This document shows positions 1-42,922 of a stretch of 42,922 nucleotides of DNA, one piece after another; position 1 is the stretch's first letter; the number at the start of each line of letters is the position of its first letter. The position numbers and the translations under genes are program-made. The notes under the pieces are model-generated. The model was not told the origin of the DNA. It did not search any database and worked only from the letters and a program-made list of their open reading frames with translations. This DNA is from Gammaproteobacteria bacterium. Lineage in GTDB: Bacteria > Pseudomonadota > Gammaproteobacteria > GCA-001735895. Location: positions 1 through 42,922 of the forward strand of contig JALSKD010000176.1 of NCBI GenBank assembly GCA_026989015.1, in the 5' to 3' direction.

Positions 1-432
1 GCCCCGCAGGCCGGGATCGGTCTCGACGACTTCCAGCTCCACGAAATTGGGCGGGGTGACGGAGATCGGCGCGCCGTTGTAGAGGGTCACCTCGCACATA
101 TCCTGTGCCTTGAGCCATTTGGCGGCGTCACCCACCGCGGCGGCATCGGCGGCATGTTGCTCGAAGGTATCCGGCACCATGAAGTGGTAGAATTCGCCGT
201 CGTTGTAGAGGTACTGCATCTCGGTGTCCATGACATCGGCGGCTTCCAGGGTCTCGCCGGACTTGTAGGTCTTCTCCAGCACGCGCCCGGTCTTGAGGTT
301 GCGGATCTTGACGCGGTTGAAGGCCTGGCCCTTGCCCGGCTTGACGAACTCGTTCTCGATGATCGCGCAGGGGTCGCCGTCGACCATCACCTTCAGGCCG
401 CTGCGGAATTCGTTGGTGCTGTAACTTGCCAT
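1..432 (-). CDS. efp: Elongation factor P (3' end outside window)
   Basis: EF-P binds ribosomes stalled on consecutive prolines and stimulates peptide bond formation. The 144 codons visible begin at the ATG at 432-430 ([14 protein letters not shown]) and cover the KOW-like N-terminal domain and the middle OB domain; the C-terminal part lies beyond position 1. The modification loop reads VKPGKGQAF, with Lys34 at the position that EpmA/EpmB beta-lysylate in Enterobacteria. This fits the divergent epmB gene next door. The start is supported by a purine-rich GAGAGAAAC just upstream. Only 24 bp separate the two start codons, so the efp promoter must lie inside epmB coding sequence. The identification is secure. 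Confidence 0.97.
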
Positions 433-456
433 GTTTCTCTCGAGGTTGACTGCAAA

Positions 457-1467
457 ATGCCGATGATACCGGATTCCCTTCCCGCTGCCCAAGCCCCGGA
501 GGGCTGGCAGCAGGCGCTGACCGCGGGCTTTCGCCGCGTTGACGCACTGCTCGCCCATTGCGCTATCGATCCGACGCAGGTGGATGCTGACCCCGACAGC
601 CCCTTCCCGCTGCGCGTGACCCGCCACTATGCCGACCTGATCGAGAAGGGCAACCCGCGCGATCCGCTGCTGCTGCAGGTGCTGCCCGATACGCGCGAGG
701 CATTGGAGATGGCAGGCTACGGGGAAGACCCGGTGGGCGACCGCGACGCCGAAGCGGCTCCGGGGCTGATCCACAAATACCCGGGGCGGGTGCTGCTCAC
801 CCTGACCGGTGCCTGCGCCATCCATTGCCGTTACTGCTTCCGCCGCCATTACCCCTATGGCGCATCGGTGCCGGACATCGACGGTGCCGTGTTCGATTAC
901 CTGCGGGCACGGCCGGACATACACGAGCTGATCCTCTCCGGCGGCGACCCGCTGATGTGGCCAAACGCCCGCCTGGCGGAGCTCATCGAGCATCTGGGGC
1001 AGCTGCCGCACTTGCGCCTGCTGCGCATCCACAGCCGCATGCCGACGGTGTTGCCCGAGCGCATCGACGACGGGCTGACCGCCCTGCTCGGCCGTTTCCC
1101 GGGGCGGGTGACCCTGGTCATTCATGTCAATCACCCGCGCGAGCTGGACCGCCGCAGCGCCACGGCGCTGGGCCGATTGCGGCAGGCGGGCGTGCAGCTG
1201 CTCAACCAGTCGGTGCTGTTGCGGGGCATCAACGACCGGGCCGAGGTGCTGGCCGCGCTGTCCTTCAGGCTCTACGAACAGGGGGTGCTGCCCTACTACC
1301 TGCACCGCCTGGACCGGGTGCAAGGCAGCGCCCACTTCGACCTGCCCGACGCGCAGAGTTGCCATATCCACCGCCAGTTGCGGGAGCGCCTGCCCGGCTA
1401 CCTGCTGCCGCGCATGGTGAATGAGATCCCGGGCACGAAATCCAAAACTCCCGCCCATTGTGGCTGA
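457..1467 (+). CDS. epmB: EF-P (R)-beta-lysine pathway lysine 2,3-aminomutase EpmB
   Basis: This radical-SAM, PLP-dependent enzyme converts L-alpha-lysine to (R)-beta-lysine, which EpmA attaches to Lys34 of EF-P. The 336-residue product (family about 340) has the radical-SAM cysteines C120-x3-C124-x2-C127 within CAIHCRYCF, then SGGDPLM, and ends with an SKTP motif near residue 330 that matches the PLP-lysine region of E. coli EpmB. The open frame runs upstream to 154, but that stretch is antisense to efp, so the start is placed at ATG 457 (ATG 463 is an alternative). It is divergent from efp with a 24-bp gap, a known neighbourhood. epmA is not in the window. Confidence 0.95.
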
Positions 1468-1515
1468 ATTTATATTATTATTGATGAGGTTCTTATAAGA
1501 AAAGCGTCTGCCACC

Positions 1516-3603
1516 ATGTCATTCGAACAGGTTATCCGGCTGCTGATCATCGAGGAAGGTCAGCACCAGGCCGATCAACTGACCAGCACGCTGCGCGCCC
1601 AGGGGCTGCATGTGCTGGCCGAATTCGCCGAGGACGACGAGGACCTGCAACAGGCCCTGGAATCAAAACCGCTGGATCTGGTGTTGATCAACGCCGACCG
1701 CGAGGAATTCGGCATTCTTCAGGCCATGCAGCTGATCCGCAACCACGGCAAGCGTCTGCCGCTGATCGGGCTCACCGAATCCGTCACCCCCGACGCGGTG
1801 GCCGACGCGATGAAGCTCGGCGCCCAGGATCTGGTGCAGCGCGAGCCGATCGAATGGCTGACGCGGGTGCTGCAACGCGAGGCCGAGAACATCCACACCT
1901 GGCGGCGTGCGATGGAAGAGGAAAAGGCCCTGCACGAGAGCGAGAAGCGCTGCCAGGCCCTGCTCGCCAACTCCCGCGATGCCGTGGCCTATGTGCACGA
2001 AGGGCTGCACATCTACGCCAATGACAGCTACCTGGAACTGCTCGGCAAGCCGGATTTCGAATCCATCGAGGGCATTCCGCTGATCGACATGGCCGAGAGC
2101 GCCGAGAAGGACCGCATCAAGCACTTTCTGCGGCAGTTCAGCCAGGGCATCAACGAAGGCAACGAACTGGAAGTGCGCCTGCTGCACGACAATGGCGAGC
2201 CCATCGAGGCGGTGCTGGAATTCACCCATGCCAGCTATGAAGGCGAACCCTGCACCCAGATCCTGATCCGCGCCCAGAGCGATACCGCCGAGCTGGAAGA
2301 ACAAATCAATTACCTGCACCAGCACGACCTGGTCACCGGCCTCTACAACCGCCAGTACTTCATGGACGCGTTGCAGCAGAAGCTCGATCAGGCCCACAAC
2401 GGCCAGGGCAACAGCGTGCTGCTGTATGTCTCCATCGACAATTTCCAGCATGTGCGCGAAACCGTCGGCATCTCCGGCTGCGACATCCTGATCAACGACA
2501 TCGCCGAAATCCTCAACCGCAACGCGGGCAAGTACGAACTGGTCGCCCGCTTCGGCGCCTACAGCTATACCCTGCTGCTGCCCGGTACGCCCGGTGGCGA
2601 GATCGACGCCCATTGCAAGAAGATCCTGCAGCAGGTGGAGTCGCACATCTCCGAGATCGGCACCCGTTCGATCAGCCCGACGGTCAGTATTTCCATCCTC
2701 GGCATCGACGAGAATGCGCCCAACAACCCCAACGAGCTGATCGCCCGTTCCGAGCGCAATCTGGACCGCATCCAGGCCGAAGGCGGCAACGCGGCCCGCG
2801 TCTACACCCCGGTCGCCGGAGAGATGACCCAGGAAGAGGAAGACGCCGAGATCACCCGGCAGATCAAGAAAGCCATTGCCGACAACCACCTGGTGGCGCT
2901 GTACCAGCCCATCGTCAGCATCGCCGGGGCGCCGGGAGAGCGTTATGAAATCACCCGCCAGATCCGCACCGAGGACGGCAAGACACTCACCGAAGCCGAG
3001 TTCATGCCGGCGGCGGAGCGCAGCGGTACCGCCCGCACGCTGGACCGCTGGTCCGTCATCAGTGCCATCCGGCAGATTGCGGTGGCCACCAAGTCGGCCC
3101 GCAAGCTCGAGATCTTCATCCCGCTGAGCAGCGACAGCCTGCAGGATGCCGGCTTCGCCCGCTGGGTGGCCGCCCGTGTGCAAAGCGCCAAGATCCCCGG
3201 CGAACAACTGATCTTCATGCTCAACGAGGAGCATGCCGTCAATCAGCTGAAGGCCGCCAAGAACCTGTTCAAGGCGCTCAAGCAGCTGCATTGCCAGGTG
3301 GTGCTCGACGGCTTCGGCATCGGCGTCAACCCGTTCCAGCTGGTCAAGCACATGCAGCCGGACTACCTGCGCATCAGCGAGGATTTCACCGACGGCCTGT
3401 CCGGCAACCCGGAGAACCAGAACAGCATCCGCGAGATCGCCCAGCAGGCGTCATCGATGGAGATCCGCTGCATCATCCCCGGCGTAACCGACGCCAGCGT
3501 ACTCAGCGCCCTGTGGACCGTGGGCGCCGACTTCGTCCAGGGCGACTTCCTGCAGGCGCCGGCCGAGGCCCTCTCCTACGACTTCACCTCCATGGCCGGC
3601 TGA
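1516..3603 (+). CDS. fimX: FimX-like c-di-GMP receptor (REC-PAS-degenerate GGDEF-degenerate EAL)
   Basis: The 695-residue protein is the same size as Pseudomonas FimX (691), a c-di-GMP receptor that acts at a cell pole to promote type IV pilus assembly. Domains in order: REC-like (about 5-120) with Asn59 where the phospho-acceptor Asp would be; PAS (about 145-255); GGDEF-like (about 270-430) with FGAYS at 346-350 instead of GGDEF; EAL-like (about 445-690). The EAL domain keeps YQPIVS, but the EAL motif reads YEITR at 477 and the DDFG loop is DGFG at 598-601. All these changes predict loss of cyclase and phosphodiesterase activity with ligand binding perhaps kept. The gene stands alone after an AT-rich 48-bp gap; the ATG follows GCCACC with no obvious Shine-Dalgarno sequence, and no in-frame ATG lies upstream before a stop. 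Confidence 0.88.
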
Positions 3604-3624
3604 GAGACGCGCGCTCCACGCAGC

Positions 3625-3651
3625 AAAAAGGCGCGGCATCCGCGCCTTTTT
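3625..3651. terminator. Bidirectional Rho-independent terminator
   Basis: A perfect 11-bp stem, AAAAAGGCGCG paired with CGCGCCTTTTT around a 5-nt loop (GCATC), gives a U-tract in both directions. It lies between convergent fimX and htpX and should terminate both. Confidence 0.92.
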
Positions 3652-3672
3652 CATGCCCGCGGCCGCAGTACT

Positions 3673-4557
3673 TCAGGGCATCTGCCGCAGGCGTTCGATG
3701 CGCTTCTCCAGCGGCGGATGCGTGCCCAGCAACATCGTCAGGGTTTTGCCACCGGCGATGCCGAAGGCGGCAAACTCGCCCGGCAGGGGCCTCGCCGCAT
3801 CGCGCACCCGGATCAGCCGTTCCAGTGCCGCAATCATCTTGTTCCGCCCCGCCAGTCGCGCACCCCCGGCATCGGCCCGGTATTCACGGTAGCGCGAGAA
3901 GGCGGCGGCCACCATCGCCGCCAGCAGGCCCAGCAACAGTTCCGCGACGATGGAGCCGATCCAGTAGCCCGGACCGATGCCGCGCTCGATGCGGAACACG
4001 GCGCGGTCAATGAGGATGCCGATGACCCGCGAGAAGAACACCACGAAGGTATTGAGCACGCCCTGCAGCAGCGCCATGGTCACCATGTCGCCATTGGCCA
4101 CATGGGAGACCTCATGGCCGAGTACGGCTTCCGCCTCGTCCCGGCTCATGCTGCGCAGCAGGCCACTGCTGACCGCCACCAGCGCATCGTGCTTGTTCAT
4201 GCCGGTGGCGAAGGCATTGACCACATCGGCGTCAAAGATGCCCACATCCGGCATGCCGATGCCGGCTGCATCGGCCTGGCGCTTGACCGTGTGCAACAGC
4301 CAGGCCTCGGTTTCATTGGCCGGCGCCTCGATCAGGCGTACGCCCATGGAGCGGATCGCCATCGTCTTCGACATCGCCAGCGAGATGAAGGAGCCGAAAA
4401 AGCCCATCACCGCCGCCATGATCAACAAGCCGTTGATCTGGAAGGCGCCGCCCTGGCTGGCCAGGTAATCGTCGAGGCCCAGCAGGCGCACCGACAGGCT
4501 GAGCATGGCGAGCACGCCGAAGTTGGCGATCAGGAACAGAAACAGTCGTGTGAACAT
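3673..4557 (-). CDS. htpX: Membrane zinc protease HtpX
   Basis: HtpX is an inner-membrane M48 metalloprotease that degrades misfolded membrane proteins alongside FtsH. The 294-residue product (E. coli 293) has two N-terminal transmembrane segments (about 5-25 and 40-60), the zinc motif H148-E-V-S-H152, further hydrophobic segments near 160-220, and a downstream EYRADAGGA segment that supplies the third zinc ligand in this family. A heat-shock-like promoter lies upstream (4588-4615). It is convergent with fimX through a shared terminator and follows hemN in the same direction, with a 78-bp gap that holds its own promoter. Confidence 0.96.
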   Translation of the reverse strand: MFTRLFLFLIANFGVLAMLSLSVRLLGLDDYLASQGGAFQINGLLIMAAVMGFFGSFISLAMSKTMAIRSMGVRLIEAPANETEAWLLHTVKRQADAAGIGMPDVGIFDADVVNAFATGMNKHDALVAVSSGLLRSMSRDEAEAVLGHEVSHVANGDMVTMALLQGVLNTFVVFFSRVIGILIDRAVFRIERGIGPGYWIGSIVAELLLGLLAAMVAAAFSRYREYRADAGGARLAGRNKMIAALERLIRVRDAARPLPGEFAAFGIAGGKTLTMLLGTHPPLEKRIERLRQMP

Positions 4558-4587
4558 GCAGGTATCCCGTAGTGTCGATCACGGGAA

Positions 4588-4615
4588 TCATGCGGGCCTT
4601 GCGGGGAATTTCAAG
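4588..4615 (-). promoter_or_regulatory. Candidate sigma-32 promoter of htpX
   Basis: Read on the minus strand, CTTGAAA (4615-4609) is an exact sigma-32 -35 element. It is followed after 13 bp by CCGCATGA (4595-4588), which fits the CCCCATNT -10 element at five of seven defined positions. The predicted start is about 23 nt before the htpX ATG. htpX belongs to the heat-shock regulon in E. coli. The call rests on motif match and spacing only. Confidence 0.55.
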
Positions 4616-4620
4616 GCCCG
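4593..4620 (-). terminator. Hairpin downstream of hemN
   Basis: A perfect 9-bp stem, CGGGCCTTG paired with CAAGGCCCG, with a 10-nt loop lies 16 bp past the hemN stop. There is no U-tract, so it may be a weak terminator or mRNA-stabilising stem. It overlaps the htpX promoter elements. Confidence 0.4.
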
Positions 4621-4635
4621 GGAGGCGGGTCGGGG

Positions 4636-6015
4636 TCAGATCACCTTGGAGAACTGCACCACATTGTGACGCAGGTATTCGTCAAAGACCATGCAGACAG
4701 TGCGGATCAGTAGCCGTCCCTTGTCGGTGACACGAATCGAACGCGCATCGATCTCGACCAGCCCGTCGGCAACCATGTCCTGCAACTGCTCCAGCTCGGA
4801 GGCGAAATGTTCGCTGAAGCGGATATCCCACACCGCCTCCACACGGTCGAAATCGAGATGGAAATGGCAGATCAGCTGGTTGATGACCTGCTTGCGCAGC
4901 CGGTCCTCGTCGGACAGTTGCAGGCCGCGTACCACCGGCAGCTGACCGGACTGCAGCAGCTCGCGGTAGGATTCCATGTCGCTGCTGTTCTGGCTGTAGC
5001 TGTCGCCAATGGACGCGATGGAGCTGACACCGATGGCTACCAGATCGGTGTCGGCATGGGTGGAGTAGCCCTGAAAATTGCGTTGCAGCGTGCCTTCCTG
5101 CTGCGCCTTGACCATCGAATCGCTCTCCAGCGCGAAATGGTCCATGCCGATGTAGACATAGCCCGCCTCCTGCAACCGCGCCAGCGTCAGCTGGAAGATG
5201 TCGAGCTTTTCCGCCGGTGACGGCAAGTCTTCGGCATTGATCCGGCGCTGCGGCTTGAAGCGCTCGGGCAGGTGGGCGTAATTGAAGATCGACAGCCGGT
5301 CCGGACGCAATTCGATGACCTTGTCGAGGGTACGCCCGAAGGTCTCCACGGACTGGAAAGGCAGGCCGTAGATGAGGTCCATGTTCACCGACTGCACACC
5401 GTATTCGCGGGCCGCCTGCAGCCGGTCGCGCACCATTTCGTAGCTCTGCACCCGGTTGACCGCGCGCTGCACCCGCTCATCGAAGTCCTGGACGCCCAGG
5501 CTCATGCGGTTGAAGCCGATATTGGTCAGCGTGCGCAGGCTCTGATCGGTGACCTTGCGCGGATCGATCTCGATCGACATTTCGCAGTCGGGGGCGATGC
5601 GGAAATGGTCCTCGATCAGCGCCATCAGCTGCATCATTTCCTCGTCGTTGAGGAAGGTCGGCGTGCCGCCGCCGAGGTGCAGCTGCTCGATCTCGCGGTC
5701 CGGATCGAACAGCGGGGACAGCATGCCCAGCTCGGTTTCCAGCAGATCGAGGTATTCGTCGCTGAGGGAATGGTTCTTGGTGATGATCTTGTTGCAGGCG
5801 CAGTAATAGCAAATGGTGTCGCAGAACGGGATGTGCACATACAACGACAGCGGCTTGGGGATCATCTCGTTGTTGCTGCGCGCGATGCTGCGCTTGAGCT
5901 CCGCTTCGCCAAAGGCGTTGGTGAACTGGGGCGCGGTCGGATAAGAGGTGTACCTGGGGCCTGCCTTGTCGTACTTGCGGATCAGGTCCTGATCGAATTG
6001 GAGAGTCTGCGCCAT
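4636..6015 (-). CDS. hemN: Oxygen-independent coproporphyrinogen III oxidase
   Basis: HemN is the radical-SAM enzyme that decarboxylates coproporphyrinogen III to protoporphyrinogen IX when oxygen is absent. The 459-residue product (E. coli 457) carries C65-x3-C69-x2-C72-x-C74 (CDTICYYCAC) for the 4Fe-4S cluster, the RYTSYPTAPQF N-terminus typical of true HemN rather than HemW, and the LGGGTPTFL SAM-binding segment. It is transcribed alone from a region with an FNR/Anr-like box centred 75 bp before the start. The identification is secure. Confidence 0.97.
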   Translation of the reverse strand: MAQTLQFDQDLIRKYDKAGPRYTSYPTAPQFTNAFGEAELKRSIARSNNEMIPKPLSLYVHIPFCDTICYYCACNKIITKNHSLSDEYLDLLETELGMLSPLFDPDREIEQLHLGGGTPTFLNDEEMMQLMALIEDHFRIAPDCEMSIEIDPRKVTDQSLRTLTNIGFNRMSLGVQDFDERVQRAVNRVQSYEMVRDRLQAAREYGVQSVNMDLIYGLPFQSVETFGRTLDKVIELRPDRLSIFNYAHLPERFKPQRRINAEDLPSPAEKLDIFQLTLARLQEAGYVYIGMDHFALESDSMVKAQQEGTLQRNFQGYSTHADTDLVAIGVSSIASIGDSYSQNSSDMESYRELLQSGQLPVVRGLQLSDEDRLRKQVINQLICHFHLDFDRVEAVWDIRFSEHFASELEQLQDMVADGLVEIDARSIRVTDKGRLLIRTVCMVFDEYLRHNVVQFSKVI

Positions 6016-6055
6016 GAGAAAGTGGAGTAACCCAGGTTAACTTGTTCTGCCGGGT

Positions 6056-6061
6056 ATTGTG
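6056..6061 (-). promoter_or_regulatory. Candidate -10 element of hemN promoter
   Basis: CACAAT on the minus strand matches TATAAT at four of six positions. No -35 hexamer is visible at the usual distance; its place is taken by the FNR/Anr-like box, as expected of an activator-dependent promoter. Confidence 0.45.
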
Positions 6062-6083
6062 GGAAAAACCCCCGCAAGCACAA

Positions 6084-6097
6084 ATGACTTAAGTCAA
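6084..6097 (-). promoter_or_regulatory. FNR/Anr-like operator of hemN
   Basis: On the minus strand the sequence reads TTGAC-TTAA-GTCAT, a near-perfect dyad close to the FNR/Anr consensus TTGAT-N4-ATCAA. A -10-like CACAAT lies at 6061-6056. If the transcript starts 7 nt further on, at about 6049, the box is centred exactly at -41.5, the class II FNR activator position. hemN is a known FNR/Anr target in E. coli and Pseudomonas. Confidence 0.65.
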
Positions 6098-6210
6098 CGA
6101 ATCCGTTGCCCGGCGGGCGGTTTGCGCGGGCGAAAGCGGGTGCGGCGCAGCCGGAGCTTTTTTCCGCATCCACACGGCAGACGGAAATTTATCGACTACA
6201 CTCCATCGAA

Positions 6211-6218
6211 ACCGATAA
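6211..6218 (+). promoter_or_regulatory. Possible sigma-28 (FliA) -10 element of pomA operon
   Basis: ACCGATAA matches the flagellar sigma factor -10 consensus GCCGATAA at seven of eight positions and lies 27 bp before the pomA start. The -35 region at 11-bp spacing (TCGACTAC) is a poor match, so the call is tentative. Confidence 0.3.
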
Positions 6219-6244
6219 CACCGATTCACCCGGGAGTTTGATCT

Positions 6245-7000
6245 GTGGACATAGCAAGTCTGGTAGGCGTTCTCGCCGCCTTCGGCATCATCGCCGGCTC
6301 CATCATGATGGGCGGCCCCTTCATCATCTTCGTCAATGTGCCGTCGATACTGGTGGTGGTCGGCGGCACCTTCGCGGTGACGCTGATGCGCATCACGCTG
6401 GCGGACTTCCTCGGCTCCTTCAAGGTGGGGCTGAAGGGCTTCTTCTACAATCTCGACAACCCCCAGCAACTGATCGAGGAAGCGGTGGAGATGGCCAATA
6501 TCGCGCGCAAGGAAGGCCTGCTGGCGCTGGAAGGCCGCGAGATCAGCAACGAATTCCTGAAAAAGGGCATCGGTCTGTGCATCGACGGCCACTCCCCCGA
6601 AATCGTCCGCAACCTGCTGTCAAAGGACATCAATGTCGCCATTGAGCGCCACACCCGCGGCGCCGACATGTTCAAGGCGATGGCGGTCTACGCCCCGGCA
6701 ATGGGCATGATCGGCACGCTGATCGGCCTGGTGCAGATGCTCTCCAACATGAGCGATCCTGCGGCCATCGGCCCGGCGATGGCGGTGGCGCTGCTGACCA
6801 CCCTTTATGGCGCGGTCATCGCCAATGCCTTCGCCCAGCCGCTGGCCGAGAAGCTGCTGCTGATCCGTGACAACGAGCGGCTCAACAAGTCGCTGATACT
6901 TGAAGCCATCGCCGCCATCCAGGACGGCACCAATCCGCGGGTGATGCAGCAACTGCTGAGTGCCTACCTGCCGGAAGGCAAGCGCGAAACCGAGGAATGA
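6245..7000 (+). CDS. pomA: Flagellar motor stator protein PomA (MotA family)
   Basis: PomA forms the ion channel of the flagellar stator with PomB. The 251-residue product closely follows the Vibrio PomA pattern: two N-terminal transmembrane segments (about 5-45) ending in ILVVVGGTF, a cytoplasmic loop (about 60-145) with RKEGLLALEGREI, and two C-terminal segments with APAMGMIGTLIGLVQML and GPAMAVALLTTLYGA. The size matches PomA (253) and not the larger MotA (about 295), which points to sodium coupling. The start is GTG 6245 behind CGGGAG. pomB begins 13 bp after the stop. Confidence 0.93.
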   Translation: MDIASLVGVLAAFGIIAGSIMMGGPFIIFVNVPSILVVVGGTFAVTLMRITLADFLGSFKVGLKGFFYNLDNPQQLIEEAVEMANIARKEGLLALEGREISNEFLKKGIGLCIDGHSPEIVRNLLSKDINVAIERHTRGADMFKAMAVYAPAMGMIGTLIGLVQMLSNMSDPAAIGPAMAVALLTTLYGAVIANAFAQPLAEKLLLIRDNERLNKSLILEAIAAIQDGTNPRVMQQLLSAYLPEGKRETEE

Positions 7001-7013
7001 GCGGAACCCGGTC

Positions 7014-7913
7014 ATGAGTGAAGAATGCGAGTGCCCTGAATGCGAGGAAGGCCTGCCCGCCTGGCTGGCCACCTTCGCCGACCTGATGTCGCTGCTGATG
7101 TGCTTCTTCGTGCTGCTGCTCTCCTTCGCCGAGATGGATGTGCTCAAGTACAAGCAGGTCGCCGGCGCCATGAAGATGGCCTTTGGCGTGCAACGCGATG
7201 TGATCGCCACCGAAATCCCCAAGGGAACCAGCGTGATCGCCCAGCAATACAGCCCCGGCAAGCCCACCGAGGTGACGCCGCTTGAGATCATGCGCGAAAA
7301 GACCACCGACGACACCAAGACCAACCTCGACTTCACCGATTCCACCAGCCGCAATGACATGTCGGCGGCCGATGCCGAAGCCATAGCCGCCGCCAAGGCG
7401 GCCCAGCAGGCCAAGGAAGAAGCCGAAGAACTGCGCAAGGAGCTGGCTTCCGCCATCGGCGACGGGCTGCTGGAAGTGGAAGCCTTCAACGACCGGGTGC
7501 TGATCCGCATCCGCGAGAAAGGCTCCTTCGGTTCCGGCAAGGCCGAGATCAAGCCGGCCTTCAAGCCGATCCTGAAACAGATCGCCGAGGTGCTGAAACA
7601 GCGCGACGGGCGCTTCGTCATCGCCGGCCACACCGACGACATCCCCATCGAGACCAAGAAATTCCGCTCCAACTGGGATCTCTCCGCCGCGCGCGCCGCC
7701 AGCGTGGTGCACTTCTTCATCCAGCAGGGCGACATCGACCCGGAACGGATGGAAATCCGCGCCTTCGCCGACAACGAACCGCTGGTGCCCAACGACAGCT
7801 GGGAAAACCGCGCCAAGAACCGCCGCGTCGAGATCAGCGTACTGCACGGCAACCATGAAGCCATCCAGATGGAAAGCCCCTCCGAAGATGTCGATTATGT
7901 ACAGGATCAATGA
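7014..7913 (+). CDS. pomB: Flagellar motor stator protein PomB (OmpA-like C-terminus)
   Basis: PomB is the ion-binding, peptidoglycan-anchored stator subunit. The start at ATG 7014 gives 299 residues. The single transmembrane helix (about 17-37) has the invariant Asp23 in TFADLMSLLMCFF. PKGTSVIAQQ follows, a signature shared with Vibrio PomB, then a helical linker rich in Ala/Glu (about 115-150) and an OmpA-like peptidoglycan-binding domain (about 160-285) with AGHTDDIPI and NRRVEISV. The N-terminus is unusually cysteine-rich (CECPEC at residues 5-10). It sits directly after pomA and overlaps the PilZ gene by 4 bp. Confidence 0.94.
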   Translation: MSEECECPECEEGLPAWLATFADLMSLLMCFFVLLLSFAEMDVLKYKQVAGAMKMAFGVQRDVIATEIPKGTSVIAQQYSPGKPTEVTPLEIMREKTTDDTKTNLDFTDSTSRNDMSAADAEAIAAAKAAQQAKEEAEELRKELASAIGDGLLEVEAFNDRVLIRIREKGSFGSGKAEIKPAFKPILKQIAEVLKQRDGRFVIAGHTDDIPIETKKFRSNWDLSAARAASVVHFFIQQGDIDPERMEIRAFADNEPLVPNDSWENRAKNRRVEISVLHGNHEAIQMESPSEDVDYVQDQ

Positions 7914-8494
7914 CCATGACTGACGAGCGACGCCGTTTCTTCCGCATCGATGACACCGTCGGACTCAAGACCGAACGCATCGATCCCAAACAGGTGGAAG
8001 AAAAGATCGAACACTTCCGCCGTAACCGGCACCCGTATTCGACGCTCAATGACTACAACTTCCAGTTGCAACAGCATCAGGCCGATCTGCGCAAGATCAC
8101 CGAGCGCATGCCCGAACTGGGCCGCTACCTGAAGATGCTGCAGCAGCAGATCGACCGGCTCACCGAACAACTGCTGCCCGACGACCAGCAGTTCGTGGAA
8201 CACGAACAGCCGGTCAACATCAGCGCCCAGGGCATCGCCTTCTACAGCAGCGAATCGGCCGACCCCGGCGACATCATCGAGCTGCACCTGAAGCTGCACC
8301 CCAGCCAGCACCGCATCATGGTGCTGGCCCGAGTCGTTCAGTGCGAGGCCGACCGTGACCAGCCTGGCCAGTACCGCATCGCGCTCGATTTCGAACACAT
8401 CCGCGAAGCCGACCGTGAGCTGCTGGTGCGGCATGTGCACGGCCGGCAGCTGCAGGCTCTTGGAGCATCCCGTTACGACAACGACGGCGACTGA
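7910..8494 (+). CDS. PilZ-domain protein with helical insertion, stator-operon partner
   Basis: The 194-residue protein shows both halves of the PilZ c-di-GMP-binding signature far apart: RRRFFR (R8-x3-R12) at the N-terminus and N103-I-S-A-Q-G108. They are separated by a long Gln/Leu-rich helical stretch (about 50-90) that could form a coiled coil. PilZ proteins with helical insertions that oligomerise are known in Xanthomonas. Translation is coupled to pomB (ATGA overlap; a second ATG at 7916 is possible). Operon placement suggests that it links c-di-GMP to stator function, like the YcgR brake, but that role is inferred. No transmembrane segment or signal peptide is present. Confidence 0.75.
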   Translation: MTMTDERRRFFRIDDTVGLKTERIDPKQVEEKIEHFRRNRHPYSTLNDYNFQLQQHQADLRKITERMPELGRYLKMLQQQIDRLTEQLLPDDQQFVEHEQPVNISAQGIAFYSSESADPGDIIELHLKLHPSQHRIMVLARVVQCEADRDQPGQYRIALDFEHIREADRELLVRHVHGRQLQALGASRYDNDGD

Positions 8495-8506
8495 GCCCGG
8501 CTCGCC

Positions 8507-9931
8507 ATGTCCCCGGATGCCGCCCGCCGCTGGCTCGACGCTCACCACCGGCCCCTGCCCTCGCCGGCCAGCCTGCTTGCACCACTGCGCGATGCACTGG
8601 AGCAGGATGCCGCCACCGACCGGCTGCTGGCCATCGTCCGCTCCAACCCGCCGTTGGCCGCGGCACTGCTTTCAGCCGTCAACGGCCGCAGCACACGCGA
8701 ACCGGTGGCATCCCTGGAAGCCGCCGCCAGCCTGCTGGGCGACAGCGCGCTGAAACGCCTGTTGCAGCAGCAGCTGGAGCAACCCGCATCGTTCGACAGC
8801 CCGCACCAGGCCTTTCTCTATGAGCAGCTGCTGGCCCGTAGCCTGCACAACGCGGAACAGGCCATTGAGGCCGGCCGCGCACTGGGCTACAGCGACCTCG
8901 AAAGCCTGCACACCGCGGCATCGCTGATGTACCTGGGCGAACTGAGCTGCTGTCTGCAGGCGCCCGCGGACTACCTCGATGTCTGCCGCCAGGGCGGCGA
9001 CTCGCGCGCCGCCGAATCCGTCTTCGGTTTCGATTTCAGCGAACTGGGGCAACTCATCGCCGAACAGTCACGCCTGCCAGAGCGGGTGATCCAGGCACAG
9101 CCGCACCGCCAGAGCGCCGATGCCAAAACCCGTCTGCTGCGCCTGACCACCCGCCTGTGCCGCCACTGCGAGCAGGGCTGGCAGGACGATCGGGTCACCG
9201 CCGATCTGCAACAACTGGCCGAACTGATGCAGAAGCCCATCGACCGCATCGCTACCCTGGTGCACCGCACCGCCGTCGGCGCCGCGCGTAGCTGTCCGCT
9301 CGAAGAAGTCTGGCACCCGGCCAGCCGGCTGCCATTGATCCGCGACGGTTTCTGGACCCCGCCACAACCCCAGGCACCTCCGGCGGCGGTTTCGACGAAA
9401 GCGCCGCCGCAACCGAAACCCGTCGTCAAGGGCAGCCGCACCCGTGACCGCCTGCAGCAACTGCTGCGCCAGCCCGAAAGCACCCAGTCCCAACTGCTGC
9501 AGGCCTGTCTGCAGGGACTGCATGAAGAACTCGGCTTCACCCGTGTCAGCCTGTTCCTGTTGTCGAAGGACCGGGCCATGCTGCACAACCGTTTGACCCT
9601 CGGCCTGGAGGAAGGCGCGCCCTTGCGGCGCTATGCCGTGGACACCGCCCGCGCCGGGTTGCTGGCACGGCTGATGGAAAAGCCTCTGGCACTGCATGTC
9701 AGCCCGGAGAACTGGGCAAAGTACGAGGCACTGATCCCGCCCAGCCTGCTGGCACGCCTCGATACCCGTGACTTCGTCGCCATGTCGGTATTCATTGCCA
9801 GCCAGCCGATCGGCGTGATCCTGGCCGACCGCAAGGGCAGCAACGCCATCGAGGCGGAGGATTTCCGCGTGTTCAAGCAGATCGTGGGGCTGTGCGCCAA
9901 GGCCCTGACCCTCGCCGCGAAACGCCGTTGA
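8507..9931 (+). CDS. HDOD and GAF domain protein
   Basis: The 474-residue cytoplasmic protein has two recognisable parts. The N-terminal half (about 15-220) resembles HDOD domains, with LLAIVRSNPPLAAALLSAVN and a helical scaffold without metal-binding HD residues. The C-terminal part (about 310-470) resembles a GAF domain, with ELGFTRVSLFLLS and FRVFKQIVGLCAKAL. A Pro/Gln-rich linker (about 285-305) joins them. HDOD proteins act in two-component, c-di-GMP and motility pathways, but the ligand and partner here are unknown. It begins 12 bp after the PilZ gene, so it is probably the last gene of the stator operon. Confidence 0.7.
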   Translation: MSPDAARRWLDAHHRPLPSPASLLAPLRDALEQDAATDRLLAIVRSNPPLAAALLSAVNGRSTREPVASLEAAASLLGDSALKRLLQQQLEQPASFDSPHQAFLYEQLLARSLHNAEQAIEAGRALGYSDLESLHTAASLMYLGELSCCLQAPADYLDVCRQGGDSRAAESVFGFDFSELGQLIAEQSRLPERVIQAQPHRQSADAKTRLLRLTTRLCRHCEQGWQDDRVTADLQQLAELMQKPIDRIATLVHRTAVGAARSCPLEEVWHPASRLPLIRDGFWTPPQPQAPPAAVSTKAPPQPKPVVKGSRTRDRLQQLLRQPESTQSQLLQACLQGLHEELGFTRVSLFLLSKDRAMLHNRLTLGLEEGAPLRRYAVDTARAGLLARLMEKPLALHVSPENWAKYEALIPPSLLARLDTRDFVAMSVFIASQPIGVILADRKGSNAIEAEDFRVFKQIVGLCAKALTLAAKRR

Positions 9932-9976
9932 GACCGTGCTAAGATGCCCGGCCTTGTCGCTTTCTGAGCCTTGTTG

Positions 9977-10735
9977 ATGGATTTCAGCGTCTGGCAGATC
10001 CTCTCCCTGCTTTTGCTCGGCTATGCCGCCGGCATCATCAACACACTGGCCGGTGGCGGTTCCAACCTGACCCTGCCGATGCTGATGGTGCTCGGCCTGC
10101 CGGCGGATGTGGCCAACGCCACCAACCGCGTCGGCATTTTCCTGCAGACCCTGTGGGGCGCATCCAGCTTTCACCGCCACGGCGAGCTGCCGCTGCACGA
10201 TTTCCGTGGCATCTTTCTGCCGCTGTCGATCGGCGGCGTGATCGGCGCCCTCGCCGCTTCCTATGCACCGGTCACCTACCTCAAGCCGGTATTGCTGCTG
10301 ACCATGCTGAGCATGACCGCGATCATCCTCATCCGTCCCACCGTGGTACTCCCGGAACCGGGCACGCCCACCCGTCCGGTGAAGGGCAACCCCTCGGCCT
10401 GGGCCATGCTGTTCGTATCGGGATTCTATGGCAGTTTCGTACAGGCGGGCGTCGGCTTCGTGCTGATCATGGCGCTGGCCGGCACGCTGCGCTATGACCT
10501 GGTCAAATCCAATGCGCTGAAACTGCTGTGCACGCTGGGCTTCACCAGCATCGCGCTGGTGGTGTTCATCGCCCGCGGCCAGGTGGCCTGGCTGCCGGGT
10601 CTGATCCTCGCCTCGACGATGATGCTGGGTGCCCATCACGGCGTGAAGTTCGCCATTCACGCGAAGGCATCCCAGCTCAAATGGTTTCTGTTCGTGATGA
10701 CCCTGTGCGGCACGCTGGCCGCCTTTTTCTTCTGA
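9977..10735 (+). CDS. TauE/SafE family membrane permease
   Basis: The 252-residue polytopic membrane protein has about eight hydrophobic segments in two similar halves. The first begins with GYAAGIINTLAGGGSNLTLPML, the family signature, followed by NATNRVGIF. TauE/SafE proteins are proposed exporters of sulfite, sulfoacetate or related anions; the substrate cannot be told from sequence. The start is placed at ATG 9977; two TTG codons precede it. It is convergent with the small secreted protein gene, with a GC-rich hairpin between them. Confidence 0.85.
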   Translation: MDFSVWQILSLLLLGYAAGIINTLAGGGSNLTLPMLMVLGLPADVANATNRVGIFLQTLWGASSFHRHGELPLHDFRGIFLPLSIGGVIGALAASYAPVTYLKPVLLLTMLSMTAIILIRPTVVLPEPGTPTRPVKGNPSAWAMLFVSGFYGSFVQAGVGFVLIMALAGTLRYDLVKSNALKLLCTLGFTSIALVVFIARGQVAWLPGLILASTMMLGAHHGVKFAIHAKASQLKWFLFVMTLCGTLAAFFF

Positions 10736-10736
10736 T

Positions 10737-10777
10737 TCGGGACGGCGAAGCGGCGCGAGGCCGCTCTGCCGCCCCGA
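10737..10777. terminator. Long GC-rich hairpin between convergent genes
   Basis: An 18-bp stem with two mismatches and one G-T pair (TCGGGACGGCGAAGCGGC against the sequence ending at 10777) starts just past the permease stop. It has no T-run, so it may stop transcription weakly or protect 3' ends in both directions. Confidence 0.45.
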
Positions 10778-10783
10778 CCCGGT

Positions 10784-10999
10784 TCACTTCGGACCGCCCC
10801 AGTCGGGGTTCAGGTCGTTGCTTTCGTTGAAGATGCGGCTGCTCTTCTCGGGTTCCTTCATGCCGGATTTCGAGGAAACCGGAAGTTGCCCGGGGGTGAC
10901 ACCATAGCCCGGTGTCAGTTCTTCCAGGTTCTCACCCATCGAGAAGGCGGTAGCCGGAAGTGCCAGTGCCAGTACGGCGGTTGCAATGATTTTCTTCAT
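10784..10999 (-). CDS. Small secreted protein of unknown function (71 aa)
   Basis: MKKIIATAVLALALPATAFS is a clear signal peptide, giving a mature product of about 51 residues that is hydrophilic and rich in Pro, Ser and Glu (ELTPGYGVTPGQLP). The longer frame up to 11104 is rejected because ATG 10999 has a good GGAGA ribosome site and begins the signal peptide. There are no cysteines and no recognisable domain. It is transcribed alone. I do not recognise the family. Confidence 0.7.
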   Translation of the reverse strand: MKKIIATAVLALALPATAFSMGENLEELTPGYGVTPGQLPVSSKSGMKEPEKSSRIFNESNDLNPDWGGPK

Positions 11000-11159
11000 G
11001 ATCGTTCTCCACTCGTTTGTCGTGATGTGCATCCTGCACGGAAGGTCCCTGTGCCTGAGTAGAGCCCGCTGAGCGGCAAAGCGTTCGCTGTTCATTGTTG
11101 CCATCGCATCAACAGTGAATTGAAGAACCCTTGTGCCAAAACGGCCTCTGCGCGCGCGT

Positions 11160-11762
11160 TCAGTCTGTGGCCAGACGGCCCAACAGTTGCTGCACCAGCG
11201 CGGCGGTCACTCCCCACAGTTGCTCCCCTTCCTGTTCGCGGTAGCGAATCACCTCCGCCGGCTGGCCTTCGGTATCCCGGCAGGGCACGACGCGCCAGTT
11301 GCTCCGGTCAGCGAGCCAGTCGAGCGGCAGGCTGAATACGCGGGCCACTTCACGCGCGTCGGGTGTGAGCGGACAGGGCCAGTCGAGCAGGGCAATCTGG
11401 GCAGTGATGCAGTAGCCGGTACGGCTGTGGCGGGGCGCCAGGCTGCCGATCAGCTGCAAACAATCGGGGGCTAAGCCCAGCTCCTCGACGGTCTCGCGCA
11501 CCGCGGTGGCGCGGAGATCGGCATCGCAGGCTTCGCGCTTGCCGCCGGGAAAGGCCACCTGACCGCTGTGGCGGTCGCCCTCCCAGCGGCTGCGACGGAT
11601 GAACAGCACATGCCAGCGCCCATCGATGCGGATCAACGGTGCCAGCACGCCGGCCTGCCGCAGGCCCTGGCTGCAGGTCGGGGTACAGGTCAACGGCTGA
11701 GTGGCGCCGGCGGCGGCCAGCCGTTTGCGCATCTGCGCGGCGGTGAGGGCATTCCAGTCCAT
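11160..11762 (-). CDS. nudL: Nudix hydrolase, CoA pyrophosphatase-like
   Basis: The product (200 residues from ATG 11762) contains the CoA-pyrophosphatase type Nudix box: FPGGKREACDADLRATAVRE followed by TVEELGL, preceded by RHSGQVAF. Enzymes of this group hydrolyse CoA or related pyrophosphates with Mg2+ or Mn2+ held by the REXXEE helix. The reading frame extends to ATG 11780, but those six extra codons lie inside the terminal repeat of the adjoining MITE-like element. The element ends at 11763, directly against the ATG at 11762-11760. Neither start has a visible Shine-Dalgarno sequence, so the original leader may have been displaced. Confidence 0.85.
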   Translation of the reverse strand: MDWNALTAAQMRKRLAAAGATQPLTCTPTCSQGLRQAGVLAPLIRIDGRWHVLFIRRSRWEGDRHSGQVAFPGGKREACDADLRATAVRETVEELGLAPDCLQLIGSLAPRHSRTGYCITAQIALLDWPCPLTPDAREVARVFSLPLDWLADRSNWRVVPCRDTEGQPAEVIRYREQEGEQLWGVTAALVQQLLGRLATD

Positions 11763-11789
11763 TATTAACCCGGCAAGCATCTACATCGT
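11763..11789 (+). repeat. Left terminal inverted repeat of MITE-like element
   Basis: This 27-bp arm is the exact reverse complement of 12021-12047. Similarity continues weakly inward (TTCAG in both arms after one mismatch). Confidence 0.9.
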
Positions 11790-12020
11790 GTTCAGCCCGC
11801 TCGCGCTTGTTCGCGGCAAGGCATCGGTGCGCCGCTGCAGTCATTCTGCAGCAAGCGCCGATAACGCCGTCCGCGGGCAAGCGCGTGCGGGCCTCGCTCT
11901 TTTGTTTCAACAGGTTAGGGGCTTCAAGAATGAACCGGCTCGGTGTTGCGGCGCTTGCCAAGGGAACGACCCTTGCCTGCGCACCGCGCCTTGATCCGGC
12001 CCATTCTTGAAGCCCTGAAT

Positions 12021-12047
12021 ACGATGTAGATGCTTGCCGGGTTAATA
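12021..12047 (-). repeat. Right terminal inverted repeat of MITE-like element
   Basis: This 27-bp arm is the exact reverse complement of 11763-11789. The 134 bp between it and the next ATG hold only the leader of the spondin gene, with TACACT at 12096-12101 as a possible -10 and a 7-bp dyad AGATCCC/GGGATCT at 12108-12133. Confidence 0.9.
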
Positions 12048-12181
12048 GCACAGTGAACACCAGCCTCCGGGCGGGCACAAGGGAAGCCCCGAAGTTACAC
12101 TTTTGTGAGATCCCCGTGACCGGCTCGGGATCTTCCACTGCCAACATCCTCCCTGCGCAATCAACCACAGAGGATACCACC

Positions 12182-12898
12182 ATGCTCAAGAAAAACCGGC
12201 TCACCTCCATGCTGCTGGCCCAGGCCGTGGCCCTGGCCGTTCTGCCTGCCGCGGTATCGGCCGCGGAACTGGACATCCGCATCACCAATCTGACCCACGG
12301 CAACCATTTCACGCCGCTGCTGGTCGCGGCTCACGCGGAAGGCCAGCACTTGTTCCAGGTCGGCGAACCCGCCAGCAGCAGCCTGCAGGCAATGGCCGAA
12401 GGCGGCGACCTGACCGGCCTCAACACCGACCTTGCAGGCCTCAGCGCGGACATTGTCAGCAATCCGGCGGCCGGACTGCTGCCCCCCGGCCAGAGCACAC
12501 AGTTTTCGCTGAACACGGCAGACAGCAACACCCGGCTTTCCGTGGTGGCGATGATGCTGCCGACCAATGACGGTTTCGTCGGCCTCGACGCCATCGCCAT
12601 CCCCAGCGAACCCGGCACCTACAGCTGGACGCTGAATGCCTACGACGCCGGTACCGAGGCCAACAATGAAGTCATCAACGGCGCCGGCGCGCCCGGCGCG
12701 CTCGGCATTCCCGCCGATCCGCTGGGCAAGGGCGGCATGAACGCCAGCGGTGTCACCGACATGGAGGTCAACGACCGTGTGCACATCCACCCGGGTGTCG
12801 TCGGCGACAGCGACCCCACGGGCGGCATCAGCGATCTCGACAGCCGGGTGCACCGCTGGCTGAACCCGGTGGCGCGCATCGTCGTCACCGTCAACTGA
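12182..12898 (+). CDS. Exported spondin-domain protein
   Basis: The 238-residue product begins at ATG 12182 behind AGAGGA with a Sec signal peptide ending near ALPAAVSAAEL-type residues (cleavage about residue 26). The mature part fits the bacterial spondin_N family: a beta-rich domain with LTHGNHFTPLLVAAH, MMLPTNDGFVGLDA, YDAGTEANNE and HIHPGVVG. Function in bacteria is unknown; the domain is shared with animal matrix proteins. It is followed 11 bp later by a paralogous lipoprotein. Upstream frame to 12053 lacks a ribosome site and is not used. Confidence 0.85.
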   Translation: MLKKNRLTSMLLAQAVALAVLPAAVSAAELDIRITNLTHGNHFTPLLVAAHAEGQHLFQVGEPASSSLQAMAEGGDLTGLNTDLAGLSADIVSNPAAGLLPPGQSTQFSLNTADSNTRLSVVAMMLPTNDGFVGLDAIAIPSEPGTYSWTLNAYDAGTEANNEVINGAGAPGALGIPADPLGKGGMNASGVTDMEVNDRVHIHPGVVGDSDPTGGISDLDSRVHRWLNPVARIVVTVN

Positions 12899-12909
12899 GG
12901 GAGGCCGTC

Positions 12910-13590
12910 ATGAACCGTTACGATCTGTCGAAGATCCTCCCGCTGTCCGCACTGGTGGCCGCCCTGGCCCTTGCCGGATGCTCCAGCGACAACGAGGAGA
13001 TGGAGCGGCGCAGTTTTCGCATCGATCTGGTCAACCTGACCGCCAACCAGCCGATGTCCCCACCGGTGGCACTGGCCGATGACGGCAGCGCCTGGTGGAG
13101 CGATGGCAGCGCAGCCTCCGAAGCCCTCGAACATCTGGCCGAAAGCGGCGACGCCAGCGGCCTGATCAATGGCGAGGACGGGGCGGTACAGGCCGGCGGC
13201 CTGCTGCTGCCCGGCATGACCGCCAGCCTGACGGTGGCAACCGATGATGCGCAGCCGATGCTGTCGCTGGCCACCATGCTGGTCAACACCAACGATGCCT
13301 TCAGCGGACTCACGGCGGAAGATCTGAGCGATCTGCAACCCGGCGAACAGCGTGTACTGTGGCTGCCGGCGCGGGATGCCGGTACCGAAGCCAACAGCGA
13401 GAGCGCGGCCAGCATTCCCGGCCCTGCCGGTGGCGGCGAAGGCTACAATGCCGACCGCGACGATGTGACCGGCATGGTGACACTGCATCCCGGCGTGGTC
13501 GGCGTCGAGGCCGGCGCCAGCGATTCGGCGCTGGATGCGTCCCACCGTTTCGACAATCCGGTGTTGCGTGTCACCATCAGCGCGCTGTAG
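12910..13590 (+). CDS. Spondin-domain lipoprotein
   Basis: The 226-residue product is a paralogue of the preceding protein. It has a lipoprotein signal peptide with lipobox LAGC at about residues 21-24, so it is probably anchored in a membrane. It shares MLVNTNDAFSGL, DAGTEAN and LHPGVVG with its neighbour, and the overall layout of the domain. Its tight spacing (11 bp) implies one operon. A two-component system starts 58 bp downstream, after a GC-rich hairpin. Its ligand is unknown. Confidence 0.85.
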   Translation: MNRYDLSKILPLSALVAALALAGCSSDNEEMERRSFRIDLVNLTANQPMSPPVALADDGSAWWSDGSAASEALEHLAESGDASGLINGEDGAVQAGGLLLPGMTASLTVATDDAQPMLSLATMLVNTNDAFSGLTAEDLSDLQPGEQRVLWLPARDAGTEANSESAASIPGPAGGGEGYNADRDDVTGMVTLHPGVVGVEAGASDSALDASHRFDNPVLRVTISAL

Positions 13591-13599
13591 CATCGACCC

Positions 13600-13625
13600 G
13601 ACGGGGCGGAATTCGCCGCCCCGTC
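13600..13625 (+). terminator. GC-rich hairpin after spondin genes
   Basis: A perfect 10-bp stem, GACGGGGCGG paired with CCGCCCCGTC, with a 6-nt loop. It lacks a T-run. It may attenuate transcription between the spondin pair and the two-component genes. Confidence 0.45.
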
Positions 13626-13648
13626 GTGCCTTCGGAGAAGCGGGTCGG

Positions 13649-14374
13649 ATGCCGGAACACCGGGTCATCGTCATCGAGGACAGTGTCGAGATCGCCGAGC
13701 TGGTGCGCCTGCATCTGTCCGACATCGGCCTGTCGGTGGAGGTCTGCCACGACGGCAACGAAGGCGCGAAACGGCTGGCCGAAACCGCCTATGACCTGGT
13801 GATTCTCGACATCATGCTGCCGGGGCAGGACGGCCTGTCCCTGTGTCGGCAGATCCGCGCCGACGACAGCCGCTATACGCCGATCCTGATGCTCACCTCG
13901 CGTTCCTCGGAAGTGGATCGGGTGCTGGGGCTGGAAACCGGCGCTGACGATTACCTGACCAAGCCCTTCAGCCTGATGGAGATGGTGGCCCGCGCCAAGG
14001 CGCTGATCCGCCGTCACCAGGCGATGCAGGGACAGTCAGCGGACGCCAGCGGCGAGGACCACCCGCGGCTCGAATTCGACGGACTGAGCATCGACACCCG
14101 CAGCCGGGCGGTGCTGCGCGACGGCGATCCGCTGGAGCTGACCGCCAAGGAGTTCGACCTGCTGCTGCATTTCGCCCGCCACCCGGGCCAAGTCTTCAAT
14201 CGACTGCAATTGCTAGACAGCGTCTGGGGCTATGGCCATGTGGGCTACGAACACACAGTCAACACCCACATCAACCGCCTGCGCAGCAAGATCGAGCAGG
14301 ATCCGCGCAATCCGCGCTACATCAAGACGGTGTGGGGCGTGGGCTACCAGTTCATCGCCGGAAAACCCTCATGA
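13649..14374 (+). CDS. OmpR-family response regulator
   Basis: The 241-residue product has a receiver domain (about 4-118) with acidic E10/D11, phospho-acceptor Asp54 in LVILDIMLPG and Lys105 in DYLTKPF, followed by an OmpR/PhoB winged-helix domain (about 140-235) with LTAKEFDLLLHFARHPGQVF and IKTVWGVGYQF. The start at ATG 13649 is chosen because the receiver fold begins there; the upstream frame crosses the hairpin and the previous gene. It overlaps the histidine kinase gene by 4 bp (ATGA). Targets are not evident; the spondin operon just upstream is a reasonable guess only. Confidence 0.92.
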   Translation: MPEHRVIVIEDSVEIAELVRLHLSDIGLSVEVCHDGNEGAKRLAETAYDLVILDIMLPGQDGLSLCRQIRADDSRYTPILMLTSRSSEVDRVLGLETGADDYLTKPFSLMEMVARAKALIRRHQAMQGQSADASGEDHPRLEFDGLSIDTRSRAVLRDGDPLELTAKEFDLLLHFARHPGQVFNRLQLLDSVWGYGHVGYEHTVNTHINRLRSKIEQDPRNPRYIKTVWGVGYQFIAGKPS

Positions 14375-15870
14375 ATGCATACCGACCGGGCATCCGCCAC
14401 AGCCTCTACTTCAAACTGGCCGCCGGCCTGGCGGTGATTCTGCTGGTGGTGGGCCTGTCCTATACCCTGTTCGCCAGCTACATGCTGCGCCAGATCAACC
14501 AGTCCAGCCAGCAGCTGATCAACCATGACCTGGCGCAGAACCTGGTCGACGACAAGAAGATCGTCCACGACGGCCGCATCGACGAAGAGGCGATGAAGCA
14601 CACCTTCATGCAGTACATGACGATCAACCCCAGCATCGAGATCTACTACCTCGACCTGGAAGGCAACATCCTGTCCTATTCCGCCGAGCCGGATCAGGTC
14701 AAGCGTGACAGCGTGTCACTGGAACCGATACTGGAAAGCCTGCGCAACCCCGACCGCATCGACCCGCTGGGCGACGATCCGCGTTCCCACGAATCGCGCA
14801 AGCCCTTCTCGGTGACGCCAATCCCCAGCGCCAACAACCCGCAGGGCTACCTCTATGTGGTTTTGCAGAGCCAGGCCCTGAGCAAGGCCATCGACATGCA
14901 GGCGCAGAACACCATCATCCGCCTTGGCGGCGTGGTGCTCGGTGGCAGCCTGCTGATCGCCCTGCTCATCGGGCTGTTTCTGTTTTACCGCATCCACCGC
15001 CGGGTGCAGCGTCTGCAGCAGCGCGTCGCCGATTTCGTGGAAAGCGACTTTTCCGCTCCTCCGGGCGATCTGCTTGCGCCACTGGACGACGGACCCGGCG
15101 ACGAGATCCACGAACTGGACCGTCACATCCGCCGCATGACCCGGCACATCCAGCAGCAATGGTCGGCATTGAAGCAGCAGGACAACCTGCGCCGCGAGAT
15201 GGTTGCCAACATCTCCCACGACCTGCGCACGCCGCTGGCGTCGATACAGGGCTACCTGGAAACCCTGCGCCTCAAGTTCGACCGCCTCGATGACGCACAG
15301 AAAAAGGACTACCTGGAGATCGCGGCGCGGCAGGCGCACAGCCTGCAGAAGCTCATCGACAGCCTGTTCGAACTGGCGCGGCTGGAGGCGCCCGGATACG
15401 AACCGGAGATGCAGCAATTCCCGCTGCTCGAACTGATCTACGATGTGCTGGCCAAATTCCGTATCCAGGCCGAGGAAAAGCAGGTCGAACTGCAACTGCT
15501 GAGCGCGCCGGACAACCCGCTGGTGTTTGCCGACATCGGCCTGATCGAGCGGGTGCTCGACAACCTGATCGGCAATGCCATCCACTACAGCCCGCGCAAC
15601 AGCCGCATCGAGATCCGTGTCGATGCGCCCGCCGACGGCAGCCTGACCGTGCGCATCGCCGATCAGGGGGAAGGTATCGACAGCGACCAGCTGGACCTGG
15701 TCTTCGAGCGCTTTCATCAGGCCCACGCCCCTCAGCGCGTGGACGGCCATGCCGGTCTGGGCCTGTGCATCGTCAAGAAGATCATCGAACTGCACCGCCA
15801 GCGGGTCTGGGTAGAGAGCGCACCCAGGCAAGGCGCCCGGTTTCACTTCACCCTGGCGGCGCAGGACTGA
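14371..15870 (+). CDS. Sensor histidine kinase
   Basis: The 499-residue inner-membrane kinase has TM1 (about 14-36), a periplasmic sensor region (about 40-180), TM2 (about 183-206), a HAMP-like linker, a HisKA domain with phospho-acceptor His283 in MVANISHDLRTPLASIQGYLETL, and an ATPase domain with N, G1 (ADQGEGI) and G2 (GHAGLGLCIVKKI) boxes. The periplasmic part has no cysteines and no signature I recognise, so the signal is unknown. Translation is coupled to the response regulator. The gene is followed by a T-run (15872-15878) without a strong hairpin. Confidence 0.92.
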   Translation: MNAYRPGIRHSLYFKLAAGLAVILLVVGLSYTLFASYMLRQINQSSQQLINHDLAQNLVDDKKIVHDGRIDEEAMKHTFMQYMTINPSIEIYYLDLEGNILSYSAEPDQVKRDSVSLEPILESLRNPDRIDPLGDDPRSHESRKPFSVTPIPSANNPQGYLYVVLQSQALSKAIDMQAQNTIIRLGGVVLGGSLLIALLIGLFLFYRIHRRVQRLQQRVADFVESDFSAPPGDLLAPLDDGPGDEIHELDRHIRRMTRHIQQQWSALKQQDNLRREMVANISHDLRTPLASIQGYLETLRLKFDRLDDAQKKDYLEIAARQAHSLQKLIDSLFELARLEAPGYEPEMQQFPLLELIYDVLAKFRIQAEEKQVELQLLSAPDNPLVFADIGLIERVLDNLIGNAIHYSPRNSRIEIRVDAPADGSLTVRIADQGEGIDSDQLDLVFERFHQAHAPQRVDGHAGLGLCIVKKIIELHRQRVWVESAPRQGARFHFTLAAQD

Positions 15871-15890
15871 TTTTTTTCGCCTCCCCGGGA

Positions 15891-15910
15891 ACCTGGAGTT
15901 TGCTCCAGGT
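15891..15910 (+). promoter_or_regulatory. MerR-family operator, site 1
   Basis: ACCTGGAGTTTGCTCCAGGT is a perfect 8+8 dyad around TTTG, in MerR-family style. Aligned with site 2, the flanking hexamers would be GGAACC (15888-15893) and TCACAA (15913-15918) with a 19-bp spacer. Both are poor, so basal expression should be very low. It precedes the outer-membrane protein gene by 38 bp and is probably bound by the MerR protein at 19169. Confidence 0.75.
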
Positions 15911-15948
15911 AGTCACAACCCTCGAATACCGCATTTTCGAGGCCCGTG

Positions 15949-16755
15949 ATGAATCACACTACACGCTTTCGCACCACTTCTGTCCCTGGCCTGATCGCCC
16001 TGCTGATCAGCCTGCCCGCCGCGGCTCATGACCCCATCTTTGGCGTGGGACCTCATGTGCTGTTCAAGAACGGCATGGAGGTCGCGCTGGAGCTCGAGGC
16101 CGAATCAGCCGACAGTGACAATGAACAGGCACTGGCCGTGGACCTGGCCTGGGGCATCACCGGAGACTGGGCCGCCGGTCTCACCCTGCCCTATGTCTTT
16201 GGCGACGAAGCGGATGGCCGTGGTGACATCGCCCTGTACAGCAAATACCGCTTCTGGCGTCAGGACAGCCTGGGCCTTCAGGAATCCGCCGCCGTGTTCG
16301 CGAAATGGATTCCGGATTCCGGCGACAGCGCCGTGAGCAAGCAGGCCGATGATCTGATCCTAGGCCTGGCCTACGGTTACGAGGGCCGCAAGCGTTACCG
16401 CTGGGCCAGCCTGCGCTACCGTTTCAACGGCGAAAACGACGCAGGCATCGACCGTGGCGACAGGGTACTGCTCGATTTCGTCGCCGGCTGGCGCCCCGAT
16501 CCGCGCGGCTACCGTGAACCGGATACCGTCTGGCTGCTGGAGCTCAACGGCGAGTATGGAAAACAGGCGCGCCTCGGTGGCGCTCGCCTGCCCGATTCCG
16601 GCGGAACCGAGTGGTTCCTCTCCCCCGGCATCTTCTGGACCGAGCGCAATTTCGCGATCAAGGCCGGCGTCCAGATTCCCGTGCTCGAACGGCTGCGTGG
16701 CACACAGCTGGCGTCCGATTACCGTGCCACCATCGATTTCGAATGGCACCTCTGA
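15949..16755 (+). CDS. Outer-membrane beta-barrel protein of metal/redox cluster
   Basis: The 268-residue product has a signal peptide (LIALLISLPAAAHD, cleavage about residue 27). The mature part has many alternating amphipathic strands (for example MEVALELEAES, DIALYSKYRFW, YRWASLRYRF, AIKAGVQIPV) ending in YRATIDFEWHL, as expected of an outer-membrane barrel. It resembles the broad MetA-type transporter family often found with metal-resistance genes, but I cannot assign a substrate. The start is ATG 15949; GTG 15946 is possible. It is the first gene after MerR operator site 1 and is followed 26 bp later by the HMA protein. Confidence 0.7.
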   Translation: MNHTTRFRTTSVPGLIALLISLPAAAHDPIFGVGPHVLFKNGMEVALELEAESADSDNEQALAVDLAWGITGDWAAGLTLPYVFGDEADGRGDIALYSKYRFWRQDSLGLQESAAVFAKWIPDSGDSAVSKQADDLILGLAYGYEGRKRYRWASLRYRFNGENDAGIDRGDRVLLDFVAGWRPDPRGYREPDTVWLLELNGEYGKQARLGGARLPDSGGTEWFLSPGIFWTERNFAIKAGVQIPVLERLRGTQLASDYRATIDFEWHL

Positions 16756-16781
16756 ACCCCATCAACACACGGAGAAACGCG

Positions 16782-17099
16782 ATGAACATCATCCCCAAAA
16801 CCCGGTCCCTGATGCTGGCCACCCTGTTGCTGGGCAGCGCAATCAACCACAGCGTCCTGGCTGAATCCACGCGCTACGAGATGCGCGTCGATGGATTGGC
16901 CTGCCCCTTCTGCGCCTACGGCATCGAAAAGAAATTCAAGGCCATCGAAGGCACCCGCAACATCGATGTGGACCTGGACAAGGGCCTGGTCACGGTGGAA
17001 CTGCAAGGCCAGCGCCGGTTCACCGACGAGGAGATGAAGAAACTCTTCGCCGATTCCGGCTTTACCTTTCGCAGCATGAAAACCGAGACCCACGAGTAA
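16782..17099 (+). CDS. Periplasmic heavy-metal-associated (HMA) protein, MerP-like
   Basis: The 105-residue product has a signal peptide (LMLATLLLGSAINHSVLAES) and one HMA ferredoxin-like fold starting RYEMRVDGLACPFCAYGIEK. The metal-binding motif is C41-P-F-C44 in place of the usual GMTCxxC. The size and export match MerP, which hands Hg(II) to MerT. The Pro-Phe between the cysteines also resembles a redox CxxC, so it may be both a metal carrier and a disulfide substrate. The ribosome site is GGAGA. The MerT-like gene begins 3 bp after the stop. Confidence 0.85.
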   Translation: MNIIPKTRSLMLATLLLGSAINHSVLAESTRYEMRVDGLACPFCAYGIEKKFKAIEGTRNIDVDLDKGLVTVELQGQRRFTDEEMKKLFADSGFTFRSMKTETHE

Positions 17100-17102
17100 G
17101 GC

Positions 17103-17501
17103 ATGACTCCGAACGACGACCGTCTGAAACAGCGCGGAATCACCGTATTCACGCTGTTCACCACCAGCGGCACGCTGATCTGCTGCGCATTGCCGATCCT
17201 GCTGGTTACCCTCGGCCTGGGTTCGGCAGTGGTGGCCATGACCAGCGCCGCGCCGTTTCTGATCACACTGACCCAGTACAAGGTCTGGGTGTTCCTGTTC
17301 TCCGGGCTGATGCTGCTGATCTCCGGCTGGGTCATCCACCGGCCGGGACGACAGTGCCCGAGCGAGGCGGGACTGGGCGCGGCCTGCAGCCGCGCCGACC
17401 GCTGGAATCGCCGCATCTTCGTCGCTTCCGTGGTCATCTGGACCATCGGCTTCTTCGCCGCCTACCTGCTGCTGCCCCTGCGCAAGGGCCTGGGGCTGTG
17501 A
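17103..17501 (+). CDS. MerT-like metal transport membrane protein
   Basis: The 132-residue inner-membrane protein has three predicted helices (about 14-38, 58-78, 106-126). The first carries the vicinal pair C27-C28 in TLICCALPILLVTLGLGS, as in MerT. A cytoplasmic loop between helices 2 and 3 carries C85 and C95, again as in MerT. MerT passes Hg(II) from MerP to cytosolic MerA; no merA is present here. By analogy it may move a thiophilic metal across the inner membrane, but metal and direction are unknown. It is directly downstream of the HMA gene. The next promoter starts only 6 bp after its stop. Confidence 0.8.
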   Translation: MTPNDDRLKQRGITVFTLFTTSGTLICCALPILLVTLGLGSAVVAMTSAAPFLITLTQYKVWVFLFSGLMLLISGWVIHRPGRQCPSEAGLGAACSRADRWNRRIFVASVVIWTIGFFAAYLLLPLRKGLGL

Positions 17502-17507
17502 GCGGGC

Positions 17508-17538
17508 TTGACCTGGAGTCAACTCCAGAAGCTATACT
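17508..17538 (+). promoter_or_regulatory. MerR-family promoter with 19-bp spacer, site 2
   Basis: -35 TTGACC (17508-17513) and -10 TATACT (17533-17538) are separated by 19 bp, the overlong spacing typical of MerR-activated promoters. The spacer holds a perfect dyad, CTGGAGT-CA-ACTCCAG (17513-17528). The arms match site 1, so one regulator probably controls both. It drives the thioredoxin-CcdA-merR genes. Confidence 0.88.
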
Positions 17539-17564
17539 GCCATGAACCCATCAAGGAACGCATC

Positions 17565-17858
17565 ATGAAGATCGAAATCTTTTCATCGCCCGGCTGCGGC
17601 AAATGCGGCCATGCGCGGGACCGGCTGCAACAACTGGTGACCCAACTGGATACCGAACACCCCGGGCAGCACATCGAGTGGCGCGATGTGAACATCCTGG
17701 AGGAGATGGATTACGCGGTGGATCTGGGCGTGTTGTCGACGCCGTCACTGGCCATCGACGGCGAACTGGTATTCACCAGCCTGCCCGGCGTTCAGCGCCT
17801 GCGCCATGAAATCGAATCCCGCCTGGGCACTGAAGGCGCCAAAGGCCGGCCATGCTGA
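17565..17858 (+). CDS. Thioredoxin/glutaredoxin-like protein with CGKC motif
   Basis: The 97-residue cytoplasmic protein has a thioredoxin fold: an N-terminal strand MKIEIFSS, redox motif C11-G-K-C14 in SPGCGKCGHARDRL, and the cis-proline loop LSTPSLAIDGE. There is no signal peptide. It follows the MerR promoter by 27 bp and overlaps the CcdA-like gene by 7 bp, which suggests that it donates electrons to that membrane protein, as thioredoxin does to DsbD/CcdA. A last cysteine lies at the C-terminus (GRPC). Confidence 0.82.
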   Translation: MKIEIFSSPGCGKCGHARDRLQQLVTQLDTEHPGQHIEWRDVNILEEMDYAVDLGVLSTPSLAIDGELVFTSLPGVQRLRHEIESRLGTEGAKGRPC

Positions 17859-19162
17859 GCCTGGCGCTCGGCACCAGCGGCGTGCTCGGCTTTCTGGCGT
17901 TCTTCGAACCCTGCACCATCGCCACCCATACACTGTTCTCGGCACGCAACACGCGCGGGGAACGCGGCCGCTGTTGCCGCAACCTGTTCGCCGTGTGGCT
18001 GGCCCGTGGCCTGCTGCTGAGCCTGCTGTTCCTGCTGGCGGTGATGCTGATCGAAGCCCCTGCATGGACGCCGCTTGCGATCAGCATCGGCCTGTCGCTG
18101 ATCGCCAGCGTCTACCTGATTTCCCGCTTCGTGTACCTGCCGATCCCCCATTTTTCACTGGCGGGCCTGCTGCCTGGCGGCCACAGGCTGCCCTATGCGG
18201 TGAAGCTGGGTCTGACCCTGCCGGCCTGCACCCTGCCGCTGGTGCTGATCACCGCGGCTCTGCTGGTCTCGGTCGGTTCATTGCCGGTGGCCCTGGCTGC
18301 GGCCTGGCTGTTTGCCAGCCTGTTCACGCTGCCGATGGCGGTCGCCTCCTTCACCGGCATCGGCCCCGATGCCCGCGAGTTCCTGTCGCGCATCGCCGCC
18401 ATCACGCCATGGATCACCGCGGCACTGTTGTTCGGGGCCGCGGCCTGGCCATGGCTCGGAGCACTGGACCTGTCGGCCGAACCCCTGGCCCGGCGTCTCG
18501 GTGAAGCCGGCAGCGTCGGTCTGGGATTGGCCTTTCTCACCGGTCTGTTTTTCAGCTTCAACCCGGTCTCCTTCGCCGCCATACCGGTCATGCTGGCCTA
18601 TGTCACCCGCGCCGATCGCCCCGCCCGCGCCCGACAGATGGGCGCCGCGTTCATCTTCGGGCTGGTGCTGACCCATGTGGCGCTCGGCGTCACCGCGTCG
18701 CTGGGCGGTGGCTGGGTCAAGGGCATCATGGGCCGGCAATGGGGGCTGTTGCTCGGGCCGCTGCTGATTCTGCTGGGCTTGATGTGGGCAGGCTGGATGA
18801 AGATCCGCATGCCCTGGTTCGGCTTTCGCGGCCGCCGCGCCAGCGGTCTGTGGGGCGCATTCCTGCTCGGCATCCCCTTCTCGATCGCCGTCTGTCCCTT
18901 CTGTACGCCGGCGCTGCTGGTCACGCTGACCGCCAGTGCCGCCATTGGCTCGGCCGGATACGGCGCCCTGTTGTTGCTGGCCTTTGCACTGGGGCGCAGC
19001 CTGCCGATCCTGGCCGGCGCCTGGAGCATGAGCTGGCTCGAATCGCTGCGCGGCTTCAGCCGCCATCAACGGGGTATCGAAATCCTGTCCGGGGTCGTGC
19101 TGATACTCAGCGGACTGTATCTGCTCAACGAATATTTCTTCATCATTCCCACCGGCATGTAA
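17852..19162 (+). CDS. Tandem CcdA/DsbD-beta-like transmembrane redox protein
   Basis: The 436-residue polytopic membrane protein contains two CcdA-like halves. Half 1 (about 1-200) has FFEPCTIATH (C21) and TLPACTLPL (C126), matching the redox cysteine pair of CcdA/DsbD. Half 2 (about 220-436) starts FSFNPVSFAAIP, where Val replaces the expected cysteine, and later has C348-P-F-C351 in AVCPFCTPALLVTL. C41-C42 lie in a basic loop. Such proteins carry electrons from cytosolic thioredoxin to periplasmic thiols. The gene is translationally coupled to the CGKC thioredoxin and ends 6 bp before merR. Confidence 0.8.
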   Translation: MLSLALGTSGVLGFLAFFEPCTIATHTLFSARNTRGERGRCCRNLFAVWLARGLLLSLLFLLAVMLIEAPAWTPLAISIGLSLIASVYLISRFVYLPIPHFSLAGLLPGGHRLPYAVKLGLTLPACTLPLVLITAALLVSVGSLPVALAAAWLFASLFTLPMAVASFTGIGPDAREFLSRIAAITPWITAALLFGAAAWPWLGALDLSAEPLARRLGEAGSVGLGLAFLTGLFFSFNPVSFAAIPVMLAYVTRADRPARARQMGAAFIFGLVLTHVALGVTASLGGGWVKGIMGRQWGLLLGPLLILLGLMWAGWMKIRMPWFGFRGRRASGLWGAFLLGIPFSIAVCPFCTPALLVTLTASAAIGSAGYGALLLLAFALGRSLPILAGAWSMSWLESLRGFSRHQRGIEILSGVVLILSGLYLLNEYFFIIPTGM

Positions 19163-19168
19163 CCCGCC

Positions 19169-19636
19169 ATGACCGATACCCACACCGACCTCGATCAGCC
19201 CCGATACAGCATCGGCGACATCGCCGGCAAGACCGGCCTCAGCGCCGATACGCTGCGCTACTACGAAAAGATCGGGCTGCTCGTGGATGTCCCCCGCAAC
19301 ACCGGCGGGCGGCGTATGTATCGGGAACGCGATCTGTCGCGGCTGCGCTTCATCACGCGGGCTCAGAAGATGAATTTCACGCTTGCAGAGATCGGCGCGC
19401 TGTTGCAGATGCGGGAAGATCCGCAGCATGCCCGGGAAGACATCCGCCGCATGACCCGGAACAAGCTGCAGCAGGTGGAATCACACATGGAAGAACTGGG
19501 CAAGCTGCGCACCGAGCTGACGCTGCTGCTCAATCTGTGCCGCGGCGCCGAGGACGGCTGCCCCATCATCGAGGGGCTGGAAGAGCCGGTTACTGCACCC
19601 GGTAACCGTCGTGACAGGCCACGCACTGGGCGGTGA
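19169..19636 (+). CDS. MerR-family metal-responsive regulator
   Basis: The 155-residue protein has a MerR winged helix (RYSIGDIAGKTGLSADTLRYYEKIGLL), a dimerisation helix (about 85-120) and a C-terminal metal loop C124-x6-C131-P-I-I. In CueR the residue before this helix is Ser77; in MerR and ZntR a Cys sits there. Alignment of DPQHAREDIRR here puts Arg at that place, so the sensing chemistry may differ. It is the last gene of the cluster and so probably autoregulated from site 2. The last 47 bp overlap the convergent cytochrome gene, and the tail beyond residue 140 is basic and unusual. Confidence 0.88.
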   Translation: MTDTHTDLDQPRYSIGDIAGKTGLSADTLRYYEKIGLLVDVPRNTGGRRMYRERDLSRLRFITRAQKMNFTLAEIGALLQMREDPQHAREDIRRMTRNKLQQVESHMEELGKLRTELTLLLNLCRGAEDGCPIIEGLEEPVTAPGNRRDRPRTGR

Positions 19637-20084
19637 CATCGGCCAGGGCGCTGAGCGCCGCGCTGACATTGCCATTGACCGCCGCATCCCGTGCGGCCAG
19701 CGCGAAACGGCTGGCCGCCTTGTGCATGCCGGTGCCGATCTCGGCCATGCGCTTGGGCATGTAGGGTCCGATGCGGCTTGCACCGTGCAGTTGCAGCGAC
19801 TGCAGACCCAGCCGCTGCTCCGCAAGATCGGCCGCTTCCTCGAACCGCCCCGATCCCAGCAGACCGTGGAGCCGGTTCAGGGTCTTGAGGTGATCGCGCA
19901 TGTTCGCCAGCATGTGGGCGCGCAGGGCTTCAGGCACCTTGACCCACTGCCGTTCATCGCTCATCGGCGCAGTCACGGCTTCCGCGTTCATGCGCTCGTG
20001 GTGCATCGGTGTGTGCTGCTGCGAGTGAGCGATCACGGGCAGCAGCATGAGCATGAGTCCTGCGGGCACACAACGGGTGTTCAT
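19590..20084 (-). CDS. Cytochrome c'-like monoheme protein
   Basis: The 164-residue product has a signal peptide (LMLMLLPVIAHSQQ) and a single heme-binding motif C154-V-A-C157-H158 six residues from the C-terminus, the position typical of cytochrome c' and c-556 four-helix bundles. The middle is helical and rich in Ala, Leu and Met. Family members bind NO or transfer electrons in the periplasm; the role here is not known. It is convergent with merR and shares 47 bp with it. The N-terminal His/Met-rich segment (QQHTPMHHERMN) is unusual and could bind metal, though this is speculative. Confidence 0.78.
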   Translation of the reverse strand: MNTRCVPAGLMLMLLPVIAHSQQHTPMHHERMNAEAVTAPMSDERQWVKVPEALRAHMLANMRDHLKTLNRLHGLLGSGRFEEAADLAEQRLGLQSLQLHGASRIGPYMPKRMAEIGTGMHKAASRFALAARDAAVNGNVSAALSALADVTAQCVACHDGYRVQ

Positions 20085-20345
20085 CAGCCTGTCTCCGGGT
20101 CAATGGGGCACATGCGGATTGTGCCTCACCCCTTGCCTTGTAGGAAGCGGGTTTGATCTCCCCGCTGCAAATTGTTAGGGTGTTCATCAAACGCCGTTCA
20201 TCCTGCCCGGAACGGGCGCATTTCATCGAAACCCGTTGTACATCGAGTCCGCGTCCTGGTGTTTTTTTCTGGCAGAGGCCGACTTTCCACCCAATTATCA
20301 ATCATTTGACAGCCGATAACGGCTGACGACACCAGGAGACACCGA

Positions 20346-21347
20346 ATGTACCGACTTTTCGCCCTGATACTGCTGTTTGCACTGGGCATCACGCCCGCCA
20401 GCGCCGCGTCTGACTGCGGACGCGTAACCATCGCCGACATGAACTGGAATTCCGCTTCACTGCTCGCCAACATCGACCGCTTCATCCTCGACAAGGGCTA
20501 CGGCTGTGACGCCGAACTGGTCCCCGGAGATACCATGCCCACCGGTACCTCGATGGTGGAGAAGGGCGAGCCGGACATCGCGCCCGAGCTGTGGAGCAAC
20601 TCGATGAAGGAAGCGCTGGACCGCGGCGTGGCCGAAAAGCGCCTGCGCATCGCCGGCAAGTCGCTGTCCGATGGCGGAGAAGAAGGCTTCTGGGTGCCGA
20701 AGTACCTGGTCGACGAACGCCCGGAACTCGCCACCATCGACGGCATCCGCAAGAATGCCAGGCTGTTCAAACACCCGGAAGATCCTGACAAATCCGCCTT
20801 CTATGGCTGCCCAGCCGGATGGAACTGTCAGATTTCCAGCGGCCACCTGTTCAAGGCCCTGCAACTGGACAAGGCCGGTTTCGATCTGATCGATCCGGGT
20901 TCGGGCGCCGGTCTGGCCGGCTCCATCGCCAAGGCCTACGAGCGCAAGCAACCCTGGTTCGGCTACTACTGGGCACCCACCGCGATACTCGGCAAATACG
21001 CCATGGTGAAAGTCGATTTCGGCTCCGGTATCGACGAGAAGCACTTCAAGGAATGCATCACCCAGGAAGTCTGCGAGGATCCGCACCCCACCATGTACCC
21101 GCCGTCACTGGTACAGACCGTGACCACCTATTCCTTCGCCGAAAAGGCTCCGGAAGCCTACCGTTACCTGCAGAAGCGCTCGCTGACCAACGCACAGCTC
21201 AACAGGCTGCTGGCGTGGATGGAAGACAATCAGGCCGACGGCAATGTGGCGATGGAATACTTCCTCAAGAACAACGAATCGACCTGGAGCGCCTGGGTGC
21301 CGCCGCAGGTGGCGAAGAAGGTCAAGGCCGCGCTGGATGAGCTGTAA
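20346..21347 (+). CDS. proX: Glycine betaine/proline ABC transporter, substrate-binding protein
   Basis: The 333-residue product has a signal peptide (LFALILLFALGITPASAAS) and an OpuAC/ProX-type type II binding fold, with VTIADMNWNSASLLANIDRFIL, APELWSNSMKEAL and FGYYWAPTAILGKY. Trp and Tyr residues such as these form the aromatic cage for quaternary amines in this family; the exact ligand is not certain. The start is supported by AGGAG 7-8 nt upstream. The 261-bp gap before it includes TTGACA at 20306-20311 without a clear -10. Gene order is X-W-V, not V-W-X as in E. coli. Confidence 0.9.
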   Translation: MYRLFALILLFALGITPASAASDCGRVTIADMNWNSASLLANIDRFILDKGYGCDAELVPGDTMPTGTSMVEKGEPDIAPELWSNSMKEALDRGVAEKRLRIAGKSLSDGGEEGFWVPKYLVDERPELATIDGIRKNARLFKHPEDPDKSAFYGCPAGWNCQISSGHLFKALQLDKAGFDLIDPGSGAGLAGSIAKAYERKQPWFGYYWAPTAILGKYAMVKVDFGSGIDEKHFKECITQEVCEDPHPTMYPPSLVQTVTTYSFAEKAPEAYRYLQKRSLTNAQLNRLLAWMEDNQADGNVAMEYFLKNNESTWSAWVPPQVAKKVKAALDEL

Positions 21348-21414
21348 GCGGTTTCGACCCCTATCCGCGTGCACCGCGGCTTCCGGTTCTGTACCGGGGC
21401 CGCGTTTCTGACCC

Positions 21415-22314
21415 ATGTCCGAAAAGAGCTGGCTGACCGATTTCCCGCAGATGGCGCGCAGCGATCTGCTGGCCATTCGCAAGACCTTGGATGGGGCTTA
21501 CCGCGAATTCTCGCGCAGTTACGGCGACGCCATCGAATCCTTCTTCGATCCGCTGCTGCAACTGCTGATCGGCTTCGAGAAACTCCTGCTGTCCGCCCCT
21601 TGGTGGCTGGTGATCCTGGTGATGGCCGGCCTCGCCTGGGCCACCAGCCGCTCCTGGAAGCTGGTTGCCGGCGTGGTGATCTCGCTGCTGCTGATCGGCT
21701 ATTTCGGCATGTGGCAGGACACCATGCGCACGCTCAGCATCATCACCGTCTGCACACTGCTGTCGATCGGCATCGGCATCCCCATCGGCATACTGATGGC
21801 ACGCTCGGACCGGATGCAGGCACTGGTCACACCGATGCTCGATGTGATGCAGACCATGCCCGCCTTCGTCTATCTGATTCCGGTGGTGATGCTGCTGGGC
21901 ATCGGCAAGGTGCCAGGCGTCATCGCGGTAGTGATCTACGCGATACCGCCGGTCATCCGGCTGACCAACCTGGGCATCCGCCTGGTGGACCGTGAGGTAC
22001 TGGAAGCCGCCACGGCCTATGGCGCCAATGCCTGGCAGCGCCTGGTCGGCGTGCAATTGCCTCTGGCCATGCCCAATATCATGGCCGGCATCAACCAGAC
22101 CATCATGATGGCGCTGGCGATGGTCGTCATCGCCTCGATGATCGGCGTCAAGGGGCTGGGGCAGCCGGTGCTCAAGTCGATCACCAACCAGTACTTCACC
22201 CTCGGGCTGTTCAACGGGCTGGCCATCGTGGCACTGGCGATCATCTTCGACCGCATCTCCCAGGCCTATGCCCGCCGCAGCCAGAAACACCTGTCCCGCA
22301 GCCATGGCGAATAA
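21415..22314 (+). CDS. proW: Glycine betaine/proline ABC transporter, permease
   Basis: The 299-residue inner-membrane permease has the binding-protein-dependent transport fold: an extended N-terminus (about 1-55), then about six transmembrane helices (60-285). The EAA loop that contacts the ATPase reads EAATAYGANAWQRLVGVQLPLAMPNI. ProW also has a long N-terminus. It overlaps proV by 11 bp and lies 67 bp after proX, in one operon. Confidence 0.92.
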   Translation: MSEKSWLTDFPQMARSDLLAIRKTLDGAYREFSRSYGDAIESFFDPLLQLLIGFEKLLLSAPWWLVILVMAGLAWATSRSWKLVAGVVISLLLIGYFGMWQDTMRTLSIITVCTLLSIGIGIPIGILMARSDRMQALVTPMLDVMQTMPAFVYLIPVVMLLGIGKVPGVIAVVIYAIPPVIRLTNLGIRLVDREVLEAATAYGANAWQRLVGVQLPLAMPNIMAGINQTIMMALAMVVIASMIGVKGLGQPVLKSITNQYFTLGLFNGLAIVALAIIFDRISQAYARRSQKHLSRSHGE

Positions 22315-23524
22315 GGATCAAGCGTTCATCCGGGTCGAGGCGTTGTACAAGGTCTTCGGTCCCGATCCCCGGAAGGTGATGCCGCAGGTACACCAGGGCA
22401 TGGACAAGGACCGCCTGCTGCGTGAAACCGGCCACGCCCTGGGACTCAAGGACATCAACCTGAGCATCGATCAGGGCCGCATCTTCGTCATCATGGGCCT
22501 GTCCGGCTCCGGCAAATCGACACTGATTCGCCACTTCAACCGACTGATCGAACCCACGGAGGGGCGCATCCTCATCGATGGCATCGATGTGCGCTCCCTC
22601 AACGAGAAACAGTTGCTGGCTTTTCGTCGGCAGCGGATCGCCATGGTCTTCCAGCGTTTCGGACTGATGCCGCACCGGACGGTCATCGAGAATGTGGCCT
22701 ACGGCCTGCAGGTTCAGGGCATGCCCAGAGCCCAGCGCTTGCAGAAGGCCCGAGAATGGATCGATACCGTCGGCCTCTCCGGATACGAACAGCAGTACCC
22801 ATCCCAGCTCTCCGGCGGCCAGCAGCAGCGTGTGGGACTGGCGCGTGCATTGTGCACCGATGCAGACATCCTGCTGATGGACGAAGCCTTCTCCGCCCTC
22901 GACCCGCTGATCCGCAGCGAGATGCAGGATCAACTGATTGAGCTGCAGGAACGCCTGCACAAGACCATCATCTTCATTACCCACGACCTGGACGAAGCCC
23001 TGCGTCTCGGCGACCGCATCGCGATCCTGCGCGACGGCGAACTGGTGCAGGAAGGTGCTCCGGAAGAGATTCTTCTGCACCCGGCCGACGACTATGTCGA
23101 GGCCTTCGTCAAGGATGTCAACCGGGCGCGGGCGCTGACCGTGGAGACGGTGATGAAACCGCCCGCCTGCCGCATCACCGCGGACACCGTCGAAGGCGCA
23201 TTGCGGCAGATGCACGACAGCACCGGCCGCTATGGCTACTACATCACCGAACAGGGCTACCAGGGCATGATCGACCGCAGCGCGCTGGAACAGGCCGCCA
23301 GCCAGGACGCCTCCCGCTCCGCCAATGAGGTGGTGGAAGAGATTCCGGGTGTACGCCCGGACGCGCTGATCGAGGAAGTCCTGCCCGACACCCTGGACGC
23401 CCACCACCCGCTGCCCGTGGTCGACGCCTCCGGTCAGTTGCAAGGCGAGCTGTCGCGCGCCTCCTTGGCCGAGGCACTGGTCACCGGTGGCGACGAACCC
23501 GATAGCGAGCCAACCCGGCACTGA
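22304..23524 (+). CDS. proV: Glycine betaine/proline ABC transporter, ATPase
   Basis: The 406-residue ATPase starts at ATG 22304 inside the end of proW. It has the ProV-type N-terminus (YKVFG, then the KDINLSIDQG strand), Walker A GLSGSGKST, Q-loop, signature LSGGQQQR, Walker B ILLMDEAFSALDP and H-loop ITHD. A C-terminal regulatory region (about 275-395) has the CBS-like pattern found in ProV/OpuAA, which senses ionic strength or nucleotides. E. coli ProV is about 400 residues. The tRNA-linked repeat array begins 18 bp after the stop. Confidence 0.94.
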   Translation: MANKDQAFIRVEALYKVFGPDPRKVMPQVHQGMDKDRLLRETGHALGLKDINLSIDQGRIFVIMGLSGSGKSTLIRHFNRLIEPTEGRILIDGIDVRSLNEKQLLAFRRQRIAMVFQRFGLMPHRTVIENVAYGLQVQGMPRAQRLQKAREWIDTVGLSGYEQQYPSQLSGGQQQRVGLARALCTDADILLMDEAFSALDPLIRSEMQDQLIELQERLHKTIIFITHDLDEALRLGDRIAILRDGELVQEGAPEEILLHPADDYVEAFVKDVNRARALTVETVMKPPACRITADTVEGALRQMHDSTGRYGYYITEQGYQGMIDRSALEQAASQDASRSANEVVEEIPGVRPDALIEEVLPDTLDAHHPLPVVDASGQLQGELSRASLAEALVTGGDEPDSEPTRH

Positions 23525-23542
23525 ATCACTGGAAACGCGATC

Positions 23543-23572
23543 AAAAACCCGGGCAGTCGAACCGTCCGGGTT
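23543..23572 (-). terminator. Distal terminator-like hairpin of tRNA-linked array
   Basis: On the minus strand an imperfect ACCCGGACGG/CTGCCCGGGT stem with a TTCGA loop is followed by five Ts. It is the third in a series of near-identical hairpins and the most diverged. Confidence 0.6.
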
Positions 23573-23573
23573 C

Positions 23574-23752
23574 AATAATGGCGGAGAGCGAGGGATGACT
23601 CGGCGCTTCCCTGAGCCTCGCCCTTCGGGTTCGCTGCGCTCATGCCGCATCGCTCCCGGCGATGCGGTCAAACCCTCTGTCGGGTTCGAACCCCTCGCAA
23701 ACGATTCGTGGCGGCAACGAAAAAAACCCGGGCAGTCGAACTGTCCGGGTTC
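23574..23752 (-). repeat. tRNA-linked tandem repeat, unit 2 (179 bp, distal)
   Basis: This unit is a full copy of 23753-23931 with three differences that I could count. Read in the tRNA direction it holds a terminator-like hairpin, a T-arm-like GGGTTCGAACCC palindrome (23682-23693), an 8-bp hairpin CCGCATCG/CGATGCGG (23645-23667), and the last 18 nt of tRNA-Ser including CCA. Confidence 0.95.
23720..23751 (-). terminator. Middle terminator of tRNA-linked array
   Basis: On the minus strand the stem AACCCGGACAG/CTGCCCGGGTT has one A-C mismatch, a TTCGA loop and seven Ts. Confidence 0.75.
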
Positions 23753-23931
23753 AATAATGGCGGAGAGCGAGGGATGACTCGGCGCTTCCCTGCGCCTCGC
23801 CCTCCGGGTTCGCTGCGCTCATGCCGCATCGCTCCCGGCGATGCGGTCAAACCCTCTGTCGGGTTCGAACCCCTCGCAAACGATTCGTGGCGGCAACGAA
23901 AAAAACCCGGACAGTCGAACTGTCCGGGTTC
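23753..23931 (-). repeat. tRNA-linked tandem repeat, unit 1 (179 bp, proximal)
   Basis: This unit abuts the tRNA-Ser 3' end and is nearly identical to unit 2. The exact period is 179 bp, measured between AATAATGG at 23574, 23753 and 23932. Its distal end repeats the tRNA 3' segment (TGGCGGAGAGCGAGGGAT on plus at 23758-23775), after which it diverges from the real tRNA. Confidence 0.95.
23899..23930 (-). terminator. Proximal Rho-independent terminator of tRNA-Ser
   Basis: On the minus strand a perfect 11-bp stem AACCCGGACAG/CTGTCCGGGTT with a TTCGA loop is followed by seven Ts, starting 7 nt past the tRNA CCA. It should terminate the csrA-tRNA transcript. Confidence 0.93.
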
Positions 23932-23936
23932 AATAA

Positions 23937-24027
23937 TGGCGGAGAGCGAGGGATTCGAACCCTCGATACGCTATCAACGTATACACCCTTAGCAGGGGTG
24001 CGCCTTCAGCCACTCGGCCAGCTCTCC
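23937..24027 (-). tRNA. serV: tRNA-Ser(GCU)
   Basis: The 91-nt minus-strand RNA has the acceptor GGAGAGC paired with GCTCTCC, discriminator G and an encoded CCA (23939-23937). The anticodon loop is CTGCTAA with anticodon GCT, for AGC/AGU codons. There is a long variable arm (class II tRNA) and a T-arm CGAGGGTTCGAATCCCTCG. The gene begins 19 bp after csrA stops, so it is probably cotranscribed with csrA; the same adjacency occurs in pseudomonads. Downstream are repeats derived from its own 3' end. Confidence 0.97.
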
Positions 24028-24046
24028 TGATGTGTTGCGGTTGCTC

Positions 24047-24241
24047 CTAGTAGCTGTTGCCCAGGTTCTCCTGATTCTGTTCAGCCTTGATCCGTTCGTA
24101 GATTTCTTCGCGGTGCACCGCCACTTCGCGCGGGGCATTGACGCCGATACGGACCTGATTTCCCTTGACGCCCAGCACGGTCACGGTTACATCGTCACCG
24201 ATCATCAAGGTCTCACCTACTCGCCTTGTCAAAATAAGCAT
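24047..24241 (-). CDS. csrA: Carbon storage regulator CsrA/RsmA
   Basis: CsrA is a small dimeric RNA-binding protein that blocks or stabilises mRNAs at GGA motifs. The 64-residue product begins [18 protein letters not shown] and contains the RNA-binding core residues (L4, R6, and the VAVHREEIY segment with Arg near 44). The ribosome site TTGGAGAT itself contains a GGA, so autoregulation is possible. Gene order alaS-lysC-csrA-tRNA-Ser is the classical gammaproteobacterial arrangement. The 159 bp before it probably hold its own promoter; TAGAAT and TATAGA are candidate -10 elements but neither has a good -35. Confidence 0.97.
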
Positions 24242-24400
24242 TTTACATCTCCAATTAAGTCAATCACATGAAGCGGGTTTGATCACTGCCACCCGTCTAT
24301 ATCCAATGAACACAGTCCCAATGTCCGAGGTTCGCGATTCTACCCGACATCAAAACACAGGGCCATAGCAAGACCGAGCGTTTTCGTCGGAAATTACGGA

Positions 24401-25639
24401 TTATTCGTCTTCCTCGCTTTCGGCCAGATCGAAGCCATCGTGCAGAGCGCGCACGCCCAGTTCGAGGTATTTCTCGTCGACGACGACCGAGACCTTGATC
24501 TCGGATGTGGAAATCATCAGGATGTTGATGCCCTCGCGGGCGAGGATCTCGAACATGCGGCTGGCAATGCCGGCATGAGAACGCATGCCAACCCCGACAA
24601 TGGACAGCTTGACGATGCGGTTGTTGCCGGAGACTTCGCGGGCACCGAGCTTTTCGGCCGTTTTCTGCAGGATCTCCAGCGCCGATTCATAGTCGTTGCG
24701 GTGCACGGTGAAGGTGAAGTCGGTGCTGCCGTCGTCCCCGATGTTCTGCACGATCATGTCCACCTCGATATTGGCGTCGGAGACGGGACCGAGTATCTCG
24801 TAGGCGACACCGGGGGTATCGGGCACGCCGTTGATGGTCAGTTGGGCTTCGTCGCGGTTGAACGCGATGCCGGAGATGACTGCCTGTTCCACGCTGTCTT
24901 CCTCGTTGTCATCGGATGTGATCAGGGTGCCTTCGCCTTCCTCGAAGGAGGACAGGACGCGCAGCGGCACATTGTATTTGCCGGCAAACTCGACGGCGCG
25001 GATCTGCAACACCTTGGAGCCGAGGCTGGCCATTTCGAGCATTTCCTCGAAGGTGATGCGCTCGAGGCGACGGGCCTCGGCGACCACCCGGGGGTCGGTG
25101 GTATAGACGCCATCGACATCGGTGAAGATCTGGCATTCGTCGGCCTGCAGCGCGGCCGCAAGGGCCACGCCGGTGGTATCGGAGCCGCCGCGGCCCAGGG
25201 TGGTGATGTTGCCGTCCTGGTCCACGCCCTGGAATCCTGCGACGACGACGATGCGGCCGAGCTCCAGATCATGGCGGATGTTGTCGGCGTCGATGGACAG
25301 GATACGCGCCTTGTTGTGGGCGTCATCGGTAAGAATCCGCACCTGCCCCCCGGTATAGGAACGGGCCGGGTAACCGCGCTTCTGCAGCGCCATCGCCAGC
25401 AAGGCGATGGTCACCTGCTCGCCGGTGGTGAGCAGCACATCCAGCTCGCGACCGCGCGCTCGGGGATCGATCTGGCGGGCAAGGTCGGTAAGGCGGTTGG
25501 TTTCACCGCTCATCGCCGATACCACGACCACCAGATCATGCCCCTGCTGCTTGTAGCCGATGATCTTGTCGGCCACCGCCTCGATGCGCTCGACGCTGCC
25601 GACCGAGGTGCCGCCGTATTTCTGGACGATGAGTGCCAT
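24401..25639 (-). CDS. lysC: Aspartate kinase
   Basis: Aspartokinase makes aspartyl-phosphate, the first step toward lysine, threonine and methionine. The 412-residue product has the N-terminal kinase domain with K7-YGGTS, LTTGEQV, TLGRGGSDTT and FTDVDGVYTTDPR, then two ACT domains (about 265-340 and 345-405) for feedback regulation. This is the monofunctional Pseudomonas/Corynebacterium-type size. It lies 58 bp after alaS, too close for a lysine riboswitch. The acidic C-terminus (LAESEEDE) is notable. Confidence 0.96.
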   Translation of the reverse strand: MALIVQKYGGTSVGSVERIEAVADKIIGYKQQGHDLVVVVSAMSGETNRLTDLARQIDPRARGRELDVLLTTGEQVTIALLAMALQKRGYPARSYTGGQVRILTDDAHNKARILSIDADNIRHDLELGRIVVVAGFQGVDQDGNITTLGRGGSDTTGVALAAALQADECQIFTDVDGVYTTDPRVVAEARRLERITFEEMLEMASLGSKVLQIRAVEFAGKYNVPLRVLSSFEEGEGTLITSDDNEEDSVEQAVISGIAFNRDEAQLTINGVPDTPGVAYEILGPVSDANIEVDMIVQNIGDDGSTDFTFTVHRNDYESALEILQKTAEKLGAREVSGNNRIVKLSIVGVGMRSHAGIASRMFEILAREGINILMISTSEIKVSVVVDEKYLELGVRALHDGFDLAESEEDE

Positions 25640-25697
25640 GGAGAGCCCGTTCAGGGTGAGCCGGTAAAGGACGCGGGATTATAGAGCCGGCGCGGAC

Positions 25698-28325
<2,628 letters not shown>

Positions 28326-28348
28326 TACATCCGGAAGTCAGGGGAAAA

Positions 28349-28786
28349 TCAGCGGAATAATCGCATGACTGCGTCTGCGGAAAAACCCCTATTTTGCAAA
28401 AACCGCGCCTGTTTCATGCGTTCCCGGTAGTCTTCGGGCAAGGCCTCGCCAAAGCGGCGCCGACGCTGTTCCTGCATCGACGCCTGCCAGTCGAAATCCA
28501 CTTCCAGGGCATCTCTGGCCAGCGCTTCCGGCACCCCGCGTTCGAGCAGTTCGCGGCGGATTCGCAGCGGGCCGTAGCCTTTCTGGCTGCGCTGGTAGAC
28601 CCAGGCCTCGGCGAAGCGGCGGTCGCTCTGCAGGCCTTCAGCGGCCAGCCGATCGAGTGTGCGTTCAATGTCTTCCGGATCGTAGCCGCGCACCCTCAGC
28701 TTCTCACTCAGCTGCTGGCGACTGTGCTCCCGCCGCGACAGCAGATCCATCGCCACATGACGGGCGCTGCGCGGCGGTGCAGCCAT
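28349..28786 (-). CDS. recX: Regulatory protein RecX
   Basis: RecX caps RecA filaments and inhibits recombination. The 145-residue product has the three-helix repeat pattern of the family: AMDLLSRREHSRQQLSEKLRVRGY, then LAAEGLQSDRRFAEAWVYQRSQKGYGPLRIRREL, and a C-terminal repeat with the EDYRERMKQARFLQNRGF segment. Its ATG overlaps the recA stop by one base (TGATG), so there is no room for the attenuating hairpin seen between recA and recX in E. coli; the two are translationally coupled. Confidence 0.93.
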   Translation of the reverse strand: MAAPPRSARHVAMDLLSRREHSRQQLSEKLRVRGYDPEDIERTLDRLAAEGLQSDRRFAEAWVYQRSQKGYGPLRIRRELLERGVPEALARDALEVDFDWQASMQEQRRRRFGEALPEDYRERMKQARFLQNRGFSADAVMRLFR

Positions 28787-29823
28787 CAGACCTCGCTGTC
28801 AGCGGTCTCGGTGTCGGCGGCGGGCTGGATGCTTTTCGGCAGCAGCTCCTCGCGCAGGCGCTGCTCGATCTCCTCGGCCATTTCCGGATGCTCCTTCAGA
28901 TAGCGGCGCACATTGTCCTTGCCCTGACCGATGCGCTCATCGTTGTAGCTGTACCAGGCGCCGGACTTGTCGATGATGCCCTGCTTGACCCCGAGGTCGA
29001 TCAGTTCGCCTTCCAGCGAGGTGCCCTCACCATAGAGGATCTCGAACTCGCACTGCTTGAACGGCGGCGCGACCTTGTTCTTGACCACCTTGACCCGGGT
29101 TTCGTTGCCGATCACTTCGTCACCGCGCTTGATTGCACCGATGCGGCGTATGTCGAGGCGTACCGAAGAGTAGAACTTGAGGGCATTGCCGCCGGTGGTG
29201 GTTTCGGGATTGCCGAACATGACGCCGATCTTCATGCGGATCTGGTTGATGAAGATGACCATCGAGTTGGAGCGCTTGATGCTGCCGGTGAGCTTGCGCA
29301 GGGCCTGGGACATCAGCCGCGCCTGCAGGCCGACATGGGAATCACCCATGTCGCCCTCGATCTCGGCCTTGGGAGTCAGCGCCGCCACCGAGTCGATGAC
29401 GATGACATCCACCGCACCGGAGCGCACCAGCATGTCGCAGATTTCCAATGACTGCTCACCGGTATCCGGCTGCGACACCAGCAACTCTTCCATGTTGACG
29501 CCGAGTTTCTCGGCGTATTGCGGGTCCAGCGCGTGCTCGGCGTCGATGAAGGCCGCGGTACCGCCCTTTTTCTGGCACTGGGCCAGCACCTGCAGCGCCA
29601 GCGTGGTCTTGCCCGAGGATTCCGGTCCGTAGATCTCGATCACACGACCCTTGGGCAGGCCGCCGATGCCCAACGCGATGTCCAGCGACAGGGATCCGGT
29701 GGAGATCGCTTCCATGTTGCGATCGATGCTGCCGTCGCCCATGCGCATGACCGAGCCCTTGCCGAACTGCTTCTCGATCTGGCCCAGCGCGGCGGCGAGG
29801 GCTTTCTTTTTGTTGTCGTCCAT
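28786..29823 (-). CDS. recA: Recombinase RecA
   Basis: RecA catalyses strand exchange and LexA self-cleavage. The 345-residue product has Walker [10 protein letters not shown] at 66-74, Walker [11 protein letters not shown], loop L1 ([23 protein letters not shown]), and the L2 segment [27 protein letters not shown]. The C-terminus is acidic. The ribosome site is AGGAG. The promoter region carries a GTTC-N7-GTTC repeat instead of an E. coli-type LexA box. The cinA gene that often precedes recA is absent; tldD lies upstream instead, with a hairpin between. Confidence 0.99.
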
Positions 29824-29893
29824 AGGTGTCTCCTGAATCGTGATTGGGTTGGCGGTTACTGCTCGTGTCCGGGATTATTCCACAGACCGACGA

Positions 29894-29908
29894 GAACATA
29901 AAGAGAAC
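29894..29908 (-). promoter_or_regulatory. GTTC-N7-GTTC direct repeat at recA promoter (candidate LexA box)
   Basis: On the minus strand the sequence reads GTTC-TCTTTAT-GTTC, an exact match to the direct-repeat SOS box of alphaproteobacteria. It overlaps the expected -35 region of a promoter whose -10 is AATAAT (about 29874-29879), where repressor binding would block initiation. No CTG-N10-CAG box of the E. coli type was seen in the 172-bp gap. Confidence 0.55.
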
Positions 29909-29965
29909 TTTTGTCCGGTGAGGGCCACGCCTTGCCGGAACAGTGAGCGGAGTATATCGAATCAG

Positions 29966-29984
29966 TGGCTCAATAGATGAGCCC
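29966..29984 (-). terminator. Hairpin between tldD and recA
   Basis: A GGCTCA/TGAGCC stem with a 5-nt loop (extendable with one bulged base to GTGGCTCA) lies 12 bp after tldD. It has no U-tract. It probably separates the holA-tldD run from recA. Confidence 0.4.
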
Positions 29985-29995
29985 ACAATAAACGA

Positions 29996-31456
29996 TCAGC
30001 TTTCGGTGCCACCGACGGTAATCTCGTCGATCTTCAGCGTCGGCTGGCCGACGCCCACCGGTACCGACTGGCCGTCCTTGCCGCAGACACCGACGCCGGC
30101 ATCCAGCTCAAGGTCGTTTCCAACCAGTGAAATACGCTGCATGACTTCGGGGCCGGAACCGATCAGGGTGGCACCCTTGATCGGTGCGCCCAGCTTGCCA
30201 TGTTCGATGGCGTAGGCTTCCGTCAGCGAGAACACGAAGCGGCCGGAGGTGATGTCCACCTGTCCGCCGCCGAAATTGACCGCGTAGATACCCTTGTCCA
30301 CCGATGCAATGATTTCCTCGGGGTCGGCCTCGCCAGGCAGCATGTAGGTGTTGGTCATGCGCGGCATCGGCAGGTGTGCATAGGATTCACGGCGGCCGTT
30401 GGCGGTGACCGCGGCGCCCATCAGGCGGGCGTTGAGCTTGTCCTGCATGTAACCGCGCAGGATGCCGTCCTCGATCAGCGTGGTGGACTGGGCCGGTACG
30501 CCCTCGTCATCGACGCTGAGCGAACCGCGGCGGCGTTCGAGGGTGGAATCGTCGACCACGGTGACCCCCGGCGAAGCCACCCGCTCGCCGATGCGGCCGC
30601 TGAAGGTGGAAGTGCCCTTGCGGTTGAAGTCGCCTTCCAGTCCATGCCCCACGGCTTCGTGCAGCAGCACGCCGGGCCAGCCCGGACCCAGCACCACCGG
30701 CATCGCGCCGGCCGGCGCGGCTTCGGAACGCAGGTTGACGCTGGCGATACGCACCGCCTCACGGGCGTACTGGAAAGGCAGGTCACTGTCGAAGAAGGCG
30801 GCGTAGTCGTGACGGCCACCGCCCCCGGCGATGCCCTGCTCGCGGCGGCCCTGATCGTGCATCAGCACCATCACGGTCAGCCGCACCATGGGCCGAAGGT
30901 CGGCGGCCAGATCGCCGTCGCTGGCGGCGATCAGGATGTGTTCCAGGGAACCGGACAGGGAGATGATGACCTGTTCGATGCGTGGATCCAGGCTGCGTGT
31001 GAAGGCGTCCAGCTGCTTGAGCAATTCGACCTTGTCTTCGGCGCTGCGGCTGTCGATGGGGTTGTCTGGCGCATACAGGCGCTGCGGCATGGCCTGGCGC
31101 AGTTCCAAGCGCCCACCCTGATCCAGTCCGATGCGGGCGATGGCCAATGCATTGCCGGCGGCCTGCTTCAGCGCCGGCAGGCCAATGGCATCACTGTAGG
31201 CAAAGCCGGTTTTCTCGCCGCTGATGGCACGGATGCCGACCCCGGATTCGATATTGAAGGAGCCTTCACGGATGATGCCGTCATCGAGGGTCCAGGCTTC
31301 CTGCTGGCTGTGCTGGAAATACAGGTCCGCATAGTCGATGCCGGGGCGCTGCATGGATTCCAGCACCGAGGTGACCTGCGGCAGGGAGAGTTCGGCCGGT
31401 TGCAGCAGGGTGTGCTCGACCTGGGCCAGTGAGTCATGGTTGGAGGAGTCGGTCAT
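29996..31456 (-). CDS. tldD: Metalloprotease TldD
   Basis: TldD forms a heterodimeric zinc protease with TldE/PmbA that degrades unfolded peptides and matures microcin and CcdA-antitoxin substrates in E. coli. The 486-residue product (E. coli 481) has the zinc motif H266-E-A-V-G-H271 in [16 protein letters not shown], and the C-terminal segments [29 protein letters not shown] and [19 protein letters not shown]. The start overlaps the nit stop by 4 bp. It is the last gene of a long operon. pmbA is not in the window. Confidence 0.97.
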
Positions 31457-32274
31457 GCGTCTCTCACGAAGAATTTGCGGTGTTTGAGTACCGGGAAGCG
31501 TTCGCGCATCTGCGCCTGCTGCTCGAGGTTGATGTCGGCGATGGCATAGCCGGCGCCGCCGGGCTTCTCATCGAGGATGTTGCCCCAGGCGTCGACGATC
31601 AGGCTGTGGCCCCAGGTTTCGCGGCCATTGACATGGAACCCGCCCTGGGCCGGGGCGATCATCGCGGTCAGGTTCTCGATCGACCGCGCGCGCAGCAGGG
31701 TATGCCAGTGCGCCTGTCCGGTCACCGAGGTGAAAGCCGAAGGCAGCACGAAGACCTCGGCACCACGGTCCAGCAGCAGCCGGAACAGCTCCGGGAATCT
31801 CAGGTCATAGCATATGGCCAGACCGAGCCGGACGCCATCGATATCGGCCACCACCACCTCGTGTCCCGGACGGATCACCGCCGATTCCTGGTAGCTTTCC
31901 TCGGCATCGGGCAGAGAGACATCGAACAGATGGATCTTGTCGTAGCGGGCGATGCACTGCCCCTCGCGGTCATACACCGGCAGACGGTTGTAGTAATGCC
32001 CGGAATCGGCGCGCACCGGCACCGTGCCCCCGGCGATGACGATGCCGTGACGCCGCGCCTGGGCGGCGAGAAAATCCTGGATCGGTCCCTCGCCCTCTTC
32101 CTCGGCCTGTTCGACCACATCTTCCTGGCGCACGCCGATGAGCCCGAAGTTTTCCGGCAAGGCAACCCACTCGGCACCGTCACGCACCGCCGCCTCGATC
32201 TGCTTTTCGGCCTCGGCCAGGTTGGCGGCGATATTGGAACCGGAGGCCATCTGGATGGCGGCAACACGGATCAT
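31453..32274 (-). CDS. Carbon-nitrogen hydrolase (Nit1-like deaminated glutathione amidase)
   Basis: The 273-residue product is a nitrilase-superfamily enzyme with the catalytic triad E41 (LPENFGL), K113 (YDKIHLFDV) and C155 ([14 protein letters not shown]). YDKIHLFDV and [13 protein letters not shown] are characteristic of the Nit1/NitA branch, which hydrolyses deaminated glutathione, a metabolite-repair reaction. The exact substrate is inferred. It sits between a small hypothetical gene and tldD with 4-bp overlaps on both sides, a common gammaproteobacterial arrangement. Confidence 0.9.
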
Positions 32275-32657
32275 GGACTCAGTTCCTCCGGCAGACCGAC
32301 GCGCAGGCGCAGGCTGTCGCTGCTCTGCAGTCCGGGCGTCAGCAGAATGGCGTCGGAGGGTACGCCAAGGGACACCATCCAGTCACGCAATTCGATGGCC
32401 CAGAGCTCGCCACTGTCCTCGCCCGGGTAGCTGAGCATGATCAGTGCGCGTGGCGTCGACTCCCAGTAGGAGACGGCCAGCCGCACCGGTTCCATGCCGG
32501 CCACCACCGCGCCGCTGCGCGGTCGTGCCCAGTCATCGGCCGACAGTTCATAGATGCGCGCCGTGGCCGCGGAGAGGGCGGTCGGCGCCGCCAGCAGCAG
32601 GGCCAGCAGCAGTTCAGGAATTCGGATGGCCTTCAAAGCCTTCGTTCGGGTTTTCAT
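32271..32657 (-). CDS. Hypothetical exported protein
   Basis: The 128-residue product has a hydrophobic N-terminal segment (IPELLLALLLAAPTALSAATA) that fits a signal peptide. The remainder is a small soluble domain, with a motif RIYELSADDWARPRSG and a final RLRVGLPEEL. The start overlaps the end of yhdP by 44 bp in another frame; no later ATG keeps the signal peptide, so the overlap is likely real. Position between yhdP and nit suggests an envelope role, but I do not recognise a family. Confidence 0.7.
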   Translation of the reverse strand: MKTRTKALKAIRIPELLLALLLAAPTALSAATARIYELSADDWARPRSGAVVAGMEPVRLAVSYWESTPRALIMLSYPGEDSGELWAIELRDWMVSLGVPSDAILLTPGLQSSDSLRLRVGLPEELSP

Positions 32658-35600
32658 CGCTCGGATTTTCGGGTTTCTTGATCAGCTCGATCCTGGGATC
32701 GTTCCAGGGACCGGTCACGCGGTACCGGATCTCCACGCTCTTGTCGATGGGCTTCTTGAAGAGCTTCTGCAGCAACAGGATACCCCAGCCCAAGCCGCTG
32801 CCACCGGCGATGGCGCCGATCACCGGCAAGGTATCACCCACCTTGGGGATAATATACATGGTCTGGTCGTAGGTTTTTGTGCGCAGGTTGGTAATCCCCT
32901 TGATGCGCACCTTGGCCGAAGGCGAGTCCATCCAGGCATTGTCGGTGGACATGATCTCGCCCTTGATGCTGAACTTGCCACGGATCTTGCGGAATTCCAG
33001 GCCTTCGCGGACCACATCGCCGAAATCGAGGAACAGGCGGCGTGGCAGCGCGCTGAAACTGAGCAGGCCGACGAAGCGACCGGCACCGGGGTCCACATTG
33101 CGCAGATAGCCGTCCTTGAGGGTCAGGTCGACCTCGCCGATCAGCGTGTCCCAGTTGATGGCGTCGATGGCCCCGCCCCAGCCGATCTGACCGAAGAAGT
33201 CGATGTCCCCCCCGCGCAGCGTTTCACCCAGCCCCAGCTTCTGCACCACCTCGCCGAAACGCGGCCCCTTGATGGAGATGTTGAATACGGTGATGTCGTC
33301 TCCGGCCAGGCCGTTGTGCTGCCAGTGGCCGGTGGCGCGCAGCAGCACCTTGTCCTTGCGCAGATCCAGCCGCTGCACCTCGAAGCGCTCGCCATCGTTG
33401 CGGCTGCGCAACACCAGATCGGAAAATTCCATGTCCCGCCAGCGGAAGCTCTGGCTCACCAGCACCAGGTTGGGCATGTCCTCCAGCCTGGGGTTCCAGT
33501 CGTCGCTGTCGGGGGCATCGTCCCTGGCCTCGGGCCAGGTCAACTGCTCCAGTTCGAGCACGATCGGGCTGTCCGGACCGCTGACCAGCGGCCACAGCAT
33601 CCTGCCGCTGGCCGCCGATGACGACAGCGGGCCGCTGAGGTAACCGCCCTGTCGCTCCAGGGCCAGGGTCAACCCATCGATGCGCCGCCCTTTCCAGTCC
33701 AGACGCCCGACATCCAGATCCAGCAGCTGCACCCGCGCCAGCACGCCCTCGCCGGTCAGATCCAGTTGCTCGCCATGACGCCGGAACCAGCCCTGCCAGG
33801 CATCGACATCCAGGCGGTCGGCGACCCCTCGCAGGCGCCAGCCGGCATCGCCGCGCGGCAATGTACCGCCACCGACGACCAAGTTCAGGTACTGAACACG
33901 ATCCAGAGCGTCGCCGTCGGCAATGCTGTCGTAGCGGCCGCGGGCGCGCAGCCGCTTACCCAGATCGACGCGGAAGTCGAGGTACTGCTTCGGTGACAGC
34001 CGGCCGCCGAAGTGCAACGGCAGGGTTTCATCGGCCGCCAGATGCAGCGGCGCCGGCAGCGTCAGTTCCGTGCCCTTCAGGTCGCTGCGGGCATCGATGT
34101 CGAGGCGGACACCCCGGCTGTCGCGCGCGGTGTCCAGACCCAGTTTCAGTGTCCAGTCGCTGCGCCCTTTGAACAGGGTGCCGAACACCGGCGGCATCAG
34201 CCCCAGCAGGCGGCGACTGCGGATCCGTCCTTCGACGCCGATATCGGTGCGCCCGGTCTCCAGATCGCCATCGATGGCGATATCGACCGGATCGCCGGCA
34301 TACAGGGCCTTCAGCCCGGAACCGGTCAGCCGCCGTTGTTTCAGGACGAGCCGGCCGCGCAGCGCGCTGACATCCAGCAGCCAGTCCGGCGCTTTCCACA
34401 CCACACCGTCGAAACCCACATCGGCGTTGACCGAAAGCGGCGGCTGTTCGGTATGCGACAACGGTATTTGCAGACCCAGCGCCAGCTCCACCGGTCCGCT
34501 GATCGATTCGGTCGGCGCGCGCAGGCGCTGGAACAGCGGCAGTTCCTCGACCGTCGCCAGACTGTCCAGCAGGTCCCCGGCATCGTTGCGGGCCTGTGCC
34601 GAAAGCAGCAGCCGCGCCCGGGTCATGTCGGGAATCTCGACCGCCAACCGCTGCGCCCGGGCGCGACCAAAGTCCACATCCGCGAAGCGGGCCGTCATCG
34701 CCGTATTGTGGAATTCCAGCGTGCCCCGGCCTCGGCTCACCGCCGGCCAGCCCGGACGGTAGGCCAGTTGCGGATCATCGATCTCCAGCCAGGCCACGAA
34801 TTCACCGGCCTGGCGGGCGGTGAGTTGCTTCAGGGGGTCGGTGCGTCCGTGGAACAGCAGTTCGGCGCGCCGTGCCGTACCGCCGCGCACGGCTTCATCC
34901 AGCCAGGCCACGGTGGCCGGCGGCATGATGGATGTCGGCAGGTAGCGCGGGGTGGCCGAGGCATTGGCGCGGCTGGCGGTCGCGCGCAGCGACAGGAACG
35001 GCCGTTGTCCCGGCTCCGCCTCGAGGCGGAGCCGTCCCTCGAGCGCGGCATCGGCGTTCTCCAGTGCAAATCGGGGACTGTCCAGCAACAGCCGATCCGG
35101 CAACAGGCTCAGTTGCAGCTCCGCATCCAGTTTCGAGGCATGCAACGGATCGCGGAACAGATCGCCAAAACCCAGCCACAGGTCACGGGAGGCAATGCCG
35201 GCAGCGGCATCACGGCCGCGCCCGACCAGCCGCAGCGACAGGTTGCGCAGGCCCGGTAACCGTCCGACGCGTTCGAAACGCGCCTGCTGCAGATCCAGTG
35301 CCCAGCGGCTGTCGTCCGGCTGCCGCGGCCGGTAGTCCAGCAACAGGTTGCGCAGTCGGCCCTGAACCCGGCTTTCGGCAAGCCAGCGGGCCGCGGCCGG
35401 GTCCAGCAAGGGTTGCAGCCAGTGACTGGCGGCCGCCGGATCCAGCTCCTGTATCCAAACCTGCAGGCCCGATGCGGCCGGGTTCCAGTACTGCTGGCTG
35501 GCCACGGGCGGCAGATGGCGAGCCCCCTGCCGCAACCCCTGCAGGCGCAGGTCGCTGCGCCAGCCTTCTCCGTCCCGCATCAACTGCTGTTCGACGCGCA

Positions 35601-36459
35601 GATTCAGGGCTGCGGAAACGCGTGCCGCATCGCCCGGACGGCGCAGGCGCAGATCCTCGATCTCGCTCAGGCTGCGCACCTGAACCAGACGGAAGGCTTC
35701 GAATTCCGCCCAGCCCCGCACACGGGCGCGCGCCGAGTGCAGCCAGGTCGCGGGCAGCGGGATCAGCCGGGTCAGCCGGGTGACATCCAGCATGCCGGTT
35801 TCGAGATAGGCACGCTGTTCCTCCCGGTCGCCGGACAGACGCAGGCTCAAACGGCCACCCAGTTCCTCGGGCAGCAGGGCTTCCAGTTGCAGACGCCGCC
35901 CGCCGCGCCAGCGCTGACTGTGCAGACGCAGATCGCGAATCACCAGCGCCTCATCCTGACCGGCTTCACGCAGCAGCACACGCTCCACGCGCAGCGTAAG
36001 CCGATCCGGCAACTGTTTCAACAGGGCTTCGAGATCGGGGACCTCGGCCGGGCCGTCGCTGACCAGAATGCGGTCATTGAACCGCCACCGGCGGTCGTCT
36101 CCGCGCCGCAGTTCAAGCTGGTCGATGCGTGCGCGGAAATCGGACAGCAGCAGCCTTCCCTGCAGCAGGCTGCGGAAGGGCTTGACGGTGACATCCAGTG
36201 AGGCGATGGCTACCGAGGGCAGTTGCCGTCCGGGCAATTGCAGGCGCACCCCCTCGAAATGGAAACGCGGCCGCCAGCCGCGCCATTCGCCACTCATCCG
36301 TTCCAGTTCCAGCCCGTGGATGCCGGCGGATTCGAACAGCAGGGCCAGCTCCGGCTTGTAGCGGTCGAGTTGGGTCATGGCGATGCGCGCCGCCAGATTG
36401 AGAAACGCCACCAGAACCAGCAGCGATACGGTCACCCCCTTGAGGAAACGCCACAGCAT
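32614..36459 (-). CDS. yhdP: AsmA-like envelope protein YhdP
   Basis: YhdP is one of the large AsmA-like proteins (with TamB and YdbH) that bridge the inner and outer membranes and move phospholipids outward. The 1281-residue product (E. coli 1266) has one N-terminal transmembrane anchor (about 7-28, VTVSLLVLVAFLNLAARIAM). A long beta-rich body follows with repeating short strands, the RLSGEWRGWRPRF-like start typical of the family, and a conserved C-terminal region (VGLLSFSALPRRLFLDFGDVVREGLEF). It lies 51 bp after rng and ends within the start of the small exported-protein gene. Confidence 0.94.
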   Translation of the reverse strand: MLWRFLKGVTVSLLVLVAFLNLAARIAMTQLDRYKPELALLFESAGIHGLELERMSGEWRGWRPRFHFEGVRLQLPGRQLPSVAIASLDVTVKPFRSLLQGRLLLSDFRARIDQLELRRGDDRRWRFNDRILVSDGPAEVPDLEALLKQLPDRLTLRVERVLLREAGQDEALVIRDLRLHSQRWRGGRRLQLEALLPEELGGRLSLRLSGDREEQRAYLETGMLDVTRLTRLIPLPATWLHSARARVRGWAEFEAFRLVQVRSLSEIEDLRLRRPGDAARVSAALNLRVEQQLMRDGEGWRSDLRLQGLRQGARHLPPVASQQYWNPAASGLQVWIQELDPAAASHWLQPLLDPAAARWLAESRVQGRLRNLLLDYRPRQPDDSRWALDLQQARFERVGRLPGLRNLSLRLVGRGRDAAAGIASRDLWLGFGDLFRDPLHASKLDAELQLSLLPDRLLLDSPRFALENADAALEGRLRLEAEPGQRPFLSLRATASRANASATPRYLPTSIMPPATVAWLDEAVRGGTARRAELLFHGRTDPLKQLTARQAGEFVAWLEIDDPQLAYRPGWPAVSRGRGTLEFHNTAMTARFADVDFGRARAQRLAVEIPDMTRARLLLSAQARNDAGDLLDSLATVEELPLFQRLRAPTESISGPVELALGLQIPLSHTEQPPLSVNADVGFDGVVWKAPDWLLDVSALRGRLVLKQRRLTGSGLKALYAGDPVDIAIDGDLETGRTDIGVEGRIRSRRLLGLMPPVFGTLFKGRSDWTLKLGLDTARDSRGVRLDIDARSDLKGTELTLPAPLHLAADETLPLHFGGRLSPKQYLDFRVDLGKRLRARGRYDSIADGDALDRVQYLNLVVGGGTLPRGDAGWRLRGVADRLDVDAWQGWFRRHGEQLDLTGEGVLARVQLLDLDVGRLDWKGRRIDGLTLALERQGGYLSGPLSSSAASGRMLWPLVSGPDSPIVLELEQLTWPEARDDAPDSDDWNPRLEDMPNLVLVSQSFRWRDMEFSDLVLRSRNDGERFEVQRLDLRKDKVLLRATGHWQHNGLAGDDITVFNISIKGPRFGEVVQKLGLGETLRGGDIDFFGQIGWGGAIDAINWDTLIGEVDLTLKDGYLRNVDPGAGRFVGLLSFSALPRRLFLDFGDVVREGLEFRKIRGKFSIKGEIMSTDNAWMDSPSAKVRIKGITNLRTKTYDQTMYIIPKVGDTLPVIGAIAGGSGLGWGILLLQKLFKKPIDKSVEIRYRVTGPWNDPRIELIKKPENPSDENPNEGFEGHPNS

Positions 36460-36510
36460 GAGTCACCCGGTGCTCACTGTCTGGCCAGGGCATTCAGTGA
36501 CGCGGGTGGT

Positions 36511-37995
36511 TCAGACCGGCACCACATCATAGTTTTCCTGGGAATAGAAACTCTCGACCTGAAGCTTGACCGGTATGCCGATGAAGGTTTCCAGTTCCGC
36601 CAGGCTGGCGGCTTCCTCGTCGAGCAGCATGTCGATGACATCCTGGTTGGCCATCACCAGCAGCTGCTGGGCTTCGTCATAGACCCGTGCCTCGCGCAGC
36701 AGCTCGCGGAAGATCTCGTAGCAGACCGTTTCCACGGTCTTGTGGGTGCCGCGGCCACCGCAGGTCTTGCAGGTTTCGCAGAGCACATGTTCGAGGCTTT
36801 CGCGGGTGCGCTTGCGGGTCATTTCCACCAGCCCCAACGGCGAGACTTCGCAGACCTGGGTCTTGGCGTGGTCGCGGTCGAGGTATTTTTCCAGCGCCCG
36901 CAGTACCTGTCGCTTGTGCTCGTCCTGGGTCATGTCGATGAAATCGATGATGATGATGCCGCCCAGATTGCGCAGCCGCAGCTGCCGGGCGATCGCCTGG
37001 GCCGCTTCCATGTTGGTCTTGAAGATGGTTTCCTCGAGATTGTGGTGCCCGACGAAGGCGCCGGTATTGATGTCGATGGTGGTCATCGCCTCGGTCTGGT
37101 CGATGATCAGGTAGCCGCCGGACTTGAGTTCCACCTTGCGCCCCAGCGCGCGCTGGATTTCATCGTCGATGTTGTACAGGTCGAACAGCGGCCGGTCGCC
37201 CGGGTAGTGTTCGATGCGGCAGGGCAGGTCGGGAATGTATTTCTTGCCGAATTTCTTCAGCTTGTGCCAGGTCTCACGCGAATCGACCATCACCACTTCG
37301 GTGTCCTTGTCCACCATGTCGCGCAGGGTGCGAATCGCCAGCGGCAGGTCCTCGTGCACGCAGCTGCCTGGGCGGGCGGTCTTGGCCTGCTCCTGGATGC
37401 TGTCCCACAGGGTACAGAGGAACTTGATGTCGCGATTGAGTTCCTCGTCCTCGACGCCCTCGGCGGCGGTACGCACGATGCAGCCGCCGGTGCGGTTCTC
37501 GTTCATGCAGTCGGACAGCAGCTTGCGCAGGCGCTCGCGTTCGTTTTCGTCCTCGATCTTGACCGAGATGCCGATCAGCGAGGAATTGGGCATGTACACC
37601 AGGTAGCGCGATGGTACCGAGATGCTGGTGGTCAGCCGAGCGCCCTTGGTGCCGATCGGGTCCTTGACCACCTGCACCAGCAGGCTCTGGCCCTCGTGCA
37701 GCAGTTCGTTGATGGCCGGCAGCTTCTTCGCTTCGCCGTTTTCGCCCTCGTCCTCACCGCCCTGCCCCAGATCGAAATCCGACACATGCAGAAACCCGGA
37801 GCGCTCCAGCCCGATATCGACGAAGGCCGCCTCCATGCCCGGCAGCACGCGGTTGACCTTGCCCTTGTAGATGTTGCCAACGATGCCACGGTTGCGGCGG
37901 CGCTCGATCCACACCTCCTGCAGGGAGCCGCTCTCGACAATGGCGACGCGGGTCTCCTGAGGGGTGACATTGATCAGTATCTCTTCGTTGTTCAT
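36511..37995 (-). CDS. rng: Ribonuclease G
   Basis: RNase G is the RNase E-family endonuclease that matures the 16S rRNA 5' end. The start at ATG 37995 (MNNEEILINVTPQETRVAIVE) gives 494 residues (E. coli 489). It has an S1 RNA-binding domain (about 35-120, GNIYKGKVNRVLPGMEAAFVDIG), catalytic Asp residues in GYLIIDQTEAMTTIDINTGA and GIIIIDFIDM, and the zinc-link cysteines CETCKTCGGRG. It lacks the long RNase E scaffold. Its start overlaps the maf stop by 4 bp. Confidence 0.97.
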   Translation of the reverse strand: MNNEEILINVTPQETRVAIVESGSLQEVWIERRRNRGIVGNIYKGKVNRVLPGMEAAFVDIGLERSGFLHVSDFDLGQGGEDEGENGEAKKLPAINELLHEGQSLLVQVVKDPIGTKGARLTTSISVPSRYLVYMPNSSLIGISVKIEDENERERLRKLLSDCMNENRTGGCIVRTAAEGVEDEELNRDIKFLCTLWDSIQEQAKTARPGSCVHEDLPLAIRTLRDMVDKDTEVVMVDSRETWHKLKKFGKKYIPDLPCRIEHYPGDRPLFDLYNIDDEIQRALGRKVELKSGGYLIIDQTEAMTTIDINTGAFVGHHNLEETIFKTNMEAAQAIARQLRLRNLGGIIIIDFIDMTQDEHKRQVLRALEKYLDRDHAKTQVCEVSPLGLVEMTRKRTRESLEHVLCETCKTCGGRGTHKTVETVCYEIFRELLREARVYDEAQQLLVMANQDVIDMLLDEEAASLAELETFIGIPVKLQVESFYSQENYDVVPV

Positions 37996-38576
37996 TTCAG
38001 TACTTCCAGTCCATGCTGCCGCAGCAGGGCCGCGGTTTCGAATAACGGCAGGCCCATGACCCCTGAGTAGCTGCCTTCGAGGCGTTCGATGAAGATCGCG
38101 GCCTTGCCCTGAATCGCATAGGCGCCGGCCTTGTCGCGGGGTTCCTCGGAGGCGCAGTAGGCGCGCAGTTCCGCTTCGCTGATCGTCCGGAACCGGATGC
38201 AGCTGCGGCTGAGCGCAGTGGCGGGCGCCTGACGGCCATCGTCCACCGCAACCGCCGACAGCACTTCGTGGGCGCGGCCCGAAAGCCGTTGCAGTATCGC
38301 CGCGCAATCCTGCACATCGCGCGGCTTGCCGATCACCTCGCCGTCGATATGAATGAGGGTATCGGCGCCGAGCGCCAGATCGTCCGGTCCCAGGTCGCGC
38401 CGCAAACGCCGCGCCGCGGCGGCCTTGTCCCGCGCCAGGCGGCAGACCAGATCCTCGGCGCTTTCGTCCGCTTGCGGCTGCTCGTCGAGGTGCACCGGCG
38501 CCCTGATGAATTCGACGCCGATCTGGCGCAACAGTTCGGCCCGGCGCGGCGAGGCGGAAGCGAGGAACAGTCTCAC
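37992..38576 (-). CDS. maf: Maf/YhdE nucleotide pyrophosphatase
   Basis: Maf proteins hydrolyse nucleoside triphosphates, including modified ones, to monophosphates. The 194-residue product begins RLFLASASPRRAELL, has the conserved GADTLIHIDGEVIGKP loop and the DKAGAYAIQGKAAIFIERLEGSYSGVMGLPL signature that fits the YhdE (dTTP/UTP) subgroup. The start codon is GTG at 38576. It lies between rlmH and rng, as in E. coli relatives, and is translationally coupled to rng. Confidence 0.94.
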   Translation of the reverse strand: MRLFLASASPRRAELLRQIGVEFIRAPVHLDEQPQADESAEDLVCRLARDKAAAARRLRRDLGPDDLALGADTLIHIDGEVIGKPRDVQDCAAILQRLSGRAHEVLSAVAVDDGRQAPATALSRSCIRFRTISEAELRAYCASEEPRDKAGAYAIQGKAAIFIERLEGSYSGVMGLPLFETAALLRQHGLEVLK

Positions 38577-38580
38577 TCGC

Positions 38581-39051
38581 CTACTCCCGGTGGTAGGGAT
38601 GCCCCTGACTCAGCGACCAGGCGCGGTAGAGCTGCTCGATGAGCACCACCCGCGCCAGACCGTGGGGCAGCGTCATGCGACCCAGCGACAGGGTGATGCC
38701 GGCCTCGTCGCGCAGCTGCGGGTGCAGGCCGTCGGGACCGCCGAGCAGGAAATCCACCTTCGGGCTTTCCTGCTGCCAGCGACGGTACTGTTCGCCCCAT
38801 TCGCGGGAACTCCACTGGCGGCCGCGCTCGTCGAGGGCGATCAACAGGCTGCCGGGCTGACGCTGGCGAAGCAGCGCGTCCGCCTCCTGACGCTGCAGGC
38901 GCTCCACCGCCTGCCCGCCCGCGCGCCGGGCCAGCGCGATCTCGCGCAGCTCCACCGACTGGCCACGCGGAAAACGCCGCGCGTAGTCCTCGAAACCACG
39001 GTTCATCCAGTCCGGCAGCTTCTGGCCGACGGCGAGAATGCGTATGCCCAT
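38581..39051 (-). CDS. rlmH: 23S rRNA pseudouridine1915 N3-methyltransferase RlmH
   Basis: RlmH (SPOUT family) methylates pseudouridine 1915 of 23S rRNA. The 156-residue product (E. coli 155) begins MGIRILAVGQKLPDWMNRGFEDYARRFP and has the SAM-binding knot FLLGGPDGLHPQLRDEA and LSLGRMTLPHGLARVVLIEQLYRAWSLSQGHPYHRE. The start at ATG 39051 is chosen over the longer frame because it matches the family N-terminus. It lies 11 bp after rsfS. Confidence 0.96.
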   Translation of the reverse strand: MGIRILAVGQKLPDWMNRGFEDYARRFPRGQSVELREIALARRAGGQAVERLQRQEADALLRQRQPGSLLIALDERGRQWSSREWGEQYRRWQQESPKVDFLLGGPDGLHPQLRDEAGITLSLGRMTLPHGLARVVLIEQLYRAWSLSQGHPYHRE

Positions 39052-39062
39052 GATCCCCGCGC

Positions 39063-39416
39063 TCAGTCGGCATCCTGTCCCGTCTGCTCCCGCCACAGGC
39101 GCTCGATGTCGTAGAAGTCGCGGGTTTCGGGCAGCATGATGTGGGCCACCACATCCCCGAGGTCCACCAGTACCCATTCACCGGCCTCCTCGCCCTCGAC
39201 ACCCAGTGGCGGGGCGCCGGCCTCGCGCGCGGCATCGATTACCGCCTGGGCGATGGCCTTGACATGGCGGTTTGAGGTGCCGGTGGCGAACACCATGTGG
39301 TCGGTGAAATTGGCCACGCCGGTGACATCCAGATCACGGACATCGACGGCCTTGAGGTCTTCCATCGCGTCGATGACGCGCTGGACTTCGGGGTTGACGG
39401 GTAACGGCTCGATCAT
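39063..39416 (-). CDS. rsfS: Ribosomal silencing factor RsfS
   Basis: RsfS binds ribosomal protein L14 (uL14) and prevents subunit joining during starvation. The 117-residue product has the DUF143 core: DLKAVDVRDLDVTGVANFTDHMVFATGTSNRHVKAIA, then GEWVLVDLGDVVAHIMLPETRDFYDIERLW. It overlaps nadD by 4 bp (ATGA) and is followed by rlmH, the usual order. Confidence 0.96.
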   Translation of the reverse strand: MIEPLPVNPEVQRVIDAMEDLKAVDVRDLDVTGVANFTDHMVFATGTSNRHVKAIAQAVIDAAREAGAPPLGVEGEEAGEWVLVDLGDVVAHIMLPETRDFYDIERLWREQTGQDAD

Positions 39417-40084
39417 GCTGGGCTCGGGTCGGTTTGCGGCGGGCGGTACAGCCCGTTTCGATGGATGAATTCTAGCACAGCGCTGTCCACGCAGTCGGCG
39501 GGGGACTGCCCGGCCATCAAGCGTTCGCGCACGCGGGTCGAGGAACAGGGATTGGGGGGCATGTCATGCCAGGCAACCCGACCGGCGGGAGCGTCGCGCA
39601 GCCGCTCGCCGGGGCGCAGCAGGCGGTCGTCAAACGGCGTCTGCGGCCGCGGCACGCCGGGACGGGCGCAGACGATGACATGGGCCAGCTGCAGGATGCG
39701 CTCGGGCTCGCGCCAGCGGGCAAAGCCGGCCCAGGCATCGGCGCCCATCAGCCAGCAGAGGCTGTGGCCCTGGTCCTGTGCGTGCAGTTGCTCGAGGGTG
39801 TCCACCGCCCAGGACGGGCGATCGCGCTCCAGCTCGATGGTGTTGATGTAAAAACCCGGCGTATCGTCGAGTGCCAGGCGCAGCATCTGCAGGCGCTGTT
39901 GCGGACTGGCGCCGGGTTGTCCGCGGTGCACCGGCTGACGGCAGGGGATGAAGTCCACCCGCGTCAGGCCGAAGGCCTCGCGGGCGCTGCGCGCCAGCGC
40001 CAGGTGCCCGCGGTGCACCGGATCGAAGGTGCCGCCAAACAGGCCGCGCAGCGGGTACGCATCAGGGCCGGGTATGGCCGTCAC
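39413..40084 (-). CDS. nadD: Nicotinate-nucleotide adenylyltransferase
   Basis: NadD converts nicotinate mononucleotide and ATP to NaAD in NAD synthesis. The 223-residue product has the nucleotidyltransferase motif [11 protein letters not shown] at about 17-27 and the SSTRVRERL motif (ISSTxxR class) near 187. The start is GTG at 40084, within the last 23 bp of proA. Order proA-nadD-rsfS is common in gammaproteobacteria. Confidence 0.95.
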
Positions 40085-41339
40085 CGAGGACGATGTACTT
40101 CTGGCTGGTCAGACCTTCCAGCCCCACGGGACCGCGCACATGGATCTTGTCGGTACTGATGCCGATTTCGGCGCCCAGACCGTACTCGAAGCCGTCGGCG
40201 AAGGCGGTGGAGGCATTGATCATCACCGAGCTGGAGTCCACAGCGGCCAGAAAGCGCCGCGCGCGGGTGATGTTCTCGCTGACCATGCTGTCGGTGTGGT
40301 GAGAACCGTAGCGGTTGATGTGCTCGATGGCGGCATCCATGTCCGGGACCACACGCACCGACAGGATCGGCGCCAGGTATTCGGTGCTCCAGTCTTCTTC
40401 ACTGGCCGCGCGCATGGATGGCACGATGGCCCGGCTGCGCGGGCAGCCGCGCAACTCGACGCCCTTGTCCTGGTAGGCGCTGGCCAGGTCGGGCAACACC
40501 GTTTCGGCCACGCCCTCGGCCACCAGCAGGGTTTCCATGGCGTTGCAGACCCCGTAGCGGCGGGTCTTGGCATTGAGCGCGATGGCCCGGGCCTTGTCGA
40601 GGTCGGCCTGATCGTCGATATAGACATGGCAGATGCCGTCGAGGTGTTTGATGACCGGTATCGTCGCTTCCGCGGAGACCCGTTCGATCAGCCCCTTGCC
40701 GCCGCGAGGGATGATGACGTCCACATGCTGCTTCATTTTCAGCAATGCACCCACGGCGGCGCGATCGATGGTCTCCACCACCTGCACCGCGGCCGGAGGC
40801 AGGCCGGCCTGTTCGAGTCCGGCCCGAACACAGGCGGCAATGGCCTGATTGGAATGCAGTGCCTCCTTGCCCCCGCGCAGAATGCTGGCGTTGCCGGATT
40901 TCAGGCACAGGGCGGCGGCATCGATGGTCACATTCGGACGCGATTCGTAGATGATGCCGATGACGCCCAGCGGCACCCGCATCCGACCGACCTGGATGCC
41001 GGAAGGGCGGTAGTCCATGCCGGTGATCTCGCCGACCGGGTCGGGCAGGGCGGTGATCTGCCGCAGGCCCTCGATCATTGCGTCGATACGCGCGTCATTG
41101 AGCTCCAGCCGGTCGAGCAGCGCGTCGTCCAGCCCTTCGGCGCGCCCCTGATCCAGATCGCGGTCGTTGGCGGCACGGATCTCGCTGCGGCGGTCTTCCA
41201 GCGCCTCGGCTATGGCCTGCAGCGCGGCGTTCTTGTCGCCGGGCGCGGCCATGGCCAGTTCAGCAGCCGCGGCCCGCGCCTGGCGGCCCAGTTCGTTCAT
41301 GTAGTGCGGTATGTCAAGTTCTTCAGTCACGGCGTTCAC
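40062..41339 (-). CDS. proA: Gamma-glutamyl phosphate reductase
   Basis: ProA reduces gamma-glutamyl phosphate to glutamate semialdehyde, the second step of proline synthesis. The 425-residue product has the aldehyde-dehydrogenase-like fold with the catalytic cysteine in [14 protein letters not shown] and the NADP-binding [29 protein letters not shown] segment. Annotated start GTG 41339; GTG 41330 is an alternative, and neither has a clear ribosome site. It lies 22 bp after holA. proB is not present here. Confidence 0.96.
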
Positions 41340-41361
41340 ACGGGTTGAGATGGATTCGGGT

Positions 41362-42381
41362 TCAAGCGGCCTTCAGCCTCAGACCGCAGAGGGCGCGCAC
41401 GATCTGCCGCAACAGGCGCCAGTCGTCTCCGGGCTGGGCCGATTCCTGCCCCTTGCTGAGCCGGTCCAGCCGGGCACAGCTCTGCAGCAGGCGCTCCAGA
41501 TTCACCTGCGAGAAACGCGGCAAGGCCTGCTGATAGAGCCGCTGCTTGCTCTGCCAGATGCGCAATTGCGACCACAACGCCGGCCCCAGCCCTCCCTGGG
41601 TCTGCGCCGCCTTCAGACGCAACAACTGGGTCACTGCCGTGGTCAGCGCATACTGCAGCTGCACGGTGGATACCCCTTCCTGGCACAGGCTGTCGAGGAT
41701 GCGGAAGGCGCGGCGGGCATCCCCGGCCAGGCAGGCATCCACCAGCAGGAACTGGCTGTAGCGGGCGCTGCGCCCGGCGGTATCGTGGATGCGTCGCTCA
41801 TCCACCGGGACGCCGGCGGGCGCGATCAAGGCCAGTTTTTCCAGTTCCTGAGCGGTGGCCAGCAGATTGCCTTCGGTCAGTTCGGCCAGGCAGGCGGCCG
41901 CAGCGGGCTCCAGCGTCAGCCCCAGGCCTGCGGCGCGCGCCTGAATCCACTGCGGCAGTCGTTCCGCCGCCACCGGTTTCAGCTCGCAGACCTCGCCGGC
42001 CTTCTGGATGGCCTTGAACCAGGCGCTCTTGCGGCTCTGGGCATCGAGCCGGGTCATGGTCAGAATGTAGAGGCTGTCGCCGTCCGGCTCGGCGCAGAGC
42101 CGGGCGATGACCTTTGCACCCGCGGTGCCGGGGCGGCAGCCGGGCAGGCGCAGGATCTGCGCCCTGCGGCTGCTGAACAGGGACAGGTTCTGCCCCGCTT
42201 CCAGCAAGCCGTTCCAGTCGAACTGCTGCACATTCTCCACCACCTGCTGCTGTATGTCCTCAAAACCCTGAGCACGCAGGGCTTCGCGGGCTTCGTCCAG
42301 CCACTCGCGCAGCAGCAACGGTTCGTCGCTGGAGACCAGATAAACGGGGGCGGGCCGGGTGTTCAGGCTCTGCGGCAGCAT
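41362..42381 (-). CDS. holA: DNA polymerase III delta subunit
   Basis: HolA is the clamp-loader subunit that opens the beta clamp. The 339-residue product (E. coli 343) begins [33 protein letters not shown], has the family [23 protein letters not shown] pattern, and the C-terminal collar helices ([16 protein letters not shown]). It heads the minus-strand run. In many gammaproteobacteria leuS and lptE precede it; here a divergent ferritin-like gene does. Confidence 0.93.
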
Positions 42382-42483
42382 CGTCAGGCAAGTTCAGTAA
42401 AACCCGAATGCTACCACACTGGCTTGAAAACGCGCGCAACTCCCCCACCTCGGCAGCATTCTCCCCAACGGGACGCACTGCTG

Positions 42484-42922
42484 ATGGACACACACGCCAC
42501 GGCCTCCGTGCCCGCCGAAATGCTGCCGCGCCTGCGCGCCTTCTATCTCGGCGAGTCGAGGGATGCCTACAGTTACCGCTATCTGGCCCGCCGGATCAAG
42601 GATGACGGCTTGCGTCGTCTGCTCGAGTCCATTGCCGATATCGAGCACCAGCACGCAGCCTTCTGGCGCTCACTGCTCGAACGGCAGGGAGAAACGGTAC
42701 CCCCACCGCGCCACGGCCGGCTTCGGCTGCTCCTCCTCGGCTTGCTGCTGCGCTGGGTCAACCCGATGCTGGTGATTTCCTCGCTGGAACTGGGCGAAAC
42801 CGCAGCCTATGAGGAGTACTACCGGCTGTACCGCGATGCCTCGCTGGATCCGGCACTGCGCTCCCGCCTGCGCTCGATCATCATCGATGAACTGGAGCAT
42901 GAATCGGCCTTCCGGCAGGCCC
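42484..42922 (+). CDS. Ferritin-like (rubrerythrin/VIT-type) protein, 5' part
   Basis: An open frame from ATG 42484 runs past the window end (146 codons seen). It has the helical diiron pattern of the ferritin-like superfamily: E24 in YLGESRDAYSYRYLARR, IADIEHQHAAFW, LELGETAAYEEYYRLY and IIIDELEHESAF, with two ExxH-like pairs. The layout resembles ferritin-like domains fused to VIT/CCC1 iron-manganese transporters (MbfA type). Whether a membrane part follows cannot be seen. It is divergent from holA with a 102-bp gap. TTGAAA at 42423-42428 could be a -35 element, but no good -10 is visible. Confidence 0.65.
   Translation, partial: MDTHATASVPAEMLPRLRAFYLGESRDAYSYRYLARRIKDDGLRRLLESIADIEHQHAAFWRSLLERQGETVPPPRHGRLRLLLLGLLLRWVNPMLVISSLELGETAAYEEYYRLYRDASLDPALRSRLRSIIIDELEHESAFRQA

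Follow-up and report, generated by a model that had tools for sequence, protein, structure and literature searches.

A conserved cluster of six genes in a gammaproteobacterial genome is likely to assist in capturing mercury, or another metal with a similar affinity for thiols, from the cell envelope. Of its two metal-controlled switches, one seems by its sequence to be suited to the envelope-stress machinery. The cluster lies in a stretch of 42,922 nucleotides (the window), positions 1–42,922 of contig JALSKD010000176.1. The genes for an outer-membrane barrel, an HMA protein, a MerT-like protein, a thioredoxin, a large membrane protein and a MerR regulator run in one direction at 15946–19636 of the forward strand (Table 1). 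An initial annotation had listed six same-direction genes, a CPFC motif in the HMA protein, a CC pair plus two loop cysteines in the MerT-like protein and a CGKC thioredoxin; these points were all confirmed in the sequence.

Table 1. Features of the cluster and of its two promoter/operator regions in the window.
Feature	Coordinates	Strand	Evidence
Class B promoter/operator: GGAACC, dyad CTGGAGTTTGCTCCAG (15893–15908), GTCACA (15912–15917); RpoE-like elements, 19-bp spacer	15888..15917	+	
Outer-membrane barrel, signal peptide followed by 12 predicted strands	15946..16755	+	Structure prediction, Foldseek, conservation
Periplasmic MerP-like HMA protein, RVDGLACPFCAYGIEKK	16782..17099	+	PF00403 above cut-off
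MerT-like membrane protein, CC in first helix and two loop cysteines (C85, C95)	17103..17501	+	PF02411 below cut-off
Class A promoter/operator: TTGACC, dyad CTGGAGTCAACTCCAG (17513–17528), TATACT; 19-bp spacer, classical MerR-type	17508..17538	+	
Small cytosolic thioredoxin-fold protein, SPGCGKCGHA (CxxC)	17565..17858	+	PF13192 above cut-off
Large membrane protein (436 aa), CcdA/DsbD_TM-like C-half with C348-P-F-C351	17852..19162	+	PF02683, CcdA 5vkv
MerR-family regulator, C-x6-C metal loop, no helix cysteine	19169..19636	+	ZntR/CueR/MerR models

The start codon of the barrel is either GTG 15946 or ATG 15949. Its predicted structure (pLDDT 84.8, pTM 0.78) was matched by Foldseek to FapF (PDB code 5o68) and to the COG4313 outer-membrane channel (PDB code 4rl8), with TM values of about 0.67. 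The cluster barrel shares the predicted 12-strand architecture with these proteins but is only 11–14% identical to them, and no match was found by profile search of Pfam and NCBIfam. A plasmid search for barrel relatives at E 1e-5 also found none. The HMA protein has a signal-like N-terminus and the motif C41-P-F-C44, which was conserved as CP[FY]C in its relatives. The four cysteines of the MerT-like protein were kept in 13 of 14 sequences, while the divergent cluster L062 clearly retained only the CC pair. Both proteins scored below the cut-offs of the mercury transport families: the HMA protein reached 22 bits against TIGR02052 (MerP), far under the cut-off of 92.6, and was matched best by CopZ models, and the MerT-like protein reached 18.8 bits against PF02411 (cut-off 32.9), with no match in the NCBIfam search.

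The conservation of the cluster was established by sequence comparison. The large membrane protein was carried by 24 of 369 Gammaproteobacteria genomes, usually with the remaining cluster genes around it, and in a phylum-wide draw it was found in 2 of 398 genomes at E <= 1e-40, one of which was the window's own. The cluster genes occurred together across many Gammaproteobacteria families, in which the dyad kept its positions upstream of the corresponding operons; the possibility, raised in the initial annotation, that the genes do not travel together was thus not borne out. Related regulator–thioredoxin–CcdA modules were present on named plasmids, followed by MerT/MerP in Afipia and Nitrobacter and located beside complete mer operons in Cupriavidus metallidurans and Paraburkholderia. 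The short homologues L036 and L038 have in-frame TGA codons, which suggested selenocysteine, but judged by their coordinates these codons precede the likely start codon.

The window itself contained no merA. A merA gene scoring 563 bits (cut-off 454) was present on another contig of the genome, in a canonical merTP/merRA locus with merR, merT and merP beside it. In seven relatives merA was physically close to the cluster (L006, L046, L049, L054, L057, L113 and L115), and in several the adjoining locus was a complete mer operon. The description of a mercury system without merA was therefore not supported. Among the 369 Gammaproteobacteria genomes, MerA was found in 19 of 24 carriers and in 54 of 345 non-carriers (p = 1e-10); counted by family in a hand tally, the numbers were 15 of 20 and 37 of 162 (p = 6e-6). 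The arsenic pump ACR3, used as a control, was similarly frequent in both groups (8/24 carriers and 122/345 others, p = 1). Since merA both adjoins and co-occurs with the cluster, the thiophilic-metal link proposed earlier was supported, specifically for mercury. MerA over the cut-off was not found in five carriers (G147, G158, G166, G218 and G220), which counts against a role in mercury handling, as do the low MerP and MerT scores.

The cluster resembles the mer operon (MerP, MerT, MerA) in its periplasmic HMA protein, its three-helix CC protein with loop cysteines, its MerR control and the presence of merA in the genome or adjoining. It differs in the addition of the outer-membrane barrel, the thioredoxin and the CcdA/ArsG-type protein, and in a distinct MerR and operator, besides the low MerP and MerT scores. 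A merA-less merPTR cluster with merA elsewhere in the genome, merP1T1R5 of Pseudomonas pseudoalcaligenes CECT 5344, is induced by mercury (PMC10433974); the passages on it name no barrel, thioredoxin or CcdA protein.

From these sequence features, the reading that we favour, with moderate confidence, is an accessory module under MerR control that handles mercury or a related thiophilic metal and is made of two operons (barrel–HMA–MerT and thioredoxin–membrane protein–MerR). For the metal, the direction of transport and the flow of electrons we infer the following order. The barrel would allow passage of the metal or of metal–thiol complexes across the outer membrane. In the periplasm the HMA protein would capture the metal, which the MerT-like protein would then hand inward. 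The thioredoxin and the CcdA/ArsG-type protein would support this route: they would either provide envelope cysteines with electrons or move metal–thiolates. Where MerA is encoded, elsewhere in this genome and adjoining in several relatives, the route would probably end with it. The cluster MerR would act on two promoters, one of sigma70 type in front of the second operon and one of RpoE type in front of the first.

Both promoters contain an exact CTGGAG/CTCCAG dyad. Sites matching CTGGAGNNNNCTCCAG were found just twice in the whole 2.9-Mb genome, both at the cluster, and the reversed-pattern control gave none. The shared dyad of the initial annotation was thus confirmed, but the two promoters were of different types, sigma70-like and RpoE-like. 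Class A sites (n = 26 including the window's) followed the sigma70-like consensus TTGACC-N19-TANNCT across relatives, with the dyad within the 19-bp spacer between the -35 and -10 elements, as in the ZntR, CueR and MerR promoters; elongated spacers of 19–20 bp mark MerR-type regulated promoters. Class B sites (n = 14 including the window's), in which the dyad lies between RpoE-like elements and which set the cluster apart from those promoters, followed the pattern GGAACC-N19-TCANA. GAAC preceded and GTC followed the dyad in all 14, and also in 8/8 of those found without requiring the flanks. In these eight the two elements kept a constant, asymmetric distance and pointed to the genes downstream, whereas the position of the dyad centre varied. 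Six of 10 genomes had the same GAAC/GTC elements ahead of rpoE, with an N17 spacer; upstream of rpoE in the window's own genome they were not found.

MerR regulators activate transcription by twisting an over-long sigma70 promoter. The 2-bp excess of class B over the rpoE promoters fits the expectation for a MerR-type promoter. Because both classes have N19 and the rpoE promoters N17, the comparison points to a MerR-type switch acting on a sigmaE (RpoE-like) promoter. As to sigma factor use, we infer tentatively, at somewhat below even odds, that MerR may activate or gate an RpoE-dependent promoter by the same spacer-shortening distortion of DNA as on a sigma70 promoter. Production of the outer-membrane part of the mercury-linked system would then require metal and envelope stress at the same time. 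The class B sites may also be mere MerR binding sites, serving repression or autoregulation, with flanks that are not an RpoE promoter. This explanation has a considerable chance of being correct, as the promoter assignment is based on sequence elements and in several copies a class A promoter lies about 60–75 bp away. Against it stand the invariance of GAAC/GTC in the unbiased sites, their fixed spacing and orientation, and the use of the same elements by rpoE promoters of the same genomes.

The two halves of the large membrane protein were dissimilar. PF02683 (DsbD_TM) matched only the C-half, with 45.3 bits against a cut-off of 27.1, and a profile of residues 223–432 matched CcdA (PDB code 5vkv) with E 6.5e-7. 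When the whole model was searched against the PDB, CcdA ranked top, but no hit reached E <= 0.001. The N-half, with two invariant cysteines, C21 and C126, had no Pfam family match and no detectable CcdA homology. An internal duplication was not supported: the profile alignment of the halves was an offset 68-column match with a probability of 27%, so a tandem CcdA, as first annotated, was not shown, and the CcdA assignment held for the C-half. In the C-half, TM4 carried the CPxC motif, while the TM1 cysteine of the CcdA/DsbD pair was replaced in all 32 aligned sequences (FSFNP-type motif).

In the initial annotation, a chain of thioredoxin and CcdA-type protein was proposed to maintain the periplasmic HMA cysteines in the reduced state. 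In this redox version, electrons from the thioredoxin would pass through the CcdA-type protein to the HMA CxxC, and to other envelope thiols as well, making them able to bind metal. The co-transcription of a cytosolic CxxC thioredoxin with a DsbD_TM protein, the invariant cysteines of the N-half together with the CPxC of the C-half, and CcdA as the closest solved structure are consistent with this proposal, and the C-half fold and thioredoxin partner are shared with the CcdA, DsbD and ScsB envelope thiol systems. However, the cluster lacks their periplasmic thioredoxin domain, the TM1 cysteine on which classical CcdA chemistry depends is missing from its C-half, and its extra N-half is without detectable CcdA homology; L062 and the plasmid modules retain the C-half alone. 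The resemblance to ArsG-type permeases was equally good, and the proposal is somewhat doubtful.

ArsE/ArsG, in organoarsenical resistance, is a proposed permease of DsbD_TM type with a thioredoxin-like helper. By analogy, the CcdA/ArsG-type protein of the cluster might itself move the metal or a metal–thiol adduct, with the thioredoxin as helper. Among curated models, ArsG (NF040495) matched the C-half best (E 4e-16), and the thioredoxin, whose solved relative is 1fo5, matched TIGR00411 and TIGR00412 (ArsE-like), both below cut-off. The CPxC lies within a membrane helix, and an MFS transporter or P-type ATPase adjoins the plasmid copies. The C-half nevertheless scored only 59 bits, far under the ArsG cut-off of 200, and the partners and regulator differ from those of ArsE/ArsG. 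Direct permease activity is less likely than not.

The MerR regulator was matched best by ZntR, CueR and MerR models, each under its equivalog cut-off. The helix cysteine, a feature of Hg/Zn/Cd-type MerR proteins, was absent from the window protein and its 20 aligned relatives, leaving it without the third metal-binding cysteine typical of Hg(II)-type MerR, and the C-x6-C loop was present in all except the divergent L062. In our alignment, Arg occupied the CueR Ser77 position. The two-cysteine loop is closer to that of CueR-type monovalent-metal sensors, which speaks against mercury and, with the CopZ matches of the HMA protein, for copper, silver or gold. Large ORFs resembling RND pumps and P-type ATPases, among other metal-type genes, also lie near some copies; family search confirmed one, a proton-type P-ATPase. 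These metals are less probable than mercury, given the strong and specific association with merA and the mer pattern of the HMA/MerT pair.

In a literature search restricted mostly to papers outside subscription, and hence weak evidence of absence, neither a MerR operator within an RpoE promoter nor the combination of merT, CcdA, thioredoxin and a mer operon was found. The favoured accessory module is a recurrent unit that is annotated only piecemeal in databases, and it would carry the mer paradigm further out, as far as the outer membrane and envelope thiol chemistry. If the same operator works in an RpoE promoter, the MerR mechanism would be independent of the sigma factor, and metal sensing and envelope stress could be combined in a single promoter.

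All six genes were located where the initial annotation had placed them and were arranged in two operons. The barrel of the first operon had no match in family searches, but was predicted with good confidence to be 12-stranded, with FapF and the COG4313 channel as the nearest known structures. The family searches found an HMA domain above the cut-off in the HMA protein, a weak MerT match in the MerT-like protein, and Thioredoxin_3, DsbD_TM and MerR domains in the proteins of the second operon. The CP[FY]C motif of the HMA protein and the four cysteines of the MerT-like protein were retained in nearly all copies among relatives.

Coordinates of the operons and other features in the window and in cluster loci of relatives (L-numbers)
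Locus	Positions	Feature	Remarks
Window	15946-17501	Operon barrel-HMA-MerT	
Window	17565-19636	Operon thioredoxin-membrane protein-MerR	Thioredoxin and membrane protein genes overlap
Window	19590-20084 (-)	Cytochrome c'-like gene	PF01322, slightly under cut-off; convergent, 3' end within merR 3' end
Window	12053-13590	Two neighbouring spondin-domain proteins (NF038123), then two-component system	Two-component system ends directly ahead of class B promoter
Window	23487-24030	Apparent tandem repeat (near-identical ORFs)	Adjoins tRNA-Ser gene (23937-24027)
L002	7301-8248	MBL-fold insert in cluster	Resembles SoxH-like quinoprotein relay metallohydrolase
L053	8720-9670	MBL-fold insert	As L002
L044	4951-5880	MBL-fold insert	As L002
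L060	6833-11071	Variant: single-domain CcdA, large P-type-ATPase-grouped ORF, thioredoxin	One class A operator upstream
L116	3999-6289	Additional smaller operon of HMA, second-barrel and NHL propeller genes	MerT absent; class B site upstream

The 436-residue membrane protein, initially described as a tandem CcdA-like protein, matched CcdA in its C-half only (residues about 223-432). The N-half had no detectable family, and profile comparison of the halves gave no convincing internal duplication. In the C-half, FSFNP replaced the Cys-containing motif of CcdA in TM1, and C348-P-x-C351 in TM4 was invariant, as were C21 and C126 of the N-half. A redox role and a permease role appear about equally likely for the thioredoxin and membrane protein pair. 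The window MerR lacked the helix Cys and had a conserved C-x6-C loop. As in CueR, a two-Cys loop without the helix Cys points to a monovalent or two-coordinate metal; this analogy argues for such a ligand, with Cu(I), Ag(I), Au(I), linear Hg(II) and methylmercury all possible.

Relatives of the membrane protein (E <= 1e-30) were found in 24 of 369 Gammaproteobacteria (carriers), the majority full length with 55-63% identity, and were rare in a phylum-wide genome draw. The genes travel together: barrel, HMA, MerT, thioredoxin and MerR recurred around it in many genomes with their order kept. Some clusters also had a second barrel or HMA gene, or encoded an MBL-fold protein, an NHL propeller or a DsrE protein. 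Plasmid-borne relatives were shorter and matched the C-half only. They lay in regulator-thioredoxin-CcdA units, which were followed by MerT and MerP genes on Afipia pOC167 and Nitrobacter hamburgensis plasmid 2, and adjoined complete mer loci on Cupriavidus metallidurans and Paraburkholderia fungorum plasmids. Unlike the window MerR, the regulators of these units carried two adjacent cysteines (CC) in the helix, and their Cys loop was longer.

The cluster had been described as lacking merA, but the organism encodes MerA on another contig, C105 (563 bits; cut-off 454). This mer locus had its own merR upstream of merA, with merT and merP divergent. The CTGGAG dyad was not found there in a whole-genome search, and therefore the two loci are probably under different regulators. 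Among relatives, a mer operon including merA lay no more than a few kilobases from the cluster in L006, L046, L049, L054, L057, L113 and L115. With phylogeny not fully corrected for, MerA exceeded the cut-off in 19/24 carriers and 54/345 non-carriers (Fisher p = 1e-10), or 15/20 and 37/162 by family (hand tally from genome listings; p = 6e-6), whereas the arsenite pump ACR3, the control for metal-rich habitats, showed no association (8/24 and 122/345; p = 1).

The dyad CTGGAGNNNNCTCCAG occurred in two exact copies in the 2.9-Mb genome, both at the cluster, and the reversed control pattern in none. Comparison of the relatives' loci separated all dyads close to clusters into two classes. Class A (n = 26; CTTGACC-TGGAG-N4-CTCCA-N5-TANNCT, 19-bp spacer) is, judged by its sequence, a classical MerR promoter. 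Class B (n = 14) read [GT]GAACC-TGGAG-N4-CTCCA-N4-GTC. Six of the 14 sites give no evidence for the GAAC and GTC letters because they came from a search pattern that required them; both elements were present in 8/8 sites retrieved by the dyad alone. GTC was found at this position in 0/26 class A sites and 0/11 dyads outside both classes. The class B pattern gave 12 sites in 11/369 genomes, and its reversed control none. The sites were directed at the downstream genes, nearly all barrel or second-barrel operons; exceptions were L046 (ahead of MerT), L056 (ahead of thioredoxin) and L116 (ahead of an HMA gene, with the second barrel next).

GAAC and GTC are hallmark elements of RpoE promoters. 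Upstream of rpoE in 10 of these genomes, used as a yardstick, they were spaced by exactly N17 in six; in the window's own genome rpoE was present and no such promoter was seen upstream of it. The class B spacing was N19, the same 2-bp excess as in MerR-type sigma70 promoters. A MerR-RpoE promoter combination is possible, and we infer from these motifs that MerR would act on two holoenzymes. Alternatively, the class B sites may be mere MerR binding sites. No precedent for a MerR-RpoE promoter was found in the open-access library searched, which omits most subscription papers.

The individual parts are of known kinds, and their assembly is a new variant tied to mer. The sequences establish the gene layout, its conservation, the operators and the link with merA, and the metal, its direction of movement, the electron flow and the sigma factor are inferred from them. 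On the favoured reading, the cluster would carry mercury, or a metal like it, from the envelope into the cytosol and act upstream of MerA in genomes that have it.

Follow-up and report, generated by a model that had tools for sequence, protein, structure and literature searches.

Tandem tRNA-linked repeats behind csrA and tRNA-Ser(GCU) in a gammaproteobacterium, with hints of a mobile origin of the repeat core

The 42,922-nucleotide stretch of gammaproteobacterial DNA analyzed here as a whole (the window) contains, close to certainly, an array of two tandem units that belong to the tRNA-linked repeat (TLR)/RtT family and follow csrA and tRNA-Ser(GCU). The array is a new member of the family, and the design of its unit is already known from Escherichia coli. 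Overall, it looks like an ordinary representative of a known, poorly understood group, and the wider comparison suggests a mobile origin of its core. The explanation we favor, and hold to be rather likely, is that a core inserted in a duplicated tRNA 3′ end, that the resulting unit was duplicated in tandem, and that read-through transcription yields an RNA that could titrate CsrA.

The order of the features on the minus strand is csrA, tRNA-Ser(GCU), unit 1, unit 2, and a third terminator copy (Table 1). Since the tRNA is encoded on the minus strand, its downstream side, where the array is located, has the lower coordinates. The 179-bp tandem units linked to tRNA-Ser, reported in the first-pass annotation, were recovered by Tandem Repeats Finder as a repeat with a period of 179, 2.3 copies and 98% matches (23543–23954). 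A repeat search of the window returned a pair of 179-nt copies at 98%, together with three copies of 54 nt at a spacing of exactly 179; unit 1 and unit 2 are the same at all but 3 of 179 positions. Both units carry at their 3′ end the sequence ATCCCTCGCTCTCCGCCA, identical at 18/18 positions to the last 18 nt of tRNA-Ser(GCU) including CCA, as had been claimed, and two exact 18-nt matches in register exclude chance. The terminator-like hairpin described for each unit is present at the unit start, and the first one passed a terminator scan (23931–23903). The T-arm-like palindrome GGGTTCGAACCC is also present, and its description can be refined: it belongs to an inverted copy, 17 nt long, of the tRNA's T-arm and acceptor strand; in unit 1, this copy is complementary at 16/17 positions (94%) to positions 23946–23962. 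The strong hairpin of each unit, previously given as 8 bp, comprises 9 bp here, with arms CCGCATCGC/GCGATGCGG. Rfam matches to sX4, sX11 and a plastid family over the tRNA were weak, below their own cut-offs, and were discarded. Elsewhere in the window, a 23-bp tandem repeat of 2.8 copies (19412–19473) is located within a MerR-type gene.

Table 1. Features of the csrA–tRNA-Ser(GCU) repeat locus in the window.
Feature	Position	Strand	Evidence
csrA	24047..24241	-	Pfam PF02599, 93 bits, 64 aa; immediately upstream of tRNA, same strand
tRNA-Ser(GCU), CCA encoded	23937..24027	-	ARAGORN; Rfam RF00005
Unit 1 (179 bp)	23758..23936	-	R1 match 23758–23878, 124.2 bits (unit in R1 seed); Rfam RtT 44.2 bits
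Unit 2 (179 bp)	23579..23757	-	Rfam RtT 46.2 bits at 23579–23712
Terminator-like hairpin 1, directly after tRNA	23899..23931	-	13 pairs, then T run
Terminator-like hairpin 2, after unit 1	23720..23752	-	One base off hairpin 1
Terminator-like hairpin 3, after unit 2	23543..23573	-	T run shorter
Unit 1 inverted copy of tRNA T-arm and acceptor strand (P1a/P2a), GCGAGGGGTTCGAACCC	23861..23877	-	
Unit 1 copy of T-arm 5′ half (P2b), GGGTTTGA; core starts after final GA	23847..23854	-	
Unit 1 core, hairpins P3–P6, ends within one base	23776..23846	-	R2 match 23775–23846; family covariation
Unit 1 copy of tRNA last 18 nt including CCA	23758..23775	-	18/18 identical
Unit 2 inverted T-arm/acceptor copy	23682..23698	-	
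Unit 2 copy of T-arm 5′ half, GGGTTTGA	23668..23675	-	
Unit 2 core, hairpins P3–P6	23597..23667	-	R2 match 23596–23667
Unit 2 copy of tRNA last 18 nt including CCA	23579..23596	-	18/18 identical

The gathering score of the Rfam RtT family (RF00391) is 45; unit 2 lies above it and unit 1 just below. A full-unit covariance model (R1), built from 15 seed units without any E. coli sequence, recovers 4/4 of the E. coli tyrT/tyrV units (1e-9 to 1e-11), and a core model (R2) matches the core of E. coli RrB (1e-14). The kinship with E. coli rtT proposed in the first-pass annotation is thus borne out. Like TLRs, the window array directly follows a tRNA encoded on its own strand, contains the copied 3′ end (18/18), and is related to E. 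coli TLR cores, through R1 to the tyrT units and through R2 to the rrnB core. The idea of a general process acting on many tRNAs was supported as well, but for E. coli it has been described before, under the name of the TLR family. For E. coli K-12, 22 TLRs are listed, spread over ten loci encoding tRNA or rRNA (Rudd, 1999, as cited in PMC8144298), and the 3′ end of a TLR corresponds to the last 18–19 bp of the upstream gene (PMC8144298). The description of TLRs in E. coli dates from 1978, their function has not been known so far, and a claim that rtT acts in the stringent response was later retracted (PMC8144298).

Related units are present at other tRNAs of the same genome, as a search suggested by the first-pass annotation revealed: the eight RtT matches comprise the two window units and others at tRNA-Ser(GGA), tRNA-Pro(CGG), tRNA-Pro(GGG), and a contig edge. 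Under strict filters, and with the matches inspected in part, R1 matches were obtained in 166 of 369 Gammaproteobacteria genomes, representing 132 of 272 genera. At the level of the phylum, R2 has matches in 89 of the 398 genomes, inside the class as well as outside it. The 114 downstream units gathered follow tRNAs of 22 anticodon types and have a period of mostly 151–191 bp, and hosts of the T-loop core pattern include Alteromonas, Rheinheimera, Endozoicomonas, Kangiella, Serratia, and Rhodanobacteraceae. The TLR family extends far beyond earlier reports, past Enterobacterales. At the tRNA-Ser(GCU) locus of the wider family, the csrA neighborhood is found in most cases, with or without the repeat.

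The sister species (G001) carries one unit at its tRNA-Ser(GCU) locus. Identity between the window and this species is 100% in the tRNA, 96.7% in the unit body, 90.7% in csrA with the intergenic region, 71% in the terminator/spacer, and 51% in the downstream sequence. The unit body is kept far better than the spacer, which argues for constraint on the body; conversion between repeat copies is a possible alternative cause of this conservation. The presence of the unit in a close relative is at variance with a recent neutral duplication, for which the first-pass annotation had expected no related unit in such genomes. That the array arose by recent neutral slippage, or is the remnant of an attachment site of a phage or integrative element, is highly improbable. 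The 98% identity of the tandem units would suit slippage and the frequent use of tRNA 3′ ends as integrase targets would suit attachment, but the repeat is conserved in the sister species, and its core of about 72 nt is not derived from tRNA and recurs at unrelated sites. No integrase was found among the eight neighboring proteins scanned (17.8 to 28.3 kb), and the viral contigs contain no match to one T-loop core pattern. Plain slippage and phage-type attachment, both put forward earlier, are therefore not supported. Three matches were labeled “phages,” and two of these lie on Salmonella contigs measuring 49 and 501 kb.

Throughout the family, the unit consists of an inverted T-arm/acceptor copy, a short loop, the 5′ half of the T-arm ending in TTCGA, the core with hairpins P3–P6, and the tRNA sequence from nt 59/60 to CCA; in the window, the core is located right after TTGA. 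At least 16 of the 18 terminal nucleotides of the unit's own upstream tRNA were found at the 3′ end in 71 of the 90 R1 matches examined, mostly 18/18. Units usually start with an inverted copy of the T-arm and acceptor strand of their own tRNA. In 91 of 111 units, the 5′ strand paired better with the end of its own tRNA than with those of other tRNAs, with helix scores of 7.3 for the own tRNA versus 4.9 for other tRNAs and 4.9 for shuffled sequences. The inverted copy is not obligatory, since 32 of these 111 units pair weakly with the end of their own tRNA. At three tRNA-Ser(GCU) loci of relatives (L300, L307, and L319), the inverted copy extends over the complete tRNA 3′ end, with the complement of CCA (TGGCGGAGAGAGAGG), and the direct copy of the tRNA end is damaged.

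The structure of the core is reflected in strong covariation, with 15 of 21 pairs changing on both sides (82 such cells versus 18.8 in shuffles). Of 107 cores, 102 have a GNA triloop at P5. The P3 loop region contains GGA in 119, and P6 in 121, of 125 cores, which were picked by models whose own consensus contains GGA. G-U pairs account for 12 of 2102 P3 pairs versus 23 of 1351 tRNA acceptor pairs, in a set about half of which was chosen by a G-U-free pattern, so that this scarcity does not serve to tell a DNA structure from an RNA structure.

The minimum-energy fold of the tRNA with unit 1 (23758–24027, minus strand) contains no cloverleaf, and the copied end is set against the tRNA's own 3′ end. 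A processing decoy, whose copied CCA end would titrate or steer the enzymes of tRNA 3′-end formation, agrees with this competition for the 5′ acceptor strand and with the exact 18-nt end retained in most units. However, the copied end is also explicable as a duplication remnant from insertion, and the fold leaves co-transcriptional folding and termination out of account; we consider a decoy very improbable. Alternatively, duplication of the terminator may itself be the gain, providing the tRNA operon with two or three serial terminators and making the core a passenger. This reading, which is likewise very improbable, matches the three terminator copies in the window and the position of the core between T1 and T2 at E. 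coli rrnB, but several units, including those at both tRNA-Pro loci of the own genome, lack a terminator-like hairpin between tRNA and core, and in the comparison with G001 no other part of the unit is conserved as poorly as the terminator/spacer.

The core typically follows TTCGA in the T-arm copy directly. It is also found in the D-loop of 5′ copies of tRNA-Ser, always after GGTTGA or GGTCGA, in several genomes (L004 1150–1310(+), L044, L165, L209, and L230), and in tRNA copies located upstream of intact tRNAs (L017 1776–1888(-), L016 1246–1358(+), and L043 1501–1629(+)). Units of the upstream type comprise the 5′ flank and tRNA nt 1–58, the core, and a short copy of the T-arm end, followed by the intact tRNA. 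An inverted core with T-arm-like flanks at both sides is located beside tRNA-Phe (L048 1501–1604(-)), and in another locus (L006 1694–1794(-)) a core lies reversed within another core, flanked by short inverted repeats. Head-to-tail cores without a spacer (L145, L182, L198, L220, L231, and L238) fix the ends of the core to within one base. In E. coli, a core is located between T1 and T2 of rrnB, beside a copy of the 5S end, and this spacer (L287 1501–1574(+), L286) has an 80–82% match in 3562 of 5426 E. coli genomes. One genome (G284) contains letter-identical cores in a tRNA-Pro unit and in a T-loop copy of tRNA-Arg. Among 58 core sites other than T-loops, 32 have GA at the end of the left flank.

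Another genome (G281) contains 78 core matches, and 19 of the 20 copies read are near-identical and located inside one miniature inverted-repeat transposable element (MITE). This TTAA-flanked MITE family (L126–L144, L328–L357) includes dozens of core-filled copies. A query consisting of the MITE flanks joined without the core identified about 40 core-less copies in the same genome, at 92–99%. The junctions are precise, with CCCTCTGGGA^GAGGG in empty and CCCTCTGGGA^CAAA..GAGTAC^AGGG in filled copies, the core standing after GGGA. Filled and empty versions of one site were seen for this MITE and not for the window locus. The filled and empty copies and their precise junction indicate that an unrelated site can exist with or without the core, with an exact boundary. 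From these comparisons of sequence, the core is likely a discrete insertable module. Filled MITE copies probably descend from a single insertion, and it is possible that the core was lost precisely rather than gained.

A Y1 transposase of the IS200/IS605-REP type was considered as the mobilizer of the core and is not supported. Y1 transposase (PF01797) is present in 10 of the 11 genomes tested; the 93% complete genome G333 contains 14 cores and has no PF01797 match, so the transposase does not track the core. No enzyme that would mobilize the core was found.

In our judgment, there is a somewhat better than even case that the core of rtT and other TLRs, including the rrnB T1–T2 spacer, is a miniature mobile module that enters hairpin DNA after GA, the T-loops of tRNAs and the D-loops of tRNA-Ser among others. 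Where the target is an essential gene for a tRNA or rRNA, that gene would be left intact, with the core between the full gene and its copied end, and the module would have been recruited as read-through RNA. It is also possible, although we doubt it, that the array is selfish DNA only, without an RNA function: a mobile core would tolerate tRNA 3′ ends via the copied end, and its structure would serve mobility. The near-identical dispersed copies, the empty MITE sites, the nested and head-to-tail cores, and the prevalence of the GNA triloop at P5 fit this possibility, as does the finding that a recognizable repeat occurs at the tRNA-Ser(GCU) locus in a minority of the relatives examined. The conservation of the unit body relative to its own spacer in G001 speaks against it, with the reservation that conversion could mimic this pattern, and so does the known member in E. 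coli, which yields an RNA binding CsrA and Hfq.

That member, RrB, is made by read-through of T1, giving short-lived RNAs of 173 and 115 nt; it binds Hfq and, in vitro, CsrA, the latter binding being lost when the GGA sites are changed (PMC8144298). RrA, RrB, and RrF are all read-through transcripts processed to discrete RNAs, and deletion of rrA, B, and F in E. coli has modest effects only (PMC8144298). Both window units contain GGA in hairpin loops (CGGGA in P3 and CAGGGA in P6). By analogy with the E. coli RNAs, formation of a stable RNA from a window unit is plausible, and its GGA loops could bind CsrA as RrB does in vitro. Read-through may be rare, because the first terminator looks strong. 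A CsrA match is present in 83 of 89 core-positive versus 137 of 309 core-negative genomes, an association that is strong but confounded by phylogeny. Six core-positive genomes have no CsrA match, one of them being listed as complete, and GGA loops are absent in the E. coli tyrT units and several relatives. Genome G048, listed as 100% complete, has a core match at 4e-12 and no CsrA match.

In the favored scenario of core insertion, tandem duplication, and CsrA titration, the core would have inserted behind the GA of the T-loop in a duplicated tRNA 3′ end, the real tRNA staying intact, and the whole unit would then have been duplicated in tandem. RNA polymerase passing the first terminator would transcribe the repeat, and the copied tRNA end may be cut like a tRNA 3′ end; for E. 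coli RrB, cleavage by RNase E at the copied 5S end has been proposed (PMC8144298). The freed RNA of about 180 nt would expose the GGA hairpin loops as candidate CsrA sites, so that a slight titration of CsrA would be coupled to transcription of the tRNA.

With TLRs occurring far beyond Enterobacterales, carrying a tailored tRNA-end copy, and sharing a core for which precise empty sites exist elsewhere, what was a curiosity of E. coli becomes accessible to testing. The questions are what moves the core, why it occurs in tRNA loops, and whether the products link transcription of tRNA and rRNA to CsrA. An origin is also offered for the DNA between rrnB T1 and T2, which is present in many cloning vectors. 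In the TLR literature found, we met neither the insertion-site view, nor the tailored inverted T-arm, nor the spread outside Enterobacterales.

Like the E. coli TLRs, including RrA, RrB, and RrF, the window array is located directly 3′ of a stable-RNA gene and ends in a copy of the last nucleotides of that gene (18–19 nt in the E. coli TLRs, 18 nt in the window), but it belongs to another host lineage and another tRNA. E. coli tyrT rtT likewise has a period of about 178, a copied tRNA end, and P1–P6 in the same order, whereas its P3 and P6 lack GGA loops. MITEs and REP/BIME elements resemble the TLR core in being short, structured, non-coding, and dispersed; one core family rides inside a MITE, and a link between an rtT-like sequence and BIMEs has been published. 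Unlike these elements, the core has no terminal inverted repeats of its own and no target duplication that could be seen. With RNAs of the CsrB/CsrC type, the window units share GGA motifs in hairpin loops, but they are part of a tRNA operon, contain two or three GGA loops per unit, and are predicted to bind CsrA.
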